From assembly GCA_021810205.1 (NCBI GenBank), contig JAJZJC010000005.1, positions 1-58,614 on the forward strand: a stretch of 58,614 bases of DNA, given 5' to 3'. The DNA is from Actinomycetes bacterium (GTDB lineage Bacteria > Actinomycetota > Acidimicrobiia > Acidimicrobiales > RAAP-2). Shown here piece after piece: positions 1-58,614 of the stretch (positions are counted from its first letter, which is position 1; every line of letters begins with the position of its first letter). A program made the position numbers and the translations under genes. The notes below the pieces were generated by a model. The model saw nothing but the letters and a program-made list of their open reading frames with translations, searched no databases and was not told the origin of the DNA.

Positions 1-165
1 CAACGAGCGCAGGGCGGCAGCCGGCCTCTCCCCACGGACTCGCCGGCACAGGCGCAGGACCCTCGCCGACCTCGTCGGCGCGTCGGCCAACGCACCGCCG
101 TAATCGGCCAGGGCTGCGCAGAAACGGACCAGCGCTCGATACGGCGCGTCCGAGAGTCGGGGCAT
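1..165 (-). CDS. possible 5' part of an unidentified gene, cut by the window edge
   Basis: A minus-strand frame opens with ATG and stays open to the left edge (about 55 codons). It would begin MPRLSDAPYRALVRFCAALA. I recognise no family. A purine-rich GAAGAAG lies just before the ATG and could be a weak ribosome binding site. The predicted peptide is Ala/Arg/Leu-rich, which any GC-rich frame can give, so this may be noise. Only the missing sequence to the left can decide. The stretch between it and the tRNA-Val gene (166-283) shows nothing else I can name. Confidence 0.25.
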   Translation of the reverse strand, partial: MPRLSDAPYRALVRFCAALADYGGALADAPTRSARVLRLCRRVRGERPAAALRSL

Positions 166-283
166 CAGCTTCTTCGAGGCCGATGCGCGCAGCAGACGCG
201 AAGAGGAGGTGTCACACCGCCGTGGGAGGATGACGGCAGCTCGAAACGTGAAGTGGTCCCCACGCAAAACGTGAAGACCTCTG

Positions 284-359
284 TGGTGGGCCGTAGAGGA
301 CTCGAACCTCTGACCCCTTGCGCGTCATGCAAGTGCGCTACCAGCTGCGCCAACGGCCC
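284..359 (-). tRNA. tRNA-Val (anticodon GAC)
   Basis: The minus strand folds into a full cloverleaf. The acceptor stem GGGCCGT pairs with ACGGCCC, the D stem is GCGC/GCGC, and the anticodon stem CTTGC/GCAAG carries the loop ATGACGC. The T stem AGAGG/CCTCT carries the loop TTCGAGT. The anticodon is GAC, reading GUC/GUU valine codons. The discriminator base is A and a CCA end is encoded. The gene stands alone, about 75 bases beyond the end of the alcohol dehydrogenase gene, on the same strand. Confidence 0.95.
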
Positions 360-433
360 CGACGCGCAAGGCTATCACCGACCTCGCTGACCGCTGCCCG
401 CCGGCTCCCTGCCCGACGGAGTGGCGCGACGGC

Positions 434-1435
434 TCACCCCATGTGGAGAACGGCTGCACCAGTGACGCGGTCGTGCGCGAGATCGGCGAGGGCCACATCG
501 GCCGCTGTCAACGGGTACGGCTGGGTAGTCGCACGCACACCCAGGCGAGCCGCCAGGACCAAGAGCTCCTCACCGTCGCGCCGCGTGTTCGCCGTAACGC
601 TTCTGAGCACTCGCTCTCCGAAGAGGTGGCGCTGGTACTCCAGCCGGGGTACGTCACTGAGGTGAATACCCGCGACAGCCAGCACGCCGCCACGGTCGAG
701 GGCGTCGAGCGCAGGAAGCACCAGATCACCGGCCGGTGCGAAGAGGATGGCGGCATCGAGGGGCACGGGCGGCAGCGACGAGGCGTCGCCAACCCACGTG
801 GCACCGAGCTCGATCGCGAGAGCCCGTGCCGCTCCGGACCTCGTCGAGACGTACAGCTCGGCCCCTTGCGCGACGGCGATCTGCGCCGTGAGATGGGCCG
901 AGCCGCCGAACCCGTAGATCCCGAGCCGCCCGCCGGGCGGCAGCTCGGTGAGCTTCAGCGCCCGATAGCCGATGATGCCCGCGCACAACAGCGGCGCGGC
1001 GCGCTCGTCGTCCATCCCCTCGGGCATCCGGTACGCGTAGCGTTCGTCGACGATCGTCGCCTCTGCATAGCCGCCGTCGCGGTCCCAGCCGGTGAAAGCT
1101 GCCCCGACACACAAGTTCTCCGTTCCGCGTCGGCAAAATCGGCAACGTCCGCACGTCGAGGCCAGCCATGCGACGCCCACCCGATCGCCGACCGAAAAGC
1201 GCGTCGCGCCCTCGCCGCACTTGTCCACAGTCCCCACGACCTCGTGTCCCGGCACGACGCGCGGACGGTGCACTGCGAGGTCGCCCTCGGCAACGTGAAG
1301 ATCCGTCCTGCAGACCCCACACGTCCGCACGGCGACACGGATCTCCCCAGGTCCCGGCTCGGGGTCTGGGCGATCGGCGAGCTGCAACGGGCCGCCGTCG
1401 ATCGGTCCAGGTGCGACGACTTCCCACGCCCGCAT
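434..1435 (-). CDS. zinc-dependent alcohol dehydrogenase family protein
   Basis: Medium-chain dehydrogenase/reductase of about 333 residues, expected to oxidise an alcohol or reduce an aldehyde with NAD(P). The catalytic zinc site shows as [14 protein letters not shown] near residue 38 and GHEVVGTV near 60. The structural zinc loop is [15 protein letters not shown] near 93-107. The Rossmann turn is GFGGSAHLT near 170. Length and motif order fit the mycobacterial AdhA-like 'zinc-binding alcohol dehydrogenase' group. The frame is open far upstream, but homology begins at MRAWEVV, so I place the start there. It begins 22 bases after the exonuclease gene stops, so the two are probably co-transcribed. 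The substrate is unknown. Confidence 0.88.
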
Positions 1436-1457
1436 GTCGCCATCCTCGCACCCGAAT

Positions 1458-2213
1458 TCACACGGCGGCGACTGTGACACCGGGGCGCGAGGTCCCACTC
1501 TCGAAAAAGGCGATCGGCCAGTCGCCGTCGCGCTCGTCGAGCGGCGGGAGGCCTCTACCTGCACGCCACGCAGAGAAGGAAGTCGCCCACTCCCGATGCC
1601 ATCCCGTCTGCGAACGGTGCAAGTCGGCGAGCGGCGCAGCCGCGAGCTCCGGATAGCGCCTGCACATGGCGCCCAGCACCTCGAGCGTGGCAGTGGCATC
1701 GGCGACCGCGTCGTGCGCGTGCTCGATCGCGACGCCGTACTCCGCGCACAGGTCGCCGAGAGTCCGCTTGCCCTTCCGATACCGGTCGAAGTGTCGATCC
1801 AGCACCAGCGCGTCCAGCACCGGCCCACAGAAGCCGTCGTCGGCAAGCCCCTTGCCGAGGATGCGCCGATAGCAGCAGTCGAGCATCGTGAGGTCGTAAT
1901 CGAGCTTCATCCCGACGATCGCCACCCCCCGGCGAGACGCGTCGACGAGGCGCCCCCCGACATGGGTGACTGCGTCCGTCAAGGCCATGCCCTCCGTGCG
2001 CGCCCGCTCAGTCGTGATCCCATGGATAGCCGTCGCGGCGACCGGCACCTCGCGGCCCGGGTCGACAATCGCGGACTCCGACGACTCGAGCACCCCTCCG
2101 CGCATCACCACGAGCGCGTACGAGACCGGCACGTCATGGAATCGGTCTACGCCAGTGGTCTCGAGGTCGAAGGCAAGCAGCTCCGTCGTGGGCCAACCGG
2201 GCGAGGGATCCAT
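1458..2213 (-). CDS. 3'-5' exonuclease, DnaQ-like DEDDh family
   Basis: Predicted soluble exonuclease of about 251 residues, cutting single nucleotides from 3' ends of DNA or RNA. The DEDDh motifs are visible: Exo I in [12 protein letters not shown] (about residue 14), Exo II around KLDYDLTML (about 100) and Exo III in HAHDAVADA (about 160), with His and Asp in the DEDDh spacing. It looks like the stand-alone DnaQ-type exonucleases of actinobacteria rather than a polymerase III epsilon subunit, because it has no clamp-binding tail that I can see. The start at MDPSPGW is chosen because similarity begins directly after it; no strong ribosome binding site is seen. It is the first gene of a probable pair with the alcohol dehydrogenase. 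Confidence 0.85.
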
Positions 2214-2304
2214 GTCGGCAGCTTGCCACCGGGATGTGACGAAGAGGGGGATCGGCGGTGCCGCGCGCGCACCTCCCATACGGGGCGAGACATACGCTGC
2301 ACGG

Positions 2305-3621
2305 ATGGCCGACGAGCCGAACCTCCCCAGTGCCGGCGACCCCCGCCCCTCCGCACAAGAGCCCTCCAGCACGAGCGGTGCGCCGAGAACGCCACCCGAT
2401 TGGCGTCCCCCCGATGACTGGACTCGCGCCGGATCCCCTCCATACGGCAAACCCCCACCAGCACCTGGTTCGCACACTGCGGGCCCACAGGCAGAGGGCT
2501 CGCAGGCAGAGGGACCGCAGCCCGTGCCACCGCACGGCCCGAGCCCCTACGAGGTCGATCCCTACGGAGGCATACCGTACGGCCCGTACGGCCCGTACGG
2601 CCCGTACGGTGGCGGCCAGTACGGGGGGCCGTACGGCGGCGATCCTTACGCCGAGGCCTGGTACCGCCAGGCAGCGTCAGGCCATGCTGGGCACGACCAG
2701 TCGGGGTACGGCCAGGCTCCCTACGGCGGCGGCCCCTACGGCTTCAACCCGTACGGCCAACAGGCGTACTTCGGCGGGCCACCGCAGCCGCCCTACGGCA
2801 CCTACCAGTCCCAGCCCTTCGGCTGGCCCTACGTGCCCTCAGCGCCGCGTCGAACCCCCGAAGAGCGCCGGAAGCGCACCCGGCGGGCGTTCACCTTCGC
2901 CGCTGTGCTCGTACTGGCGGTCGGCACCGGCATCGGCATCGGCGCGGCGATCGCCCCCACAAATCCGACGACAGTCGCGCGCGCGCTCGTCTCGAGCTCA
3001 GTCGCCGCCGTGCAACACGCCGGCACCTTCCGCTACTCCGAGCTCTCGACAACCCTCGGTGTGCCCGACAACATCATTGGCGTCGCGGCGCCCCACGGGG
3101 GACGCCAGTTGATCACCGAGCGCTGCACGAGCGGGACGAACGTCTTCGATCTCCGCCTCGTCAACGGCATCGTCTACTTCAAAGGCAACGATCCAGCGGT
3201 GGTCGACCAACTTGGCGTGTCGGCCGCCACCGCCGGTGCCGAGGTCGGCAAGTGGGTCAAGGTCACCAAGGGGGAGAGCCCCTATCGCTCCTTCTCGCTC
3301 GGCATCACGACCAAGTCGAACATCTCCCAGCTCACCTCGACTTTCCTCGCTGAAAAGAGCAGGGCGAATTCGACGACGACCGACATCTTCGGGGGTTTGA
3401 ACGACCATGGGAAGCCGATCGGCACAGCGACCCTCGTGATCACGTCGGCGAGCAAGCTGCCCCGTAGCTTCAATGCGAGCAAGGTCGCAACGGCCGGGCG
3501 CATCAGCCTCGCGTGGACGTTCGGCCACTTCGGCCAGGCGGTGCACGTCAGCGCCCCGTCGAAAGCCGTCGCGTACTCCTCGCTCCACACGAAGGCGCCA
3601 CCGAAGACAGCCTGCGGCTGA
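2305..3621 (+). CDS. Pro/Gly/Tyr-rich single-pass membrane protein with an extracellular domain
   Basis: About 438 residues in three parts. Residues 1-190 are disordered and very rich in Pro, Gly and Tyr, with PYG repeats (GPYGPYGPYG). A basic patch (RRTPEERRKRTRR) and one membrane helix (AFTFAAVLVLAVGTGIGIGA) follow at about 195-217. The last 220 residues are probably outside the cell and hold two cysteines that could pair. Phrases such as GIVYFKGND and GKWVKVTKGE recall the LppX/LprG-like lipid-carrier lipoproteins of actinobacteria, but this is only an impression. Several ATGs are available; this one is used because the frame's compositional change starts here. It is divergent from the exonuclease gene. 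Function unknown. Confidence 0.75.
   Translation: MADEPNLPSAGDPRPSAQEPSSTSGAPRTPPDWRPPDDWTRAGSPPYGKPPPAPGSHTAGPQAEGSQAEGPQPVPPHGPSPYEVDPYGGIPYGPYGPYGPYGGGQYGGPYGGDPYAEAWYRQAASGHAGHDQSGYGQAPYGGGPYGFNPYGQQAYFGGPPQPPYGTYQSQPFGWPYVPSAPRRTPEERRKRTRRAFTFAAVLVLAVGTGIGIGAAIAPTNPTTVARALVSSSVAAVQHAGTFRYSELSTTLGVPDNIIGVAAPHGGRQLITERCTSGTNVFDLRLVNGIVYFKGNDPAVVDQLGVSAATAGAEVGKWVKVTKGESPYRSFSLGITTKSNISQLTSTFLAEKSRANSTTTDIFGGLNDHGKPIGTATLVITSASKLPRSFNASKVATAGRISLAWTFGHFGQAVHVSAPSKAVAYSSLHTKAPPKTACG
2575..2609 (+). repeat. 9-bp tandem repeat coding for PYG units
   Basis: Almost four perfect copies of CCGTACGGC, in frame, encode consecutive PYG/GPY triplets in the tail of the membrane protein. Each unit contains the palindrome CCGTACGG. 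More degenerate copies continue to about position 2760. Confidence 0.9.
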
Positions 3622-3655
3622 ACGCCCGCCACGAGCCGGCCACTACGACGCGTCC

Positions 3656-4663
3656 TCAGCTCGCAGCAGGCCCTCTGCCCTCGAGCAGCGGGGCGTCTGG
3701 GCGCCTGGCGCCACCCTTGCGCCGCCAGGCGACGCCCGAGAGGATCTCGAGCACCACGCGGTTGGCCAGGTAGGCAGTGACCTCCGCATGATCGAATGGC
3801 GGGGAGACCTCCACGACGTCCACGCCGACCAGCGGCAGCTCCATGCCGACACGCCGCACGGCGTCGAGAAGCTGGCGGCCTGAGAGCCCGCCGGGCTCAG
3901 GCGTGCCGGTACCTGGTGCGAGACCGGGATCGACGACGTCGACGTCGACGGACACGAAGACGCCCTCACAGCCATCCGTGGCGAGGGCGAACGCCTCGGT
4001 GAGGCACGCGTCCAGCCCGCGTCCGACCACCTCGGTCATCTCGTAGCTGCGCATGTGCTGTGCCGCCATCCAGTCGAGCGTCTCTGGCCCGGGCCAGTAG
4101 CCCCGGAGCCCGATCTGGATGAAGCGATCACCTCTGGTCGCCCCCGACTCGATCAGGCGACGCATCGGCGTGCCGTGGCCGTAGAGCGAACCGAACTGCG
4201 TATCTCCGGTGTCGGCGTGCGCGTCGAAGTGCACCACCGACACGCTTCCCCACCCCACGTGGCGGGCAACGCCCGTGACGTCGGGCAGCGCGATCGTATG
4301 ATCGCCGCCGAGAACCACCGGCAACGCGCCGCTCCGGGCGATCTGCTCGACGGCTGCGGCCAGGCGATCGAGTGCCTGCTCGGTCTCCCCGGAGAGCATT
4401 TCGATGTCCCCCACGTCGACTACCCCGAGCTCTTGGAGCGGATCGACGCCGAGCGCCAGATGTGGCCGGCTGCCATCGTGCGGCAGGTAGTCGGTGAGGC
4501 GGATCGCCATCGGGCCGAAGCGGGCACCAGGTCGGTGCGACGTACCGCCGTCGAAGGGTGCGCCGACGATCACGGCGCGTGCGCCGGCGAAGCTCTCGGG
4601 CTCCTCGAGCCTGGCAGCCGGGACGCCGAGGAAGGTGGCGTCGGGGCCGTACATGTTCCCCAT
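3656..4663 (-). CDS. agmatinase/arginase family (ureohydrolase) protein
   Basis: About 335 residues of the ureohydrolase fold, a binuclear manganese enzyme that removes urea from a guanidino compound. Metal ligands are seen in GGDHTIALP, DAHADTG and SVDVDVVDP, followed by the substrate loop APGTGTPEPGG typical of agmatinase-like members. Related enzymes act on guanidinobutyrate or guanidine, so the substrate is not settled. The ATG at 4663 is chosen because GAGGGTGAGG precedes it directly and it lies 2 bases after the hydrolase stop. It is the third gene of a minus-strand operon whose first gene is an amino acid decarboxylase; together they could make an amine from an amino acid. Confidence 0.88.
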   Translation of the reverse strand: MGNMYGPDATFLGVPAARLEEPESFAGARAVIVGAPFDGGTSHRPGARFGPMAIRLTDYLPHDGSRPHLALGVDPLQELGVVDVGDIEMLSGETEQALDRLAAAVEQIARSGALPVVLGGDHTIALPDVTGVARHVGWGSVSVVHFDAHADTGDTQFGSLYGHGTPMRRLIESGATRGDRFIQIGLRGYWPGPETLDWMAAQHMRSYEMTEVVGRGLDACLTEAFALATDGCEGVFVSVDVDVVDPGLAPGTGTPEPGGLSGRQLLDAVRRVGMELPLVGVDVVEVSPPFDHAEVTAYLANRVVLEILSGVAWRRKGGARRPDAPLLEGRGPAAS

Positions 4664-4665
4664 CC

Positions 4666-5382
4666 TCACCCTCGCAGCGTCCGCTCGAGGAACGCCAGGG
4701 TGACGGGCCACGACGCCGCAGCGGCCTCTGGGTTCGAAAACATCGGGGCAAAGGAGTTCTCGAAGGCGTGCCCAGCCTGCTCTTGGACGACGATCTCGGC
4801 GTCGGGCCGTCCGCCGAACTCGGCGATGACCGCGTCGATCTCCTGGCGAGAGATGTAGGGGTCGGCACCGCCATAGTGGAACATGATCGGGCAGGTGATC
4901 CCCGTGGCGCGGTCCAGCTCGTCGCCGATCCCCGACCCGTAGTACGCGACGCAGGCATCAGGGCGGCCGGCCGCAGCAACCTCGTAGGCCAGCCGCCCGC
5001 CGAGGCAGTACCCGAGCACGCCCGCCTTGCCATCCACCTCGGGCAGCGCGCGCAGATGATCGAGCGCGGCGACGAGGTCACCCGTGGTCGTCGCCACAGG
5101 GACCTGCGCAAACTGCCCCGCATAGCCGAACGCCACTTGAAGCCCCTCGTCGTCGTGCGGCAGCGACACATTGCGCTCCACGCGCCAGAAGACGTCAGGG
5201 ACGAGCACCGCGTACCCGAGGCCAGCGAGCAACGTCGCCTTGGACTTCAAGAATTCGCCGAACCCATAGATCTCCTGGAGCAGCAAGATGCCAGGACCAG
5301 GCGTGTCGGGGAGGAACGCGTGGGCGTCGAACTCCCCGCCGTCGGGCGCGGTGACCAGCTCGTCTCTCGTCGAAACGGACAT
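4666..5382 (-). CDS. dienelactone hydrolase family protein
   Basis: About 238 residues of the alpha/beta hydrolase fold. The nucleophile elbow is GYCLGG, with cysteine in place of serine as in dienelactone hydrolases. The acid is in GGADPYIS and the base in AGHAFEN, so the Cys-Asp-His triad is complete. Length matches the family. The entry phrase GILLLQEIYG is also typical. Classical members open dienelactones in chloroaromatic degradation, but most genomic copies have unknown substrates. It sits between the decarboxylase (27 bases upstream) and the ureohydrolase (2 bases downstream), so all three are surely co-transcribed. Confidence 0.9.
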   Translation of the reverse strand: MSVSTRDELVTAPDGGEFDAHAFLPDTPGPGILLLQEIYGFGEFLKSKATLLAGLGYAVLVPDVFWRVERNVSLPHDDEGLQVAFGYAGQFAQVPVATTTGDLVAALDHLRALPEVDGKAGVLGYCLGGRLAYEVAAAGRPDACVAYYGSGIGDELDRATGITCPIMFHYGGADPYISRQEIDAVIAEFGGRPDAEIVVQEQAGHAFENSFAPMFSNPEAAAASWPVTLAFLERTLRG

Positions 5383-5409
5383 GAGCGCAGGCTAGGACGA
5401 CTGCCGTCC

Positions 5410-6840
5410 TCACGCCATCGTGGCAAGGATCTCGCGCGCGACCTCGATGTCGGTGTCGGGGTGCAGCAATGCGATCCGGGCTGCCGGCTCGCCCTCCCAG
5501 GTGGTCGGGGTGACGAAGGCCACCTGGTCGGATAGGAGCTGTGCGGACCATGCGTCGTAGTGCGCACGGCACCAGCTGCGACGCCGGAACAGGATGATCG
5601 AGAGCGTGGGCTGTCTGACGAGCTCGGTGTAGGGCGTCTCTTCCACCAGTGCGGCAACCTGGCGCGTCGTGTCGAGCACAGTCTCCACGGCCTCGCGGTA
5701 CGCGTTGGTCCCGTGGACGGCGAGGGAGAACCACAGCGGGAGCCCACGAGCCCGCCGGGACAGGTGGTAGGCGTAGTCCGTCGGGTTCCAGGGCTCCTCG
5801 GCACCACCCGGTCCCCCGGCACCTGGCGCGGCGGGCTCCTCTCGTGCGCCAGCGGGCCCCGCACCGGTCTGCAGGGCTTCGTGGATGATGTCGAGGTACG
5901 CAGCGTCCTGGGTATGCACCGCCTTGGCAAGGGCGGGGTGACGGTACAGCAACGCAGCGCAGTCATAGGGAGCGAACAGCCACTTGTGGGGGTCGACGAC
6001 AAGGGAGTCCGCGTGCTCGATCCCGGCGAAGAGGGGCCGAACGGATGGGGCGAAGAGCGCGCCGCCACCATACGCACCGTCGACGTGGAACCACAGCCGT
6101 CGTCGCGCCGCCACAGCCGCGACGCCCGCGAGATCGTCGACGAGCCCAGCGTTGGTCGTCCCCGCAGTGGCGACCACGCCGACGACGTCCGCCGCGCCGG
6201 TCCGGCCCTCGCTGAGCGCGGCCTCGAGCGAGTCCCCCGTGAGCCGGTGGTCCACCGACGCCACGACGAACGGCTCGATGCCGAGGACGCGCAGCGCCTT
6301 GGCCACCGACGAGTGGGCCTCCTCGCTGCACGCGATCTTCGGGCGCTCGGCGTCGTGCCCACGATGCCCCGCCGTGTCCCTCGCCACCATGAGGGCGGAG
6401 AGGTTGGCCGCAGAGCCCCCCGATACGAAGCAGCCCCCGGCGGTCTCGGGGAGCCCTGCCAGGCCGGCGAGCACGCGCAGGACCTGGTTCTCCGCGGAGA
6501 CCGCGCCGGCCGACTCGAGCCATGAGGTGCCGTGCATCGACGAGCTCGACACGACCATGTCGAACAGGAGGCTCGCCTTGGTGGGTGCTGCGGGGATGAA
6601 CGAGACGAACCGGGGGCTGTCGGGAGAGATCACGGCCGTCGCGAGGCGCTCGGCGAACAGCTCGAGCACGCGCGCTGGGTCGTTGCCCTCGGGTGAGATG
6701 ACCCCCTCGAGCACCTCGCGCAGCGGCGTCGCGTAGCCGCCGTAGTCGAGGGGGACCGGATCGAGGGCGAGCCGTTCCCGGCAGTACCCGAAGACGAGGT
6801 CCGCCATCTTGTCGTCGAAGACGAACATCGGATTGCGCAT
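5410..6840 (-). CDS. group II pyridoxal-phosphate decarboxylase (aromatic amino acid/glutamate decarboxylase family)
   Basis: About 476 residues of the fold-type I PLP decarboxylases. The PLP lysine is in DPHKWLFAPYDCAALL, preceded by the aspartate motif HVDGAYGGG and by SEEAHSSVAKALRVLG, all characteristic of group II. It removes CO2 from an amino acid to give an amine. Family members act on aromatic amino acids, glutamate, aspartate or diaminobutyrate, and the sequence alone does not say which. The start is supported by GGGAGAGGT about 5 bases before the ATG. It is the first gene of an operon with a dienelactone hydrolase and an agmatinase-like enzyme, and its promoter must lie in the 281 bases shared with the divergent tRNA-Cys gene. 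Confidence 0.9.
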   Translation of the reverse strand: MRNPMFVFDDKMADLVFGYCRERLALDPVPLDYGGYATPLREVLEGVISPEGNDPARVLELFAERLATAVISPDSPRFVSFIPAAPTKASLLFDMVVSSSSMHGTSWLESAGAVSAENQVLRVLAGLAGLPETAGGCFVSGGSAANLSALMVARDTAGHRGHDAERPKIACSEEAHSSVAKALRVLGIEPFVVASVDHRLTGDSLEAALSEGRTGAADVVGVVATAGTTNAGLVDDLAGVAAVAARRRLWFHVDGAYGGGALFAPSVRPLFAGIEHADSLVVDPHKWLFAPYDCAALLYRHPALAKAVHTQDAAYLDIIHEALQTGAGPAGAREEPAAPGAGGPGGAEEPWNPTDYAYHLSRRARGLPLWFSLAVHGTNAYREAVETVLDTTRQVAALVEETPYTELVRQPTLSIILFRRRSWCRAHYDAWSAQLLSDQVAFVTPTTWEGEPAARIALLHPDTDIEVAREILATMA

Positions 6841-7121
6841 CGCACACCTCTCCCGTGCGCTCGCACCCCAATGGCCTCGCGCCTCGCCTCGGGCTGTGGA
6901 AGACCGGTCAGCCCGTCTGCGTCCGGCCACTCCCGAGGGCGCTTGCCAGTGTCGCAGCCCACACACTGGTCGGCCAGCGCGCCTCGCCGTCCGTGCAGGT
7001 TGGCACGCTTTGCGGTCGTCCACCGGTTCCGCTGCCCATCGACTGTCGAATGCCTCGGCGGCGGCACGGCGCAGCGCCGGTCGAATCGCAAGATAGGCTG
7101 ACCCACCTTCGCGCGCATCCT

Positions 7122-7193
7122 GGCGGCGTGGCCGAGTGGTTTAGGCAGGGGCCTGCAAAGCCCCGTACGGCGGTTCGATTCCGCCCGCCGCCT
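7122..7193 (+). tRNA. tRNA-Cys (anticodon GCA)
   Basis: The acceptor stem GGCGGCG pairs with CGCCGCC. The anticodon stem GGGGC/GCCCC holds the loop CTGCAAA with anticodon GCA. The T stem GGCGG/CCGCC holds TTCGATT. The discriminator base is T (U in RNA), as required by cysteinyl-tRNA synthetase. No CCA is encoded (CCG follows), unlike the tRNA-Val gene. It is a lone gene. The 281 bases to its left show no clear gene. Confidence 0.95.
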
Positions 7194-7491
7194 CCGATCC
7201 AAGAGCTCTCCGTGGCACGGACAGGTCGCATGGGACTGCCAGGTCGCACGCACGTCGTGTAGGCCGTTGCGCCGCACGCCCGGCCTCTCGCACATGGCCA
7301 TCACGCGTCGGGACCGACGGAGCCGCCGTGCTTCATCGACTTCTACTTGCTTTCCACATGCCCATCCTTCTCCTCGATGGGGTCGACTCGGCCTCAGCGT
7401 GGTGGGGTCTACCGGCCCTACTCGGCAGTCGCATCACTGCCAACGCTTGGAGTGGAGTCCGAGCGCAGGCGCGAAGGAGGTCGAAGCGGTG
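7194..7491. other. non-coding gap of 298 bases after tRNA-Cys
   Basis: No protein-like frame stands out here. The second half contains pyrimidine-rich runs (about 7340-7380). The last 20 bases hold the strong ribosome binding site AAGGAGG for the SHOCT gene. No hairpin followed by a T run was seen for tRNA termination. Confidence 0.5.
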
Positions 7492-7785
7492 ATGTGGTAC
7501 TGGGGAAGTGGGATGCAGTGGTGGGGATGGCTGCTGGGCGCCTTCGGAATGGTCGTCTTCTGGGGCCTCGTGATCTGGGGGTTCTGGTTCCTCGTGAGCT
7601 ACGTGGTCCGTCGACCCGGTGCGGAAACGGACGGTCGGCGCAACGCCAAGCAGATACTCGACGAGCGCCTGGCGCGCGGCGAGATCGACGCTGGCGAGTA
7701 CCGGCACCTTCGGGAGCTCTTGTCTGCTCGGTCGGACGATCCCGAAGACGGCCAGGAACCCGCGGAAACTGCACGACGGCGCTGA
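7492..7785 (+). CDS. small SHOCT-domain membrane protein
   Basis: About 97 residues. A Trp-rich N-terminus (MWYWGSGMQWWGW) leads into one membrane helix (about 13-40, GMVVFWGLVIWGFWFLVSYV). The C-terminal SHOCT motif is NAKQILDERLARGEIDAGEY, a short amphipathic pair of helices often found at the end of membrane or lipid-associated proteins and thought to aid oligomerisation. AAGGAGG at 7474-7480 fixes the start at GTG 7489 or ATG 7492. The gene is alone on the plus strand and converges on the cell-wall-binding protein. Function unknown. Confidence 0.85.
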   Translation: MWYWGSGMQWWGWLLGAFGMVVFWGLVIWGFWFLVSYVVRRPGAETDGRRNAKQILDERLARGEIDAGEYRHLRELLSARSDDPEDGQEPAETARRR

Positions 7786-7863
7786 CACCCCTCTCCGCCT
7801 ACCCCACCGAGTGGTGGCGACGAGCCTTGTCGAGGGGACGCGCCGCGGCGAGTCGGAGCGACG

Positions 7864-10488
7864 TCAGGACGCGAGTGCCGCACCCATCGTGTCGATGGCG
7901 TACTGGGTCACGGCAAAGGCGCCGCCGAGGACGGTAAGCCTGGTCACCTGCTGCCCCCCGATGCCTGTCCGGCCCGCGGTGGCCAAGAAAGCGTCGAGGG
8001 CTGTGCCTGCTGTGTTCGGGTCCAGCGTGAGGAGGAGGGGCGTGGGTGCTGAGGCGGCAGGACCGTCAGCTGCGACCACGGCGCCCGCAAGGCCATCGGT
8101 GAAGAATGTTCCCCGCGCGACAGTGAGCGAGCCCGTGCCCGCCCAGCCCAAGCCCTCCCCTCCACTCGCCGACGTGGTCTCGAAGGATGCCAGCTCCGCC
8201 GAGGTCGCCGAGTATGTCGTCCCGGCCACCCGGAGCACGGCAACGCCCTGGTGCTCGAGCGCCGAGACGACCGAGTTCGAGACGGCGAACTGGCCACCCA
8301 TCACGATGACCTGCTCGATGCCCAGCGCCACGAGCGCGGAGGTGACCTGTGGCGAGAGGGACGACGGTGTGGTGAGCAGGATCGGGAATTGCTCCGCGTA
8401 CGCGAGCGTGCTGGCGCTCTCGGCGTCTTGGAACCCCGCACCAGTGGCCACGACCGCCGTGCGGACGGCACCGCCAGGGGGCGCAGCGGAGCCGAGGCCG
8501 CCGGTCGTGTTGTAGCGCCCGGTGCCTCCCGACGTGTTGGAGCCCGCATAGGCGCCGGTGAAGGACGCGAGACCAATGTCGGTGACCGGCGGCGTCTCGG
8601 CGATACGCTGCGCGGTGCCGTACTCGGTCGCGCCGAAGATCCGTGTGACCTCGATGTGGGTCGTCCCAGGGAGGGCGCCGCCCCCACACGCGGTCGCATC
8701 GGTCGAGGTGAGCTCGTGCACGACCGCTGTGCTCACGGCGAGCGACCCGCCGACGACGTACACCTTGGTGATGCCCTCGGCACTGAGCGCGGCCAGCGAT
8801 GCCGCCGAGAGTGACGCCTGCGGAGTCAAAAGGGTGCCCGTCCCCAGAGTGCGCGCAAGGTAGGCGCTCGACAGCGCGTCGGCATAGGTGGCGTCGGTCG
8901 CGAGCACGACGGGCCGGTTCCCCGGCGTGCCCGGGCAGCTGCCGGCAGGGAACTGGTGCTCGAGCTCGGCGGCAGCCGTGGCGTCGGCTGTCTGGCCATA
9001 GATGCGGGTATATGTGGCGAAGGGGAGAGCGGCGTCGAGGATCGGGGTGCTCGCGTCACCGCTCAGCTGGGGATCGTGGTGGAACTGCGGCCACGTCCCC
9101 GCGGCGTCGACTCGGGCAGCACTCGATGTCGCGACCTCGTAGTGGTAGACGACGCTCCCGCTCGCCTGGTGGCCGACGACGGTGATGCCGATCGTGCCGT
9201 TGGCGTCCTTCGTGACGAGCGGAGAGTTCTCGAAGCTCGTTGTCGCCATCACTGTGCCCACCGCGAGCGCGCCGTCGGTCCCTGTGAGGATGTCGAACCC
9301 CGCGGCGCTCGCCACCACCACGTCCTGGTGCCCTGTGCCCAGCGCCATGGTCACCGGCGAGCCGAGGATCTGGTAGCGCAGCTGGGTGTGCCACACGACA
9401 GCGCCGGTGGCACCGTCGAGGGCGTAGACGCCGCCCTTCCGTGTGGTGACCACCACTTGGAGCTTGCCATTGCCAAGCACGTCGGCCAGCGCGGGGCCAG
9501 CGAACCCCGTTGTCCCTGTGAGCTTGTCCGCCCAGACCTGCTGGCACGAGGCGTTCACGGCGATGACCTCATCGCGCTGGGAGGCGCTCGGATATGTCGG
9601 GCCGGTGCCGGCGACGATGCCCGTCGCTCCACCGGCAAGAAAAGGGCCTGCAGCAGGGGAGGAATCGATCGCCTCGTTCGTTGTGTCCTCACACACCAGG
9701 CCGCCCGAGGCCGTGAGGATCCGGATATGGCCGCCATTGGTGTAGGTCTGGCCGTACCCGACTCCGGCCGTGGACGCGCCGCCTTCGACGATCTGGTTGG
9801 CGCTTGTGCCCACGACGTGCCCGATCACCGGAGTCCCGAACTCGGTGTCCGCCTGGAACCAGGGAAACCCTGGGAGGACGGCCCGGTCCGTCGCGTTCAT
9901 GGCATAGGTCTCTTGGCCGAGCGACCCGGCGACCGTCGCGGTCTGGCCCTGCAGTGTGCCCACCGACATCGAGGCCTGCACGCCGTTTGCCGCGCAGGTC
10001 GTGTCGTAGGACGGGTTCGATGCCGAGACGAGGAACTGGGACCCGTCGGGATAGAGCCACTGGTAGCCCCCCGTGCACGCCGACGCGAAGTTCCCCGTAC
10101 CCACGAGCACCGTGTCGGCTGTCGTTCCCGAGGCAGCAGTGACCACCGAGGGCGTCGATGTGACGGGCGCGCCGACGTCCTTGGGCCATCCGGGCACGAC
10201 CGATCCTGTGGCCAGGTGGTACGCGTAGACGTGTCCCGAGCTGTCCCCGACCACGACGGCGGGCCCGCCTGTGAGCTCTGCGACGTTCGGTGAGGAGTTG
10301 TTCACGTATGAGCCGCTCCCTCCGTCGGCGATGTGCTGCTCCCACATCAAGCTGAGCGACGGGGTGAGACCGCTTGCCTGCGCTGGCAGGGGACGGCCGC
10401 GCACGCCGAGCGCGAGGGTGCCTGCGAACGCGCCCGCCACTGCGACGGCGACGGCGGCCCGGAGGGCGGTTCGGACGATCGACCTCAT
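7864..10488 (-). CDS. secreted beta-propeller protein with three cell-wall-binding repeats (CW_binding_2)
   Basis: About 874 residues. A signal peptide (about 1-38, ending ALPAQA-like before SG) precedes a PQQ/FG-GAP-like beta-propeller to roughly residue 440, with repeated phrases such as VYALDGATGAVVW and VYAYHLATGSVVPGWP. The C-terminal half holds three copies of the cell wall binding repeat 2 type, starting near RIYGQTADAT (about 490), RIFGATEYGTA (about 615) and RVAGTTYSATS (about 750). Each contains a KVYVVGG- or QVIVMGG-like strand. Such repeats anchor proteins to the envelope of Gram-positive bacteria. AGGAGGGG lies 5 bases before the ATG. It is a large monocistronic gene, divergent from the ABC ATPase. 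The ligand of the propeller is unknown. Confidence 0.85.
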   Translation of the reverse strand: MRSIVRTALRAAVAVAVAGAFAGTLALGVRGRPLPAQASGLTPSLSLMWEQHIADGGSGSYVNNSSPNVAELTGGPAVVVGDSSGHVYAYHLATGSVVPGWPKDVGAPVTSTPSVVTAASGTTADTVLVGTGNFASACTGGYQWLYPDGSQFLVSASNPSYDTTCAANGVQASMSVGTLQGQTATVAGSLGQETYAMNATDRAVLPGFPWFQADTEFGTPVIGHVVGTSANQIVEGGASTAGVGYGQTYTNGGHIRILTASGGLVCEDTTNEAIDSSPAAGPFLAGGATGIVAGTGPTYPSASQRDEVIAVNASCQQVWADKLTGTTGFAGPALADVLGNGKLQVVVTTRKGGVYALDGATGAVVWHTQLRYQILGSPVTMALGTGHQDVVVASAAGFDILTGTDGALAVGTVMATTSFENSPLVTKDANGTIGITVVGHQASGSVVYHYEVATSSAARVDAAGTWPQFHHDPQLSGDASTPILDAALPFATYTRIYGQTADATAAAELEHQFPAGSCPGTPGNRPVVLATDATYADALSSAYLARTLGTGTLLTPQASLSAASLAALSAEGITKVYVVGGSLAVSTAVVHELTSTDATACGGGALPGTTHIEVTRIFGATEYGTAQRIAETPPVTDIGLASFTGAYAGSNTSGGTGRYNTTGGLGSAAPPGGAVRTAVVATGAGFQDAESASTLAYAEQFPILLTTPSSLSPQVTSALVALGIEQVIVMGGQFAVSNSVVSALEHQGVAVLRVAGTTYSATSAELASFETTSASGGEGLGWAGTGSLTVARGTFFTDGLAGAVVAADGPAASAPTPLLLTLDPNTAGTALDAFLATAGRTGIGGQQVTRLTVLGGAFAVTQYAIDTMGAALAS

Positions 10489-10678
10489 GGCCCCTCCTGC
10501 TCGGACGAGAACGCTGCCGGACCCCTCTGCCGACGCAGTGCTCCGCTCTGGCGCCGCGAGCATCGCGGGTGGCAAGTCCCGCAATTCCCGCTGGAGCGTG
10601 GCGCGTGGACGCCCGCACGTCAAGCAATGTGGATTGCCCCGCGCTGCGCTCGACCCAGACTGCGGCAGACTGCGCCCC

Positions 10679-11494
10679 GTGCGACAGCATTTGCCACCGA
10701 GACCGTCGGCCGTCTCGTTGTCCGAGGTGTCGGTCGTGCGCGACGGGCGGGTGATCCTCGACAGGGTCGACTGGGAGGTCGGGGCCGACGAGCGATGGAT
10801 CGTTCTCGGCCCCAACGGCTCGGGGAAGACCACGCTCCTGCAGATCGCCGGCGCGCGGCTCATGCCGAGTCGCGGCGCGGTCTCTGTCGTCGGGGAGCGG
10901 TTCGGTCGCAGCGACCTGCGCACAGTACGTGCCAAGGTCTCGCTGGTGAGCGCCGCCACAGCACGAGTGCTCAGGCCGTTCCTCAGTGCCCGTGACGTCG
11001 TGGTGACCGGGAAGGACGCCGCGCTGTACCCGATCCCCCACCGCTACTCCGAGACGGATTGGGCGGCGGCGGACCGCTCCCTCGAGCGCGTCGCGGGCCC
11101 CGAGGCGCGAGCTCTACGGGACCTGCCCATCGGCGTGCTCTCCGAAGGCGAGCGTCAGCGGGTGCTGCTCGCACGCGCGCTCATGGGTCCGGCGGAGCTG
11201 ATCCTGCTCGACGAGCCCGCGGCTGGCCTCGACCTCGCCGCGCGAGAGCGCCTGGTGGCTCGCTTGGGCGCGCTCGCTTCGGACCCGGGGATCCCGGCGT
11301 TGGTGCTCGTCACCCACCACCTCGAAGAGGTGCCGCCGGGCTTCACCCATGGGCTCCTCGTCGCGGGGGGCCACGTGGTCGCCGCTGGATCACTCGAGCA
11401 CGTGCTGACCCCGCCGCTCCTCTCCGAGTGCTATGGCCTCGCGGTCGACGTGGAGACGCGAGACGGCCGTTGGTGGGCGCGCGCGGTCCTCTGA
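10679..11494 (+). CDS. ABC transporter ATP-binding protein
   Basis: About 271 residues with a complete ABC ATPase core: Walker A GPNGSGKTTLL, signature LSEGERQRVLLARAL, Walker B LILLDEPAAGLDL and switch histidine in LVTHHLEE. It hydrolyses ATP for a transporter or another ABC machine. No membrane partner lies beside it, so it either works with a permease elsewhere or belongs to a soluble ABC group; the phrase VTHHLEEVPPGFTH recalls ModF/YlmA-type stand-alone ATPases. The start is uncertain. GTG 10679 is the first in-frame start after the shared divergent region and lacks a clear ribosome binding site; TTG near 10718 is an alternative. Confidence 0.8.
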   Translation: MRQHLPPRPSAVSLSEVSVVRDGRVILDRVDWEVGADERWIVLGPNGSGKTTLLQIAGARLMPSRGAVSVVGERFGRSDLRTVRAKVSLVSAATARVLRPFLSARDVVVTGKDAALYPIPHRYSETDWAAADRSLERVAGPEARALRDLPIGVLSEGERQRVLLARALMGPAELILLDEPAAGLDLAARERLVARLGALASDPGIPALVLVTHHLEEVPPGFTHGLLVAGGHVVAAGSLEHVLTPPLLSECYGLAVDVETRDGRWWARAVL

Positions 11495-11523
11495 CGTGGC
11501 ATCCGATCTTCTGACGAGGTGCC

Positions 11524-14427
11524 TCAGCCGACGCCGGCTCGCGATGCCCCCAATTCCTTCTCGCGGTATGCCTCGAAGGCGGCTGGCTCGAGCGCTTCGG
11601 ACCACAAGAACCCCTGCGCCAGCTGGCACCCGAGCCGGCTCACGAATCTCAGCTGGTCGGGTCGCTCCACACCCTCTGCGCACGTCTCGAGGCCGAGCGT
11701 CCGGGCAAGGGTTGCCACTGCGCGCACGATCTCCGAGTCGTGTCGGTCGGACCCGATACCGGCGACGAACGAACGGTCGATCTTGAGCAGCGACACCGGT
11801 AGCCGGCTCAGGTAGGCCAAAGAGCTGTAGCCCGTACCGAAGTCGTCGATCGCCACCTTCACGCCGAGCGACCCGAGCTGCTCGAGCGTCCGCACCGATG
11901 CGTCGACGTCCGAGATGAGCGCCGACTCCGTCAGCTCGAGCCGGAGCATCTGGGGAGGTACGCCATGCTTGGAGAGAAGCGCCTCGCAGGCGGCCACGGG
12001 GCTTCCCAAGCTCAGCTGTCGCGACGACAGGTTCACCGCGATCCAGCGCGGCGCGCATCGGGGGCGCTCCTCTCGCCAGCGCGCCATCTGCGCGAGGGCG
12101 GCGTCGAGGACGAAGTCGCCGATCCGGACGATGAGCCCGGCGTCCTCGGCCGCAGTGACGAAGTCCCCCGGCAGGACGAGACCGCGTTCGGGGTGCTCCC
12201 AGCGCACCAACGCCTCCGCGCCCACCGTCTTGCCGTCGGAGACAGAGACCACCGGTTGGTAGAAGACCCGGAACTCCCCGTCGTCGACCGCGCGCCGGAG
12301 TGCCTGCTCGAGATCGAGCCGGGCGGAAGCCGCACGCCGGACGCGCTCGTCGAAGAGCTGCGGCCGAGCCCGCCCTCGCTCCTTGGCCTGGTACATGGCA
12401 GCGTCCGCGTCGCGCAGCGCCTCCTCGGCGCTCGAGGTGCCGTCGACGAGCACGATCCCGCAGGAGGCCGTGACGGCGATCTGCTTGCCGTCGACGTCGA
12501 ATGGCCGGTCGAACAGCCCGACGATGCGCCGCGCGAGGACGTCGGCCTCCTCGACGTTGGCCACGTTCTCCGTGACGACGATGAACTCGTCGCCACCGAA
12601 GCGCGCGACCGTGTCGCAGTCTCGCACCGCGGCCGCCAAGCGCCGGGCGGTCTCCACCAATATGACGTCACCGGCGGCATGGCCCAGGCTGTCGTTCACC
12701 ACCTTGAAGTGGTCCACGTCGAGGAACAGCACCGCGACCTTCGTGCCATCTGCTGCCGCGCGCTCGAGGGCCAAGTCGAGACGGATCTCGAGCCCGCTGC
12801 GGTTGGGCAGCTCGGTCAGGGAGTCGTGGCGGACCCGGTGCTCGAGCGCGGCCTCGTTGCGCTTTCGATCGGTGATGTCCTGGAACTGGCTGAACAGGTA
12901 GCGAGGCCGGTCCTCGTCGTCGCGGATGAGCGACACGCTGAGCAGGCACCACACCACCATGCCGTCCCGGCGCAGGTATCGGCGCTCGGAGCGATAGTGG
13001 TTGATCTCACCACCGAGCAGCTTGCGGCGTTGGTCCAGGCGTTCCTCCCGATCGTCGGGATGAACGACGGCGGCGATCGGCGTCCCGATCAGGTGTGCGG
13101 CGGGCTCGCCCAATAGCTCGCAGAACGCGCGGTTGACCTCGATGATCCGGCCGTCGAGATCCGTGAGCGTCATGCCTGCCGTGCCGTGCTCGAAGCCGAG
13201 GCGGAAGCGCTCCTCGGCATCGCGCCGTTCTCGCTCCGCCCGCTTGCGCGCGGTCACGTCCGCGAGGTTCACCACCACCCCACCGATCGAGGGATCCGCA
13301 CACCGCCCGGTCACGGTCGCCTCGACCCAGCGCTCCTCGGCCGGGCTCGACACACCGCCGGCAGGCGGGACCACTCGGATCTCGAGCCGCCTCGTCGATC
13401 CGCCTCGCTCGCACGCATAGGCGATCGCTTGCCGGAAGCGGCCGCGGTCGTCGGGATGCACCAGCGACGTAGCGTCGACACCGGCGGACACGGCGCCGGG
13501 AATCAGCCGGGCCATCGACTGGCTCGCCTCGGTCACTTCGAGTTGCTCGTCGACGACCATGTACCCGTCTGCCGCGTGCTCGAGCAGTCGGCGCTGCCGG
13601 CGTTCGCTCGCGAGGCGTGCCGCTTGTGCGTCACGCTCCTCGGTCACGTCACGGAAGCAGGTGACCACCCCGTAGACACTGTGATCGGTCCGCCGCCGAA
13701 CAGGGGAAGCGAACACCTCCACCCAGCGCACCACGCCGTCAGGACGTCGGATCCGAAGCGTCCTGCGCTCCATGGGCTTGCCCGCGCGCAGTGCGTCGGC
13801 GGACGCGAGATGCTCGGGTGTCACGGGCATCCCATCCTCGTCGGCGAGCTGCACCGCCTGTGCTGGGAACGAGCGGAAGAGCAGCTCTCCTTCGCCGAGA
13901 CCGAGCAGTTCGCATGCGCGCGAGTTCACATAGACGACGCGACCGGAACGTGAAACGACGACGACACCCTCGAGGAGTGAGTCGACCAGGTTGCGCTGGT
14001 GGAGGACGTGACCTACCAGGCGTTCCACTCGTCTGCCTGCGTCGAGCCCGGCGAGCAGTGCCTGTTGCAACGCGCCGGTCGTCAGCGTGCGTCGCTCGAC
14101 GAAGACGTCCGCTTCGGGCATGAGCACGGCAGTGCCGTTCGCTGACTCACCCACCGCGATGATCGCCGGACCGCGCCGCACCATTCGAAGCTCCTCGACG
14201 GCCAGTGCGAGCGGCTCTGCCTCGAGCGCCAGCGCGAGCACGACCGCAGCGAAGCGCTCCGCGCACACCGCAGGAAAGGCGTCGTCGAGGGTATGGACCG
14301 CCACGTACCGACCCTCCGAGAGACCGGCAAAGCGAACGAGGGACTCCACTTCCTCGGCCGGCGCGACGACGAGGATGCGCGAGCTGTCGGCCCACTCCCC
14401 CATCGAGGCCGTGAAGTCGGTCGTCAT
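11524..14427 (-). CDS. cyclic-di-GMP signalling protein: three PAS domains, GGDEF and EAL
   Basis: About 967 residues, apparently cytoplasmic. Residues 1-115 form an unrecognised N-terminal domain. PAS domains follow at about 140-265, 275-400 and 405-530, each ending in a PAC-like DVT stretch. The GGDEF domain (about 535-700) has an intact RFGGDEF, and RDCD five residues before it matches the RxxD inhibitory site. The EAL domain (about 715-955) has GAEALVRWEHPERG, DDFGTGYSSL and KIDRSF, so both synthesis and breakdown of c-di-GMP look possible. It should sense a small ligand or redox state through the PAS domains. The ATG is preceded by GGTGAG, which lies in a hairpin (see that entry). The next gene, divergent, is fliG. 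Confidence 0.93.
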   Translation of the reverse strand: MTTDFTASMGEWADSSRILVVAPAEEVESLVRFAGLSEGRYVAVHTLDDAFPAVCAERFAAVVLALALEAEPLALAVEELRMVRRGPAIIAVGESANGTAVLMPEADVFVERRTLTTGALQQALLAGLDAGRRVERLVGHVLHQRNLVDSLLEGVVVVSRSGRVVYVNSRACELLGLGEGELLFRSFPAQAVQLADEDGMPVTPEHLASADALRAGKPMERRTLRIRRPDGVVRWVEVFASPVRRRTDHSVYGVVTCFRDVTEERDAQAARLASERRQRRLLEHAADGYMVVDEQLEVTEASQSMARLIPGAVSAGVDATSLVHPDDRGRFRQAIAYACERGGSTRRLEIRVVPPAGGVSSPAEERWVEATVTGRCADPSIGGVVVNLADVTARKRAERERRDAEERFRLGFEHGTAGMTLTDLDGRIIEVNRAFCELLGEPAAHLIGTPIAAVVHPDDREERLDQRRKLLGGEINHYRSERRYLRRDGMVVWCLLSVSLIRDDEDRPRYLFSQFQDITDRKRNEAALEHRVRHDSLTELPNRSGLEIRLDLALERAAADGTKVAVLFLDVDHFKVVNDSLGHAAGDVILVETARRLAAAVRDCDTVARFGGDEFIVVTENVANVEEADVLARRIVGLFDRPFDVDGKQIAVTASCGIVLVDGTSSAEEALRDADAAMYQAKERGRARPQLFDERVRRAASARLDLEQALRRAVDDGEFRVFYQPVVSVSDGKTVGAEALVRWEHPERGLVLPGDFVTAAEDAGLIVRIGDFVLDAALAQMARWREERPRCAPRWIAVNLSSRQLSLGSPVAACEALLSKHGVPPQMLRLELTESALISDVDASVRTLEQLGSLGVKVAIDDFGTGYSSLAYLSRLPVSLLKIDRSFVAGIGSDRHDSEIVRAVATLARTLGLETCAEGVERPDQLRFVSRLGCQLAQGFLWSEALEPAAFEAYREKELGASRAGVG

Positions 14428-14465
14428 CGGCTCACCATCCCCACATCATGATCATCGGTGAGCCG
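14428..14465 (-). promoter_or_regulatory. leader inverted repeat that could hide the ribosome binding site of the GGDEF-EAL gene
   Basis: In the transcript, CGGCTCACC is followed 20 bases later by its exact complement GGTGAGCCG, which touches the ATG. The GGTGAG of the second arm is the only ribosome binding site candidate. A 9-bp GC-rich stem would therefore mask translation initiation. On DNA it could instead be an operator. Confidence 0.5.
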
Positions 14466-14592
14466 CTGGTCGGTCTTGACAGTGAGTCGACGCCGTCCAG
14501 GACCCACCCCGCCGCTCGCACCGGCGCCGCCGGGCACGCAGTGGTCTCCGCCAGTCCCCGGAGCTCAGCATGCCGCTCACCCCCCCTCGACG

Positions 14593-14639
14593 TCTACAGC
14601 TCCTCCAATTGCATCTATAGTTCTTCCAATTGAAAGAAC
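14593..14639 (+). promoter_or_regulatory. candidate fliG promoter with a 20-bp near-perfect palindrome
   Basis: An AT-rich pocket in a GC-rich spacer (14428-14750 is otherwise empty). TATAGT (14616-14621) could be a -10 element, with TCTACA 17 bases upstream as a weak -35. Overlapping and following it, GTTCTTCCAATTGAAAGAAC (14620-14639) is palindromic at 18 of 20 positions around CAATTG. A half-like CCAATTG also occurs at 14604-14612. This looks like a repressor operator about 110 bases before the fliG start. Confidence 0.5.
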
Positions 14640-14750
14640 TTGCGCGTGCGGCGGCTTGGACCGAGCTGCGGGGACTTGGAGCGCTCGCAGCGATCGCGCC
14701 GGTCGGCTCACGGCGACGATGAGGATAGCCGTGCCCGTTCTCGGAGAATC

Positions 14751-15749
14751 GTGCAGCTGACCGGCGCACAGCGCGCAGCCATCGTGTTCGCACAGCTTGA
14801 CGACATGAGGGCGGACGCGCTCTTGAAGGCGCTCTCCGAGAACGAATCGGTCCGGCTCTTGGCGGAAGTCGCTCGCCTGCCCGTACTGAGCCCCGACGAT
14901 GTCGCGACCGTGATGGCCGACTTCGGCGCCGCAGCCCTCGCGTACCGCGAGGTCCGCCAGGGCGGTGCTGCGGTCGCCCGTCGTCGCCTGGAGGACCGGT
15001 TCGGCGCCGCCCGTGCGTCGGAGATCCTGAGCGACGTCGAGACGGTGCCGGTGTCCGAGCCGCTCGAGTACCTCAACCATGTGGCACCCGCACAGGTGGC
15101 GGGCTTCTTGAACGACGAACATCCCCAAGTGGCCGCGCTCGTGCTGTCCCGCATCGATGCGGAGCACGCGGCCAAGGTCGTCGACAACCTCGACAACGTC
15201 GTCGCGACGGACGTGGTGCGCAGGATGGCGACGATGGACGCCGTCCCTGCTGCCCTCGTCGAAGAGGTTGCCAGACGCCTCGACACTCGGCTGTCCGCGG
15301 CCGCGCTCGGCGTCGGCGAGCTCGCCGCGGGCGGGGTGACGGCGGCAGCCACCGTGCTGAACAACGTCGACCCGGGATCCGAGCACGAGGTGCTCCGCCG
15401 TATCGAGGCCAGTGATCCCGAGCTCGCCGAACGGATCCGCAGCGAGATGTTCGTCTTCGCGGACGTCGTCCGGCTCGACGACCGGGCGCTGCAGACGGTG
15501 CTGCGATCGGTCGATCTGCAGACGAGCGCGTTGGCGCTCAAAGGCGTCACCCCCGACGTCGTCGACAAGTTCATGGGCAACATGTCCGAACGCACTGCCG
15601 GCGACTTCGAGGAGGCCCTGCAGTCCTTGGGTCCCCAGCGCGCCTCGGCGGTCAATGCCGCACAGAACGTCCTCGTGAAGACGGCGCGGGACCTCGCGGA
15701 GCACGGCGAGATCGTCATCGGCCGCGAGAACGACAGCTTCGTGCCGTAA
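14751..15749 (+). CDS. fliG: flagellar motor switch protein FliG (orphan location)
   Basis: About 332 residues, the usual FliG length. The middle domain carries the EHPQ motif (NDEHPQVAALVLS, about residue 122). The C-terminal torque domain shows MFVFADVVRLDDRALQ (about 229), SALALKGV and KFMGNMSERTA, and the protein ends GEIVIGRENDSFVP, parallel to the end of E. coli FliG. The charged DDR motif that faces the stator is intact. The protein should form the C-ring that switches and drives the flagellum. No other flagellar gene is in the window, whereas fliG normally sits with fliF and fliH. GTG 14751 follows GGAG and matches the expected N-terminus. It is divergent from a c-di-GMP protein. Confidence 0.9.
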   Translation: MQLTGAQRAAIVFAQLDDMRADALLKALSENESVRLLAEVARLPVLSPDDVATVMADFGAAALAYREVRQGGAAVARRRLEDRFGAARASEILSDVETVPVSEPLEYLNHVAPAQVAGFLNDEHPQVAALVLSRIDAEHAAKVVDNLDNVVATDVVRRMATMDAVPAALVEEVARRLDTRLSAAALGVGELAAGGVTAAATVLNNVDPGSEHEVLRRIEASDPELAERIRSEMFVFADVVRLDDRALQTVLRSVDLQTSALALKGVTPDVVDKFMGNMSERTAGDFEEALQSLGPQRASAVNAAQNVLVKTARDLAEHGEIVIGRENDSFVP

Positions 15750-15823
15750 CGAGCCGCCATCCACGCAGCCGTACGCAGCCGCATGGGGTCCGACCGCGAC
15801 CCGGCCGCACGTGCCGGCCACTA

Positions 15824-16417
15824 CTAGCGATGGTCGGCAGCCTCGAGCTCGCCGACCAGGCGCAGCCCGTCCTTGGCCCATGCGATCTCGGTGCGCGCCT
15901 GTGCGACAAGGCCGCGATAGGCATGCACCTTGAAGGCGACCACTGCGTCTTGGTCTTCGAGCTCCGCGGTCGCCAGGCGCTCTCGGACGAACGGCGCCGC
16001 CCTCGCTGCCAACTCCTCGGCATGTGCCGACCAGAGGTGCTCCCATCGCTCGTAGTGCTCAAGATGAGACTGCAGGTGGCGCCGTGCGTTGTCGAAGTCA
16101 CCGAACTCGAGATACGCCGCTTTCAATCGCTGCGCGTCACGCACGCGGTCGGGTATCGTCACCTCGGAGACCCACTGGCGGAACTCCTCGACGCCAACGG
16201 GCGTGATGGAGTAGATGCGCTTCACGCCACGCTGACCGCGACGCGTGGACTCGGCAGCGACCAAACCGTCGCCCTCCATGCGGCGCAGCTCTGGATAGAT
16301 CTGCGAGTGCGGCGCGTGCCACATGTAGGCAACCGAGCGGTCGAACACCTTGGTGAGGTCGTACCCCGACATCGGGTGCGCCGTCAGCAGCCCGAGCAGT
16401 GCGTGGCGCAACGACAT
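15824..16417 (-). CDS. PadR family transcriptional regulator
   Basis: About 197 residues. The N-terminal winged helix of the PadR type is clear: MSLRHALLGLLTAHPMSGYD, then IYPELRRMEGDGLV and IYSITPVGVEEFRQWV. The C-terminal half (about 90-190) is the helical PadR C-terminal domain (Vir_act_alpha_C) used for dimerisation. Such proteins repress neighbouring genes in response to phenolic acids, drugs or other small molecules. It converges with fliG and is divergent from the methyltransferase. A palindrome with ATGT/ACAT arms lies in the spacer and could be its operator. Confidence 0.9.
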   Translation of the reverse strand: MSLRHALLGLLTAHPMSGYDLTKVFDRSVAYMWHAPHSQIYPELRRMEGDGLVAAESTRRGQRGVKRIYSITPVGVEEFRQWVSEVTIPDRVRDAQRLKAAYLEFGDFDNARRHLQSHLEHYERWEHLWSAHAEELAARAAPFVRERLATAELEDQDAVVAFKVHAYRGLVAQARTEIAWAKDGLRLVGELEAADHR

Positions 16418-16656
16418 GTGATCTCCCCCCTCGACTTCCCTTTCGCCTCAGGTCACCCCGTGATCTCCCCGGTGCGGCGTCCGCGTCCGACGCCTAGAGG
16501 AGATCGTAGGCGCCGCACGAGCGCACTCGGGGCACTCGGGATTTGCGCCGGTGCGCGCAACACGGACCATCGAAGCCCCCACCCAGCGCCCGACCTGCGG
16601 CTTGCCACGTCCCGTGTACCAACGCGTCATGTCTACTTCTTCCTACTTCCGTACAG

Positions 16657-16670
16657 TATGTACAAACATA
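16657..16670. promoter_or_regulatory. palindrome TATGT-N4-ACATA, possible PadR operator
   Basis: TATGTACAAACATA lies in an AT-rich pocket between padR and the divergent methyltransferase gene. Known PadR sites use ATGT/ACAT arms, usually with a wider spacing of 8 bases, so the match is partial. The rest of the 16418-16773 spacer holds no gene. Confidence 0.4.
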
Positions 16671-16715
16671 TTTGCGGGGCCGCTCGCTGTCGACCGCGAC
16701 ATGAAGGCTCCCTAC

Positions 16716-16760
16716 GCTCCTTCGCATCGTTCCTTCGCATCGCTCCTTCGCATCGCTCCT
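16716..16760 (+). repeat. 13-bp tandem repeat upstream of the methyltransferase
   Basis: Three copies of GCTCCTTCGCATC (the second with one change) are followed by a partial fourth. They end 14 bases before the earliest methyltransferase start, so they would lie in its promoter or leader. No coding role is apparent. Confidence 0.85.
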
Positions 16761-16773
16761 CGCGTGGGCCCGC

Positions 16774-17682
16774 GTGCCGACGCGGGCAGGCACCGCACGA
16801 GTAGCTTTCGAACCCGTGCGCGCAGATGGCCCGCAGACCCCTTCCCTGGGTTCCCTCGGCGCATCGGGCGTCGCTCGCCGGTCCGTGCGGATCGCCCGCC
16901 GCATGCTGGCCGGCGGCGCCGGGCTCCTCGAGCGCGCCGCTGGCGACCTGCGCCGTGCGTTGTCGGAAGAAAACGACCAACCCGACGCAGCCGGTGGCCC
17001 CGACGCCATCGTCGGGGCCGCACGGCGGTCGGGCGGTGCCGGCCAGAAGTACCTGCGTCACTGGCTCCCGTCGGATCAGCGGAGCGCACGGCTCGCCATC
17101 TACAACTCCGACGACGAGCTGCGATTCGAAGAGAGCGGTCGCCGGGACGCCGCGCGAATCTTCCCGTACCTCTCCCCTCGGTCGACGGTGCTCGACTTCG
17201 GGTGCGGGAGCGGGCGCGTCGCACGCTACGTCGCGCCACGATGCGCCCAGCTGTGGGCCGTCGATGTCTCTCCGCGGATGCTCCAGCTCACCCGGGAGCG
17301 CCTGCGCGAGACGGCCAATCTCCGCTTCGCTCGGTGCTACGACGTGGCAATCCCTGACGTCCCGAGCGCGAGCGTCGACGTCGTCTACTCGTTCCTCGTG
17401 CTGCAGCACCTCGAGCGCGAGGACGCGTTCCTCGCGCTGCGCGAACTGCGCCGCGTCCTCCGGGTGGACGGCATCGCCATCCTGACGTTCCCGAACCTTC
17501 TCGCGGACATCTACCTCGAAGGGTTCGTGCACTACGCGCTGTCCGGCGAGGTGACCAATCAGGCACGCGCCCGCGTCTATACGCCTCAAGAGGTCGAGCG
17601 GGTGCTCCCGGCGGCCGGGCTCTCGGTGGTCGACGTCGAGGCGGCCAACGAGATCGTCGCCACCTGCCGTCCGGTGCGTTGA
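16774..17682 (+). CDS. class I SAM-dependent methyltransferase
   Basis: About 302 residues. The SAM site is VLDFGCGSGRVARYV (about residue 140), followed by the acidic strand-2 end AVDVSPRMLQ. Motif IV-like VDVVYSFLVLQHLEREDA and post-motif LRELRRVLRVDGIAILTFP are typical of methyltransferase domain 11/25 proteins. It would transfer a methyl group from S-adenosylmethionine to an unknown acceptor. The first 70 residues are Ala/Arg-rich and may not be translated; GTG 16774 and GTG 16816 are both possible. Its last 97 bases overlap, on the other strand, the 3' end of the DUF6314 gene. Confidence 0.8.
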   Translation: MPTRAGTARVAFEPVRADGPQTPSLGSLGASGVARRSVRIARRMLAGGAGLLERAAGDLRRALSEENDQPDAAGGPDAIVGAARRSGGAGQKYLRHWLPSDQRSARLAIYNSDDELRFEESGRRDAARIFPYLSPRSTVLDFGCGSGRVARYVAPRCAQLWAVDVSPRMLQLTRERLRETANLRFARCYDVAIPDVPSASVDVVYSFLVLQHLEREDAFLALRELRRVLRVDGIAILTFPNLLADIYLEGFVHYALSGEVTNQARARVYTPQEVERVLPAAGLSVVDVEAANEIVATCRPVR

Positions 17683-18164
17683 ACGCCGTCGCATGTGGGC
17701 GCGGTGCGCCGGAGCACCGCCCACGCGTCGTAGTCCTTCTGGGGGCCGGTCACCCGCCATCGCTCCGTCACCTCATCGTGCGATACGACCTGCCAGCTGA
17801 TCTCGTAGCGATCCTCGCCGCAGCGATGGGCCGTCCGCCAAGCCCCTGACGCGAGATCGCAGTCGACGAAGGGGCGACCGTCCTCGAAGACGAGCGCGAC
17901 GGCGCCGGTCGGTTTCTCCACCACCTCGAGCCGCCGCTTCCCCTGGCCCTGGTACGTGCCGAGCGCGAACCGGCCTTCTTCGACATAGCGCGCCGTACGC
18001 TGCCCAGCGCCGCGGGTTGCCGCGACGTCGAGGACCCCGCTGAAGGTTCCTCGCTCCTGCCTTCGGCGCTCGACGTAGGTGCGTTCGATCCACCAGCGAC
18101 CGAGCAAGAAGTCGTAGGTGTCCCCGTGCGCAGCGCGCCGCAGTGCCGCCTGCTCGACGGTCAC
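17586..18164 (-). CDS. DUF6314 family protein
   Basis: About 192 residues. The opening DTYDFLLGRWWIERTY, the middle GVALVFEDGRPFVDCDL-like stretch, and RWRVTGPQKDYDAWAVL match my memory of the DUF6314 family, a small beta-rich (lipocalin-like) group of unknown function. The family domain should end near AWAVLRR (about residue 155). The remaining tail runs antisense to the methyltransferase and may be meaningless sequence before the first stop. GTG 18164 overlaps the bioY stop as GTGA, so translation is probably coupled to bioY. Confidence 0.7.
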   Translation of the reverse strand: MTVEQAALRRAAHGDTYDFLLGRWWIERTYVERRRQERGTFSGVLDVAATRGAGQRTARYVEEGRFALGTYQGQGKRRLEVVEKPTGAVALVFEDGRPFVDCDLASGAWRTAHRCGEDRYEISWQVVSHDEVTERWRVTGPQKDYDAWAVLRRTAPTCDGVQRTGRQVATISLAASTSTTESPAAGSTRSTS

Positions 18165-18763
18165 CGAGCCCGGGCTGGGTGCTCCGTGCCCACCAGCTTC
18201 CACGCGCCGGGCAGCGCCCCGGCGACGAGTGCTGCTTTGATCGCGTCGCCGGCGACGAAGGGGACGAAGCCGAGTGAGATCGCCTCCGCCAGGCCGACGT
18301 GGAGGCTCACGGCGAGCCAGCCCACGCCACACCCGTAGATGACGATCTCTCCCGCCACCATCGCGGGCACGCTCTTTCGGATCGACCGGTCGGCACCACG
18401 CTCTGCGAGGTAGCCGCAGAGGACGGCACACAGCACGAACCCCACGATGTAGCCGAAGGACGCCCCGACGTAGCCGGACGAGTGGCCGGCGAACCAGGGG
18501 ATCCCCGCGACGCCGCCGACGGCATAGAGCGAGAGGGCCGCGGCCCCTCGGCGCCACCCGAGCGCGGTTCCGGCGAGGAGGACGCCGAAGGTCTGGCCCG
18601 TGATGGGCACTGGCGTGAAGGAGAGGCGGATCGAGACCTGGGCGAGCAGTCCAACGAGGCACGCCGCGCCGATCACGAGGCTGGCGTCGCGGACCAAAGA
18701 TCCCGGAATGAGATCCACGAGCACGGCGGGCTTGCGGCGTTGCAGCGCGACGGTGTCCGACAT
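18161..18763 (-). CDS. bioY: biotin transporter BioY (S component)
   Basis: About 200 residues with six likely membrane segments. The BioY pattern is seen in SFTPVPITGQTFGVLLAG, SLYAVGGVAGIPWFAG and the final VPFVAGDAIKAALVAGAL. BioY binds biotin in the membrane and works alone or with the shared ECF ATPases. No bioM/bioN or biotin synthesis genes are adjacent, so it would use ECF partners elsewhere or act alone. A strong AGGAGG lies 6 bases before the ATG. It is the first gene of a two-gene operon with the DUF6314 protein. Confidence 0.93.
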   Translation of the reverse strand: MSDTVALQRRKPAVLVDLIPGSLVRDASLVIGAACLVGLLAQVSIRLSFTPVPITGQTFGVLLAGTALGWRRGAAALSLYAVGGVAGIPWFAGHSSGYVGASFGYIVGFVLCAVLCGYLAERGADRSIRKSVPAMVAGEIVIYGCGVGWLAVSLHVGLAEAISLGFVPFVAGDAIKAALVAGALPGAWKLVGTEHPARAR

Positions 18764-18906
18764 CGATTCCTCCTAGCAGCACGGTCGTGGGGCGATCAGG
18801 GGACTGGCCTAGCACATGGCACGGTGCGCGCTCCAGGCTTCCCCGAGCGAGGGCGGCGGCAACGAGCGCTGGGCGCAGTCCGATCAGTGCTGCATCGAGG
18901 CGCCAG

Positions 18907-18940
18907 CCGGCCACGGCGCGTCGCCGGCCACGGCGCGTCG
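18907..18940. repeat. perfect 17-bp tandem duplication
   Basis: CCGGCCACGGCGCGTCG occurs twice without a gap, in the 238-base spacer between bioY and the small membrane protein gene. It is non-coding as far as I can see. No terminator-like hairpin with a T run is present nearby. Confidence 0.9.
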
Positions 18941-19001
18941 CCCGCCCGGGCGCTCCCTCGCCTCAGCGGGGACCTCCTCAAGACGCCTCGCGGATCGACG
19001 A

Positions 19002-19238
19002 TCAGCGACGGGCTCTGCGCAGGAGGAGCCAGAGGACGCCCCCGATCACTGCGAGGACGACGACGACCTTCACGACGCCCCAGATGAGCCCGGCGATGGA
19101 GCTCAGGACCCAGAAGGCGACGACGACGCCGACCACCCCGAGGGCGACGAGGCCCAGAGTGTGGACGGCCCGCAAACCACCACGCTTGGGCCGCTCGACA
19201 GTGCGCTCCTCGCGCCGGTTGTCCAGCTCGTTCGCCAT
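19002..19238 (-). CDS. small two-helix membrane protein
   Basis: About 78 residues. A charged N-terminus (MANELDNRREERTVERPKR) is followed by two closely spaced membrane helices (about 26-48 and 52-72) and a short basic end (LLRRARR). AAGGAGG lies 6 bases before the ATG, so it is very likely translated. Similar tiny proteins are common in actinobacteria and have no assigned function; the second helix, VVKVVVVLAVIGGVLWLLL, is typical. It is divergent from glnD with only 67 bases between the starts. Confidence 0.8.
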   Translation of the reverse strand: MANELDNRREERTVERPKRGGLRAVHTLGLVALGVVGVVVAFWVLSSIAGLIWGVVKVVVVLAVIGGVLWLLLRRARR

Positions 19239-19305
19239 GGTCGCCTCCTTGTGGCACGGCACGGGACGGCGGCGGACGTGCGCCCACCGTCGCCCCTCTT
19301 CCTCC

Positions 19306-21819
19306 ATGCTACGTTCCGCTTCGGTGCGAGAGGTGTCGCTCCGGGAGCGCCGAGACAGCCTCGAGGCGCGAGCGGACCTGGACGGTGCCGAATTCTGCCG
19401 GCAGTACGCGTTGGCAGCCGACGAGTGGCTGATCGAGATCGCCCAACGCGCCGCAGGCACCGCACCGCACCACCTGGCGCTGCTCGCGGTCGGCGGCTAC
19501 GGCCGTGGCGAGCTGTGCCCCTACAGCGATCTCGATCTCGTCTTGGTCCACGAGGGCCATGGGGACGTCGCCACGGTTGCCGACGCCATCTGGTACCCGG
19601 TCTGGGACGAAGGGGTCCATCTCGATCACAGCGTCCGGCGCCCGAAAGAGGTGCTGGCGATGGCGAGGGCCGATCTGCGGGTGGCGCTCGGCCTCCTCGA
19701 CGCTCGGACGGTGTGGGGAGACCGAGCCGTGGGCGAGCCCTTGGTCGCGGCGGCACGAACGCAATGGCGCGAGATCCAAGGAGTCTCGTCCCTCGACGAG
19801 CTCGCCCATCAGGTGGAAGCACGCCGGGGAGCGCACGGCGACCTTGCGTTCCTCCTCGAACCGGATCTGAAGGAGGCGCACGGGGGACTGCGCGACGTCG
19901 ACGCGCTGCGTGCGGTCGCGATGTGCGCCCCGGCGGTCGCCGAGCAGGTGGACCTGGCCGGCCTGTCTGCAGCAAGACGCGTCCTCCTCGAGGCACGGGT
20001 CGCGCTCCACCGCGCCGCCGGACGCCGCCTGGACCGGCTCGTCCTCCAAGAGCAGGACCAGGTCGCCACCGCGCTCGGCTATCGCGACGCCGACGCCCTC
20101 ATGGCGGCGATCTCGGCTGCCGGTCGTTCGATCGCATGGACCAGCGACGGCGCCTGGCGACGGCGCGACCGATGGGACCCGTCGCGCCGATCACCCGCAC
20201 GCCAAGTGCCCCGTTGGTCGCGTCGGCTGCGGCGCGACGTCACCACGGCGGGAGCGCCAGGCACCCGCGCCCACGCGGGCACCTCCCTCGCGAGGATCGC
20301 ACCTCCCGCGGCACCCTCCAGGGATCTCGTGGTCGTCGAACCCCCGATCGCGCTCAGTGAGACAGAAGCGGTCCTCGTCGGCGAACCTTCCAGCACCGGG
20401 CAGTCTGGGGCGCGGGTGCCCGTCGGGGTCGCGGCGCCGCTGGACGCGAGCATCGCGCTGCGCCTCGCCGCGGTCGCGGCCGAACGCCGCGTGCCCATCG
20501 CGCGCCGCAGCCTCCAGGCGCTCGCCAGGTCCATGGCCGCACCGCCGGACCCGTGGCCCGCGGACACCCGCGACGCGCTCGTCCGGCTGCTCTGCCACGG
20601 GCGGGCGGCGCTCGAGTCGCTCGAGGCGCTCGATCAGACGGGCCTGTTCGTCCGGCTCCTTCCCGAGTGGGCACTCGTGCGCAACAAGCCGCAGCGAAAC
20701 GCCTACCACCGCTTCACCGTCGACCGTCACCTCCTCGAGGCAGCCGCCAACGCCGCGGCCCTCACGCACCGTGTGTCGCGCCCGGAGCTCCTCGTGATCG
20801 GCGCCCTCCTGCACGACATCGGCAAGGGAGAACCCGGCGACCACACGGCTGCCGGGGTGGTCCTCGTCGAACGGATCGCGCGGCGCATGGGGTTCGCTCC
20901 AAGAGACGTCGACACCTTGGTCAGGCTGTGCCGGCTGCACCTGCTCTTGCCGGACACCGCCACGCGGCGCGACCTCGAGGACCCACGCACGATCGAGCTG
21001 ACTGCGTCCGCGGTCGGCGACAGCGCGACGCTTCGGCTCTTGTGGGCCCTCACGGAGGCCGACGCCCTGGCGACCGGTCCGGCGGCATGGGGAGGCTGGA
21101 AGGCTGGCCTCGTGGCAGAGCTCGTCGAGCGCACGGACCGCTTCCTCGCCGGTCATCTCCCCGCCGAGCGCGACGACGGCCGCCCCGCGCGCCCGAATCT
21201 GGACGAGACGGTCGACGAGATGGTCGCCCAAGTCCGCGCAAGCGGCCAGCCGGTCGTCGAGCTGCGCGCGCCCCAGGTGCTGTTCGCTGCGCCTGATCGC
21301 CGGGGCCTGCTCGCGTCGGTCGCCGGCGTACTGGCGCTCCACGGGCTCGACGTACGGAGCGCCGATGCGTTCGGCGCCGAGGGGGTCGCGGTCGAAGAGT
21401 TCAGCGTCGCACCAGCACGCGGCACATGGCCCGACGTCGAGCGCTTGCGCGCGGACCTGGTGGCCGTGCTCTCGGGAGAGCTCGACCTCGGGCGTCGCCT
21501 TGCGGCAAAGGCCGACGCCTATGCCGGTGCGCGCCGGCCGAGCATCGCGTCGCCGGTCGAGCCGACCGTCGCGATCGACACCTCGGCGTCAGTGAGCTCG
21601 ACGGTCATCGACGTGCGCACCAGCGACGAGGTGGGCCTCTTGCACCGGATGACCGAGGCGCTGTTCGACTGCGGACTCGACGTCGTCTCGGCCAGGGTAT
21701 CGACCTCCGGCGACACGGTGGTCGACGCCTTCTACGTGCGCGACGCCAGCGGCGCCAAGGTGACCGACCCCGTGGCGCTCGCCCGAGTCGAGCGAACGCT
21801 CCTCGAGGCCCTCCGCTGA
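19306..21819 (+). CDS. glnD: [protein-PII] uridylyltransferase GlnD
   Basis: About 837 residues with the full GlnD plan. The nucleotidyltransferase motif is GGYGRGELCPYSDLDLV (about 62-78). A helical linker follows, then the HD phosphohydrolase domain with LLHDIGKGEPGDHT (about 500) and two ACT domains near the end (about 650 and 765, each with DRRGLLASVAGVL- or DEVGLLHRMTEAL-like strands). It adds and removes nucleotidyl groups on PII in response to glutamine; in actinobacteria the group is often AMP. The stretch at 285-400 is basic, proline-rich and probably disordered. No glnK or amtB is adjacent, which is unusual for the group. ATG 19306 is the first start after the divergent promoter. 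Confidence 0.93.
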   Translation: MLRSASVREVSLRERRDSLEARADLDGAEFCRQYALAADEWLIEIAQRAAGTAPHHLALLAVGGYGRGELCPYSDLDLVLVHEGHGDVATVADAIWYPVWDEGVHLDHSVRRPKEVLAMARADLRVALGLLDARTVWGDRAVGEPLVAAARTQWREIQGVSSLDELAHQVEARRGAHGDLAFLLEPDLKEAHGGLRDVDALRAVAMCAPAVAEQVDLAGLSAARRVLLEARVALHRAAGRRLDRLVLQEQDQVATALGYRDADALMAAISAAGRSIAWTSDGAWRRRDRWDPSRRSPARQVPRWSRRLRRDVTTAGAPGTRAHAGTSLARIAPPAAPSRDLVVVEPPIALSETEAVLVGEPSSTGQSGARVPVGVAAPLDASIALRLAAVAAERRVPIARRSLQALARSMAAPPDPWPADTRDALVRLLCHGRAALESLEALDQTGLFVRLLPEWALVRNKPQRNAYHRFTVDRHLLEAAANAAALTHRVSRPELLVIGALLHDIGKGEPGDHTAAGVVLVERIARRMGFAPRDVDTLVRLCRLHLLLPDTATRRDLEDPRTIELTASAVGDSATLRLLWALTEADALATGPAAWGGWKAGLVAELVERTDRFLAGHLPAERDDGRPARPNLDETVDEMVAQVRASGQPVVELRAPQVLFAAPDRRGLLASVAGVLALHGLDVRSADAFGAEGVAVEEFSVAPARGTWPDVERLRADLVAVLSGELDLGRRLAAKADAYAGARRPSIASPVEPTVAIDTSASVSSTVIDVRTSDEVGLLHRMTEALFDCGLDVVSARVSTSGDTVVDAFYVRDASGAKVTDPVALARVERTLLEALR

Positions 21820-21820
21820 C

Positions 21821-22993
21821 GTGCGCGAGCAGACGTCGCGCGAGGCGCTGCCCGAGGAGTTCCGTCGGTTCGCGCGCGGCGTCGAGCGGGACGGCGCGCC
21901 GCGCTACGCCGGCATCTGCCGCGGTATTGCCACAGATCCGTGGCTGCTCGATCTCGTCGCGCAGGCACCGCCCGACCAGCGACGGCCCAACATCATCCTC
22001 GCCGCGGTCCACTACCTTTTGCTCGGCGGCGCAGACCACCCGCTCGCAGCCTGGTACCCGACGGTCGCCGCGCTGCATGGACAGCCAGTGGGCGCCACTT
22101 GCGCCCCTTTCGACGACGTCGACGGCGCTCCCCTTGCCGATGGGATCTTCACCGCCTTCGCCTCCTTTTGCCGCGCGCACCGCGATGAGCTTGCACTGCT
22201 CATCGCCACCCGGGCGACCCAGACCAATGAAGTCGGGCGCTGCACGGCGCTCCTCCCTGCCCTCAGCACCGTCGCGAAACGCAGTAACGGCGCTCCGCTT
22301 GCCGTCGTGGACCTGGGCACCTCCGCGGCGCTGAACCTCCATTTCGACGAGTACGCCTACCGATACGCGATGCACGACGCCACCAGGGATGCAGGCCGTG
22401 CCGGCTCGCGCGTGATGCTGCACTGCGACGTCATCGACGGTGAGCCGCCGACTGCGCCGGTGGCGGTCGCCCGGCGCATCGGGGTGGACCGGTCACCGGT
22501 CGACGTGCGGGACGACGACAGCGCGCGCTGGCTCCTCGCATGCCAATGGCCCGACCACCTCGACCGGTTCTCCCTCGCACGCGACGCCATCGCGCTCGCT
22601 CGGTCGAGCGACCAGCCCGTCGAGATGGTCGAAGGCGACCTCGTCGAGAGCCTCCGCCGGCTCGTCCCGACCGTCCCGGACCACGCGCACCTGTGTCTCG
22701 TGCACACGTGGGTCGCCGCGTACCTCGCTCCCGACGAGCAACGCGCGCTACGGGCCGAGATCGCCGCGATCGCCACGACGCGCCCGGTCTCCTGGCTGTT
22801 CGCCGAGGCGCCCTACGAAGTCCCAGAGCTGCCGCTTCCGCTCTCCCCCGATGGCAGCGGGAAGTCGCCGACCGCCGTCGTGCTCGTCGAGGACGGCCCG
22901 GACGCGCCCGCGCCGTCTGCCTCGCGCCTGGCCGACATGCACTCCCACGGCCGCTGGCTCCGCTGGTTCGGGCTCGTCGGGCAGGGCCGCTGA
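21821..22993 (+). CDS. DUF2332 family protein
   Basis: About 390 residues. Phrases such as YAGICRGIATDPWLLDLV, PNIILAAVHYLLLGG, ATQTNEVGRCTALLPAL and the late WLRWFGLVGQG fit the DUF2332 family, which is widespread in actinobacteria and has no proven function. The GTG start lies one base after the glnD stop, so the genes are likely co-transcribed and translationally linked. It is cytoplasmic, with no signal or membrane helix. It converges with dinB, 24 bases away. Confidence 0.85.
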   Translation: MREQTSREALPEEFRRFARGVERDGAPRYAGICRGIATDPWLLDLVAQAPPDQRRPNIILAAVHYLLLGGADHPLAAWYPTVAALHGQPVGATCAPFDDVDGAPLADGIFTAFASFCRAHRDELALLIATRATQTNEVGRCTALLPALSTVAKRSNGAPLAVVDLGTSAALNLHFDEYAYRYAMHDATRDAGRAGSRVMLHCDVIDGEPPTAPVAVARRIGVDRSPVDVRDDDSARWLLACQWPDHLDRFSLARDAIALARSSDQPVEMVEGDLVESLRRLVPTVPDHAHLCLVHTWVAAYLAPDEQRALRAEIAAIATTRPVSWLFAEAPYEVPELPLPLSPDGSGKSPTAVVLVEDGPDAPAPSASRLADMHSHGRWLRWFGLVGQGR

Positions 22994-23017
22994 TCGGCGT
23001 GAGCGATCTGCGCCGGG

Positions 23018-24406
23018 TCACTTCTTGGCTGGGTCGGTGCCGTCGGCAGGTCCGAGGTCGCTCTTGGGTCCCCATGGCGCGTCTCGGCGGGCGGGCACGA
23101 CGATACCCGAGGGGCCCACCATGGAGACGGTCCCCACGGCGCTCGTGCCGAACCGCTCGCGGATCGCGTCCACGGCGTCCATCACGTCGTGCCAGTGCTC
23201 CTGGCGGTCCGCGGCGAGCGCCGCCGCGGACGCTGCGACATCCTCGTCTGCCTGCACTGGCTCGAGCTCGAAGCGCAGCTGACGTCCCGCCTGCGCCGGC
23301 TCGAACCCCGACGCGCTGACGCCGAGCAATCGGACCCCGCACTGAACGTCAATCCCGTCGAGGAGTGCGGCGGCGATCGCGGCGATGGCACTACCGGTGT
23401 CGACGGCGAACGCCAGGGTGTGCGAGCGGGTCACGACCGAGAGATTCGGGAACTTCACCTTCACCGTGACGGTGCGGGCGCTACGGTCGTTGCGCCGCAG
23501 GGCCGCGGCCACCGACTCCGACATTCCCATGACGTGGGCCGCGAGCACGGCGGAGTCGACGAGATCCGTCGCGAAGGTCTCCTCGTGCCCCACCGACTTC
23601 ACGGGGCGGTGCGCGACGACCGGGTCGGGGTCCTCCCCTCGGCTGAGGGCGTGGAGGTGCTCGCCGTGGGCGCGCCCCAGCGCACGCACGAGCACCTGCA
23701 CCGGCACCGCTGCGAGATCCCCCACCGTGCGCACGCCGATGTCGTGGAGTCGCTTGGCAGTGGCAGGTCCGACGCCCCACAGGCGATCGACGGCGAGCGG
23801 GTGCAAGAAGGCGAGCTCTTGCCCGGGCTCCACGACGACCACACCCGGTCCCGGCTGCGTGCCACCTCGTTCAGCGCGCGGCTTCGCGGCGCGTGAGGCG
23901 AGCTTTGCGAGCATCTTCGAGCGTCCGGCACCGACCGAGCAGTCGAGGCGAAGCTCCTCGCGCACACGGGTGCGTATCGCCGTGGCGATCTCGAGTGGAG
24001 AGCCGAGCAGGCGCAGTGCACCCTGGACATCCAAGAACGCTTCGTCGAGCCCGACGGGCTCCACGAGAGGCGTGAACGACTCGAGCACGTCGTGGAGTCG
24101 AGCGCTCACCTGCGCGTAGCGCGAGTATCGCCCGTCGACAAAGATCGCTTGCGGGCACAGCTGGCGCGCCCGCAACGAGGGCATCGCCGAGTGCACCCCG
24201 AACGCCCGCGCTTCGTAGGTGCACGACGCCACCACCCCGCGCGAGCCACTCCCCCCGACGATCACCGCCTTGCCGGCGAGCGACGGATCGTCGAGGACCT
24301 CGACGGAGGCGAAGAAAGAGTCCATGTCGACGTGGAGCACGGTCGGTCGATCACGCTGGCGCCCGGTCGGCTGGCCAGCGCTGGGCGAAGAGGCGCCGTC
24401 AGCCAC
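23018..24406 (-). CDS. dinB: DNA polymerase IV (Y family, DinB)
   Basis: About 462 residues. Catalytic acids are in VLHVDMDSFFASVE (about residue 23) and GLDEAFLDV (about 125). CTYEARAFGVHSAMP is the usual finger motif, and the helix-hairpin-helix LWGVGPATAKRLHDIGV lies near 210. It performs error-prone translesion synthesis past damaged DNA. The C-terminal tail of about 60 residues (after FELEPVQ) is longer than in E. coli Pol IV and could hold a clamp-binding site. GTG 24406 overlaps the end of the LmbE gene by 8 bases; a start closer to the catalytic motif is possible. It is the last gene of a chain that starts at SOS boxes. Confidence 0.92.
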   Translation of the reverse strand: MADGASSPSAGQPTGRQRDRPTVLHVDMDSFFASVEVLDDPSLAGKAVIVGGSGSRGVVASCTYEARAFGVHSAMPSLRARQLCPQAIFVDGRYSRYAQVSARLHDVLESFTPLVEPVGLDEAFLDVQGALRLLGSPLEIATAIRTRVREELRLDCSVGAGRSKMLAKLASRAAKPRAERGGTQPGPGVVVVEPGQELAFLHPLAVDRLWGVGPATAKRLHDIGVRTVGDLAAVPVQVLVRALGRAHGEHLHALSRGEDPDPVVAHRPVKSVGHEETFATDLVDSAVLAAHVMGMSESVAAALRRNDRSARTVTVKVKFPNLSVVTRSHTLAFAVDTGSAIAAIAAALLDGIDVQCGVRLLGVSASGFEPAQAGRQLRFELEPVQADEDVAASAAALAADRQEHWHDVMDAVDAIRERFGTSAVGTVSMVGPSGIVVPARRDAPWGPKSDLGPADGTDPAKK

Positions 24407-25100
24407 CGAGACGAAGCCGGCGAAAACCTTCGGCGTGTCGGGCCCCCGCCCGCCGGCCTTCCTCTTCGGCGCGGCGGCGCACGGCCTCCCCCGCCCAGCC
24501 CTCCTCGACCTCGCGGAACTGGCTGCGATGGCACTCCACGGCGGCGGCCTTCGTGTCGACCGTCTCGGAGATGTCGACCCATACGTCGGGCTCCAACGTG
24601 CCCGACAGCAGCACGAGCGACGCCTGGTGTGGGGGCCCCACGTCGGCGAAGTAGTGCGGCAGCGCGGCCGAGGGCGCGAGCGCGTCCAGGAGCGCCCACC
24701 CCGCCGCACGGTGGTCCCGGTGATTGAAGTAGTCCTGCCCGAAGAAGACCGCGGTCGGATCGTGGCCGAACACGACCTCGGGCCGGATCGCCCGGATGTG
24801 GCGCACCAGCTCTTCGCGCAGTCCCCTCCGCTCTTCGAGCTCCCCATCGGCGGCACCGAGGACCTCGTGCGAGGCCAGGCCGACGATCGAGGCCGCCCGG
24901 GCCAGCTCCGCAGCGCGCCGTACGGCCAGCTCCTCGGGCCGCACCTCGGGATCGGTGGTGCCACGCCCCCCGTCGGTGCAGACGACGAGGTGCACCTCGC
25001 AGCCGTGTGCGGCCCACCGCGCGAGCGTGCCGCCGCATGCCACGTCCGCGTCGTCGGGATGCGCGTAGACGGCGAGGGCCACCGCGGGCACGTCGGTCAT
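24399..25100 (-). CDS. PIG-L/LmbE family deacetylase
   Basis: About 233 residues of the LmbE-like zinc N-deacetylase family. Zinc ligands are in AVYAHPDDADVACGGTL (about residue 12) and NHRDHRAAG (about 130), with the acid pair PDD intact. Actinobacterial members include MshB and Mca of the mycothiol pathway, which deacetylate GlcNAc-inositol or cut mycothiol conjugates; the C-terminal phrase RSQFREVE is common in this group. The exact substrate is not clear. ATG 25100 is used, and GTG 25115 is possible. It lies 34 bases after nrdR and overlaps dinB, so it belongs to the same transcript. Confidence 0.88.
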   Translation of the reverse strand: MTDVPAVALAVYAHPDDADVACGGTLARWAAHGCEVHLVVCTDGGRGTTDPEVRPEELAVRRAAELARAASIVGLASHEVLGAADGELEERRGLREELVRHIRAIRPEVVFGHDPTAVFFGQDYFNHRDHRAAGWALLDALAPSAALPHYFADVGPPHQASLVLLSGTLEPDVWVDISETVDTKAAAVECHRSQFREVEEGWAGEAVRRRAEEEGRRAGARHAEGFRRLRLGG

Positions 25101-25134
25101 CAGCTCGCTCGTCACGAGATGCGCCCGTCGACGC

Positions 25135-25605
25135 TCACGCCCGCTGCTTGGGCTCGGTCGTCTTGATGAGGAGGCCGACCTCGCGCTGGAAGTCCCCGGC
25201 ATCCTCGAAGCCTTTGTAGACGCTGGCGAACCGTAGGTAGGCGACGTCGTCGAGCACCTTCAGCTGTTCGAGCACCGCGACACCGACCTGCTGGCTGGTG
25301 GGCTCCGGCGACGCGCTGCGCAACGACTCCTCCACGCGCGTCGCGAGCTCCTGGAACATCTCCTCGGTCACAGGGCGGTTCTTGCACGCCGCCTGGACGC
25401 CGGCGATCAGCTTCACCCGGTCGAAGGGCTCCCGCTGCCCGGAGCGCTTCACCACCCACAGCGGTTGCTCCTCCACCCGCTCGAAGGTGGTGAACCGGCG
25501 GCCGCACCCGAGGCACTCCCGGCGACGCCGGATGGCCGCCCCCTCGTCGGACAGACGGGAGTCGACGACACGGTCGTCGTCGACCGCACACCACGGGCAC
25601 CGCAC
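25135..25605 (-). CDS. nrdR: transcriptional repressor NrdR
   Basis: About 156 residues, the usual NrdR size. The zinc ribbon is VRCPWC...ECLGCGRRFTTFER (two CxxC pairs, about residues 3-34). It is followed by the ATP-cone domain WVVKRSGQREPFDRVKLIAGV and the ending with YLRFASVYKGFEDAGDF. NrdR binds ATP/dATP and represses ribonucleotide reductase genes. GTG 25605 is chosen because the zinc motif starts at the second residue in all relatives. It lies between the LysM gene (73 bases upstream) and the LmbE gene. Confidence 0.95.
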   Translation of the reverse strand: MRCPWCAVDDDRVVDSRLSDEGAAIRRRRECLGCGRRFTTFERVEEQPLWVVKRSGQREPFDRVKLIAGVQAACKNRPVTEEMFQELATRVEESLRSASPEPTSQQVGVAVLEQLKVLDDVAYLRFASVYKGFEDAGDFQREVGLLIKTTEPKQRA

Positions 25606-25678
25606 GCGTGCGACGTTAGTGCGCGTGCGGGAATGGGCTCGTGCGCCGCGCCGCCATTCACCACAGTGGTCCCGCCGC

Positions 25679-26200
25679 TCAGGGGATGGCGATCCGCTCT
25701 CCCGGGACGACCGCTGCCGACCCGGTCTCCCTCGCGATGGCCTCAGCGAGTGACCGCGGGTTCCCAGTGCGATCGAAACGACTGGCGATCGACCACAGCG
25801 TGTCTCCCGGTTGGACGACGTAGACCGTGGCGGACGTCGCCACGGCACCGTGGCCCGGCGCCGGCGCCGGCGCCGGCGCCCCTCCCAGCGCGCCAAGGGG
25901 AAGGGCAAGCACCGTGATCAGTCCCGCCACGAGTGCGGCGAGTAGGAGGCTGCGGCGGCGAGCCGCCGCGGACCGCCGGACGACCCTGGGCGCGCCGCAC
26001 GCGCGGCTCTCGGACGGCGACATCGGCCGCAGCGCGACCGCCGCGGGCGCGCGCACAGCCTTCCCCTCCCCCGCCCCGGCGCGACCTGGCGAGCTCGAGG
26101 GCACCACCTGCAGCACCGCTCGCGGCCAGGGACGCTCGAGCAGGCCACACGAGCCGTCCGGCAGTGCCTGGTACTCCATCAGCGGTGCAATTGCCATCAT
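25679..26200 (-). CDS. LysM membrane protein next to lexA; candidate SOS-induced cell division inhibitor
   Basis: About 173 residues. A cytoplasmic N-terminus (about 1-80) leads to one membrane helix (SLLLAALVAGLITVLALPLG, about 83-104), then a Pro/Ala linker (APAPAPAP). A LysM peptidoglycan-binding domain, VYVVQPGDTLWSIASRF, ends at the C-terminus. YneA of Bacillus, DivS of Corynebacterium and Rv2719c (ChiZ) of Mycobacterium are short membrane proteins, typically with LysM, encoded next to lexA and induced by SOS to block division. The position, topology and two upstream SOS boxes fit this role. GAGGGGTGAGG precedes ATG 26200. It heads the chain to nrdR, the LmbE gene and dinB. Confidence 0.85.
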   Translation of the reverse strand: MMAIAPLMEYQALPDGSCGLLERPWPRAVLQVVPSSSPGRAGAGEGKAVRAPAAVALRPMSPSESRACGAPRVVRRSAAARRRSLLLAALVAGLITVLALPLGALGGAPAPAPAPGHGAVATSATVYVVQPGDTLWSIASRFDRTGNPRSLAEAIARETGSAAVVPGERIAIP

Positions 26201-26239
26201 CCTCACCCCTCGTCCCCCGGCCGTGACCCCTTGCCGGTG

Positions 26240-26253
26240 CGAACACCCGTTCG
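26240..26253. promoter_or_regulatory. LexA (SOS) box 1
   Basis: CGAACACCCGTTCG matches the Gram-positive SOS consensus CGAAC-N4-GTTCG exactly. It lies just downstream of the expected transcription start of the LysM gene, so LexA bound here would block its transcription. Confidence 0.9.
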
Positions 26254-26265
26254 GCTCTTTCCTCT

Positions 26266-26294
26266 ATGAGATCACGAACACACGTTCGAGTCAA
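26266..26294 (-). promoter_or_regulatory. promoter of the LysM-nrdR-LmbE-dinB chain
   Basis: On the minus strand TTGACT (26289-26294) and TCTCAT (26266-26271) are separated by 17 bases. SOS box 2 fills the spacer exactly. Transcription should start near 26259 and reach the LysM ATG about 60 bases later. Confidence 0.65.
26275..26288. promoter_or_regulatory. LexA (SOS) box 2
   Basis: CGAACACACGTTCG is a perfect match to CGAAC-N4-GTTCG. It sits between the -35 and -10 elements of the LysM gene promoter, the classical place for repression. Confidence 0.92.
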
Positions 26295-26303
26295 GCACCG
26301 AGT

Positions 26304-26317
26304 CGAACACATGTTTG
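26304..26317. promoter_or_regulatory. LexA (SOS) box 3
   Basis: CGAACACATGTTTG has one mismatch to the consensus (GTTTG for GTTCG). It overlaps the -35 hexamer of the lexA promoter, so it would mediate autoregulation. Confidence 0.82.
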
Positions 26318-26343
26318 TCATCGACGGCGAGGTTGGCTATCCT
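26315..26343 (+). promoter_or_regulatory. lexA promoter
   Basis: TTGTCA (26315-26320) and TATCCT (26338-26343) are separated by 17 bases on the plus strand. The expected start is near 26350, inside SOS box 4, leaving a leader of about 55 bases before the lexA ATG. Confidence 0.65.
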
Positions 26344-26348
26344 CTTGG

Positions 26349-26362
26349 CAAACAGATGTTCG
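26349..26362. promoter_or_regulatory. LexA (SOS) box 4
   Basis: CAAACAGATGTTCG has one mismatch in the left arm. It covers the expected lexA transcription start and completes a row of four boxes starting at 26240, 26275, 26304 and 26349. Confidence 0.8.
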
Positions 26363-26405
26363 CCGGCCACGATCGGCGGCGAGGAGAGAGCGGGGGTTAC
26401 CGACG

Positions 26406-27035
26406 ATGGCCCAGGTGCTGAGCGGCAAGCGGCAGCAGATCCTCGAGTACATCGGCGACTGCCTGAGGGCGCGCGGCTACCCGCCCTCGGTGCGCGAGAT
26501 CGGTGACGCGGTGGGGCTCACCTCCTCGGCGACCGTGCACAGCCACCTCGCCGTGCTCCAGCGCGAGGGCTATCTCGAGCGAGACCCCACCAAGCCTCGC
26601 GCGATCAAGGTGCACTACGAGGCGTCCTCGAAGGTCGCCATGGGTGCCGGCCCGGTCCGCCACGTGCCGCTCGTCGGCGACGTGGCTGCCGGCACGGGCG
26701 TGCTCGCCCAGGAGAACGTCGAAGAGATCGTCGCGCTCCCCGAGGACTTCACGGGGGCCGGCACCCTGTTCATGCTGCGGGTCCGGGGAGAGTCCATGAT
26801 CGACGCGGGGATCTTCGATGGCGACTACGTGGTCGTGCGCCAGCAGCCTGACGCCGACAACGGTGACGTCGTCGTCGCGGGCATTCCCGACGGCGAGGCC
26901 ACGGTGAAGACCTTCTCCCGCCAGCGTGGCAAGATCGTGCTGACCCCCGCCAACTCGGCGCTCGCCCCGATGGAGTTCGCCCCCGATGACGTCACCGTCT
27001 TCGGGAAGGTCGTCACCGTCCTCCGACGGCTCTGA
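26406..27035 (+). CDS. lexA: LexA repressor
   Basis: About 209 residues. The N-terminal winged helix (KRQQILEYIGDCLRARGYPP, then VREIGDAVGLTSSATVHSHL) binds SOS boxes. The self-cleavage site is the Ala-Gly bond in DVAAGTG (about residue 96). The catalytic serine is in RGESM (about 130) and the lysine in ATVKTF (about 167), so the protease is complete. RecA filaments trigger its cleavage after DNA damage. The start is clear because the family begins a few residues before KRQQIL. It is divergent from the LysM gene across four SOS boxes. recA is not in the window. Confidence 0.97.
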   Translation: MAQVLSGKRQQILEYIGDCLRARGYPPSVREIGDAVGLTSSATVHSHLAVLQREGYLERDPTKPRAIKVHYEASSKVAMGAGPVRHVPLVGDVAAGTGVLAQENVEEIVALPEDFTGAGTLFMLRVRGESMIDAGIFDGDYVVVRQQPDADNGDVVVAGIPDGEATVKTFSRQRGKIVLTPANSALAPMEFAPDDVTVFGKVVTVLRRL

Positions 27036-27075
27036 GCCCGTGGTGCAGCCGACCGCTCGCCGTAGCCGCGCGTGA

Positions 27076-28161
27076 TCAGCTTGGCCCACGCTCGAGGATT
27101 GCGGCCAGCACCGCGCGGGCACGCTCGAGCGAGGCCCGGGTGACGTGCTCGTCGGGATGGTGCGCAAGCAGTGGGTCCCCAGGGCCGAAGTTCGTCGCCG
27201 GCACGCCGTGCGCCGCCATGGTGGCGACATCGGTCCACCCGGCCTTGGCGCGCGGCGATGCCCCGGTCTCCGCCACGAGCCCCCGCAGCAGCGGATGGTC
27301 GAGCGCGGGTGCGGCGCCGTCCACGGCATCGACGACCACCACCGTGTCTCCCGGGAGGGCGTCGGTGCCGTCGTCGAAGAGCGGCAGGAGCGCTTGGAGT
27401 GCCTCGTGGCTCGTGCGATCCGGCGCGTACCGGTGGTTGATCGTCAATGCCGCATGATCCGGAACGACATTCCCGGCGACGCCGCCGTCGATGGCGACCG
27501 CCTGCAGCTGCTCGGTGAACACGCAACCGTCCAACTCGACGGTACGGCTCGCCCATGTCGCCACCCGGAGAAGGACCGGAGCAAGCCGATGAATGGCGTT
27601 GCGCCCGGTGTACGGCCTCGCGCTGTGCGCGCGCACTCCCGCGCGTTCGACGATCACGCGAAGCGACCCCTGGCATCCCGCCTCGACGACCGTGCCCGTG
27701 GGCTCCATGAGCACGGCAGCATCCGCGGCGAGGAGCGATGGCTGCTCGGCCCACAGCCGAGCAAGGCCGTTGTGCGCCCGAGCGATCTCCTCACACGAGT
27801 AGAAGCACCACGTGACGTCGAGCGCGGCGTCGGCAAGCGTGCTCGCGAGATCGAGCATGACCGCCAAGCCGCCCTTCATGTCGCAGGCACCTACTCCCCA
27901 GACAGCGTCGTCGACGACGCGCGGGGTGGCGTTGCCTGCCGGCGGCACCGTGTCGAGGTGTCCGGCGACGAGCAGTCGGCACGACCGCCCCAGTTCGCTG
28001 CGAGCGACGACCTCGTTCCCCGTCCTCGTGACAGTGAGCCACGGACACCGCCCGAGCGTCGCGGCGACGTATGCCGCCAATGCCGACTCGTCGCGGCTCA
28101 CCGAGGGGATGGCCACGAGCGCGGCGGTCGCCGCGAGAAGGTCCTCCCCCTTCGCGCTCAC
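27076..28161 (-). CDS. dapE: succinyl-diaminopimelate desuccinylase
   Basis: About 361 residues of the M20 zinc peptidase family. Metal and catalytic residues show in LLVAGHLDTVPPAGN (about 63), GVGACDMKGGLAVML (about 90) and FYSCEEIA (about 122). Late GWTDVATMAAHGVPATNFGPG and LAHHPDEHV are typical of actinobacterial DapE. It releases succinate to give L,L-diaminopimelate, for lysine and peptidoglycan. GTG 28161 overlaps the dapD stop as GTGA, so the two are translationally coupled. It ends 40 bases from lexA, tail to tail. Confidence 0.92.
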   Translation of the reverse strand: MSAKGEDLLAATAALVAIPSVSRDESALAAYVAATLGRCPWLTVTRTGNEVVARSELGRSCRLLVAGHLDTVPPAGNATPRVVDDAVWGVGACDMKGGLAVMLDLASTLADAALDVTWCFYSCEEIARAHNGLARLWAEQPSLLAADAAVLMEPTGTVVEAGCQGSLRVIVERAGVRAHSARPYTGRNAIHRLAPVLLRVATWASRTVELDGCVFTEQLQAVAIDGGVAGNVVPDHAALTINHRYAPDRTSHEALQALLPLFDDGTDALPGDTVVVVDAVDGAAPALDHPLLRGLVAETGASPRAKAGWTDVATMAAHGVPATNFGPGDPLLAHHPDEHVTRASLERARAVLAAILERGPS

Positions 28162-28979
28162 GTCGAGACGCCGTGGGCCCGCAGCAGCGCGTTCAGCTGC
28201 GCCTTGTCGTGGCGCTCTCCCTGCTCGAGACGCTTGATCACGAGCACGCACGACAAGAAGAACTCGCCCCCGGGATACTCGCGGCGGCGCGACGCGGGAA
28301 CGGCGACCGACCACGCGGGTACGACGCCCCGGCTCAGCTCCGCACCCGTCTCCGCATCGATGACGGGAATGGAGGGGTTCAGCACCGTGGCAGCACCGAG
28401 CACCGCACCCTCCCCGACGCGTGCGCCGTCGGTCACCATGCAGCGGCTGCCGATGAACGCGTCGTCCTCGACCACGACGGGGACGGCGTTCGGCGGCTCC
28501 AAGACCCCCCCGATGCCGACCCCGCCGGCCAGGTGGACGCGGGCACCGATCTGCGCGCAGGACCCGACGGTGGCCCAGGTGTCGACCATGGTGTCCTCGC
28601 CGACCCGGGCGCCGATGTTCACATAGGAGGGCATGAGCACGACACCCGGCGCCAGGTACGATCCCCATCGCGCGGAGGCCCCAGGCACCACCCGGATACC
28701 GGCGTGCGCATACCCGCGCTTCAAGGGGATCCGGTCGGCGTACTCGAGCGGACCGATCTCGCCCGTCTCGATGGCGCGAAGGCGGAACAGGAGGAGGATC
28801 GCCTTCTTCAGCCACTCGTGCACGACCGTCGACCCGTCCCCCGCGGTCTCGGCCACCCGGACCTCTCCACGATCGAGGAGCTCGACCGCCTCGGTGACCG
28901 CACCCAGCGCTCCAGCGTCGGCGGGCGAGAGCTGGTCTCGGTGTGCGAAGAGTTCGTCGATGTGCGCCGCGAGATCCAC
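28158..28979 (-). CDS. dapD: tetrahydrodipicolinate N-succinyltransferase
   Basis: About 273 residues, with a left-handed beta-helix. The stretches MPSYVNIGARVGEDTMVDTW and ATVGSCAQIG, then GGVGIGGVLEPP, match the E. coli type of DapD nearly residue for residue, including an N-terminal helical part with HEWLKKAILL. Mycobacterial DapD is longer and quite different in my memory, so the source of this gene is of interest. It transfers succinyl from succinyl-CoA to tetrahydrodipicolinate. It starts with GTG 30 bases after dapC, and dapE follows by overlap, so dapC-dapD-dapE work as consecutive steps encoded in one operon. Confidence 0.95.
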   Translation of the reverse strand: MDLAAHIDELFAHRDQLSPADAGALGAVTEAVELLDRGEVRVAETAGDGSTVVHEWLKKAILLLFRLRAIETGEIGPLEYADRIPLKRGYAHAGIRVVPGASARWGSYLAPGVVLMPSYVNIGARVGEDTMVDTWATVGSCAQIGARVHLAGGVGIGGVLEPPNAVPVVVEDDAFIGSRCMVTDGARVGEGAVLGAATVLNPSIPVIDAETGAELSRGVVPAWSVAVPASRRREYPGGEFFLSCVLVIKRLEQGERHDKAQLNALLRAHGVST

Positions 28980-29009
28980 GCCGGGAGACTGTACCGATCC
29001 CTGCGCGCC

Positions 29010-30182
29010 TCAGTGCCAACCCGACGCCGCAAGGCGTTCGGCCACGAGCGCCAGACGCGCCATCGGCTGGACGACGGCGATGCGCACGTGGCCCGCACCC
29101 TCCGGCCCGTACAAGTCGCCGGGGCTGACGAGGAGGCCCGCTACCCGTGCGAGCTCCTCTGCCATCGCCCACCCGTCCGACCAGCGCTCGGGGACGGACG
29201 GCCACAGGTAGAAGCCCCCGGGAGGAAGCGGCACGGGACAGCCGGCCGAACCGAGCGCCGACGCGAGGTACTCGAGGCGCTCGCGGTACCGGGCGCGTTG
29301 CGCGTCGACGTGGGCCTCGTCACCGAGGGCCACGACCGCGGCGGCTTGGACCGGGCCCGGCACCATCAAGCCCGCATGCTGACGGACGTCGCGCAGGAAG
29401 CCGACGAGATGCTCGTCACCGGCGAAGAAGCCGGCACGTACGCCCGCGAGGTTCGATCGCTTGGAGAGCGAGTGCACCGCGACCACACCCTCGTCGCCGG
29501 CTTCGAGGATCGACCGGGGACGGCCGCGCCACGTGAAGGGCGCATAGCATTCGTCGGAGAAGACCGGAACTCCGTGCGCCCTGCCCCACGCGGCCGCCGC
29601 CTCGAGGTCGCTGACGCCACCCGAGGGGTTGGCCGGCGAGTTCACCCACAGCACCAGGGCCCGTCGGGCGTCGTCGGGGTCGATGGCGTCGAGGTCGAGG
29701 CCGCTGCCGTCCTCACTGGCCGGCGGCACGGACACCGAGCGGCATCCCGCCAACAGGGCGCTCATCTCGTAGGTGGGGTAGGCGACCGAGGGGTACAGCA
29801 CCGTGTCCCTTCCCGGCTCGCGCAGTCGCAGGTACTGCGCGCTCGACGCCACCAGCTCCTTCGTCCCGACGCATACCGCCACCTTGTCGACCCCGATCGA
29901 CACCGAGAACGTGCGCGAGAGCCACTCCGCGGCCGCCTCGCGCAGCACGACCGTCCCCGCGGACGGCGGGTAGCCGCGCTCCGCGCCCGACGAGCCGAGC
30001 CTGGCCACTACCGCTGCTGGCGGCGGATCGCAGGGCGTGCCGATCGAGCAGTCGACCATCCCGCCGGGCAGCGCGTCGGCGAGCGGGCGCAGCGCGCCGA
30101 GGCGCGCGTAGGGGTAGGGGGGGAGGGCGAACGCCCTGCGCGAAGTGTCGGTGCTCGCCGTCACCTCCCCACTATCTCGCAT
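29010..30182 (-). CDS. dapC: N-succinyldiaminopimelate aminotransferase
   Basis: About 390 residues of fold-type I class I/II aminotransferases. The PLP lysine is in VHSLSKRSNLAGVRAGF (about residue 238), with NSPANPSGG, the aspartate region FSDECYAPF and final arginine in VRIAVVQP. It converts the keto intermediate to N-succinyl-L,L-diaminopimelate using glutamate. Sequence and position beside dapD and dapE point to this dedicated DapC rather than ArgD. ATG 30182 lies 18 bases after hflX; a GTG ten codons or fewer inside is possible. It is part of the miaB-to-dapE operon. Confidence 0.9.
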   Translation of the reverse strand: MRDSGEVTASTDTSRRAFALPPYPYARLGALRPLADALPGGMVDCSIGTPCDPPPAAVVARLGSSGAERGYPPSAGTVVLREAAAEWLSRTFSVSIGVDKVAVCVGTKELVASSAQYLRLREPGRDTVLYPSVAYPTYEMSALLAGCRSVSVPPASEDGSGLDLDAIDPDDARRALVLWVNSPANPSGGVSDLEAAAAWGRAHGVPVFSDECYAPFTWRGRPRSILEAGDEGVVAVHSLSKRSNLAGVRAGFFAGDEHLVGFLRDVRQHAGLMVPGPVQAAAVVALGDEAHVDAQRARYRERLEYLASALGSAGCPVPLPPGGFYLWPSVPERWSDGWAMAEELARVAGLLVSPGDLYGPEGAGHVRIAVVQPMARLALVAERLAASGWH

Positions 30183-30200
30183 CCTTGGAGCATCCTGGCG

Positions 30201-31484
30201 CTACCGGGCATGCACGACGAAGTCGGAGAACCGGGCACGCCCCGCCTCGTCGAGCACGACGTGGACGCGGGTGGCGTCCTCCCCGTCGTGCTGCTCGACC
30301 ACCTCCCCCTCACGGTGGACCGCCGCGAGCACATCACCGCGCCCCCAGGGGATGGCGAGCTCCACCACCGTGTCGGCCATGCGCAACCGGTCGCCGATCA
30401 CACGCACGAGCTCGTCGTTGCCCTCGCCGGTCTTCGCCGAGACGCACACCGCCCCGGGGAAGCTCGCCGCGAGGCGTGCCGCCTCGCAGGAGCGGTCGGC
30501 TTTGTTCACGGCGAGGAGCTCGGGGACGCTCGACGCCCCGATCTCGTCTAGCACCTGGTGCACCGCGTCCATCTGGGTCTTCGGATCGGGCGCAGCACCG
30601 TCGACCACATGGACCATGAGGTCGGCCAGACGGACCGAGTCGAGGGTCGAGCGGAACGCTTGCACGAGCTCGTGCGGCAGCTTTCGCACGAATCCGACGG
30701 TGTCGGTGACGAGCACCGTCTCGCCGCCGGGCAGAGCAAGCTGGCGGGTGCGGGGGTCGAGCGTGACGAACAGCCGGTTCTCGACCGGGACTCCGGCGCC
30801 GGTGAGTCGGTTCAACAGCGTCGACTTTCCGGCGTTCGTGTAACCGACGAGGACGACCTCCCGATGGCGGCCGCGACTGCGCGCCCGACGCTGCAGCGCG
30901 CGCGTGCGGTCGACGCCACGGAGCTCGACCTCCAGCCGGTGCATCCGTCCGACCAGGCGTCGGCGGTCCACCTCGAGCTGCGTCTCGCCCGGTCCCCTGG
31001 TGCCGATCCGACCGGCCTGCTGGCTGAGCTCGAGCCCACGGCCGCGAAGGCGCGGCAGCCGGTACCGCAGGAGCGCCAGCTCCACCTGCGCCTTGCCCTC
31101 TGGGCTCCGGGCGTTCTGAGCGAAGATGTCGAGGATCACGGCGGTCCGGTCGATCGCCGTCCGACCGAGGAGCCGTTCGAGGTTCCGCTGCTGCGCCGGC
31201 GTCAGCTCGTCGTCGAAGACCACGGTGTCCGCGTCCACCTGCTCGGCGAGCGTCGCGAGCTCGTGCGCCTTGCCTCGCCCGATGAAGGTGGCGGCGTCGG
31301 GGTGGTCGCGACGCTGGATGACTCTCCCCACGACATCCGCGCCGGCCGTGTCGACCAATAGGGCGAGCTCGTCGAGGTTCGCCTCGACGTGCTCAGGCAC
31401 GGTGGCAGGCAGTACGACGCCGACGAGCACGATGCGCTCGCGGAACTCACGGGTGATGAGGGTGCCGGGCAGCTGCGTCGTCAT
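30201..31484 (-). CDS. hflX: GTPase HflX
   Basis: About 427 residues. The N-terminal HflX domain shows AATFIGRGKAHEL and VVFDDELTPAQQRNLE, then GPGETQLEVDRR before the G domain. The G motifs are GYTNAGKSTLLN (G1), DTVGFVRKLP (G3) and AVNKADR (G4). HflX binds ribosomes and can split stalled or antibiotic-blocked ones. The C-terminal 80 residues are of the usual short type. The ATG overlaps the dapF stop (ATGA). The order miaB-miaA-dapF-hflX is also found in mycobacteria. Confidence 0.96.
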   Translation of the reverse strand: MTTQLPGTLITREFRERIVLVGVVLPATVPEHVEANLDELALLVDTAGADVVGRVIQRRDHPDAATFIGRGKAHELATLAEQVDADTVVFDDELTPAQQRNLERLLGRTAIDRTAVILDIFAQNARSPEGKAQVELALLRYRLPRLRGRGLELSQQAGRIGTRGPGETQLEVDRRRLVGRMHRLEVELRGVDRTRALQRRARSRGRHREVVLVGYTNAGKSTLLNRLTGAGVPVENRLFVTLDPRTRQLALPGGETVLVTDTVGFVRKLPHELVQAFRSTLDSVRLADLMVHVVDGAAPDPKTQMDAVHQVLDEIGASSVPELLAVNKADRSCEAARLAASFPGAVCVSAKTGEGNDELVRVIGDRLRMADTVVELAIPWGRGDVLAAVHREGEVVEQHDGEDATRVHVVLDEAGRARFSDFVVHAR

Positions 31485-32413
31485 ACGAGGTGGCCGGCGT
31501 CGAGCGCCGACGCTGCGAGCACGACGTCGGCGACATGGCGTACCGGGCCACGCAGGACCACCGGCGTGCCCGGCCCGGCGCCCAGACGCACCGACAGCGT
31601 GCCGCCGGGATTCTGCACCGCCACGACCTCACCGACGAGCCCGAAGCCGTGCGCGACGGCGGCCGCGGCGCAGCTGCCCGTCCCGCATGCGGCGGTCTCG
31701 CCCACACCGCGCTCGAACACCCGCAACGCGAGCACGTCCTCGCCCGCGCGCTGGACGACCTCGACGTTCACCGGCTCGCCGACGAGCGCCGTCATCTGGC
31801 GCGCAAGGCGGGTGAGGTCGATGGCCGAAAGGTCCGCCTGGGCCGAGCCAGCCGGCCCGTCACACCCTGCGCCGCCACACCCTGCGCCGTCACGCCCTGC
31901 GCCGTCACGCCCTGCGCCGTCACCATCGCCCGCATCGTCGACGACGACGACGACGTGCGGGTTCCCCACGCCCGCCCGGCGAGCCCTCGAACCGGGAATC
32001 GGGCTCTCGAGCTCCTCGCCAAGGTCGACCGAGCCCATCTCGACGCTCGCGCTCCCCATCCCGTCTGTCCCCTCGTACTCCACCACACGAAGGCCGGCGT
32101 CGGTCTTCACCCGCACCATCCCGGGCTTGGCGAGGCCCGTCAGAACGGCCGCCTGCACGAGGCAGCGGATGCCATTGCCGCTCATCTCGGCGCGCGTACC
32201 GTCCGCGTTGTAGAGCACCATCTCGAGGTCCGCGTCGTCCACGGCCGGCCGCACCAGCACCAGGCCATCGGCGCCGATCCCGCGGCGCCGGTCGCAGACC
32301 GACACGACGAAAGCAGGCGACGGAACCCATGTGGCGCCGGGGTCGACGTGCACCAAGAAATCGTTCCCCGCGGCCTCGTGCTTCTTCATTGCGACGCGAC
32401 GCCCCGCAGCCAT
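31481..32413 (-). CDS. dapF: diaminopimelate epimerase with a repeat-built insert
   Basis: About 310 residues. Both catalytic cysteines are present: MSGNGIRCLVQ and ETAACGTGSCAAA. AAGNDFLV at the N-terminus is the family entry motif. The enzyme turns L,L- into meso-diaminopimelate, needed for peptidoglycan and lysine. Between GNPHVVVVVDD and DLSAIDL there is an extra Gly/Asp/Ala loop (GAGRD-like units) made by a 15-bp tandem repeat, making this protein longer than usual (about 275-290). ATG 32413 is chosen because the first strand needs a few residues before KKHEAAGND; ATG 32389 and 32473 are alternatives. The stop overlaps hflX. Confidence 0.92.
   Translation of the reverse strand: MAAGRRVAMKKHEAAGNDFLVHVDPGATWVPSPAFVVSVCDRRRGIGADGLVLVRPAVDDADLEMVLYNADGTRAEMSGNGIRCLVQAAVLTGLAKPGMVRVKTDAGLRVVEYEGTDGMGSASVEMGSVDLGEELESPIPGSRARRAGVGNPHVVVVVDDAGDGDGAGRDGAGRDGAGCGGAGCDGPAGSAQADLSAIDLTRLARQMTALVGEPVNVEVVQRAGEDVLALRVFERGVGETAACGTGSCAAAAVAHGFGLVGEVVAVQNPGGTLSVRLGAGPGTPVVLRGPVRHVADVVLAASALDAGHLV
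31858..31924 (-). repeat. 15-bp tandem repeat inside dapF
   Basis: Four 15-bp units of the form CGTCACGCCCTGCGC (plus strand, first two with small changes) and part of a fifth. Being in frame, they code for repeating Gly-Ala-Gly-Arg/Cys-Asp in a surface loop of the epimerase. Confidence 0.92.
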
Positions 32414-32514
32414 GCCCGGAACGGCGGCGTCGGGCACGGTGGCGTCTGTGGGCGAGGCCGCGGCGTGGACCATCGCCACAGTCTCGCGCCCCTGGGTCTC
32501 CGACCGTGCAGCTC

Positions 32515-33495
32515 TCAGCGGGTGTCGCTCGGGTCCCGGCCAGGCTCGAGAGCAGCACCGGCTGCCACATCGGCGGACGCGCCGAGGAGCCCGGCGAGCA
32601 TCCGCGCCGCGTCTGCAGCCGAGCGCGCCCAACGGATCCTGGGATCGCGCCGGTACCACGACATCTGGCGACGGGCGAACATACGGGTGCGTCGGATCGC
32701 GGCGTCCACGCACTCGCCGAGCGGCGCGCCGTCGACCACGTGCGCGAGGAGCTCTTTGTAGCCGAGGGCCTGGCGCGCGGTCCGTGACAGCCCCCCCGGA
32801 CGCGCGGCGAGGTGGCGTACCTCGTCGACGAGACCCTCGGCCACCCACCGCCGAAAGCGCGTCTCGATCCGGCGGTCCACGACATCGCCATCGAAGGGAA
32901 TGCCCACGAGCACCACTTCGGTGGGCGGGTAGGCGGTCAGCCCCGGGCCGAACGAGGAGAAGGGCCGGCCCGAGCCGATCGTGACCTCGAGCGCTCGGAC
33001 GATACGGCGCCGGTTGGTCGCCGTCGTGCGCGAGGCCGCGACGGGGTCCAGTGCAGCGAGGCGGACATAGAGCCGCGCGAGACCCCCCGGCCGGCCGGCC
33101 TCCGCGTCCAGCTCGGCGGCGACCTTCGGGTAGCGCCCTGGGAACTCGAGATCGTCGACGACCGAGCGAAGATAGAGGCCGGTTCCGCCCACGAGGAGCG
33201 CCCGGTGCTCGCGCGAGGCGATACCGCAGAGCGCCGCACGCGCCGCCGACTGGAACTGTGCGACCGTGAACTCCTCGCCGGGGTCGACGAGGTCGAGGAG
33301 GTGGTGCGGCACCGTGACGCGTGCAGCCGCGGAGGGCTTGGCCGTCCCGATGTCCATGCCGCGATAGACCGTCATCGAGTCGACACAGACGATCTCGATC
33401 CCGGGCTGCCGCCCTGCGACGTCCATGGCGATCGCCGACTTCCCTGACGCCGTCGTCCCGAGGAGGGCGACGGGCGCGACGCGCCGCGCACTCAA
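32515..33495 (-). CDS. miaA: tRNA dimethylallyltransferase
   Basis: About 326 residues. The P-loop is LLGTTASGKSAIAMDVA, followed by VDSMTVYRGMDIGTAKP, LVGGTGLYLRSVVDDLE and RRQMSWYRRDPRIRW, all family hallmarks. It adds the dimethylallyl group to A37 of tRNAs reading UNN codons, the substrate of MiaB encoded just upstream. The start appears to be TTG, sharing TTGA with the miaB stop; no ATG or GTG fits before the P-loop strand. The last 30 residues are Ala-rich and dispensable-looking. dapF follows after about 100 bases. Confidence 0.93.
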   Translation of the reverse strand: MSARRVAPVALLGTTASGKSAIAMDVAGRQPGIEIVCVDSMTVYRGMDIGTAKPSAAARVTVPHHLLDLVDPGEEFTVAQFQSAARAALCGIASREHRALLVGGTGLYLRSVVDDLEFPGRYPKVAAELDAEAGRPGGLARLYVRLAALDPVAASRTTATNRRRIVRALEVTIGSGRPFSSFGPGLTAYPPTEVVLVGIPFDGDVVDRRIETRFRRWVAEGLVDEVRHLAARPGGLSRTARQALGYKELLAHVVDGAPLGECVDAAIRRTRMFARRQMSWYRRDPRIRWARSAADAARMLAGLLGASADVAAGAALEPGRDPSDTR

Positions 33496-34880
33496 GCGGC
33501 GCGGACCGGGATCCGCCGGCGATGCGCCGGGGGCGCCGTGACGCGGACGAGCTCACCGCGAAGGTGGTGCGGTGCCGCGCCGGTCACGGTCACCTCGCAA
33601 AAGGACCCCGCGAGCGGACCACCGTCGACCGGCAAGAAGTGGACCAGCTTTCCCTGACGGGTGCGCCCGGTGAGCAACGACTGGTCACGGCGGCTCGGCC
33701 CTTCGACCAGGACCTCTTCGACACGTCCGACGCGTGCCTCGTGCCGGCGCAGCGCACCGCGCTCGACGACGCGGCGCAACCGCTCGAAGCGATCGGCGAC
33801 GACCTCGGGAGGCACGAACCGTTCCTCCATCGCGGCCGCCCGGGTCCCCGGGCGCGGCGAGAAAATGAAGGTATAGGCGCTGTCGAACTCCGCCTCGGCC
33901 ACCACCTCGAGCGTCGCTGCGAAGTCCTCTTCGGTCTCGCCGGGGAAGCCGACGATGATGTCCGTCGTGACCGCGAGGTCGTCGATCGCCGCGCGCGCGG
34001 CCGACAGGCGCGAGAGATAGCGCTGTGCGGTGTAGCCGCGTCGCATTGCGACGAGGGTCCGGTCACTGCCGGCTTGCAGGGGCAGGTGCAGCTGCTCGCA
34101 CACCGCACCCACCTCGGCCATGGCGGCGATCGTCTCGGGACGCAGGTCCTTGGGGTGCGGGCTCGTGAAGCGCACCCGCCGCACGCCCTCGACGCTCCCC
34201 ACGGCGCGCAGTAGTTCTGCGAAGAGCGGCCCGCGCTTGGTGAGGTCACGGCCGTAGGAGTTCACGTTCTGGCCCAGCAGGGTCACCTCCACCACCCCGC
34301 GCCGCGCGAGCCCCTCCACCTCGGCCACCAGGTCCTCGATCGGACGGCTGACCTCGGGACCCCGCACCGAGGGAACGATGCAGAATGCACAGGAGTTGTC
34401 ACAGCCGGTCTGGATGGTGACCCATGCGGCGTAGGGGAGCGCGCGCACCGCGCTGAGCGCGGGCGCGTGGTCCGCCGACGCCGCGGGCGCCGGCGCGTCG
34501 AGGACCTCCACCACCGGACCCTCCTTCTCGGCACGACGCAGGAGCGCAGGCGCCCGGGCAAGGTTGTGGGTGCCGAAGACGACGTCGACGTGCGGCGCCT
34601 TCTGGCGGATCAGCTCCCGGTCCTTCTGGGCAAGACAGCCACCGACCGCGATCTGAAGGTCCGGGCGCCGGTCACGCAGCGATTTCAGATGGCCGAGGTG
34701 GCCGTAGAGCTTGTTGTCGGCGTTCTCCCGAATGCAGCACGTGTTGAACACGACGACGTCGGCATCTTCGATGTCGACCGTCGCCTCCATGCCCTCTGCC
34801 ACAAGGAGGCCGGCAAGCCGCTCGGAGTCGTGCTCGTTCATCTGGCACCCGAACGTACGAACGTAGAACTTCCGGCTCAC
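33492..34880 (-). CDS. miaB: tRNA-2-methylthio-N6-dimethylallyladenosine synthase
   Basis: About 462 residues. The N-terminal UPF0004 domain has three cysteines (FGCQMNEHDSERL, FNTCCIREN, VGGCLAQ) for one iron-sulfur cluster. The radical SAM cluster is TGCDNSCAFCIVP (about residue 158). A C-terminal TRAM domain (about 385-450) binds tRNA. It adds methylthio to the isopentenyl-A37 made by MiaA. It is the first gene of the tight miaB-miaA-dapF-hflX-dapC-dapD-dapE chain. The 168 bases between thrB and miaB are non-coding and should hold the promoter. Confidence 0.96.
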   Translation of the reverse strand: MSRKFYVRTFGCQMNEHDSERLAGLLVAEGMEATVDIEDADVVVFNTCCIRENADNKLYGHLGHLKSLRDRRPDLQIAVGGCLAQKDRELIRQKAPHVDVVFGTHNLARAPALLRRAEKEGPVVEVLDAPAPAASADHAPALSAVRALPYAAWVTIQTGCDNSCAFCIVPSVRGPEVSRPIEDLVAEVEGLARRGVVEVTLLGQNVNSYGRDLTKRGPLFAELLRAVGSVEGVRRVRFTSPHPKDLRPETIAAMAEVGAVCEQLHLPLQAGSDRTLVAMRRGYTAQRYLSRLSAARAAIDDLAVTTDIIVGFPGETEEDFAATLEVVAEAEFDSAYTFIFSPRPGTRAAAMEERFVPPEVVADRFERLRRVVERGALRRHEARVGRVEEVLVEGPSRRDQSLLTGRTRQGKLVHFLPVDGGPLAGSFCEVTVTGAAPHHLRGELVRVTAPPAHRRRIPVRAA

Positions 34881-35048
34881 CGCGAGAGTGTAGGCCGGCG
34901 CCGTTCACCACCCGCCGCAGTCACCGTCCCAGGGCGGTGGTGTACTGGCCCGCACGGCCACCGGGCCGGGCGTGCAGCGGAGGAAGACGGGTTGGCGGGG
35001 GGAGAACCACGGACTGCGTCGGGCCCTGGCCTTGGGGCCGGGGCGGGG

Positions 35049-35933
35049 TCACGAGCCGGCATCTCCGAGAGTCGGCAGCGTCGCCGCCTCGCCGACCACC
35101 AGCCCCTCGGCGTCAGGGCGAAGCACCAAGACTCTCCCAGGAAGCGACATCGCGCCGAGCGCGGCCCTGGTGGCCTGGGCGACAGCCTCCGCGTCTGTCT
35201 CGAGCGTGATACCGATCACGGTCGGCCCGGCACCCGACCACGACGTGGCGAGCGCACCGGCATCCGACAGCGCGCTGCGCAGTGCCGTCGACTCGGGAAA
35301 GAGGGCGCGGCGGTAGGGCTCGTGGAGCCGGTCGTCCGTCGACGCCGCCGTAAGGTGCCGATGGTCTTCGAGACCGGCAAGGAGCAGGCCGAGCCGCCCG
35401 AGGTTGAACGCCGCGTCCGCGCGCTCGACCACCGCGGGCAGGACGCGACGTGCCTCTTCGGTTGGGAGGGGACGGTCGGGGACGATGGCGACGAAGGCGA
35501 TCGCCGGGTCCAGGCGCATGCGCTGCGCCTGGAACGCGCCATCGACGAGAGCGACCACCACGAGGCCGCCGAACACCGCTGCTGCCGCGTTGTCGGGATG
35601 GCCGTCCATCCGCGCCGCCACATCGAAGGGATCCGCCGCGCCGGCGGCAGCCGCGGCAGCCGCGGCGAGCGCAGCGGAGGATCCGAGCCCGCGCGCCACG
35701 GGGATCTGCGAGCGCACGACGAGGGAGAACCGGTCATGGCCGAGGACCGACGCCGCCACGCGCGCGGCGAGATGCGATACGGAGTCCGACAGCCCAGCAC
35801 CCTCGCCTTCGGTGTGGACGGAGAGCCGATCAGCGGGCTCGACCTCCACCTCCACGTAGCGGTCGAGCGCGACAGCGAGGACGTCGAAGCCGGGGCCGAG
35901 GTTGGCCGACGACGCGGGGGCACGCGCGCGCAT
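35049..35933 (-). CDS. thrB: homoserine kinase
   Basis: About 294 residues of the GHMP kinase family. The N-terminus RAPASSANLGPGFDVLAVAL and the ATP loop PVARGLGSSAALAAAA are diagnostic of ThrB; HPDNAAAAVFGG and SWSGAGPTVIG complete the set. It phosphorylates homoserine in the threonine branch of the aspartate pathway. In most actinobacteria thrB follows hom and thrC; here it stands alone between the carboxypeptidase and miaB, though near the related dap genes. The 230-base spacer upstream (35934-36163) has no gene; it includes a GGCGCG/CGCGCC hairpin near 36110-36130. Confidence 0.92.
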   Translation of the reverse strand: MRARAPASSANLGPGFDVLAVALDRYVEVEVEPADRLSVHTEGEGAGLSDSVSHLAARVAASVLGHDRFSLVVRSQIPVARGLGSSAALAAAAAAAAGAADPFDVAARMDGHPDNAAAAVFGGLVVVALVDGAFQAQRMRLDPAIAFVAIVPDRPLPTEEARRVLPAVVERADAAFNLGRLGLLLAGLEDHRHLTAASTDDRLHEPYRRALFPESTALRSALSDAGALATSWSGAGPTVIGITLETDAEAVAQATRAALGAMSLPGRVLVLRPDAEGLVVGEAATLPTLGDAGS

Positions 35934-36163
35934 CGGACGTCAGGGGCGCGGTGCCGGCAGCGCAGGCTCGGCTTCCCATCGCCCAGGCGATCCGTACGGG
36001 CGGCTGTCCCCCATGGAGCGCACCAACGGCACTACCGGGAGCTGCACCCTTGGTCCGCTCCAGCTTCTCGGACGCACCATTACCCGAGCGTAGGTGCCTC
36101 GAACTCCGCGGCGCGCACCACGCGCCGAGATGCCGCGCCACCGATGGCGCAACAAGCCGGCGC

Positions 36164-37645
36164 TCAAGGCAGTCGGGCTGCCGTGCGCGCGGGCACCAAG
36201 ACCCGCTGGGCGCCGAGCTGGTAGGAGACGCTGCCCACGAGCGTGCCGGCGGGAGCCCCCACGCGCGGCGGGTGCACGCGGACGACCTGGCGCACGATGT
36301 CGCCGGGAAACCAAAGGATGTCCGCTGGCCCGCCGGTCACCACCCCGACGCGGTGGCCGCCGTCCAGCAAGTGGGCGACCTGCGCTCCTCGGGGCGCGAC
36401 GGTTGCCGCCCGCACACCAGCCGCCGCCGCTCGCGCGATGGCGAGCGCCTCGTGCGCGGCGGTGTCGAGCACTGTGGGTCCCTCCTGGCCGGTCACTGCG
36501 ACGAGGACGAGGAACCCGCGGCCGCCCGCCGATGCGCGATAGGCGAGGAGGTCCCCACCACCGGCGGCGTTGGTGAAGCCGGTCTTCACACCGACGACGC
36601 CTGTCGTGCCGACGAGGGGCGTGTAGGACATCACGAGGCCGGCGACGGGGAGCGTCACCGACGGCATGTCGACGATCTGCGCGAACACGGGTGTCCGCAT
36701 GGCGGCGGCCGCGACGATGAGCAGATCGGACGCCGTCGACTGCGAGGCCGGATCGTAGCCGCTCGCGTCGGCGAAGTGCGTCTGGGTCATCCCGAGCGAC
36801 GCCGCCGTCGCGTTCATCCTTGCGACGAAGGCGCGCACCGAGCCCGCGTCCCAACGCGCGAGCGAGAACGCGAGGTCGTTCGCCGAGTGCACGAGGAGGC
36901 CTTCGAGCATCTGGTACTCGGTCAGCACCTCGCCGGTCTGCAGCTGCACGTTCGACTGGTCGGTCACGGTGTCTGTGGCGAAGTTGGCCGCGTCCGCCGC
37001 CGTCACGACGATGCGGGGCCCGCTCGAGCCGAGGGCGAGCGGATGGTCCTGGAGGATGACGTACGCGGTCATGATCTTGGTGAGGCTGGCGACCGGCGCC
37101 GGGTGCTCCACGCCGGACTGCGCGTGGTACCCGATCGCGGGGATGTCGACTGCGGACTGCCCCGAGGCTGCCCACGGCAGCACCGCAGCGGGCGCGGCTG
37201 CACTCCTTGCACCGGGGGAAACGTCGGACTGTGCGCCAGTCACCCCACGGGCAGCCGCCGACACCGCCGGCGACCGCGTGCCGGCGCCGATGGGTGCTGC
37301 AGGCGAGATGGTCCGCGCCGCGGTCACCACGACCGAGATCTTCGGGACCGCGGGACCCGCACCGCTGCCCGACACCAGGAACCAGCCAATGCCACCGACG
37401 AGCAGGGCGAACACCACCGTCGTGGTCAACAGGCGCGTGCGACGCCGCGGGGCACGGCGTCGGCGCGCACTCGACGGCATGTCGCGAAACTGACGGCCCT
37501 CGAACGCCGGCGCAAGGGTCCGCGGAGCGCCGCGAGGAAGGTTGCCAGTCGAGATGACGACGCGTCGGCGCGTCTCGCCAGGCGTGAGACCGCCGGCGGA
37601 CGTGTCCCCCCACGACGGCGTGCGCTCATCGGCCGCCGGGCTCAT
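36164..37645 (-). CDS. D-alanyl-D-alanine carboxypeptidase (penicillin-binding protein, S11 family)
   Basis: About 493 residues. The cytoplasmic N-terminus is followed by one membrane anchor (LLTTTVVFALLVGGIGWFLV, about 72-92) and a long Ala/Pro/Ser linker. The catalytic domain has SLTK (about 187), SAN (about 253) and KTG (about 325), the three active-site motifs, all intact. It trims the last D-Ala from peptidoglycan stem peptides outside the membrane. ATG 37645 lies 11 bases after ftsK; ATG 37480, nearer the anchor, is an alternative and would shorten the N-terminus by 55 residues. It is part of the cell-envelope neighbourhood with ftsK and the dap genes. Confidence 0.9.
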   Translation of the reverse strand: MSPAADERTPSWGDTSAGGLTPGETRRRVVISTGNLPRGAPRTLAPAFEGRQFRDMPSSARRRRAPRRRTRLLTTTVVFALLVGGIGWFLVSGSGAGPAVPKISVVVTAARTISPAAPIGAGTRSPAVSAAARGVTGAQSDVSPGARSAAAPAAVLPWAASGQSAVDIPAIGYHAQSGVEHPAPVASLTKIMTAYVILQDHPLALGSSGPRIVVTAADAANFATDTVTDQSNVQLQTGEVLTEYQMLEGLLVHSANDLAFSLARWDAGSVRAFVARMNATAASLGMTQTHFADASGYDPASQSTASDLLIVAAAAMRTPVFAQIVDMPSVTLPVAGLVMSYTPLVGTTGVVGVKTGFTNAAGGGDLLAYRASAGGRGFLVLVAVTGQEGPTVLDTAAHEALAIARAAAAGVRAATVAPRGAQVAHLLDGGHRVGVVTGGPADILWFPGDIVRQVVRVHPPRVGAPAGTLVGSVSYQLGAQRVLVPARTAARLP

Positions 37646-37656
37646 GGGACGAGAGA

Positions 37657-40299
37657 CTATCCCGCGAGCTCGTCGAGCTCTTCGGGCGTCATGAGGACTG
37701 CGCGGGCCTTGGAGCCCTCCGAAGGGCCGACGACCCCTCGCTGCTCGAGAAGGTCCATGAGCCTGCCCGCCCGGGCGAACCCGACCCGCAGCTTGCGCTG
37801 CAGCATCGACGTCGACCCCAGCTGGGAACGGACGACCAGGTCCATTGCCGCCTTCAGCAGCTCGTCGTCGTCGTCGCTGCCATAGCTGCTCCCGGGGGCG
37901 TCGTCGACGCCCTGGATGCCCACCACCGGCTCGGGGGTCCTGCCCTGGCGACGCCAGTGGGCCACGACGGCACGCACCTCGTCTTCTGAGACCCACGGCG
38001 CCTGGAGTCGGCGGGGGATGCTCGACGACGCAGTCAGCAAGAGCATGTCGCCTTTGCCCACGAGGCGCTCGGCGCCGGGCTGGTCGAGGATGACCCGGCT
38101 GTCGGCGAGCGAGGAGACGGAGAAGGCCATGCGGCTCGGGACGTTCGCCTTGATCACACCGGTGATGACGTCGACCGACGGCCGCTGGGTGGCGAGCACC
38201 AGGTGGATCCCCACCGCGCGTGCCATCTGCGCGATTCGACACACCGAGTCCTCGACGTCGCGGGCAGCCACCATCATGAGGTCGTTCAGCTCGTCGACGA
38301 CGACGAGGACGAAGGGAAGCGGCTCGGGTCGCTCGTCGCCCGGCGCTGCCGCGTCGGTGGGCACGGCGTCAGTGGGCACGGCATCGCTGGGCACCGCGTC
38401 GGTGCCGCGTCCGTCTGCCGGCGCGCCGTCACCGCTCGCCCCGTCCTCCCCCCCGCCGACGGACATGGCGCTGGTCGGCGCTGCGGTGTCTCGGACGACC
38501 GCCGCATGCGCACGTGCCGCCGCGGCCGCGACCTGCGAGGCGACCGAGGGTCCCCCGATGGGGCCCAGCTCGCCGCGGGCGACCGCGGCGTTGTAGCCGG
38601 TGATGTCGCGCATTCCGTACTCGGCCAGCAGGTCGTAGCGGCGCTCCATCTCCTTCAGGGCCCAAGCGAGCGCGTTGGCGGCTTTCTTCGGGTCCACGAC
38701 GACCGGCGTCAGGAGGTGAGGAAGGCCGTTGTACTGCCCGAGCTCCACCCGTTTGGGGTCGACGAGGATGAGGCGCACCTCTTCGGGAGTCGCGCGCATG
38801 AGCACGGAGGTGATGAGAGAGTTGATGCACGAAGACTTCCCAGCGCCCGTCGCGCCCGAGATGAGGACGTGGGGCATCTCGGCCAGATTGACCATGACCG
38901 GTCGCCCGGCGATGTCGCGTCCGAGCGCCACTTCGAGCGGATGACGAGCACGCGCCGCGACGTCGGAGGAGAGGATGTCGCCGAGCGACACGAGCTGGCG
39001 CTGGCGGTTCGGCACCTCCACCCCGATCGCCGACTTGCCCGGGATCGGCGCGAGGATGCGGACATCGGGCGACGCCATGGCATACGCGATGTCTCGCGCC
39101 AAGCTCGTCACTCGAGCCACCTTCACGCCCGCGCCGAGCTCGAGCTCGTAGCGGGTCACGGTCGGGCCGACAGTCCGCCCGACAAGGCGAGTCTCCACCC
39201 CATGCGCGAACAGCGCAGCGACGAGCGCCTCCCCCGCCTGGTCCAAGAGGCGTTCGTCGAGCCGTTGCGCCTTCGAGCGCGAGAGGAGACGCATCGGTGG
39301 CAGGCGCCACCCGCCGACCGCGGGCGACGTCGCGCGCATATCCGCGCCGGGCGCGCCACCGGCGCTGCCCTCGGTTCCAGCGCGCGAGCGTCCGACCCCT
39401 GGGGGCGCGATCTCCCCCCCCTCGTCAGCGCTGCCCGTGGCACCGGCACCGGCGCCGGCACCGGACGCCGTGACGGCACGGTCGGTCTCGTCACCGAGGG
39501 TCGCCGCCTCGCGCGCGTCGACGACACCGGCCGTGGCGCGTGGTGCTCCCTCCGGCGCGGGGTCCATACCGGCGGCGTCGAACAGCGTCGCCGGCGCGAC
39601 TGGAGCCGGCGGCACGTCTGCCCCGAGATCTCGGAGCGCCACGGGACGCTCCAAGCTCGAACGAAGCCCCCTCGCGCCGCGAGCGAGCGCCCGGCCCACC
39701 GACTGGACCGAGGTACCGGTGGCGAGCACCGTCCCGACCACGAGCACTGCCAACAAGACGACGACCGCGCCGGCCAAGCCGAGGCCGGTCGCAAGCGTCT
39801 TGCCCGTCAGCGCCCCGAGAAAGCCCCCTGCAGCAGCGAGCGCGTGAGCGGGCGCGGACAGCTTCGGCGAACCGCCGGCGAGGTCGGCGAGCCCGCACAC
39901 TGCAAGAAAGCCGACGACGGCTCCCACGCCAGCGCGCGGCCGCAGGAGCCGACGGCGTCCAGCTACGACCGCGACGCCCGCCGCCAGACAGAGCGGGGGC
40001 AGCAGGTACCGGCACCAACCGACCACGGTGCCCAGCCCGACATCAGCGCCATGGCCGAGCGCGCCAGCCGCGTCGCCGTAGACCGCGAGGGCGAGCAACA
40101 CCCCGGCGGTGACCAGGCCGATCGCCCACAGGTCAGCGCCATGGTCGCTCAGGACCGACGGTCCCGCGTCGGCGCGGCGAGCGTGCGTGCCGGCTCGGCC
40201 GCGGCCGGTCGATCGGCCGGACGCCTTCCGGTCTCCCCCACCGCCTGCCGACCGGGAGCGAGTGCGGCTCGATGCCGCCGGGCGCTTCGTGGCCACCAC
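37657..40299 (-). CDS. ftsK: DNA translocase FtsK/SpoIIIE
   Basis: About 880 residues. Four membrane helices lie in the first 250 residues, then an Ala/Gly/Pro linker. The motor has GATGAGKSSCINSL (Walker A) and LVVVDELNDLMM (Walker B), with QRPSVDVITGVIKANVPSR and LDQPGAERLVGKGDMLL typical. The C-terminal gamma winged helix (MLQRKLRVGFARAGRLMDLL) reads KOPS-like sites. It pumps DNA through the septum. Just before Walker B there is an unusual low-complexity insert of roughly 60-80 residues (about 38313-38565) with PTDAV repeats. The GTG 40299 start is tentative: the gene lacks an obvious ribosome binding site and its 5' end faces the divergent SIP gene. Confidence 0.92.
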   Translation of the reverse strand: MVATKRPAASSRTRSRSAGGGGDRKASGRSTGRGRAGTHARRADAGPSVLSDHGADLWAIGLVTAGVLLALAVYGDAAGALGHGADVGLGTVVGWCRYLLPPLCLAAGVAVVAGRRRLLRPRAGVGAVVGFLAVCGLADLAGGSPKLSAPAHALAAAGGFLGALTGKTLATGLGLAGAVVVLLAVLVVGTVLATGTSVQSVGRALARGARGLRSSLERPVALRDLGADVPPAPVAPATLFDAAGMDPAPEGAPRATAGVVDAREAATLGDETDRAVTASGAGAGAGATGSADEGGEIAPPGVGRSRAGTEGSAGGAPGADMRATSPAVGGWRLPPMRLLSRSKAQRLDERLLDQAGEALVAALFAHGVETRLVGRTVGPTVTRYELELGAGVKVARVTSLARDIAYAMASPDVRILAPIPGKSAIGVEVPNRQRQLVSLGDILSSDVAARARHPLEVALGRDIAGRPVMVNLAEMPHVLISGATGAGKSSCINSLITSVLMRATPEEVRLILVDPKRVELGQYNGLPHLLTPVVVDPKKAANALAWALKEMERRYDLLAEYGMRDITGYNAAVARGELGPIGGPSVASQVAAAAARAHAAVVRDTAAPTSAMSVGGGEDGASGDGAPADGRGTDAVPSDAVPTDAVPTDAAAPGDERPEPLPFVLVVVDELNDLMMVAARDVEDSVCRIAQMARAVGIHLVLATQRPSVDVITGVIKANVPSRMAFSVSSLADSRVILDQPGAERLVGKGDMLLLTASSSIPRRLQAPWVSEDEVRAVVAHWRRQGRTPEPVVGIQGVDDAPGSSYGSDDDDELLKAAMDLVVRSQLGSTSMLQRKLRVGFARAGRLMDLLEQRGVVGPSEGSKARAVLMTPEELDELAG
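38351..38405 (-). repeat. 15-bp tandem repeat inside ftsK
   Basis: Three 15-bp units like GCGTCGGTGGGCACG (plus strand, with small changes) and a partial fourth encode DAVPT/DAVPS repeats in the insert before Walker B of the motor domain. Confidence 0.88.
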
Positions 40300-40402
40300 A
40301 GTGACAAAGAGGCTACCGCCGCCACGGCGCGCCACGGGGGAGGCGGCGGCGGCGGCGCCCCGACGCTCGCGAGCGGGTGGCGTGAGCCGTAGGCTCGTCG
40401 GG

Positions 40403-41179
40403 ATGGATCGCGACGACGGCGAGCAGACGTCCGCCCTGCTGGCGAGGCTCCCCGGGGTGCACGCGCTCACCTTGGAGGTGGTGTCGACCCAGGTGCTGAC
40501 GTCGTCGATGCGGCGCTTGCGCCTCGCCGGCGACGGGCTCGAGACGATGGACGCGTTCGCCGGCCAGGACCTCATGGTGACCGTGCCCGCGCCCGGCCGG
40601 ACGCACTTTCGCCGGCGCTACACGATGCGCCACCTGCGGCAGGTGGCGGGCGAGGTGGACCTCGACGTCGTCGTGCACGGGGAGGGTCCCGGGGCGCGCT
40701 GGGCGACGTCCGCAACGCCCGGCGAGACGGTCGAGGCGGTCGGGCCCCGCGGCAAGATCGGCCTGGCCGAGCACCGCGACTGGCACCTGTTCTGCGGCGA
40801 CGAGTCCGCGGTCCCCGCCATCTTCTCGATGATCGAGGCACTGCCGGCCGATTCCCGGGCAATCGTGGGGCTCGAAGTGGGTGGCCCTGACGACGAGCTG
40901 GCACCTGAAGACCCACGGTGCCAGCTCGCGCTCGACTGGCTGCACCGTACGAGCGAGCCGGGCACGGGACGCGCGCTCGCCGAGTGGGTCGGGCAGGTCA
41001 CGCTGCCACCTGGGGGCGGACATGCCTACGTCTTCGGAGAGCTCCACCAGGTGGCCGCCGCGCGGGCTGCGCTGGTCGAGCGCGGGGTGGACCCAGTCGA
41101 CATCGACCACAAGGCGTACTGGCGGCGGGGCACCGCGAACGCCGCACACGGCGAGCCCCGACGTCCCGATCCCAGCTGA
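40403..41179 (+). CDS. siderophore-interacting protein (FAD-dependent ferric reductase)
   Basis: About 258 residues of the SIP/ViuB family. The FAD-binding part has RRYTMRHLR (RxYT motif, about 72) and DVVVHGEGPGARWA. The NAD(P)-like part has FCGDESAVPAIFSMIEAL, and the C-terminus IDHKAYWRRG is the family signature. It reduces ferric siderophores in the cytoplasm to release iron. It is the only plus-strand gene between lexA and the right edge, set between ftsK (divergent) and rnj (convergent), with no transporter beside it. The start ATG lies 103 bases from the presumed ftsK start; GTG 40382 is an alternative. Confidence 0.9.
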   Translation: MDRDDGEQTSALLARLPGVHALTLEVVSTQVLTSSMRRLRLAGDGLETMDAFAGQDLMVTVPAPGRTHFRRRYTMRHLRQVAGEVDLDVVVHGEGPGARWATSATPGETVEAVGPRGKIGLAEHRDWHLFCGDESAVPAIFSMIEALPADSRAIVGLEVGGPDDELAPEDPRCQLALDWLHRTSEPGTGRALAEWVGQVTLPPGGGHAYVFGELHQVAAARAALVERGVDPVDIDHKAYWRRGTANAAHGEPRRPDPS

Positions 41180-41233
41180 GTGGCTCAAGCGGCTCAGCTG
41201 GCTCAGCTGGGCTGGCTCAGCTGGCTCAGCTGG
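41172..41233. repeat. palindromic 9-bp repeats between convergent genes, possible two-way terminator
   Basis: CTCAGCTGG occurs four times (41193, 41202, 41216, 41225). Its complement CCAGCTGAG at 41172-41180 spans the SIP stop codon, so a 9-bp stem with any of the copies can form. Each unit also contains the palindrome CAGCTG. There is no T run, so termination is only inferred from the tail-to-tail position. Confidence 0.7.
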
Positions 41234-41248
41234 CACGATGCGAGGGCG

Positions 41249-42916
41249 TCAGACCGTGAGCACCACGGGGATCACCATGGGCCGACGCCGCGTCCGCTCG
41301 TTCACCAGGCGACCAAGCGCCCGGCGCGCCTGGCGGGTGAGCACCTCGACGTCGTGGGCGCCGTCGGCCATCGCGTCGATGAGCGCCTCGGCCACCGCCG
41401 CCGACGCGTCCTCGAGCAGCGATTCGGCCTCGGGGGCGTACACCCATCCCTTGGTCTCGATCTGCGGGGTGCCGGTGAGCACCTGGCGCTGGAGGTCGAC
41501 GGTGGCGACCACCATGACGACGCCCTCTTCTGCGAGCAGGCGACGGTCCCGCAGCACCCCGTGGCCCACGTCACCGACGGTGCCGTCGACGTAGAGGTAC
41601 CCCGCGGGCACGGTGCCGTCGCGCCGGAGGCCCGCCGCGTCGAGGCGGATCACGTCACCGTCTTCGCACAAGAGCACCTGGTCGTCGGGCACCCCCGTCG
41701 CTCGGGCCAGCGCGCAGTGGTGCACGAGGTGGCGGTACTCGCCGTGCACTGGGACGAAGGCACGGGGCCTTGCGACCGACAGCAGCGTCTGGAGCTCGCC
41801 CTGGCGAGCGTGCCCGCTCACGTGCACTGCCTCGGTGCCGCTGTGCACGACCTGGGCTCCGCGCCGGTGCAGCTCGTCGATCACTCGGCCGACCGACCAC
41901 TCGTTGCCCGGGATCGGGTGGGCGCTGATGACGACCACATCGCCGTCCTCGATGCGCAGCCACTTGTTCTCCCCCGTCGCCATGAGCGACAGCGCCGACA
42001 TCGGCTCGCCCTGGGACCCCGTCGAGATGACGCACACGTCCCCGTCGGGCAGCTCCGGGACGTCTTCGATCGCGACGAGCGCACCCTCGGGCACCGAGAG
42101 AAGGCCGAGGCGCGAGGCCAGATCGACGTTCTTGGCCATCGACCGCCCGAGCGTCGCGACCCGGCGCCCGCTCGCGACGGCCGCGTCGACGACCTGCTGG
42201 ACGCGGTGGATGTGACTGGCGAAGCATGCCACGACCACCCGGCGCCCGTGGCTCGCGGCGAAGACCCTCGCCATCGTGGCGCCGACCGTGCTCTCGGAGT
42301 CGGTGAAGCCTGGCTCCTCGGCGTTGGTGGAGTCCGACAGCAGCAGCGCGATCCCCTCGTTCGAAGCGATCGCGCCGATACGGGCGAGATCGGTGCGCCG
42401 CCCGTCGACGGGCTGCAGATCGAGCTTGAAGTCGCCTGAGTGCAGGACCACACCTTGGGGGGTGTGGAACGCGAGCGCGAAGCCGCACGGCACCGAATGG
42501 GTCACCGGGATGAATTCGATCTCGCAGGGACCGACCGCTCGTCGCTCGCCGTCGCCCACCGTGACGTAGCGGGCACGGTCGCCGAGCCCCGCCTCGTCGA
42601 TCCGGTTTCGCGCGAGCCCGAGGGCGAGCTCGGAGCCGTAGATCGGTACCTCCAGTTCGCGCAAGAGGTATGCGAGACCCCCGGTGTGGTCCTCGTGACC
42701 ATGCGTGAGGACGACGGCGTCGACACGGTCACGTTGCTCGCGCAGGTACGTGAAGTCGGGCAGGACGAGGTCCACCCCTGGCATGTCGGGCTCGGGGAAC
42801 ATGACGCCGCAGTCGAGGACGATGATCCTGCCGTCGACCTCGACGCACGCGCAGTTCCGGCCGATCTCCCCGAGGCCACCCAGGAAGACGACGCGGACCG
42901 GTGCAGGCGTGGCCAC
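41249..42916 (-). CDS. rnj: ribonuclease J
   Basis: About 555 residues, a metallo-beta-lactamase/beta-CASP nuclease. LGGLGEIGRNCA is the entry motif. The metal site is VLTHGHEDHTGGL (about 75), with HSGDFKLD and DSTNAEEPG further on and SGHA near 365. It has 5'-3' exo- and endonuclease activity in mRNA decay and rRNA processing. The GTG start 13 bases after dapA is supported by AGG at a fair distance and by homology starting there. The dapA-rnj pair is also found in mycobacteria. It ends 15 bases after the repeat cluster. Confidence 0.95.
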   Translation of the reverse strand: MATPAPVRVVFLGGLGEIGRNCACVEVDGRIIVLDCGVMFPEPDMPGVDLVLPDFTYLREQRDRVDAVVLTHGHEDHTGGLAYLLRELEVPIYGSELALGLARNRIDEAGLGDRARYVTVGDGERRAVGPCEIEFIPVTHSVPCGFALAFHTPQGVVLHSGDFKLDLQPVDGRRTDLARIGAIASNEGIALLLSDSTNAEEPGFTDSESTVGATMARVFAASHGRRVVVACFASHIHRVQQVVDAAVASGRRVATLGRSMAKNVDLASRLGLLSVPEGALVAIEDVPELPDGDVCVISTGSQGEPMSALSLMATGENKWLRIEDGDVVVISAHPIPGNEWSVGRVIDELHRRGAQVVHSGTEAVHVSGHARQGELQTLLSVARPRAFVPVHGEYRHLVHHCALARATGVPDDQVLLCEDGDVIRLDAAGLRRDGTVPAGYLYVDGTVGDVGHGVLRDRRLLAEEGVVMVVATVDLQRQVLTGTPQIETKGWVYAPEAESLLEDASAAVAEALIDAMADGAHDVEVLTRQARRALGRLVNERTRRRPMVIPVVLTV

Positions 42917-42929
42917 GAGCAGCGACCTA

Positions 42930-43841
42930 CTAGGTCGCGGTCCGCAGTGCCGCCGCGTCGAGCCTGGTGAGGACGCGCGTCGCCTCACCTTCGAGCTCCG
43001 GAGGAGCCTCACCGAGCGGAAGGCGGCAGTGCCCCGCGGGCAGGCCGAGCGCACGGCACGCGGCCTTGGCGGGGAGCGGGTTCGGGAACGCCTCGGTGGA
43101 CTCGAAGTCGTAGGACTCCACCAGCTTGGCGTTCAGGCGGGCTGCGGTCTCGACGTCGCCCTTCAGTGCTGCTGTGACCATGTCGTGCATCTCACGCCCC
43201 GCCCAGTGCGCGCACACCGAGATGACCCCGACGCCGCCGATCGATATGAGCGGGAGCGTGAGCGCGTCGTCGCCGCTGTAGAGCTCGAATCCCTCGGGCG
43301 CCTGCGCGAGCAGTCGCGCCGAGCCCGCGGGATCGCCGGCAGCGTCCTTCACCGCGACGATGTTGGGCACTTGGGTCGCCAGCCGCAGCATCGTGTGCAG
43401 TCCGATGCGCCGCCCCGAGCGCACGGGGATGTCGTAGAGGACCACCGGCAGCGACGTGGCGCAGGCGACCGCCGAGAAGTGCGCGAACAGCCCGTCCTGC
43501 GAGGGACGGTTGTAGTAAGGGGTGACCACCAGCACGGCGTCGACACCGCAGTCGGTCGCCAGCTTGGTGAGCTCGATCGAGTGGCGGGTGTCGTTCGTAC
43601 CGGTGCCGGCAATGACCGGTACCTCGACGCTCTCGGCAACCGCTCGCCAGAGCGCGCCTGCCTCCTCGGCGGAGAGCACCGGTCCCTCACCGGTGGTGCC
43701 GGCGACGATCAGCCCGTCGCTGCCATTGGCAGTGAGCCAACGCGCCAAGTGGACGGCGCCGTCGATGTCGAGCGAGCCGTCGGGCATGAACGGCGTCACC
43801 ATCGCCGTGAGGACGGCACCAAAGCGAGCGGGACGCATCAT
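42930..43841 (-). CDS. dapA: 4-hydroxy-tetrahydrodipicolinate synthase
   Basis: About 303 residues, a TIM barrel. The Schiff-base lysine is in NIVAVKDAAGD (about 167), the tyrosine in VVTPYYNRPSQDG (about 112), and GTTGEGPVLSAEE and YDIPVRSG are family motifs. It condenses pyruvate and aspartate semialdehyde, the first step towards diaminopimelate. The ATG/ATG start fits the family. It is cotranscribed with rnj. The 66-base gap to the diiron gene contains a GC-rich hairpin but no T run. Confidence 0.95.
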   Translation of the reverse strand: MMRPARFGAVLTAMVTPFMPDGSLDIDGAVHLARWLTANGSDGLIVAGTTGEGPVLSAEEAGALWRAVAESVEVPVIAGTGTNDTRHSIELTKLATDCGVDAVLVVTPYYNRPSQDGLFAHFSAVACATSLPVVLYDIPVRSGRRIGLHTMLRLATQVPNIVAVKDAAGDPAGSARLLAQAPEGFELYSGDDALTLPLISIGGVGVISVCAHWAGREMHDMVTAALKGDVETAARLNAKLVESYDFESTEAFPNPLPAKAACRALGLPAGHCRLPLGEAPPELEGEATRVLTRLDAAALRTAT

Positions 43842-43907
43842 CGCGTCACGCTACCAGGGTCCATGCGCGGCCCTTTGGGGGCGCCCGGGTGACCGGGGGC
43901 CCGGACG

Positions 43908-45062
43908 CTAGGCGACGTGGCGGTCCACCGGGGAGCCGTCGGCGACGGCGTCGAGCTCTTGCTCCGTGTCGACGAGGTCTTCGAACGCGATCGCGCCCAT
44001 CTCGGTGAACTTCTGGCGCAGCCATCCATCGGCGGCGTCGAGGAGCCCCAGTTTCTTGAGGTTCGGCACGATCTTGGAGAACAAGAGGATCTGGAACTCG
44101 TCGTTCTGCGGCGACCGCGACATCACGGTGACAACGTCGTCGACGGGCACCTCCAACCGGTGCCACACCTCCTGCATGGCCATACGGTCCTTCATGCGGA
44201 CGGCGGCCTCGAAGGCGAACTCCTGGCGCTCGCGCAGCTCCGCGGCGCTCAGCTCCTGGTAGTAGTCCTGGAGGCTGATCACGCCGAACGCCACGTGGCG
44301 CGCCTCGTCGGCCATCACGTAGCGCAGGAGCTGCTTCAAGAGCGGCTCCTGGGTGGTGGCGTGGATGAGGCCGAAGGCGGCGAGCGCCAGGCCCTCGACC
44401 ATGATCTGCATCCCGAGGTAGGTCATGTCCCAGCGCCGGTCGGCGATGATGTCGTCGAGGAGCAGGCCCAGGTGCGCGTTGATGGGATAGTGGCCAGACA
44501 GCTTCTCGTCGAGATAGCGGGAGAACACCTCGACGTGGCGGGCCTCGTCCATGACCTGGGTCGACGCATAGTACTTGGCGTCCATCCACGGCACCGTTTC
44601 GACGATCTTGGAGGTGCACAGCAGCGCCCCCTGCTCACCGTGCATGAACTGGGACAGCATCCAGTTCTGGTACTCGATACCGAGCCGCAGCCACTCCTTG
44701 TCACCCCAGCGTTCGAGAGCGGTGCCGGCGACGTCGCTGTCGGACCAGCCGAGCTGCCCAGGGTTCGCCTCTTGGTTCAAGAGGACCACCCGCTCCTGGT
44801 CTACCTCGGTCTGCCACGGCAGGTCGGTCTGCGCGTTCCACTGAGCCCGCTTCGCCTTCTCGTAGAGCTTGTCGAGGCGGGGCCGGGCGCCCTTCTCGTA
44901 ATCCCAGGTGAACTCAGCAGGGCAGTTGTCGACTACCGCGTGGTGGCCCTCGGGATCCTCGTGCCCGACGGTAGCGAACACTGCCGCGAGGTCGCGCACG
45001 TCGGCGCGACCGATCAGCTCTTCGTTCGAGTGCATACCGTCCTCGATCGACGTCGTCATCAT
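43908..45062 (-). CDS. ferritin-like diiron protein (R2-like/AurF-like oxygenase candidate)
   Basis: About 384 residues, mostly helical. Iron ligands fit a ferritin-like four-helix bundle: FMHGEQGALL, VMDEARHVEVF, MVEGLALAAFG and MADEARHVAFG. That is two EX2H pairs and two further glutamates, as in ribonucleotide reductase R2, fatty-acid desaturases and the AurF N-oxygenase. It probably uses O2 to oxidise an unknown substrate. AAGGGAG before ATG 45062 makes this start likely; a GTG at 45140 would add 26 residues made of DETV repeats. It follows a TetR regulator by 100 bases and is preceded by no other promoter space, so the two form an operon. Confidence 0.8.
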   Translation of the reverse strand: MMTTSIEDGMHSNEELIGRADVRDLAAVFATVGHEDPEGHHAVVDNCPAEFTWDYEKGARPRLDKLYEKAKRAQWNAQTDLPWQTEVDQERVVLLNQEANPGQLGWSDSDVAGTALERWGDKEWLRLGIEYQNWMLSQFMHGEQGALLCTSKIVETVPWMDAKYYASTQVMDEARHVEVFSRYLDEKLSGHYPINAHLGLLLDDIIADRRWDMTYLGMQIMVEGLALAAFGLIHATTQEPLLKQLLRYVMADEARHVAFGVISLQDYYQELSAAELRERQEFAFEAAVRMKDRMAMQEVWHRLEVPVDDVVTVMSRSPQNDEFQILLFSKIVPNLKKLGLLDAADGWLRQKFTEMGAIAFEDLVDTEQELDAVADGSPVDRHVA

Positions 45063-45089
45063 CTCGCTCCCTTCGGCCATTGCGAACCT

Positions 45090-45140
45090 CACTGTCTCGT
45101 CCACTGTCTCGTCCACTGTCTCGTCCACTGTCTCGTCCAC
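45090..45140 (-). repeat. 12-bp tandem repeat at the 5' end of the diiron gene
   Basis: Four perfect copies of CACTGTCTCGTC (plus strand) and three more bases. On the coding strand each unit contains a GTG and would read Asp-Glu-Thr-Val. A GAGGAG lies about 10 bases before the first GTG. The array is either an N-terminal tail or part of the leader. Confidence 0.95.
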
Positions 45141-45162
45141 GTCGGACCATCTCCTCGGCCGG

Positions 45163-45753
45163 TCATGCGTCCACCCAGAGCCTGAGTGCCTGGATGCCCG
45201 GGAGGACGAACGTCGCCACGAGCCGCTCCACCGCCCTCGGATCGTCCAGGTCGATGCCGTCGTCGGGACAGACCAGGTACGAGATGACGATGCGCGTCAC
45301 CCACTCGGCGGCGCGCGCGGCGTCCGCAGGCTCCAGCCACCGCTCGAAGTAGGGCGCGGCGAAGCTGGTCGTGGCCTCGAGCAGCCGGTCCAGCCCGGCG
45401 AACGTGAGGTGCGGGAGGATGGTCCCCGGCTCGTGCGAGAGGAGGTAGGCGATCACCTCGTGAGTGGACAGCTCGCGGGCAGCCTCGCACATGGCGCGCA
45501 CGACCAGTGACTCGAGGTCCTGCGCCTCCCCCATCGCCGCGCCGAGCGCGGAGAAGAGCCGGCAGACCTCGGACTCGACCACGGCCTGCACGACGGCGTC
45601 CTTGCCCCCGGGGAACAAGCGATAGAGGGTGGCTCGGGAGATCCCTGCGTCGCGCGCGACGTCGTCGACCGTGGTCTTGGCGAGGCCGCTCTTGGCAAGG
45701 CAGCGCAATGCGGCATCGACGACACGTGCTCGTGACGACGAGCGGTCGTCCAC
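45163..45753 (-). CDS. TetR family transcriptional regulator (adjacent to the diiron gene)
   Basis: About 196 residues. The TetR helix-turn-helix reads LAKTTVDDVARDAGISRATLYRLFPGG in two pieces near residues 22-48, and the rest is an unclassified ligand domain. GTG 45753 is preferred over ATG 45789 because GGGAGGG stands 6 bases before it and the ATG would fall on the predicted transcription start. It is likely the first gene of an operon with the diiron protein and may control it and itself. It closely resembles the upstream TetR protein in the DNA-binding part, pointing to duplication. Confidence 0.9.
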   Translation of the reverse strand: MDDRSSSRARVVDAALRCLAKSGLAKTTVDDVARDAGISRATLYRLFPGGKDAVVQAVVESEVCRLFSALGAAMGEAQDLESLVVRAMCEAARELSTHEVIAYLLSHEPGTILPHLTFAGLDRLLEATTSFAAPYFERWLEPADAARAAEWVTRIVISYLVCPDDGIDLDDPRAVERLVATFVLPGIQALRLWVDA

Positions 45754-45795
45754 GCCGTGCCCTCCCGAGACGCCGGTCACACGTCCCATCGTGGA

Positions 45796-45825
45796 ACAGT
45801 AAGGCGAAAGATGTCTCAGCGTCAA
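45796..45825 (-). promoter_or_regulatory. candidate promoter of the TetR-diiron operon
   Basis: On the minus strand TTGACG (45820-45825) and TACTGT (45796-45801) are 18 bases apart, at the very end of the upstream TetR gene. Transcription would begin near 45789, about 36 bases before the GTG start. Confidence 0.55.
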
Positions 45826-46418
45826 CGCGTGGCCGTTGCAGGTCGTCGACGGGGTGGCAGGATCGCTCCCAGCAGCTGCGCGCGCACGAGACGTGCCGCG
45901 TCGGCCGGATCGTCGAGATCCCATCGGCCAGGCGACGAGATGTACGACAGGGCCATGCGTGCGAGGAACTGGGCCGCGTCGTGCGGCGCGATCCCCGGCG
46001 CGACCACCTGGCTCGTGAGGTAGGGCTCGAGAAAGGCTGCGATCCTCTGCTGCGCGTCGGCGCCTTCGACGGTGAGCTTTGGGAGCAGCACGTCCGGCTC
46101 GGTCTCCAAGACACGCTGGAGGACGCGGTGCTCGCGCACGTCGCGGTGCGCGAAGGCAAGACCCGCCTCGAGCACCGATTCGAGGGTGCCGGCGCCGCGC
46201 ACCGCCGCGTAGAGCCGGCCGAGGAAGCGGTCGGTCTCTCGCGCGACGACCGCGCCGAACAGCTCGTCGCGCCCGCCAGGGAAGTACCGGTAGACCGTCG
46301 CCCTCGAGATGCCGGCCTCGCGTGCAGCGTCTTCGACGGTGGTCTTGGCCAGCCCCCAGCGCGCGACGCACTCGGACGCGGCGCGCACGAGACGCGAGCG
46401 CACGTCCTGGCCGGGCAT
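45822..46418 (-). CDS. TetR family transcriptional regulator
   Basis: About 198 residues. The N-terminus (VRAASECVARWGLAKTTVED, then AAREAGISRATVYRYFPGG) is a standard TetR DNA-binding domain; the C-terminal domain ends LLGAILPPRRRPATATR. It starts 12 bases before the dapB stop region on the same strand, so it is probably read through from dapB. The DNA-binding helices share the phrase GLAKTTV-D-AR-AGISRAT-YR-FPGG with the next TetR protein, so the two may recognise related sites. Target and ligand are unknown. Confidence 0.9.
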   Translation of the reverse strand: MPGQDVRSRLVRAASECVARWGLAKTTVEDAAREAGISRATVYRYFPGGRDELFGAVVARETDRFLGRLYAAVRGAGTLESVLEAGLAFAHRDVREHRVLQRVLETEPDVLLPKLTVEGADAQQRIAAFLEPYLTSQVVAPGIAPHDAAQFLARMALSYISSPGRWDLDDPADAARLVRAQLLGAILPPRRRPATATR

Positions 46419-46430
46419 GTCAGGACAGCG

Positions 46431-47270
46431 TCATAGCCCGAGGAGGGACTCGAGCCCGACCGTGAGCCCGCGGCGACCCTGCACCTCGCGGACCGCCAAG
46501 AGGACCCCAGGCATGAACGATCGTCGGTCGAAGGAGTCGTGGCGGATCGTGAGGGACTGGCCGAGCGCGCCGAACACCACCTCTTCGTGCGCGACGAGCC
46601 CGGGGAGCCGCAGCGCGTGCACGCGGACGCCGCCCTCCGCTGCGCCCCCTCGCGCCCCTTCGACGACCATGTCGCTCGTGGCGTCGGGGGGCCACGGCGG
46701 GGCACCGGCAGCCTCGCGTGCCGCGGCGATCCGAGTCGCCGTGCGCAGCGCGGTCCCCGACGGCGCGTCGCGCTTGTTCTCGTGGTGGAGCTCGATGACC
46801 TCGGCACCCTCCATGTGGGGCGCCGCGAGCTCGCAGAAGCGCATCAGCAAGACGGCACCGATGGCGAAGTTCGGCGCCACCACCGCGTTGGCACGTCCGC
46901 CGTCGAAGCATCGCTCGAGATCGGCCATGTCCTTCGGGCCGAGCCCGGTCGTGCCGACGACCGCGTGGATACCGTGGGCCGCGCACCACGGCAGCGTGGC
47001 GCGCGCCGCGTCGGCGACGCTGAAGTCCACGACGACGTCCACGTCGGCGTCCGAAAGGATCTCGAGCTGTGCGCCCACGAGCATCTCCACGTGGGGCGCG
47101 TGTGCCACGGCTGCGCCGTGGAGCTCGGCCGCCCCGTCACCACCGGTGCCGAACGCCGGGTCGACGACCGCAGCGAGCACGAGGTCCGGCGCCTCGGCGA
47201 CGGCCGCGCAGACCTCCCGGCCCATCCGCCCGGCCCCTCCGACCACGCCCACCCGGATCACCGCGTTCAC
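46431..47270 (-). CDS. dapB: 4-hydroxy-tetrahydrodipicolinate reductase
   Basis: About 279 residues. The nucleotide-binding motif is VGVVGGAGRMGREV at the N-terminus. VVDFSVADAA, VVGTTGLG and the catalytic HHENKRDAPSGTAL (about 165) are present. It reduces the DapA product with NAD(P)H, the second diaminopimelate step. GTG 47270 overlaps the stop of the YfhO-type gene (GTGA); GTG 47261 is a close alternative. The position just after the pnp-M16 protease block is as in mycobacteria, but here the large membrane protein gene is inserted between. Confidence 0.95.
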   Translation of the reverse strand: MNAVIRVGVVGGAGRMGREVCAAVAEAPDLVLAAVVDPAFGTGGDGAAELHGAAVAHAPHVEMLVGAQLEILSDADVDVVVDFSVADAARATLPWCAAHGIHAVVGTTGLGPKDMADLERCFDGGRANAVVAPNFAIGAVLLMRFCELAAPHMEGAEVIELHHENKRDAPSGTALRTATRIAAAREAAGAPPWPPDATSDMVVEGARGGAAEGGVRVHALRLPGLVAHEEVVFGALGQSLTIRHDSFDRRSFMPGVLLAVREVQGRRGLTVGLESLLGL

Positions 47271-50113
47271 GCTATCGGCTGGACGCCAATGCCTCGTGAG
47301 CGGGCTCGCCGCCGGTCGATCATCACGGTCGCGCCGAACCCGGCGAACCCGGCGAGCGCGACGAGCGTGCCCACGGCACCGAGGTCCAGGTTCGGCGCGC
47401 GGTAGGTGAAGGTCAGCGTCCAGGATCCCCCCGGTACCCGCACCGACTGGACAAGGCCATGGCGGTGCACGGGCACCTGCTCGGACCGTCCATCTCGCCT
47501 CCCCACGAGCCGCGCGTGCCACCCAGGCAGGTACGACTCGCTCCACACGACGGTCACCGGCCGGGTGGCGGTCACCCGGTCGACGCTCGTCCCCCACTCG
47601 CTCGCCCGCACCTGTCGGACCGACGATCCTGGCGCCGGATGTGTCAACCACACCGGGGGGTGGACCGGCACGCTGCGAACGAAGCGTGCAAGCTGACCGT
47701 AGGTGCCGGTGAACCGCCACACCGACGTGTCGAGTCCCGCCTGGAGGGGGCCGTCGAACGCCCAGGCGCCGCGCGTCCCTCTCGCCGTCGAGGACTCCGA
47801 CACCGTCCCTGGCACGTGCTCGACGACGATACCGTCCGCCGTCTGCGCTCGGACGAAGGTGGCGGTCCATCCCGCCGCGCTGCGCGTCATGGTCTGCCTC
47901 GGCACGCGGACCGCGCCCGTGGGCGTGACCACGGCGACCTCGGGCCTCACCGTACGCGGGCCCGCCGACGAGCCGGAGCCCGCGACGACGAGTGTGACCG
48001 CGCTGAGTGCGGTGGTGAATCCCAAGTAGAGCGCCTGACGCGCGGTGCCGGCTGGCTGGACGCCCCCAGGTGCTGCGCGCCGTGGACCCCGGACGCCACT
48101 GCACGGTGGTGGCGCGGGGGGCACGCTCCCTGTCGCGCCGAGCCCGCGCGCGAGCTCGCTCGGGACCGCGAGCAGGGTCGCGAGGCGCAGCTGCCCGAAG
48201 GTGCCGCGGGCGAGCGCGCACCCTGTCATCGAGTCGAAGGTGTGCGTGCCCGTCGCCGCCGCGTACACGGCGCCGAGGATCGAGCCGTAGCCCTGGACGC
48301 TCGGGGCCTTGGAGAACGCATTCAGGTCCGGCTGACCGATCCTCGTGACGGCGCCCCCGTTGAACATCGAGGTCTGGACGATCGCGAACCGTCCGGTCGT
48401 TCCGACGACGGCCGCTGCGTCGGCATGCGTTGGTTCGAGCGTGATTGTCGAGCGCGTCGCGAGGTCACTGGTCGCGAGCACGAGGAGTGCGATGTCCGCG
48501 ACGACGATGCCCACGAGGAGACGACGGCGCGCGCGCGCCCCGAAGTGACGCCATCCGACGAGCAGCACCGCGACCGCCGCCGCCACGGCCATCGACGCCG
48601 CGAACCACGGCCACAGCCCGACGGCGAGGTGCGCGCTGCGCGCCGCGACGCCCAGCCAGCCCTCCATCGCTCCCGGCGCGGCGAGCGTCACCGCGCACAG
48701 AACGACGACGGTGGCGGCCGGGACGAGCGCGAGAGCGAGCCGCCAGCCAGCCGTCCCACTGCGCTGTGCCGCGGCACGCCCGCTGCACAGGCCGTCGAGC
48801 CAGAAGGCGAGGAGCACAGCAAGCGCCAGGTCGGCGATCTCGACGTTTCTACTCTGGAGCCGCGTCTTGCCGAAGAGCGGAATGGCCTGCCACAGGTGGC
48901 CCAGCGGCGTGGACGAGCCCCATGCCAAGAAGAGCCCGAGCACCAGGATCACCAGCCACATCCCCCAGTCCGAGGACGCGCGGCTGCGGCGCCGTCCGAA
49001 GGTACGCGTGAGCAGGACGAGCACCGCGCTGAGCGGGAGGAGCCCGACGTAGCTCGTGACCTCGACGAGGTTGTAGTGGGCGAAGTACGCCGGCTGGCCG
49101 AAGTGCCCGGCGCCGCCGAGGAGGTCGGGCACGAAGAGCAGCAGGCTCCATCGCGTGGGAAGCGAGCCCGCGCCGAAGAACGAGTAGGACTCGACCGAGC
49201 GCTGCGAGAGCTGGATGAACGACCACCCCGGAGCCAGCTCCGCCGCGGCGAGCGCCACCCCCCATGCGCCGGCGAGAACAGCGAGCCCGAGGTAGGTCGC
49301 ACGACGCCGCCACGCGACGACCACACCCCGATACGGGCGCACCACGAGCCAGAGGCCGACGGCGGTACCCACGATCTCGGTCTCCGCGATGCAACGAGGC
49401 TCGCCGGTCAGCGCTTCGAGGCCGACGAGGGCTGCGAGCAACGCGACCCACGGCCACGGCGATGCGCTACGCGCCTCCGCCGTGGCCGTGGCGGGTCCGG
49501 TGCCCAAGAGCACCCACGAGAGCCGGATCTCTGCAAGGACGAGGAGCGGCATCCATGCCGTCCCCTGGACGAGCGCGATGTGGACGACCTGCGCCGCCAT
49601 CGTCCCGGAGAACGCGAAGGTGATGGCACCGAGGAAGCTCGGGAGCGGACGCAGCCGGTACTGGCGGCACAGCGCGTACAGCCCGAGCCCGCCTGCCCAG
49701 TAGACGCCGAGCAGGTTCACGACCCAGGCTGCCACCGGTGCGAGCACGACGAAGGCGAAGGTGAACGGATAGAAGGACCCGGCGTTCAGCCCGCCGAGCA
49801 GCGGGGAGCCCGACCAGATGTAGGGGTTCCAAAGGGGCAGGTGCCCAGCACGCATCTGGGCCCCCGACAGCGCGCGCAGCGGGAAGTTCTGGATGAGGTT
49901 GTCGCCCGTGATGTCGGGCCAGCCCAGCAACGCCGGGACGACGAACAGCACGAGCGGCAGCACGACGAGCACCGCGACGGCGTTTCGGTCCGCCGACGAC
50001 AGCCGTGCACGGACACGTCGGCCACCCCCAGCGCGGTAACGCGTCCGTGCAGCGCCGGCGGCGCTGTCGTCCGAGCCCACCTCGGTGGCGCTCCTCCCCG
50101 ACCCCGTTCGCAT
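47267..50113 (-). CDS. large YfhO-type membrane protein (putative glycosyltransferase-like)
   Basis: About 948 residues. Roughly 12 membrane helices fill residues 45-560, and an extracytoplasmic beta-rich part (about 570-915) precedes a final helix (LGAVGTLVALAGFAGFGATV). The N-terminal phrase DNLIQNFPLRAL, then HLPLWNPYIWSGSPLLGGLN, is typical of the YfhO/GT-C-like family, some of which are needed to glycosylate lipoteichoic acid. An acidic pair in the first loop (PDITGD) would suit a lipid-linked sugar donor. The acceptor here is unknown. ATG 50113 follows GAGG at 9 bases. It lies between the M16 peptidase and dapB and is coupled to dapB. Confidence 0.82.
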   Translation of the reverse strand: MRTGSGRSATEVGSDDSAAGAARTRYRAGGGRRVRARLSSADRNAVAVLVVLPLVLFVVPALLGWPDITGDNLIQNFPLRALSGAQMRAGHLPLWNPYIWSGSPLLGGLNAGSFYPFTFAFVVLAPVAAWVVNLLGVYWAGGLGLYALCRQYRLRPLPSFLGAITFAFSGTMAAQVVHIALVQGTAWMPLLVLAEIRLSWVLLGTGPATATAEARSASPWPWVALLAALVGLEALTGEPRCIAETEIVGTAVGLWLVVRPYRGVVVAWRRRATYLGLAVLAGAWGVALAAAELAPGWSFIQLSQRSVESYSFFGAGSLPTRWSLLLFVPDLLGGAGHFGQPAYFAHYNLVEVTSYVGLLPLSAVLVLLTRTFGRRRSRASSDWGMWLVILVLGLFLAWGSSTPLGHLWQAIPLFGKTRLQSRNVEIADLALAVLLAFWLDGLCSGRAAAQRSGTAGWRLALALVPAATVVVLCAVTLAAPGAMEGWLGVAARSAHLAVGLWPWFAASMAVAAAVAVLLVGWRHFGARARRRLLVGIVVADIALLVLATSDLATRSTITLEPTHADAAAVVGTTGRFAIVQTSMFNGGAVTRIGQPDLNAFSKAPSVQGYGSILGAVYAAATGTHTFDSMTGCALARGTFGQLRLATLLAVPSELARGLGATGSVPPAPPPCSGVRGPRRAAPGGVQPAGTARQALYLGFTTALSAVTLVVAGSGSSAGPRTVRPEVAVVTPTGAVRVPRQTMTRSAAGWTATFVRAQTADGIVVEHVPGTVSESSTARGTRGAWAFDGPLQAGLDTSVWRFTGTYGQLARFVRSVPVHPPVWLTHPAPGSSVRQVRASEWGTSVDRVTATRPVTVVWSESYLPGWHARLVGRRDGRSEQVPVHRHGLVQSVRVPGGSWTLTFTYRAPNLDLGAVGTLVALAGFAGFGATVMIDRRRARSRGIGVQPIA

Positions 50114-50153
50114 CGCGACGGGCCTCGCCGAGGGAGCCACCGCCGCGCAGTCC

Positions 50154-51449
50154 TCAGGCGGCGCGGCCCGAGAGCCCGAGCGCCGCTTGGTCGAAGGCCT
50201 CCTCGTCGAACGGGCCCACCACGGCGAGCGAGCGCGGCGCGGCGGCGAGAGCGGCGGCCACGCGCCGCACGTCGTCGGCCTCCACTGCGCCCACGCGTGC
50301 CAGCACCTCGTCGATGGTCCAGGCATGGTCGTAGAGCAGGACGGAGGAGCCCAGGCGGCTCATCCTCGCTCCTGAGTCCTCGTTCGACAAGAGCGTCTCG
50401 GAACGCAGGTTCCCCTTGGCGATCCGCAGCTCGCGCTCGGTGATGCCGTCGGTCGCGAGGTCCTCGAGCTCGGCGGTGGCGATCCGCAAGACCTCGTGTG
50501 CGTGCTCGGGCGCGGTACCCGCCGAGATGGTGAGGCATCCGGTGTCGTAGAAGCCGCTGCGATCCGACCAGATCGAGTACGCGAGCCCGCGCTCCTCGCG
50601 CACTTTCTGGAAGAGGCGGCTGGAGAGGCCGCCGCCCAGGACGACGTTCAAGACACCGAGCGGCCAGCGGTCGTCGTCGAAGCGTGACGCAGTCCGCATC
50701 GCGAGCACGAGGTGCGCCTGCTCGGTCGGGCGTCGCACCACCGACAGGGTGCGAACGTCGGAACCAACCGGCTGCCGGGCAGGAGCCGCGCCCCCGGGCC
50801 GGTGCGCGAAACGGTCCGCCAGCGCTGCCACGACGTCCTCGTGCGTGCAGTCACCGGCAACGGACACCACCATGTTGCGGGGACGATAGTGCTGCTCGAA
50901 GAACGCGCGGACGTCGGCCGTCGTGATCGACCCGACGCTCTCGGCCGTCCCGAGCGTGTCGCGCCCAAGCGGATGCCCCGCGAAGATCGCCGCCATCGCC
51001 TGCTCCGCAGCGAGGTCCGACGGCTCGTCGGCATGCATCAAGATCTCGTCGAGGATGACAGTGCGCTCTGCCTCCAGATCATGGGGTGCCAGGGCAGGCG
51101 TCTCCATGATGTCGCCCAGGATGTCGAAACCGAGCGACAGGTGCTCGGAGAGCAGGCGCACGTAGAACGCCGTGTACTCCTTGGTGGTGAACGCGTTGCA
51201 ATCGCCGCCGACCTCGTCGAGCGCCTCGGCGATCGCCGCGGCCGAACGCGTGGGGGTGCCCTTGAAGAGCAGGTGCTCCAAGAAGTGCGACGCTCCGGCG
51301 AACTCCACCGGCTCGTCGCGCGAGCCCGTCCCCACCCAGAAGCCGATCGCGACGGAGCTGACGTCGGGCATCGTCTCGGTGACGACCCGGAGTCCCGAGC
51401 CGAGCACCTCACTCGTGATCCCGGCGCCCCCCTGGCGCCGAGGACTCAC
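50154..51449 (-). CDS. M16 family zinc peptidase
   Basis: About 431 residues. The inverted zinc motif HFLEH is in GASHFLEHLLFKGTPTRSA (about 52-70), with the third ligand in ERTVILDEI about 75 residues later. The second M16 domain has GGGLSSRLFQKVREERGLAYS, needed for substrate holding. The single-chain size is that of mycobacterial PepR and mitochondrial processing peptidase beta relatives. It has no signal peptide. GTG 51449 overlaps the pnp stop (GTGA), so it is translated with pnp, an arrangement common in actinobacteria and firmicutes. Its substrate is unknown. Confidence 0.94.
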   Translation of the reverse strand: MSPRRQGGAGITSEVLGSGLRVVTETMPDVSSVAIGFWVGTGSRDEPVEFAGASHFLEHLLFKGTPTRSAAAIAEALDEVGGDCNAFTTKEYTAFYVRLLSEHLSLGFDILGDIMETPALAPHDLEAERTVILDEILMHADEPSDLAAEQAMAAIFAGHPLGRDTLGTAESVGSITTADVRAFFEQHYRPRNMVVSVAGDCTHEDVVAALADRFAHRPGGAAPARQPVGSDVRTLSVVRRPTEQAHLVLAMRTASRFDDDRWPLGVLNVVLGGGLSSRLFQKVREERGLAYSIWSDRSGFYDTGCLTISAGTAPEHAHEVLRIATAELEDLATDGITERELRIAKGNLRSETLLSNEDSGARMSRLGSSVLLYDHAWTIDEVLARVGAVEADDVRRVAAALAAAPRSLAVVGPFDEEAFDQAALGLSGRAA

Positions 51450-53863
51450 CGCCGTCTCGGCCGCCTGCTGCGCCCCCCGCCGCGGCGGTCGCCGCCGCCC
51501 TGGCCGCCATCGCCGCGCGGGGGGCTCGACGCCACGGCCGGACCGAGGTCACCGAGGTCGGCCACGAGCTCAGCCTCGAACGCGTCCTCGAAGGACACCT
51601 GCGCCCGTTGGGCGACGCCGTCGGCGTCCCCGGCACTCGCGCCCGAACTGGCACCCGCGCCCTCTCCGTCGCCACGAGCTTGGACGAGGGAGAGGGAGAC
51701 CTTCCCCTGCGGATCGATGTCGTCGACGCGCACCTCGAGCGGCTGGCCGAGCGTCACCACCGACTCTGCCTGCTCGACGCGCTTGCCGCCGGCGAGCGGC
51801 GAGAGCTTGGAGATGTGGAGCAGGCCGTCGCGTCCCGGGAGGATGTTCACGAATGCACCGAACTTGGTCACGTTCACGACCTTGCCCGAGTACACCGCGC
51901 CCACCTCGGCCGTGGGCGGTGTCAGGATCAACTCGATCCGTCGGCGCGCTTCTTCGACCGCGTTGCCGTCCTTGGCACCGATGGTGACCGTGCCGACCAT
52001 GCCGTCGTCGTCCACGGCGATGTCCGCACCGGTCTCCTGCTGCAGCGTATTGATCACCTTGCCCTTCGGGCCGATGACCTCGCCGATCTTGTCGATCGGG
52101 ATCTGCATCGAGACGATCTTGGGCGCACTCAGCGCCACGTGGTCGCGGGGCTCCGCGATGGTGTCGTGCATCACACCCAAGATCGTGAGGCGCGCCTCCT
52201 TGGCCTGGCGAAGGGCCTGGGCAAGGACGTCGGCGGGCAGGCCGTCGATCTTGGTGTCGAGCTGGAGGGCCGTCACGGCGTCCGCGGTGCCAGCCACCTT
52301 GAAGTCCATGTCGCCGAAGGCGTCCTCGGCGCCGAGGATGTCGGTCAAGGTGACATAGGCGCCCTCGTCGTGGACGAGGCCCATGGCGATGCCGGCCACC
52401 GGCGCCTTGATGGGCACACCCGCCGCCATGAGCGAGAGGGTCGACGCGCAGACCGAGGCCATCGACGTCGAGCCGTTCGAAGACAAGACGTCGGAGACGA
52501 GGCGGAGCGCGTATGGGAATTCGTCCTTCGGCGGGATCACCGGCAGCAAGGCCCGCTCGGCGAGCAGGCCGTGGCCGATCTCCCGGCGCTTCGGACCGCG
52601 CATGAAGCCGGTCTCCCCCGTCGAGTACGGAGGGAAGTTGTAGTGGTGCATGTAACGCTTGGAGACATCGGGCGAGATGGTGTCGAGCATCTGGTCCATC
52701 CGCGGCATACCAAGGGTGCAGACGTTCAGCACCTGGGTCTCACCGCGCTGGAAGAGCGACGAACCGTGCGCGGTCGGGAAGAGGTCGACTTCGGCCGAGA
52801 GCGGCCTGATCTGCGACGTCGTCCTACCGTCGATGCGCAGGCCCTCCTCGACGATGCGCTTGCGCACCAGCTTCTTGTTCAGCGCCCGCAGCGCGGCGGT
52901 GATCTCGCGCTCACGCTCGAAGAACTCGGGGCCGAGCTCAGCGACGACCGCCGCGCTCACCTCGTCGGTCGCCGCGTTCCGCTGTGCCTTGTCGGCGATC
53001 GCGATCACCTTGCCGACCCGCTCGGTGGCAACCTCTTGGACTCGCGCCCAGACGTCGTCGCCGTAGTCCGAGTACGTCTGGAACGGAACCGGCTCGATCG
53101 GCCCGCGCGCCTCGACCATGCGGGCCACCAGCTCGCGCTGGAGGTTGATCGACTCGCGGATCCAGGTCTTGGCCGACTCGAGGCCCTCGGCGAGCACCTC
53201 CTCGTTGACCTTGGGAGCGCCGTCTTCGTAGAACCTCCAGGAGCGCTCGGTACCGCCGGCCTCGACCATCATGATGGCGATCTCGGCGTCTGCGTCCTTC
53301 GACAGCGCACGACCGGCGACGACGAGCTCGAAGGTCGAGTCGTCTCCCTGCTCGAACGTGGGGTGCGGGACCCAATCGCCCTCGGTCGAGTACGCGATGC
53401 GCGCCGCACCGATGGGGCCGTCGAAGGGGATGCCCGAGATCATGAGGGCGGCGGACGCCGCGTTGATCGCGAGCACGTCGTGGGGGTTCTCTTGGTCCGC
53501 GCCGAACACGGTGCCCACGATGTGCACCTCGTTGCGGAAGCCCTTGGGAAACGACGGGCGCAACGGGCGATCGATCAGCCGGCAGGTCAAGATCGCCTGG
53601 TCGGACGCCTTGCCCTCACGGCGGAAGAAGGAGCCGGGGATCTTGCCCGCGGCATACGCGCGCTCTTCGATATCGACGGTCAGCGGGAAGAAGTCGGTAC
53701 CCTCGCGCACCGATCGGGCTGCGACGGCGGTCGCCAGGACGACGGTGTCGCCGATGCGGCCGAGGACCGCGCCGTCTGCCTGTTGCGCGAGCTTGCCCGC
53801 CTCGAACGACATGGTGCGGTCGGTGCCACTGATCGGCGCCGACACGGAAATGGCCTCAGCCAC
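51446..53863 (-). CDS. pnp: polyribonucleotide nucleotidyltransferase
   Basis: About 805 residues. Two RNase PH cores (about 1-220 and 320-560) are present, the second with GETQVLNVCTLG and FPPYSTGETGFM. The KH domain has IGPKGKVINTLQQETGADI (about 590) and S1 has GKVVNVTKFGAFVNILPGRD (about 655). The tail after about 740 is Gly/Arg-rich. It degrades RNA from the 3' end with phosphate. AAAGGAG before GTG 53863 fixes the start. It follows rpsO across a strong hairpin. Confidence 0.97.
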   Translation of the reverse strand: MAEAISVSAPISGTDRTMSFEAGKLAQQADGAVLGRIGDTVVLATAVAARSVREGTDFFPLTVDIEERAYAAGKIPGSFFRREGKASDQAILTCRLIDRPLRPSFPKGFRNEVHIVGTVFGADQENPHDVLAINAASAALMISGIPFDGPIGAARIAYSTEGDWVPHPTFEQGDDSTFELVVAGRALSKDADAEIAIMMVEAGGTERSWRFYEDGAPKVNEEVLAEGLESAKTWIRESINLQRELVARMVEARGPIEPVPFQTYSDYGDDVWARVQEVATERVGKVIAIADKAQRNAATDEVSAAVVAELGPEFFEREREITAALRALNKKLVRKRIVEEGLRIDGRTTSQIRPLSAEVDLFPTAHGSSLFQRGETQVLNVCTLGMPRMDQMLDTISPDVSKRYMHHYNFPPYSTGETGFMRGPKRREIGHGLLAERALLPVIPPKDEFPYALRLVSDVLSSNGSTSMASVCASTLSLMAAGVPIKAPVAGIAMGLVHDEGAYVTLTDILGAEDAFGDMDFKVAGTADAVTALQLDTKIDGLPADVLAQALRQAKEARLTILGVMHDTIAEPRDHVALSAPKIVSMQIPIDKIGEVIGPKGKVINTLQQETGADIAVDDDGMVGTVTIGAKDGNAVEEARRRIELILTPPTAEVGAVYSGKVVNVTKFGAFVNILPGRDGLLHISKLSPLAGGKRVEQAESVVTLGQPLEVRVDDIDPQGKVSLSLVQARGDGEGAGASSGASAGDADGVAQRAQVSFEDAFEAELVADLGDLGPAVASSPPRGDGGQGGGDRRGGGRSRRPRRR

Positions 53864-53985
53864 CGGTACTCCTTTGTCTGTGGGGCAGGGCTGCGGCCGG
53901 TTCCCAGTGGTCGACCACCCCGGCAGCTCCCGGGTGATCGGCGACTGGCAGCCGACGTCGCGGCGCGCCCATCTGTTTTGTGCCA

Positions 53986-54010
53986 CCGCCCGACCACGGG
54001 GGTCGGGCGG
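53986..54010 (-). terminator. strong hairpin in the rpsO-pnp spacer
   Basis: CCGCCCGACC and GGTCGGGCGG form a perfect 10-bp stem with a 5-base loop, 8 bases after the rpsO stop. No T run follows, so it is more likely a processing or attenuation structure than a full terminator, like the RNase III site in this spacer of E. coli. Confidence 0.65.
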
Positions 54011-54018
54011 TTCGTGTG

Positions 54019-54276
54019 CTAGCGGCGGATCCCGAGGCGGCCGATGATCGAACGGTATCGCTCCACGTCGTTGTCCCGGACGTAGTCCAAGAGCCGACGA
54101 CGGCGGCCGATCAGCTTCATCAGTCCACGGCGCGTGTGGTGATCGCCCTTGTGGATTTTCAGGTGCTCCGTGAGATGCGAGATCCGATCGGTGAGGAGCG
54201 CGATCTGCACTTCAGGCGAACCGGTGTCCGTCTCGTGGAGCCGGTGGTCGGTGATGATGACCTGCTTCTCGGGCAT
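54019..54276 (-). CDS. rpsO: 30S ribosomal protein S15
   Basis: About 85 residues. [20 protein letters not shown], then [20 protein letters not shown], is the S15 signature; the protein binds 16S rRNA and helps start assembly of the platform. The N-terminus ([12 protein letters not shown]) is a few residues shorter and different from the usual MALTKEQK type, but the ATG is preceded by GAGGT at about 11 bases. It lies between ribF and pnp, as in many bacteria. Confidence 0.95.
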
Positions 54277-54370
54277 GTAAGACCAGACCTCGGGATTCCT
54301 TCGGGGCAACGGGCACGGCACCGCGCCGCAGCCCTGTGCAACGTTAGCACCTGCGACGGGCTCGAGGGCC

Positions 54371-55348
54371 TCAGCCGCAGACGATGGCCCGGGTCTGCGC
54401 CAGGTCGTCGTGCATCTGGACCACGAGGTCCTCGACCCGCTCGAACCGGCGTTCCTCCCGCAGGCGCGTGAGGAAGGACACCGCCACCCGTTCGCCATAG
54501 AGGTCACCGGAGAAGTCGAGCAGGTGCGCCTCGAGCAGCGGACGCACGGTGCTGCCCGGGAGCGTGCCGCCTGGTCCCGAGGCGGGCTCGTAGAAGGTCG
54601 GTCGGCGACCCACCGAGATGGCAGCCGCGTACGACGACCCGTCCGCGCGGCGGCATCGGCCCGCGTAGATGCCGACGGCGGGCAAGGCGAGCCAGTCGGG
54701 AACAGCCACGTTGGCGGTGGGGACTCCCAGCTCCGCGCCGCCTCGGCCATCGCCGTGGACGACGGCGCCTCGAACCTCATGGGGTCTTGCCAGGAGCGCC
54801 GCCGCCGACGCCACGTCGCCCTCGGCCAAGAGCCCCCGGATCCGCGTCGAGGAGACCACGCCGCCATGCCCAGCGGCAGGCGTGGCGAGGGGCACGCCGA
54901 CCACGTCGAAGCCCCGGGCCGCCCCGAGCGTCTGGAGCACCCCGACGTCGCCGTGCCGGCCGCGGCCGAAGTGGAAGTCCTCTCCAACCACCACGGTGCG
55001 TGCCCCGAGCGCGCCGACGAGCACCGCATCGACGAAGCCCTCGGCCTCTTCGGCCGCGCGCGAGGCGTCGAAGTGCATCACGACGGTGACGTCGGCGCCG
55101 CATGCGGCGAGCAGCTCGTACTTCTGTTCGGGGTCCGTGAGCAGCGCCGGCGCCAAGGCAGGCCGGGTCACCGTCGCTGGGTGGCGGTCGAAGGTCAGCA
55201 CGACGGCGGGAACGCCGAGCGCGTCCGCGCGCTCGGCGAGCACCCTGAGCAACAGGCGGTGGCCGAGGTGGACACCGTCGTAGGCGCCGATGGTGACGGC
55301 AGAGCCGATCGCGCCGAGGTTCGCTTCCTCGAGGGGCACGACCTGCAC
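54371..55348 (-). CDS. ribF: bifunctional riboflavin kinase/FMN adenylyltransferase
   Basis: About 325 residues. The N-terminal adenylyltransferase has [17 protein letters not shown] (about 17-33) and [14 protein letters not shown], and SSTRIRGLL. The C-terminal kinase (about 190-315) has GVPTANV and [18 protein letters not shown]. It makes FMN and FAD. The usual FDGVH reads YDGVH here, a mild change. It starts with ATG 30 bases after truB and is part of the infB-rbfA-truB-ribF-rpsO series. Confidence 0.95.
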
Positions 55349-55378
55349 GCCCCGGAGGATAGGCCGCCCAGAGGAAGG

Positions 55379-56269
55379 TCAGCGCGAGGCGAGCACCACC
55401 GCGGGGCGCATGGCGTGCTTCCCCGAGGACTCGTAGACCGCGAGCAGCCGACCGGTCGGGTCCACCACTGCCCACGGCCCCTCGCCGGCCGCACCGAGCG
55501 ACGCGCGGTCGAGCGGCCTGCCACGCGAGACGAAGACGGCGGTCTGCGCGTCGACGGCGACGCAGTCGAGGTCCCGCACCGCGTCGGCGGGCGAGCGTAG
55601 CGACGACGGCTCGAGCGCCCCGACGCGCGTTGCCTCTTGCACGCCGAACGAGCCCACACGCGTGCGGCGCAACGCCCGCAGATGTGCGCCGCCGCCGAGC
55701 AGGTGACCGAGGTCCGCGGCCAGCGTGCGCACGTAGGTCCCCGAGGAGCACTCGACCGACGCGGCGAACACGCCAGGCTCGCCGGTCTCTTCGAGATCGA
55801 AGCGGTAGACGCACACCGGGCGCGGGGGCCGTTCCACCTCGAGGCCCTGGCGAGCCAGCTCGTGCAGCCTACGGCCGCCGATCTTGACGGCAGAGACCAT
55901 GGGGGGAACCTGCTCTATGTGCCCGGTGAGACGCGTCGCGGCCTCTCGCGCCTCGGCGAGGGAGACCGACGACATGTCCCATTCGCCCACGACCGCGCCC
56001 GACGCGTCGAGGCTGTCGGTCGCGACGCCGAGCACGATCTCGGCGTTGTACTCCTTGCGCAAGCCGGTGAGGAAGCGAAGCAGGCGCGTCACCCGCCCGA
56101 GCCCCACCAACAAGACACCCGTCGCATCGGGATCGAGGGTGCCGGCGTGGCCGACGCGGCGCTGCCCGAAGATCGAGCGCGTCCGCGCGACCACGTCGTG
56201 CGAGGTCCATCCCGGCTCCTTGTCCACGACGACGAGACCGGTCGGCCCGACGACGGGCGAAGGGCTCAC
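55379..56269 (-). CDS. truB: tRNA pseudouridine(55) synthase
   Basis: About 296 residues. The catalytic aspartate is in GHAGTLDPDATGVLLVGLG (about 41-59), with KEYNAEIVLG and PPMVSAVKIGGRRLHELAR following. A PUA-like C-terminal part ends the protein. It makes pseudouridine at position 55 of tRNA T loops. The GTG start overlaps the rbfA stop (GTGA), giving translational coupling. Confidence 0.96.
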   Translation of the reverse strand: MSPSPVVGPTGLVVVDKEPGWTSHDVVARTRSIFGQRRVGHAGTLDPDATGVLLVGLGRVTRLLRFLTGLRKEYNAEIVLGVATDSLDASGAVVGEWDMSSVSLAEAREAATRLTGHIEQVPPMVSAVKIGGRRLHELARQGLEVERPPRPVCVYRFDLEETGEPGVFAASVECSSGTYVRTLAADLGHLLGGGAHLRALRRTRVGSFGVQEATRVGALEPSSLRSPADAVRDLDCVAVDAQTAVFVSRGRPLDRASLGAAGEGPWAVVDPTGRLLAVYESSGKHAMRPAVVLASR

Positions 56270-56673
56270 GTGGGCTTCGGACCGCGCGCTGTCGGTCCGG
56301 GGGCGGCCGCGCGCGTGCGGCGCGCGGCACGCTCTTCGCCCAGGCGCCGGAGGATCTCTTCGACCCGCGCGCCCGCCGAGACCGCCGGGTCCGCGCTGAA
56401 GGCGAGCCGGGGCGTGCGCTTGATGCGCACCTGCTGACCGACTGCACGCTGGATCTGGGCTCGCCGCTCTTCGAGTGCCCTCGCCGCCTCTTCGCCGAGC
56501 GTGCCCACGTAGACGGTCGCGGCCCGCAGGTCCGGGCTCACTTCGACCGAGGTCACCGTCACCAGCCGGAGCCGCTCGTCGGCGTCGGCAAGGCGCTCGA
56601 TCTCCTCGGCCACCACTTGGCGGAGCACTTCGTTCACCCGGAGCGTCCGGGGATAGTCACGGCCGGAGGGCAT
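56266..56673 (-). CDS. rbfA: ribosome-binding factor A
   Basis: About 135 residues. RTLRVNEVLRQVVAEEIERL at the N-terminus and VTVTSVEVSPDLRAATVYVG form the KH-like fold; RTPRLAFSADPAVSAGARVE closes the core. It helps the 30S subunit mature, binding near the 16S 5' end. A basic Ala/Arg-rich tail follows. It lies 7 bases after infB and overlaps truB. Confidence 0.95.
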   Translation of the reverse strand: MPSGRDYPRTLRVNEVLRQVVAEEIERLADADERLRLVTVTSVEVSPDLRAATVYVGTLGEEAARALEERRAQIQRAVGQQVRIKRTPRLAFSADPAVSAGARVEEILRRLGEERAARRTRAAAPGPTARGPKPT

Positions 56674-56680
56674 CGCGACC

Positions 56681-58614
<1,934 letters not shown>

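Follow-up and report, generated by a model that had tools for sequence, protein, structure and literature searches.

The stretch of DNA analysed here, referred to as the window (58,614 nucleotides from a member of the Acidimicrobiales), carries a lexA gene and, divergent to it, a gene for a LysM protein, with four LexA boxes in the spacer between them (Table 1). The two start codons, at positions 26200 (LysM) and 26406 (lexA), are 205 bp apart, and a GTG at 26206 offers an alternative start for the LysM gene. The lexA product combines the Pfam domains LexA_DNA_bind (PF01726) and Peptidase_S24 (PF00717). On the other side of the spacer, LysM, nrdR, PIG-L and dinB all lie on the minus strand between 23018 and 26200, separated by short gaps. 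The order LysM-nrdR-PIG-L-dinB was found in 10 out of 10 loci from related MAGs having at least 3 kb of upstream sequence; locus L048, with 2.4 kb upstream, shows LysM only, and neither PIG-L nor dinB was found upstream in loci L049-L086. We infer the extent of the operon, in which nrdR is probably co-transcribed with the LysM gene.

Table 1. Genes, LexA boxes and predicted promoters at the lexA/LysM locus (positions in the window).
Feature	Position	Strand	Details
lexA, SOS repressor, 209 aa	26406..27035	+	TIGR00498, 224 bits vs cut-off 110.95
LysM protein, 173 aa	25679..26200	-	PF01476, 27.3 bits vs 20.9
nrdR	25135..25614	-	TIGR00244, 158.7 bits vs 124.65
PIG-L deacetylase	24399..25097	-	PF02585, 97.8 bits; third gene of the same-strand run; start codon provisional
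dinB-type Y-family DNA polymerase	23018..24259	-	PF00817, 128.4 bits, and PF11799, 88.3 bits; fourth of the run; start codon provisional
LexA box 1	26240..26253	.	CGAACACCCGTTCG, 0 mismatches; about +7 to +20 of the predicted LysM transcript
LexA box 2	26275..26288	.	CGAACACACGTTCG, 0 mismatches; in the -35/-10 spacer of the predicted LysM promoter
LexA box 3	26304..26317	+	CGAACACATGTTTG, 1 mismatch; GTTTG half-site is the source of the lexA -35 TTG
LexA box 4	26349..26362	.	CAAACAGATGTTCG, 1 mismatch; over the predicted lexA transcription start
Predicted lexA promoter	26315..26343	+	TTGTCA 26315-26320, 17 bp, TATCCT 26338-26343; scan found 1, shuffle mean 0.0
Predicted LysM promoter	26266..26294	-	TTGACT 26294-26289, 17 bp, TCTCAT 26271-26266; looser scan

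The match of the LysM protein to PF01476 is partial, covering residues 127-143 and 17 of the 43 profile positions. A hydrophobic segment at residues 85-103 (hydropathy 2.49 over 19 residues) precedes it, giving the succession of a transmembrane-type segment and a C-terminal LysM that is typical of YneA, DivS and ChiZ; the position of the gene, divergent to lexA with LexA boxes in between, likewise follows the YneA/DivS/ChiZ layout. The NCBIfam YneA equivalog (NF010723) scores 19.3 bits on this protein, under its cut-off of 60, and the protein is therefore termed YneA-like rather than YneA. Judged from the layout, it is a probable SOS division inhibitor of the YneA/ChiZ kind.

An earlier, sequence-only reading of this DNA had placed four SOS boxes in the spacer, two perfect and two with one mismatch, and a pattern scan for CGAAC-N4-GTTCG agrees with it at all four positions. 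With up to two mismatches allowed, there is no enrichment over the whole window (60 matches vs 48.2 expected, with 60 reached in 7 of 100 shuffles), so that the loose pattern alone is uninformative; the 123 bp of the array contain the only two perfect matches in the window and four of the 12 that it has when up to one mismatch is tolerated. That reading had also proposed a genome-wide scan for the same box. In the genome (3.0 Mb, 71.65% complete) there are 13 perfect boxes vs 2 for a reversed control pattern, and 259 vs 108 when one mismatch is allowed. At this density, 206 bp would be expected to contain about 0.018 boxes at no more than one mismatch, and the Poisson probability of four or more is about 4e-9. 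Chance clustering is ruled out by the genome density, by this probability and by a coding control stretch of the related loci described below, in which 121 of 125 had no box and four had one. A terminator-like hairpin flagged at box 1 proved to be merely the box palindrome and the T-rich stretch after it.

Eleven of the perfect boxes in the genome lie outside the lexA/LysM spacer. Pfam was run on the neighbours of seven of these sites (L116, L120, L121 and L122 were left out) and recognised six: ruvC, recA, uvrA, an HNH gene, a resolvase-domain gene and a glycosyltransferase; the neighbour at L117 gave no family. The genes ruvC, recA and uvrA are usual SOS genes, and the perfect boxes before them and at lexA/LysM identify the motif as the Gram-positive type of LexA box (Cheo box).

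On the lexA strand the promoter scan returned a single promoter-like site, whose -10 columns are kept in relatives. The first three bases of its -35, TTGTCA, are the final three of box 3, and box 4 would span about -1 to +13 of the transcript, leaving 43 bp between its end and the ATG and a predicted leader of about 56 bp. On the LysM strand, a looser scan ranks TTGACT-17-TCTCAT first; this site was missing from the standard scan because its -10 has no A at the second position. Box 2 occupies 14 of the 17 spacer bases of this predicted promoter and is followed by TG-A and then the -10, so that the TG of an extended -10 stands directly after the box. When 118 loci are aligned on box 2, 104 of them have the T of the -35; the two bases of the TG behind the box occur in 84 and 94, and each outer T of the -10 in 79. 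The -10 itself, TCTCAT, is weak, and its second base is not a conserved A in relatives. The placement claimed earlier, with one box inside the LysM promoter spacer and another just past its start, and one box on the lexA -35 and another on its start, thus matches boxes 2 and 1 and boxes 3 and 4 on the two predicted promoters, when start is read as transcription start.

Conservation of the array was followed in lexA upstream regions that sample the order rather than cover every genome. A first search gave a lexA match in 56 of 61 genomes, from which 30 loci were taken, plus 20 and seven stretches (a second G030 fragment was left out); a second search gave a match in 272 of 298 genomes and contributed 30 loci (27 new) and a further 60, about one per genus, among the matches listed. 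After duplicate removal 142 loci of the order remained. Four with less than 290 bp upstream were left out of the box count, giving 138, of which 126 have a LysM gene opposite lexA, and two with less than 140 bp were left out of the tests on single box bases described below, giving 140. At no more than one mismatch, the 126 LysM-positive loci contain one box in 4 cases, two in 14, three in 31, four in 70 and five in 7, i.e., four or more boxes in 77 and fewer than four in 49. In the window's own genus 13 genomes were searched, and all nine with a lexA match and enough upstream DNA have four boxes; two of the others are cut at contig ends and two have no lexA match. When loci are anchored on box 3 (n = 124), box 2 is present in 119 (at most one mismatch), box 1 in 105 (at most two) and a counterpart of box 4, 20-60 bp downstream of box 3, in 94 (at most two). 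The sampled loci are related and these counts are not independent; close kinship is nevertheless not a likely cause of the box conservation, the columns between box 3 and the -10 being near random. The locus looks like a functional but ordinary SOS switch with a layout that recurs in many related bacteria.

Some loci depart from this layout. At 11 of them (L018, L100, L157, L163, L180-L182, L184-L186 and L207) the downstream neighbour of box 3 is just 24 bp away and has the right half GTACG; with up to two mismatches allowed, some of these loci reach five or more boxes, some of them spaced 15 bp. The 12 of 138 loci without a LysM match fall into three sets of four. In L026, L133, L159 and L166 there is less than 620 bp of upstream sequence and LysM-side boxes are present, so the contigs were probably cut. 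In L104, L172, L177 and L195 nrdR is present, and a gene without LysM stands between lexA and nrdR; the replacement frame has a strongly hydrophobic segment with no LysM match or GDTL motif, and the LexA boxes are kept. This frame is reminiscent of Staphylococcus SosA, described as having no LysM domain (PMC13396833). The third set (L029, L110, L114 and L179) lacks both LysM and nrdR within about 1.5 kb of upstream sequence; both lexA-side boxes are kept and no LysM-side box is found. By eye, L110 and L114 have an AAA-type ATPase-like frame divergent to lexA in place of LysM-nrdR.

These natural deletions of LysM-nrdR assign two boxes to each gene. Conversely, a LysM-side box at no more than one mismatch is found in 110 of the 111 LysM-positive anchored loci, the exception being L183. 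A single rigid four-site unit can be rejected: the distance between boxes 2 and 3 ranges from 22 to 158 bp, and in 7 of the 10 loci where it is 70 bp or more boxes 1 and 4 are retained (the seven include L163 and L181, whose downstream box is of the 24-bp type). The sequence-only reading had proposed LexA control of both genes with two boxes per promoter, and the recurring layout, the pairs kept in wide-gap loci and the loss of LysM-side boxes upon deletion bear it out; on this comparative evidence, control of both divergent genes by LexA through two boxes each is well supported, and tight control of both is plausible.

The same reading had suggested that this control might be cooperative. LexA dimers on adjacent boxes would then contact each other or loop the DNA, making the four boxes one switch for both genes, as four sites within 123 bp and a box 2-3 spacing of 28-31 bp in 73 of 119 loci could suggest. 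However, the whole-turn spacing expected of a cooperative array was not found, the three spacings having no common helical phase (phylogeny uncorrected): the mean phase, of 10.5 bp, is 1.5 for boxes 1-2 (R = 0.17, n = 105), 8.4 for boxes 2-3 (R = 0.50, n = 108, with 11 longer spacings left out) and 2.7 for boxes 3-4 (R = 0.40, n = 94). The pairs that remain intact when parted by 70 bp or more also speak against it, as do two published precedents: inter-dimer cooperativity is reported as not evident at the double lexA operator of E. coli (PMC7440846), and Bacillus thuringiensis LexA is described as binding two neighbouring phage sites, one of them a half-site, independently (PMC4551915). We regard a cooperative complex as unlikely, and this part of the earlier claim is not borne out.

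The extra boxes might instead add little beyond lower basal expression and robustness, with only boxes 2 and 3 mattering in practice. This account of redundancy or dosage has a possible, though lesser, chance of being correct. It would fit the fall from box 2 to boxes 1 and 4 in the anchored loci, the latter two having been counted at the looser mismatch limit, and the report that one strong operator replaced the two at E. coli lexA with no detectable difference (PMC7440846). It is countered by the retention of the second boxes in most anchored loci of a diverse order in which the intervening sequence is near random, and an operator pair at each promoter remains our preferred reading.

Box 3 has a property that sets it apart from the other three. 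Its mismatch falls on the thirteenth position (offset 12), where a T completes the TTG of the lexA -35. When the base at this offset was read in any box with TAnnnT at -10 spacing, T not being required, it was T in 123 of the 124 order loci with a correctly spaced -10 (the anchored box of L114 has C), while the other boxes have C in 243 of 251. Sorted the other way, a -10 at a spacing of 17 +/- 1 accompanies 124 of 137 T-boxes vs 4 of 369 C-boxes (Fisher p about 5e-97, relatedness not corrected; the 41 'named' loci in this table include some MAGs of the same order), and 13 of the 137 T-boxes are without a -10. On the minus strand 0 of 49 T-boxes have a -10 at that spacing, and no link between T and -10 is seen there. 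An anchored fused box is absent in 16 of 140 loci, and in only four of these 16 is a TTG-TA promoter found elsewhere. Mean pairwise identity between box 3 and the -10 in fused loci is 32%, and such near-random columns indicate that the T is kept by constraint and not by close kinship. What the sequence-only reading had counted as an imperfect box is, by the sequence comparison, not decay but a conserved fusion of operator and -35. The CAAAC of box 4 was considered as a minus-strand fused promoter, which the minus-strand T-boxes do not support; relative to an initiating A at +1, its positions are scattered across 40-49.

The T of box 3 could alternatively be a feature of LexA specificity, i.e., of asymmetric recognition in Actinomycetota, and not a promoter constraint. 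A footprint study of lexA promoters found the half-motif TCGAACA more significant than the palindrome in Actinobacteria, proposed a diverging LexA specificity and raised binding by monomers or heterodimers (PMC2248561). The central bases of box 3 are biased as well, the ninth position (offset 8) being T in 123 of 124, vs 75 of 105 for box 1, 69 of 119 for box 2 and 39 of 94 for box 4; this T may be a compensation. Yet the other boxes in the same spacers retain C, the ruvC, recA and uvrA genes of this very genome are preceded by perfect symmetric boxes, and the T is coupled to a -10 at the proper spacing only on the lexA strand. We therefore consider a specificity feature very improbable, and prefer the constraint imposed by the promoter.

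Outside the order, a loose criterion finds the fused operator/-35 in 64 of 67 Actinomycetota loci, many of which are close relatives (Amycolatopsis, Saccharopolyspora) and of which 39 rows were inspected. At least four of the chosen boxes (those of L073, L216, L220 and L231) contain a second mismatch; for L216 and L220, there is a cleaner GTTTG box 16 bp further upstream. With moderate confidence we propose that throughout Actinomycetota the lexA operator and the -35 would form one fused element, CGAAC-RNRT-GTTTG, with a TAnnnT -10 at 17-bp spacing. The asymmetric box would be selected for both sigma factor and LexA, its central bases perhaps restoring affinity, and this would explain at least part of the half-motif asymmetry without changed LexA specificity, monomers or heterodimers: a right half-site altered because it is also the -35 is a simpler cause for part of that finding. 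The footprint study also stressed extra half-sites further upstream, chiefly in Corynebacterium (PMC2248561), and these fall outside the fusion explanation.

Binding data in print for relatives suggest that such a fused box is indeed bound by LexA. The lexA probe used for M. tuberculosis contains CGAACACATGTTTG, identical in all 14 letters to box 3, and the LexA of that organism is reported to have comparable affinity for the boxes tested (PMC8607333). In S. venezuelae, lexA-2 (TCGAACGTGTGTTT) is described as a validated site that is bound more tightly than lexA-1 and ranks with the tighter sites (PMC9380542). In M. tuberculosis, the lexA message is described as leaderless, with translation beginning at the transcription start, which differs from the leader of about 56 bp predicted here, and a printed primer has TACATT seven bases before the ATG taken as the lexA start (PMC2897130). 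In several of the outside loci the -10 word is likewise TACATT. Overlap of operator and promoter as such is already known from C. glutamicum sigH, where a LexA box lies over the -10 region (PMC3489674). Titles and abstract openings among the literature matches listed name neither a four-box array in Acidimicrobiales nor a fused lexA operator/-35; Movahedzadeh 1997, Davis 2002, Jochmann 2009, Ogino 2008 or Chauhan 2006 may already note the overlap. The rule of a fused operator/-35 at lexA is the main addition made here.

We observe the sites, their conservation, their pairing, the fusion and the gene order; from these we infer LexA binding in this organism and the two transcription starts, and consider it very probable that the locus is an SOS autoregulatory hub, with two divergent promoters, each served by a LexA operator pair of its own, and with box 3 fused to the -35. 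In the absence of damage, LexA on the boxes would block RNA polymerase at both promoters, on the lexA side from box 3 over the -35 and box 4 over the start, and on the LysM side from box 2 between -35 and -10 and box 1 shortly after the start. Upon DNA damage, RecA would trigger LexA self-cleavage and both promoters would open, fresh LexA then resetting the system. Box 3 would be a compromise, in which the C-to-T change gives the sigma factor its -35 TTG and LexA binding is retained. Induction would also supply the membrane-anchored LysM protein, probably stalling septum synthesis, and transcription could run onward from the LysM gene into nrdR and perhaps PIG-L and dinB. For YneA, it is described that the membrane segment brings the protein to the division site, that its partner is FtsW, and that LysM must bind peptidoglycan for septal wall synthesis to be blocked; the same mode was suggested for ChiZ by the authors from predicted complexes (PMC13396833).

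The locus is of the lexA-yneA/divS/Rv2719c kind. We take ChiZ to be the product of Rv2719c and this gene to be divergent to lexA in M. tuberculosis; Rv2717c is presumably a gene unlike PIG-L. Shared with M. tuberculosis are a LexA-controlled LysM-type gene followed by nrdR and a lexA box identical to box 3. The divS gene at the divS/lexA locus of Corynebacterium glutamicum is said to encode an SOS-inducible division suppressor, as is proposed for the LysM protein. In Bacillus subtilis, where yneA is presumably divergent to lexA, the operator belongs to the same CGAAC-N4-GTTCG class and the inhibitor likewise has a membrane segment and LysM, and one difference lies in the score of the window's LysM protein, under the YneA equivalog cut-off. 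To our knowledge, E. coli lexA has a different operator sequence and no divergent division inhibitor; the likeness there is in the paired operators at an autoregulated lexA, a promoter described as having two operators and negative autoregulation (PMC7440846). Firmicute lexA promoters are reported to have one to three boxes, with a symmetric motif (PMC2248561). YneA is described as inhibiting division in the SOS response and as having a single transmembrane segment plus a LysM domain, and ChiZ as a LysM protein with YneA-like topology (PMC13396833). In M. tuberculosis the entire Rv2719c-nrdR-Rv2717c operon is reported to be under LexA (PMC4181829), which makes read-through into nrdR, and perhaps dinB, plausible here; dinB may be SOS-induced through read-through from the LysM promoter.

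These results place a probable division inhibitor under SOS control in a large actinobacterial order, possibly together with a translesion polymerase gene in the same run. They also turn a 'mismatch' into a testable rule, namely that the lexA operator is built into the -35, which bears on how basal lexA expression is set in Actinomycetota and on the published idea of a LexA specificity in transition there.

A few observations fall outside the locus. Twelve listed genomes from genus g55 (family f35), all with a completeness of 92% or more, yielded no lexA match at E 1e-20, and the family is missing from the lexA matches listed; LexA may possibly have been lost or have strongly diverged across this genus. 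In the window's genome, an HNH endonuclease-domain frame (L004:1549-2775, plus strand) begins 48 bp after a perfect LexA box, and a resolvase-domain gene (PF00239; L002:1089-1490, minus strand) stands directly after another. The latter looks like an IS607-type element, and by eye L121 has a similar-looking frame beside a perfect box. Judged from these neighbouring boxes, a mobile element at L002 and L121 is possibly under SOS control.
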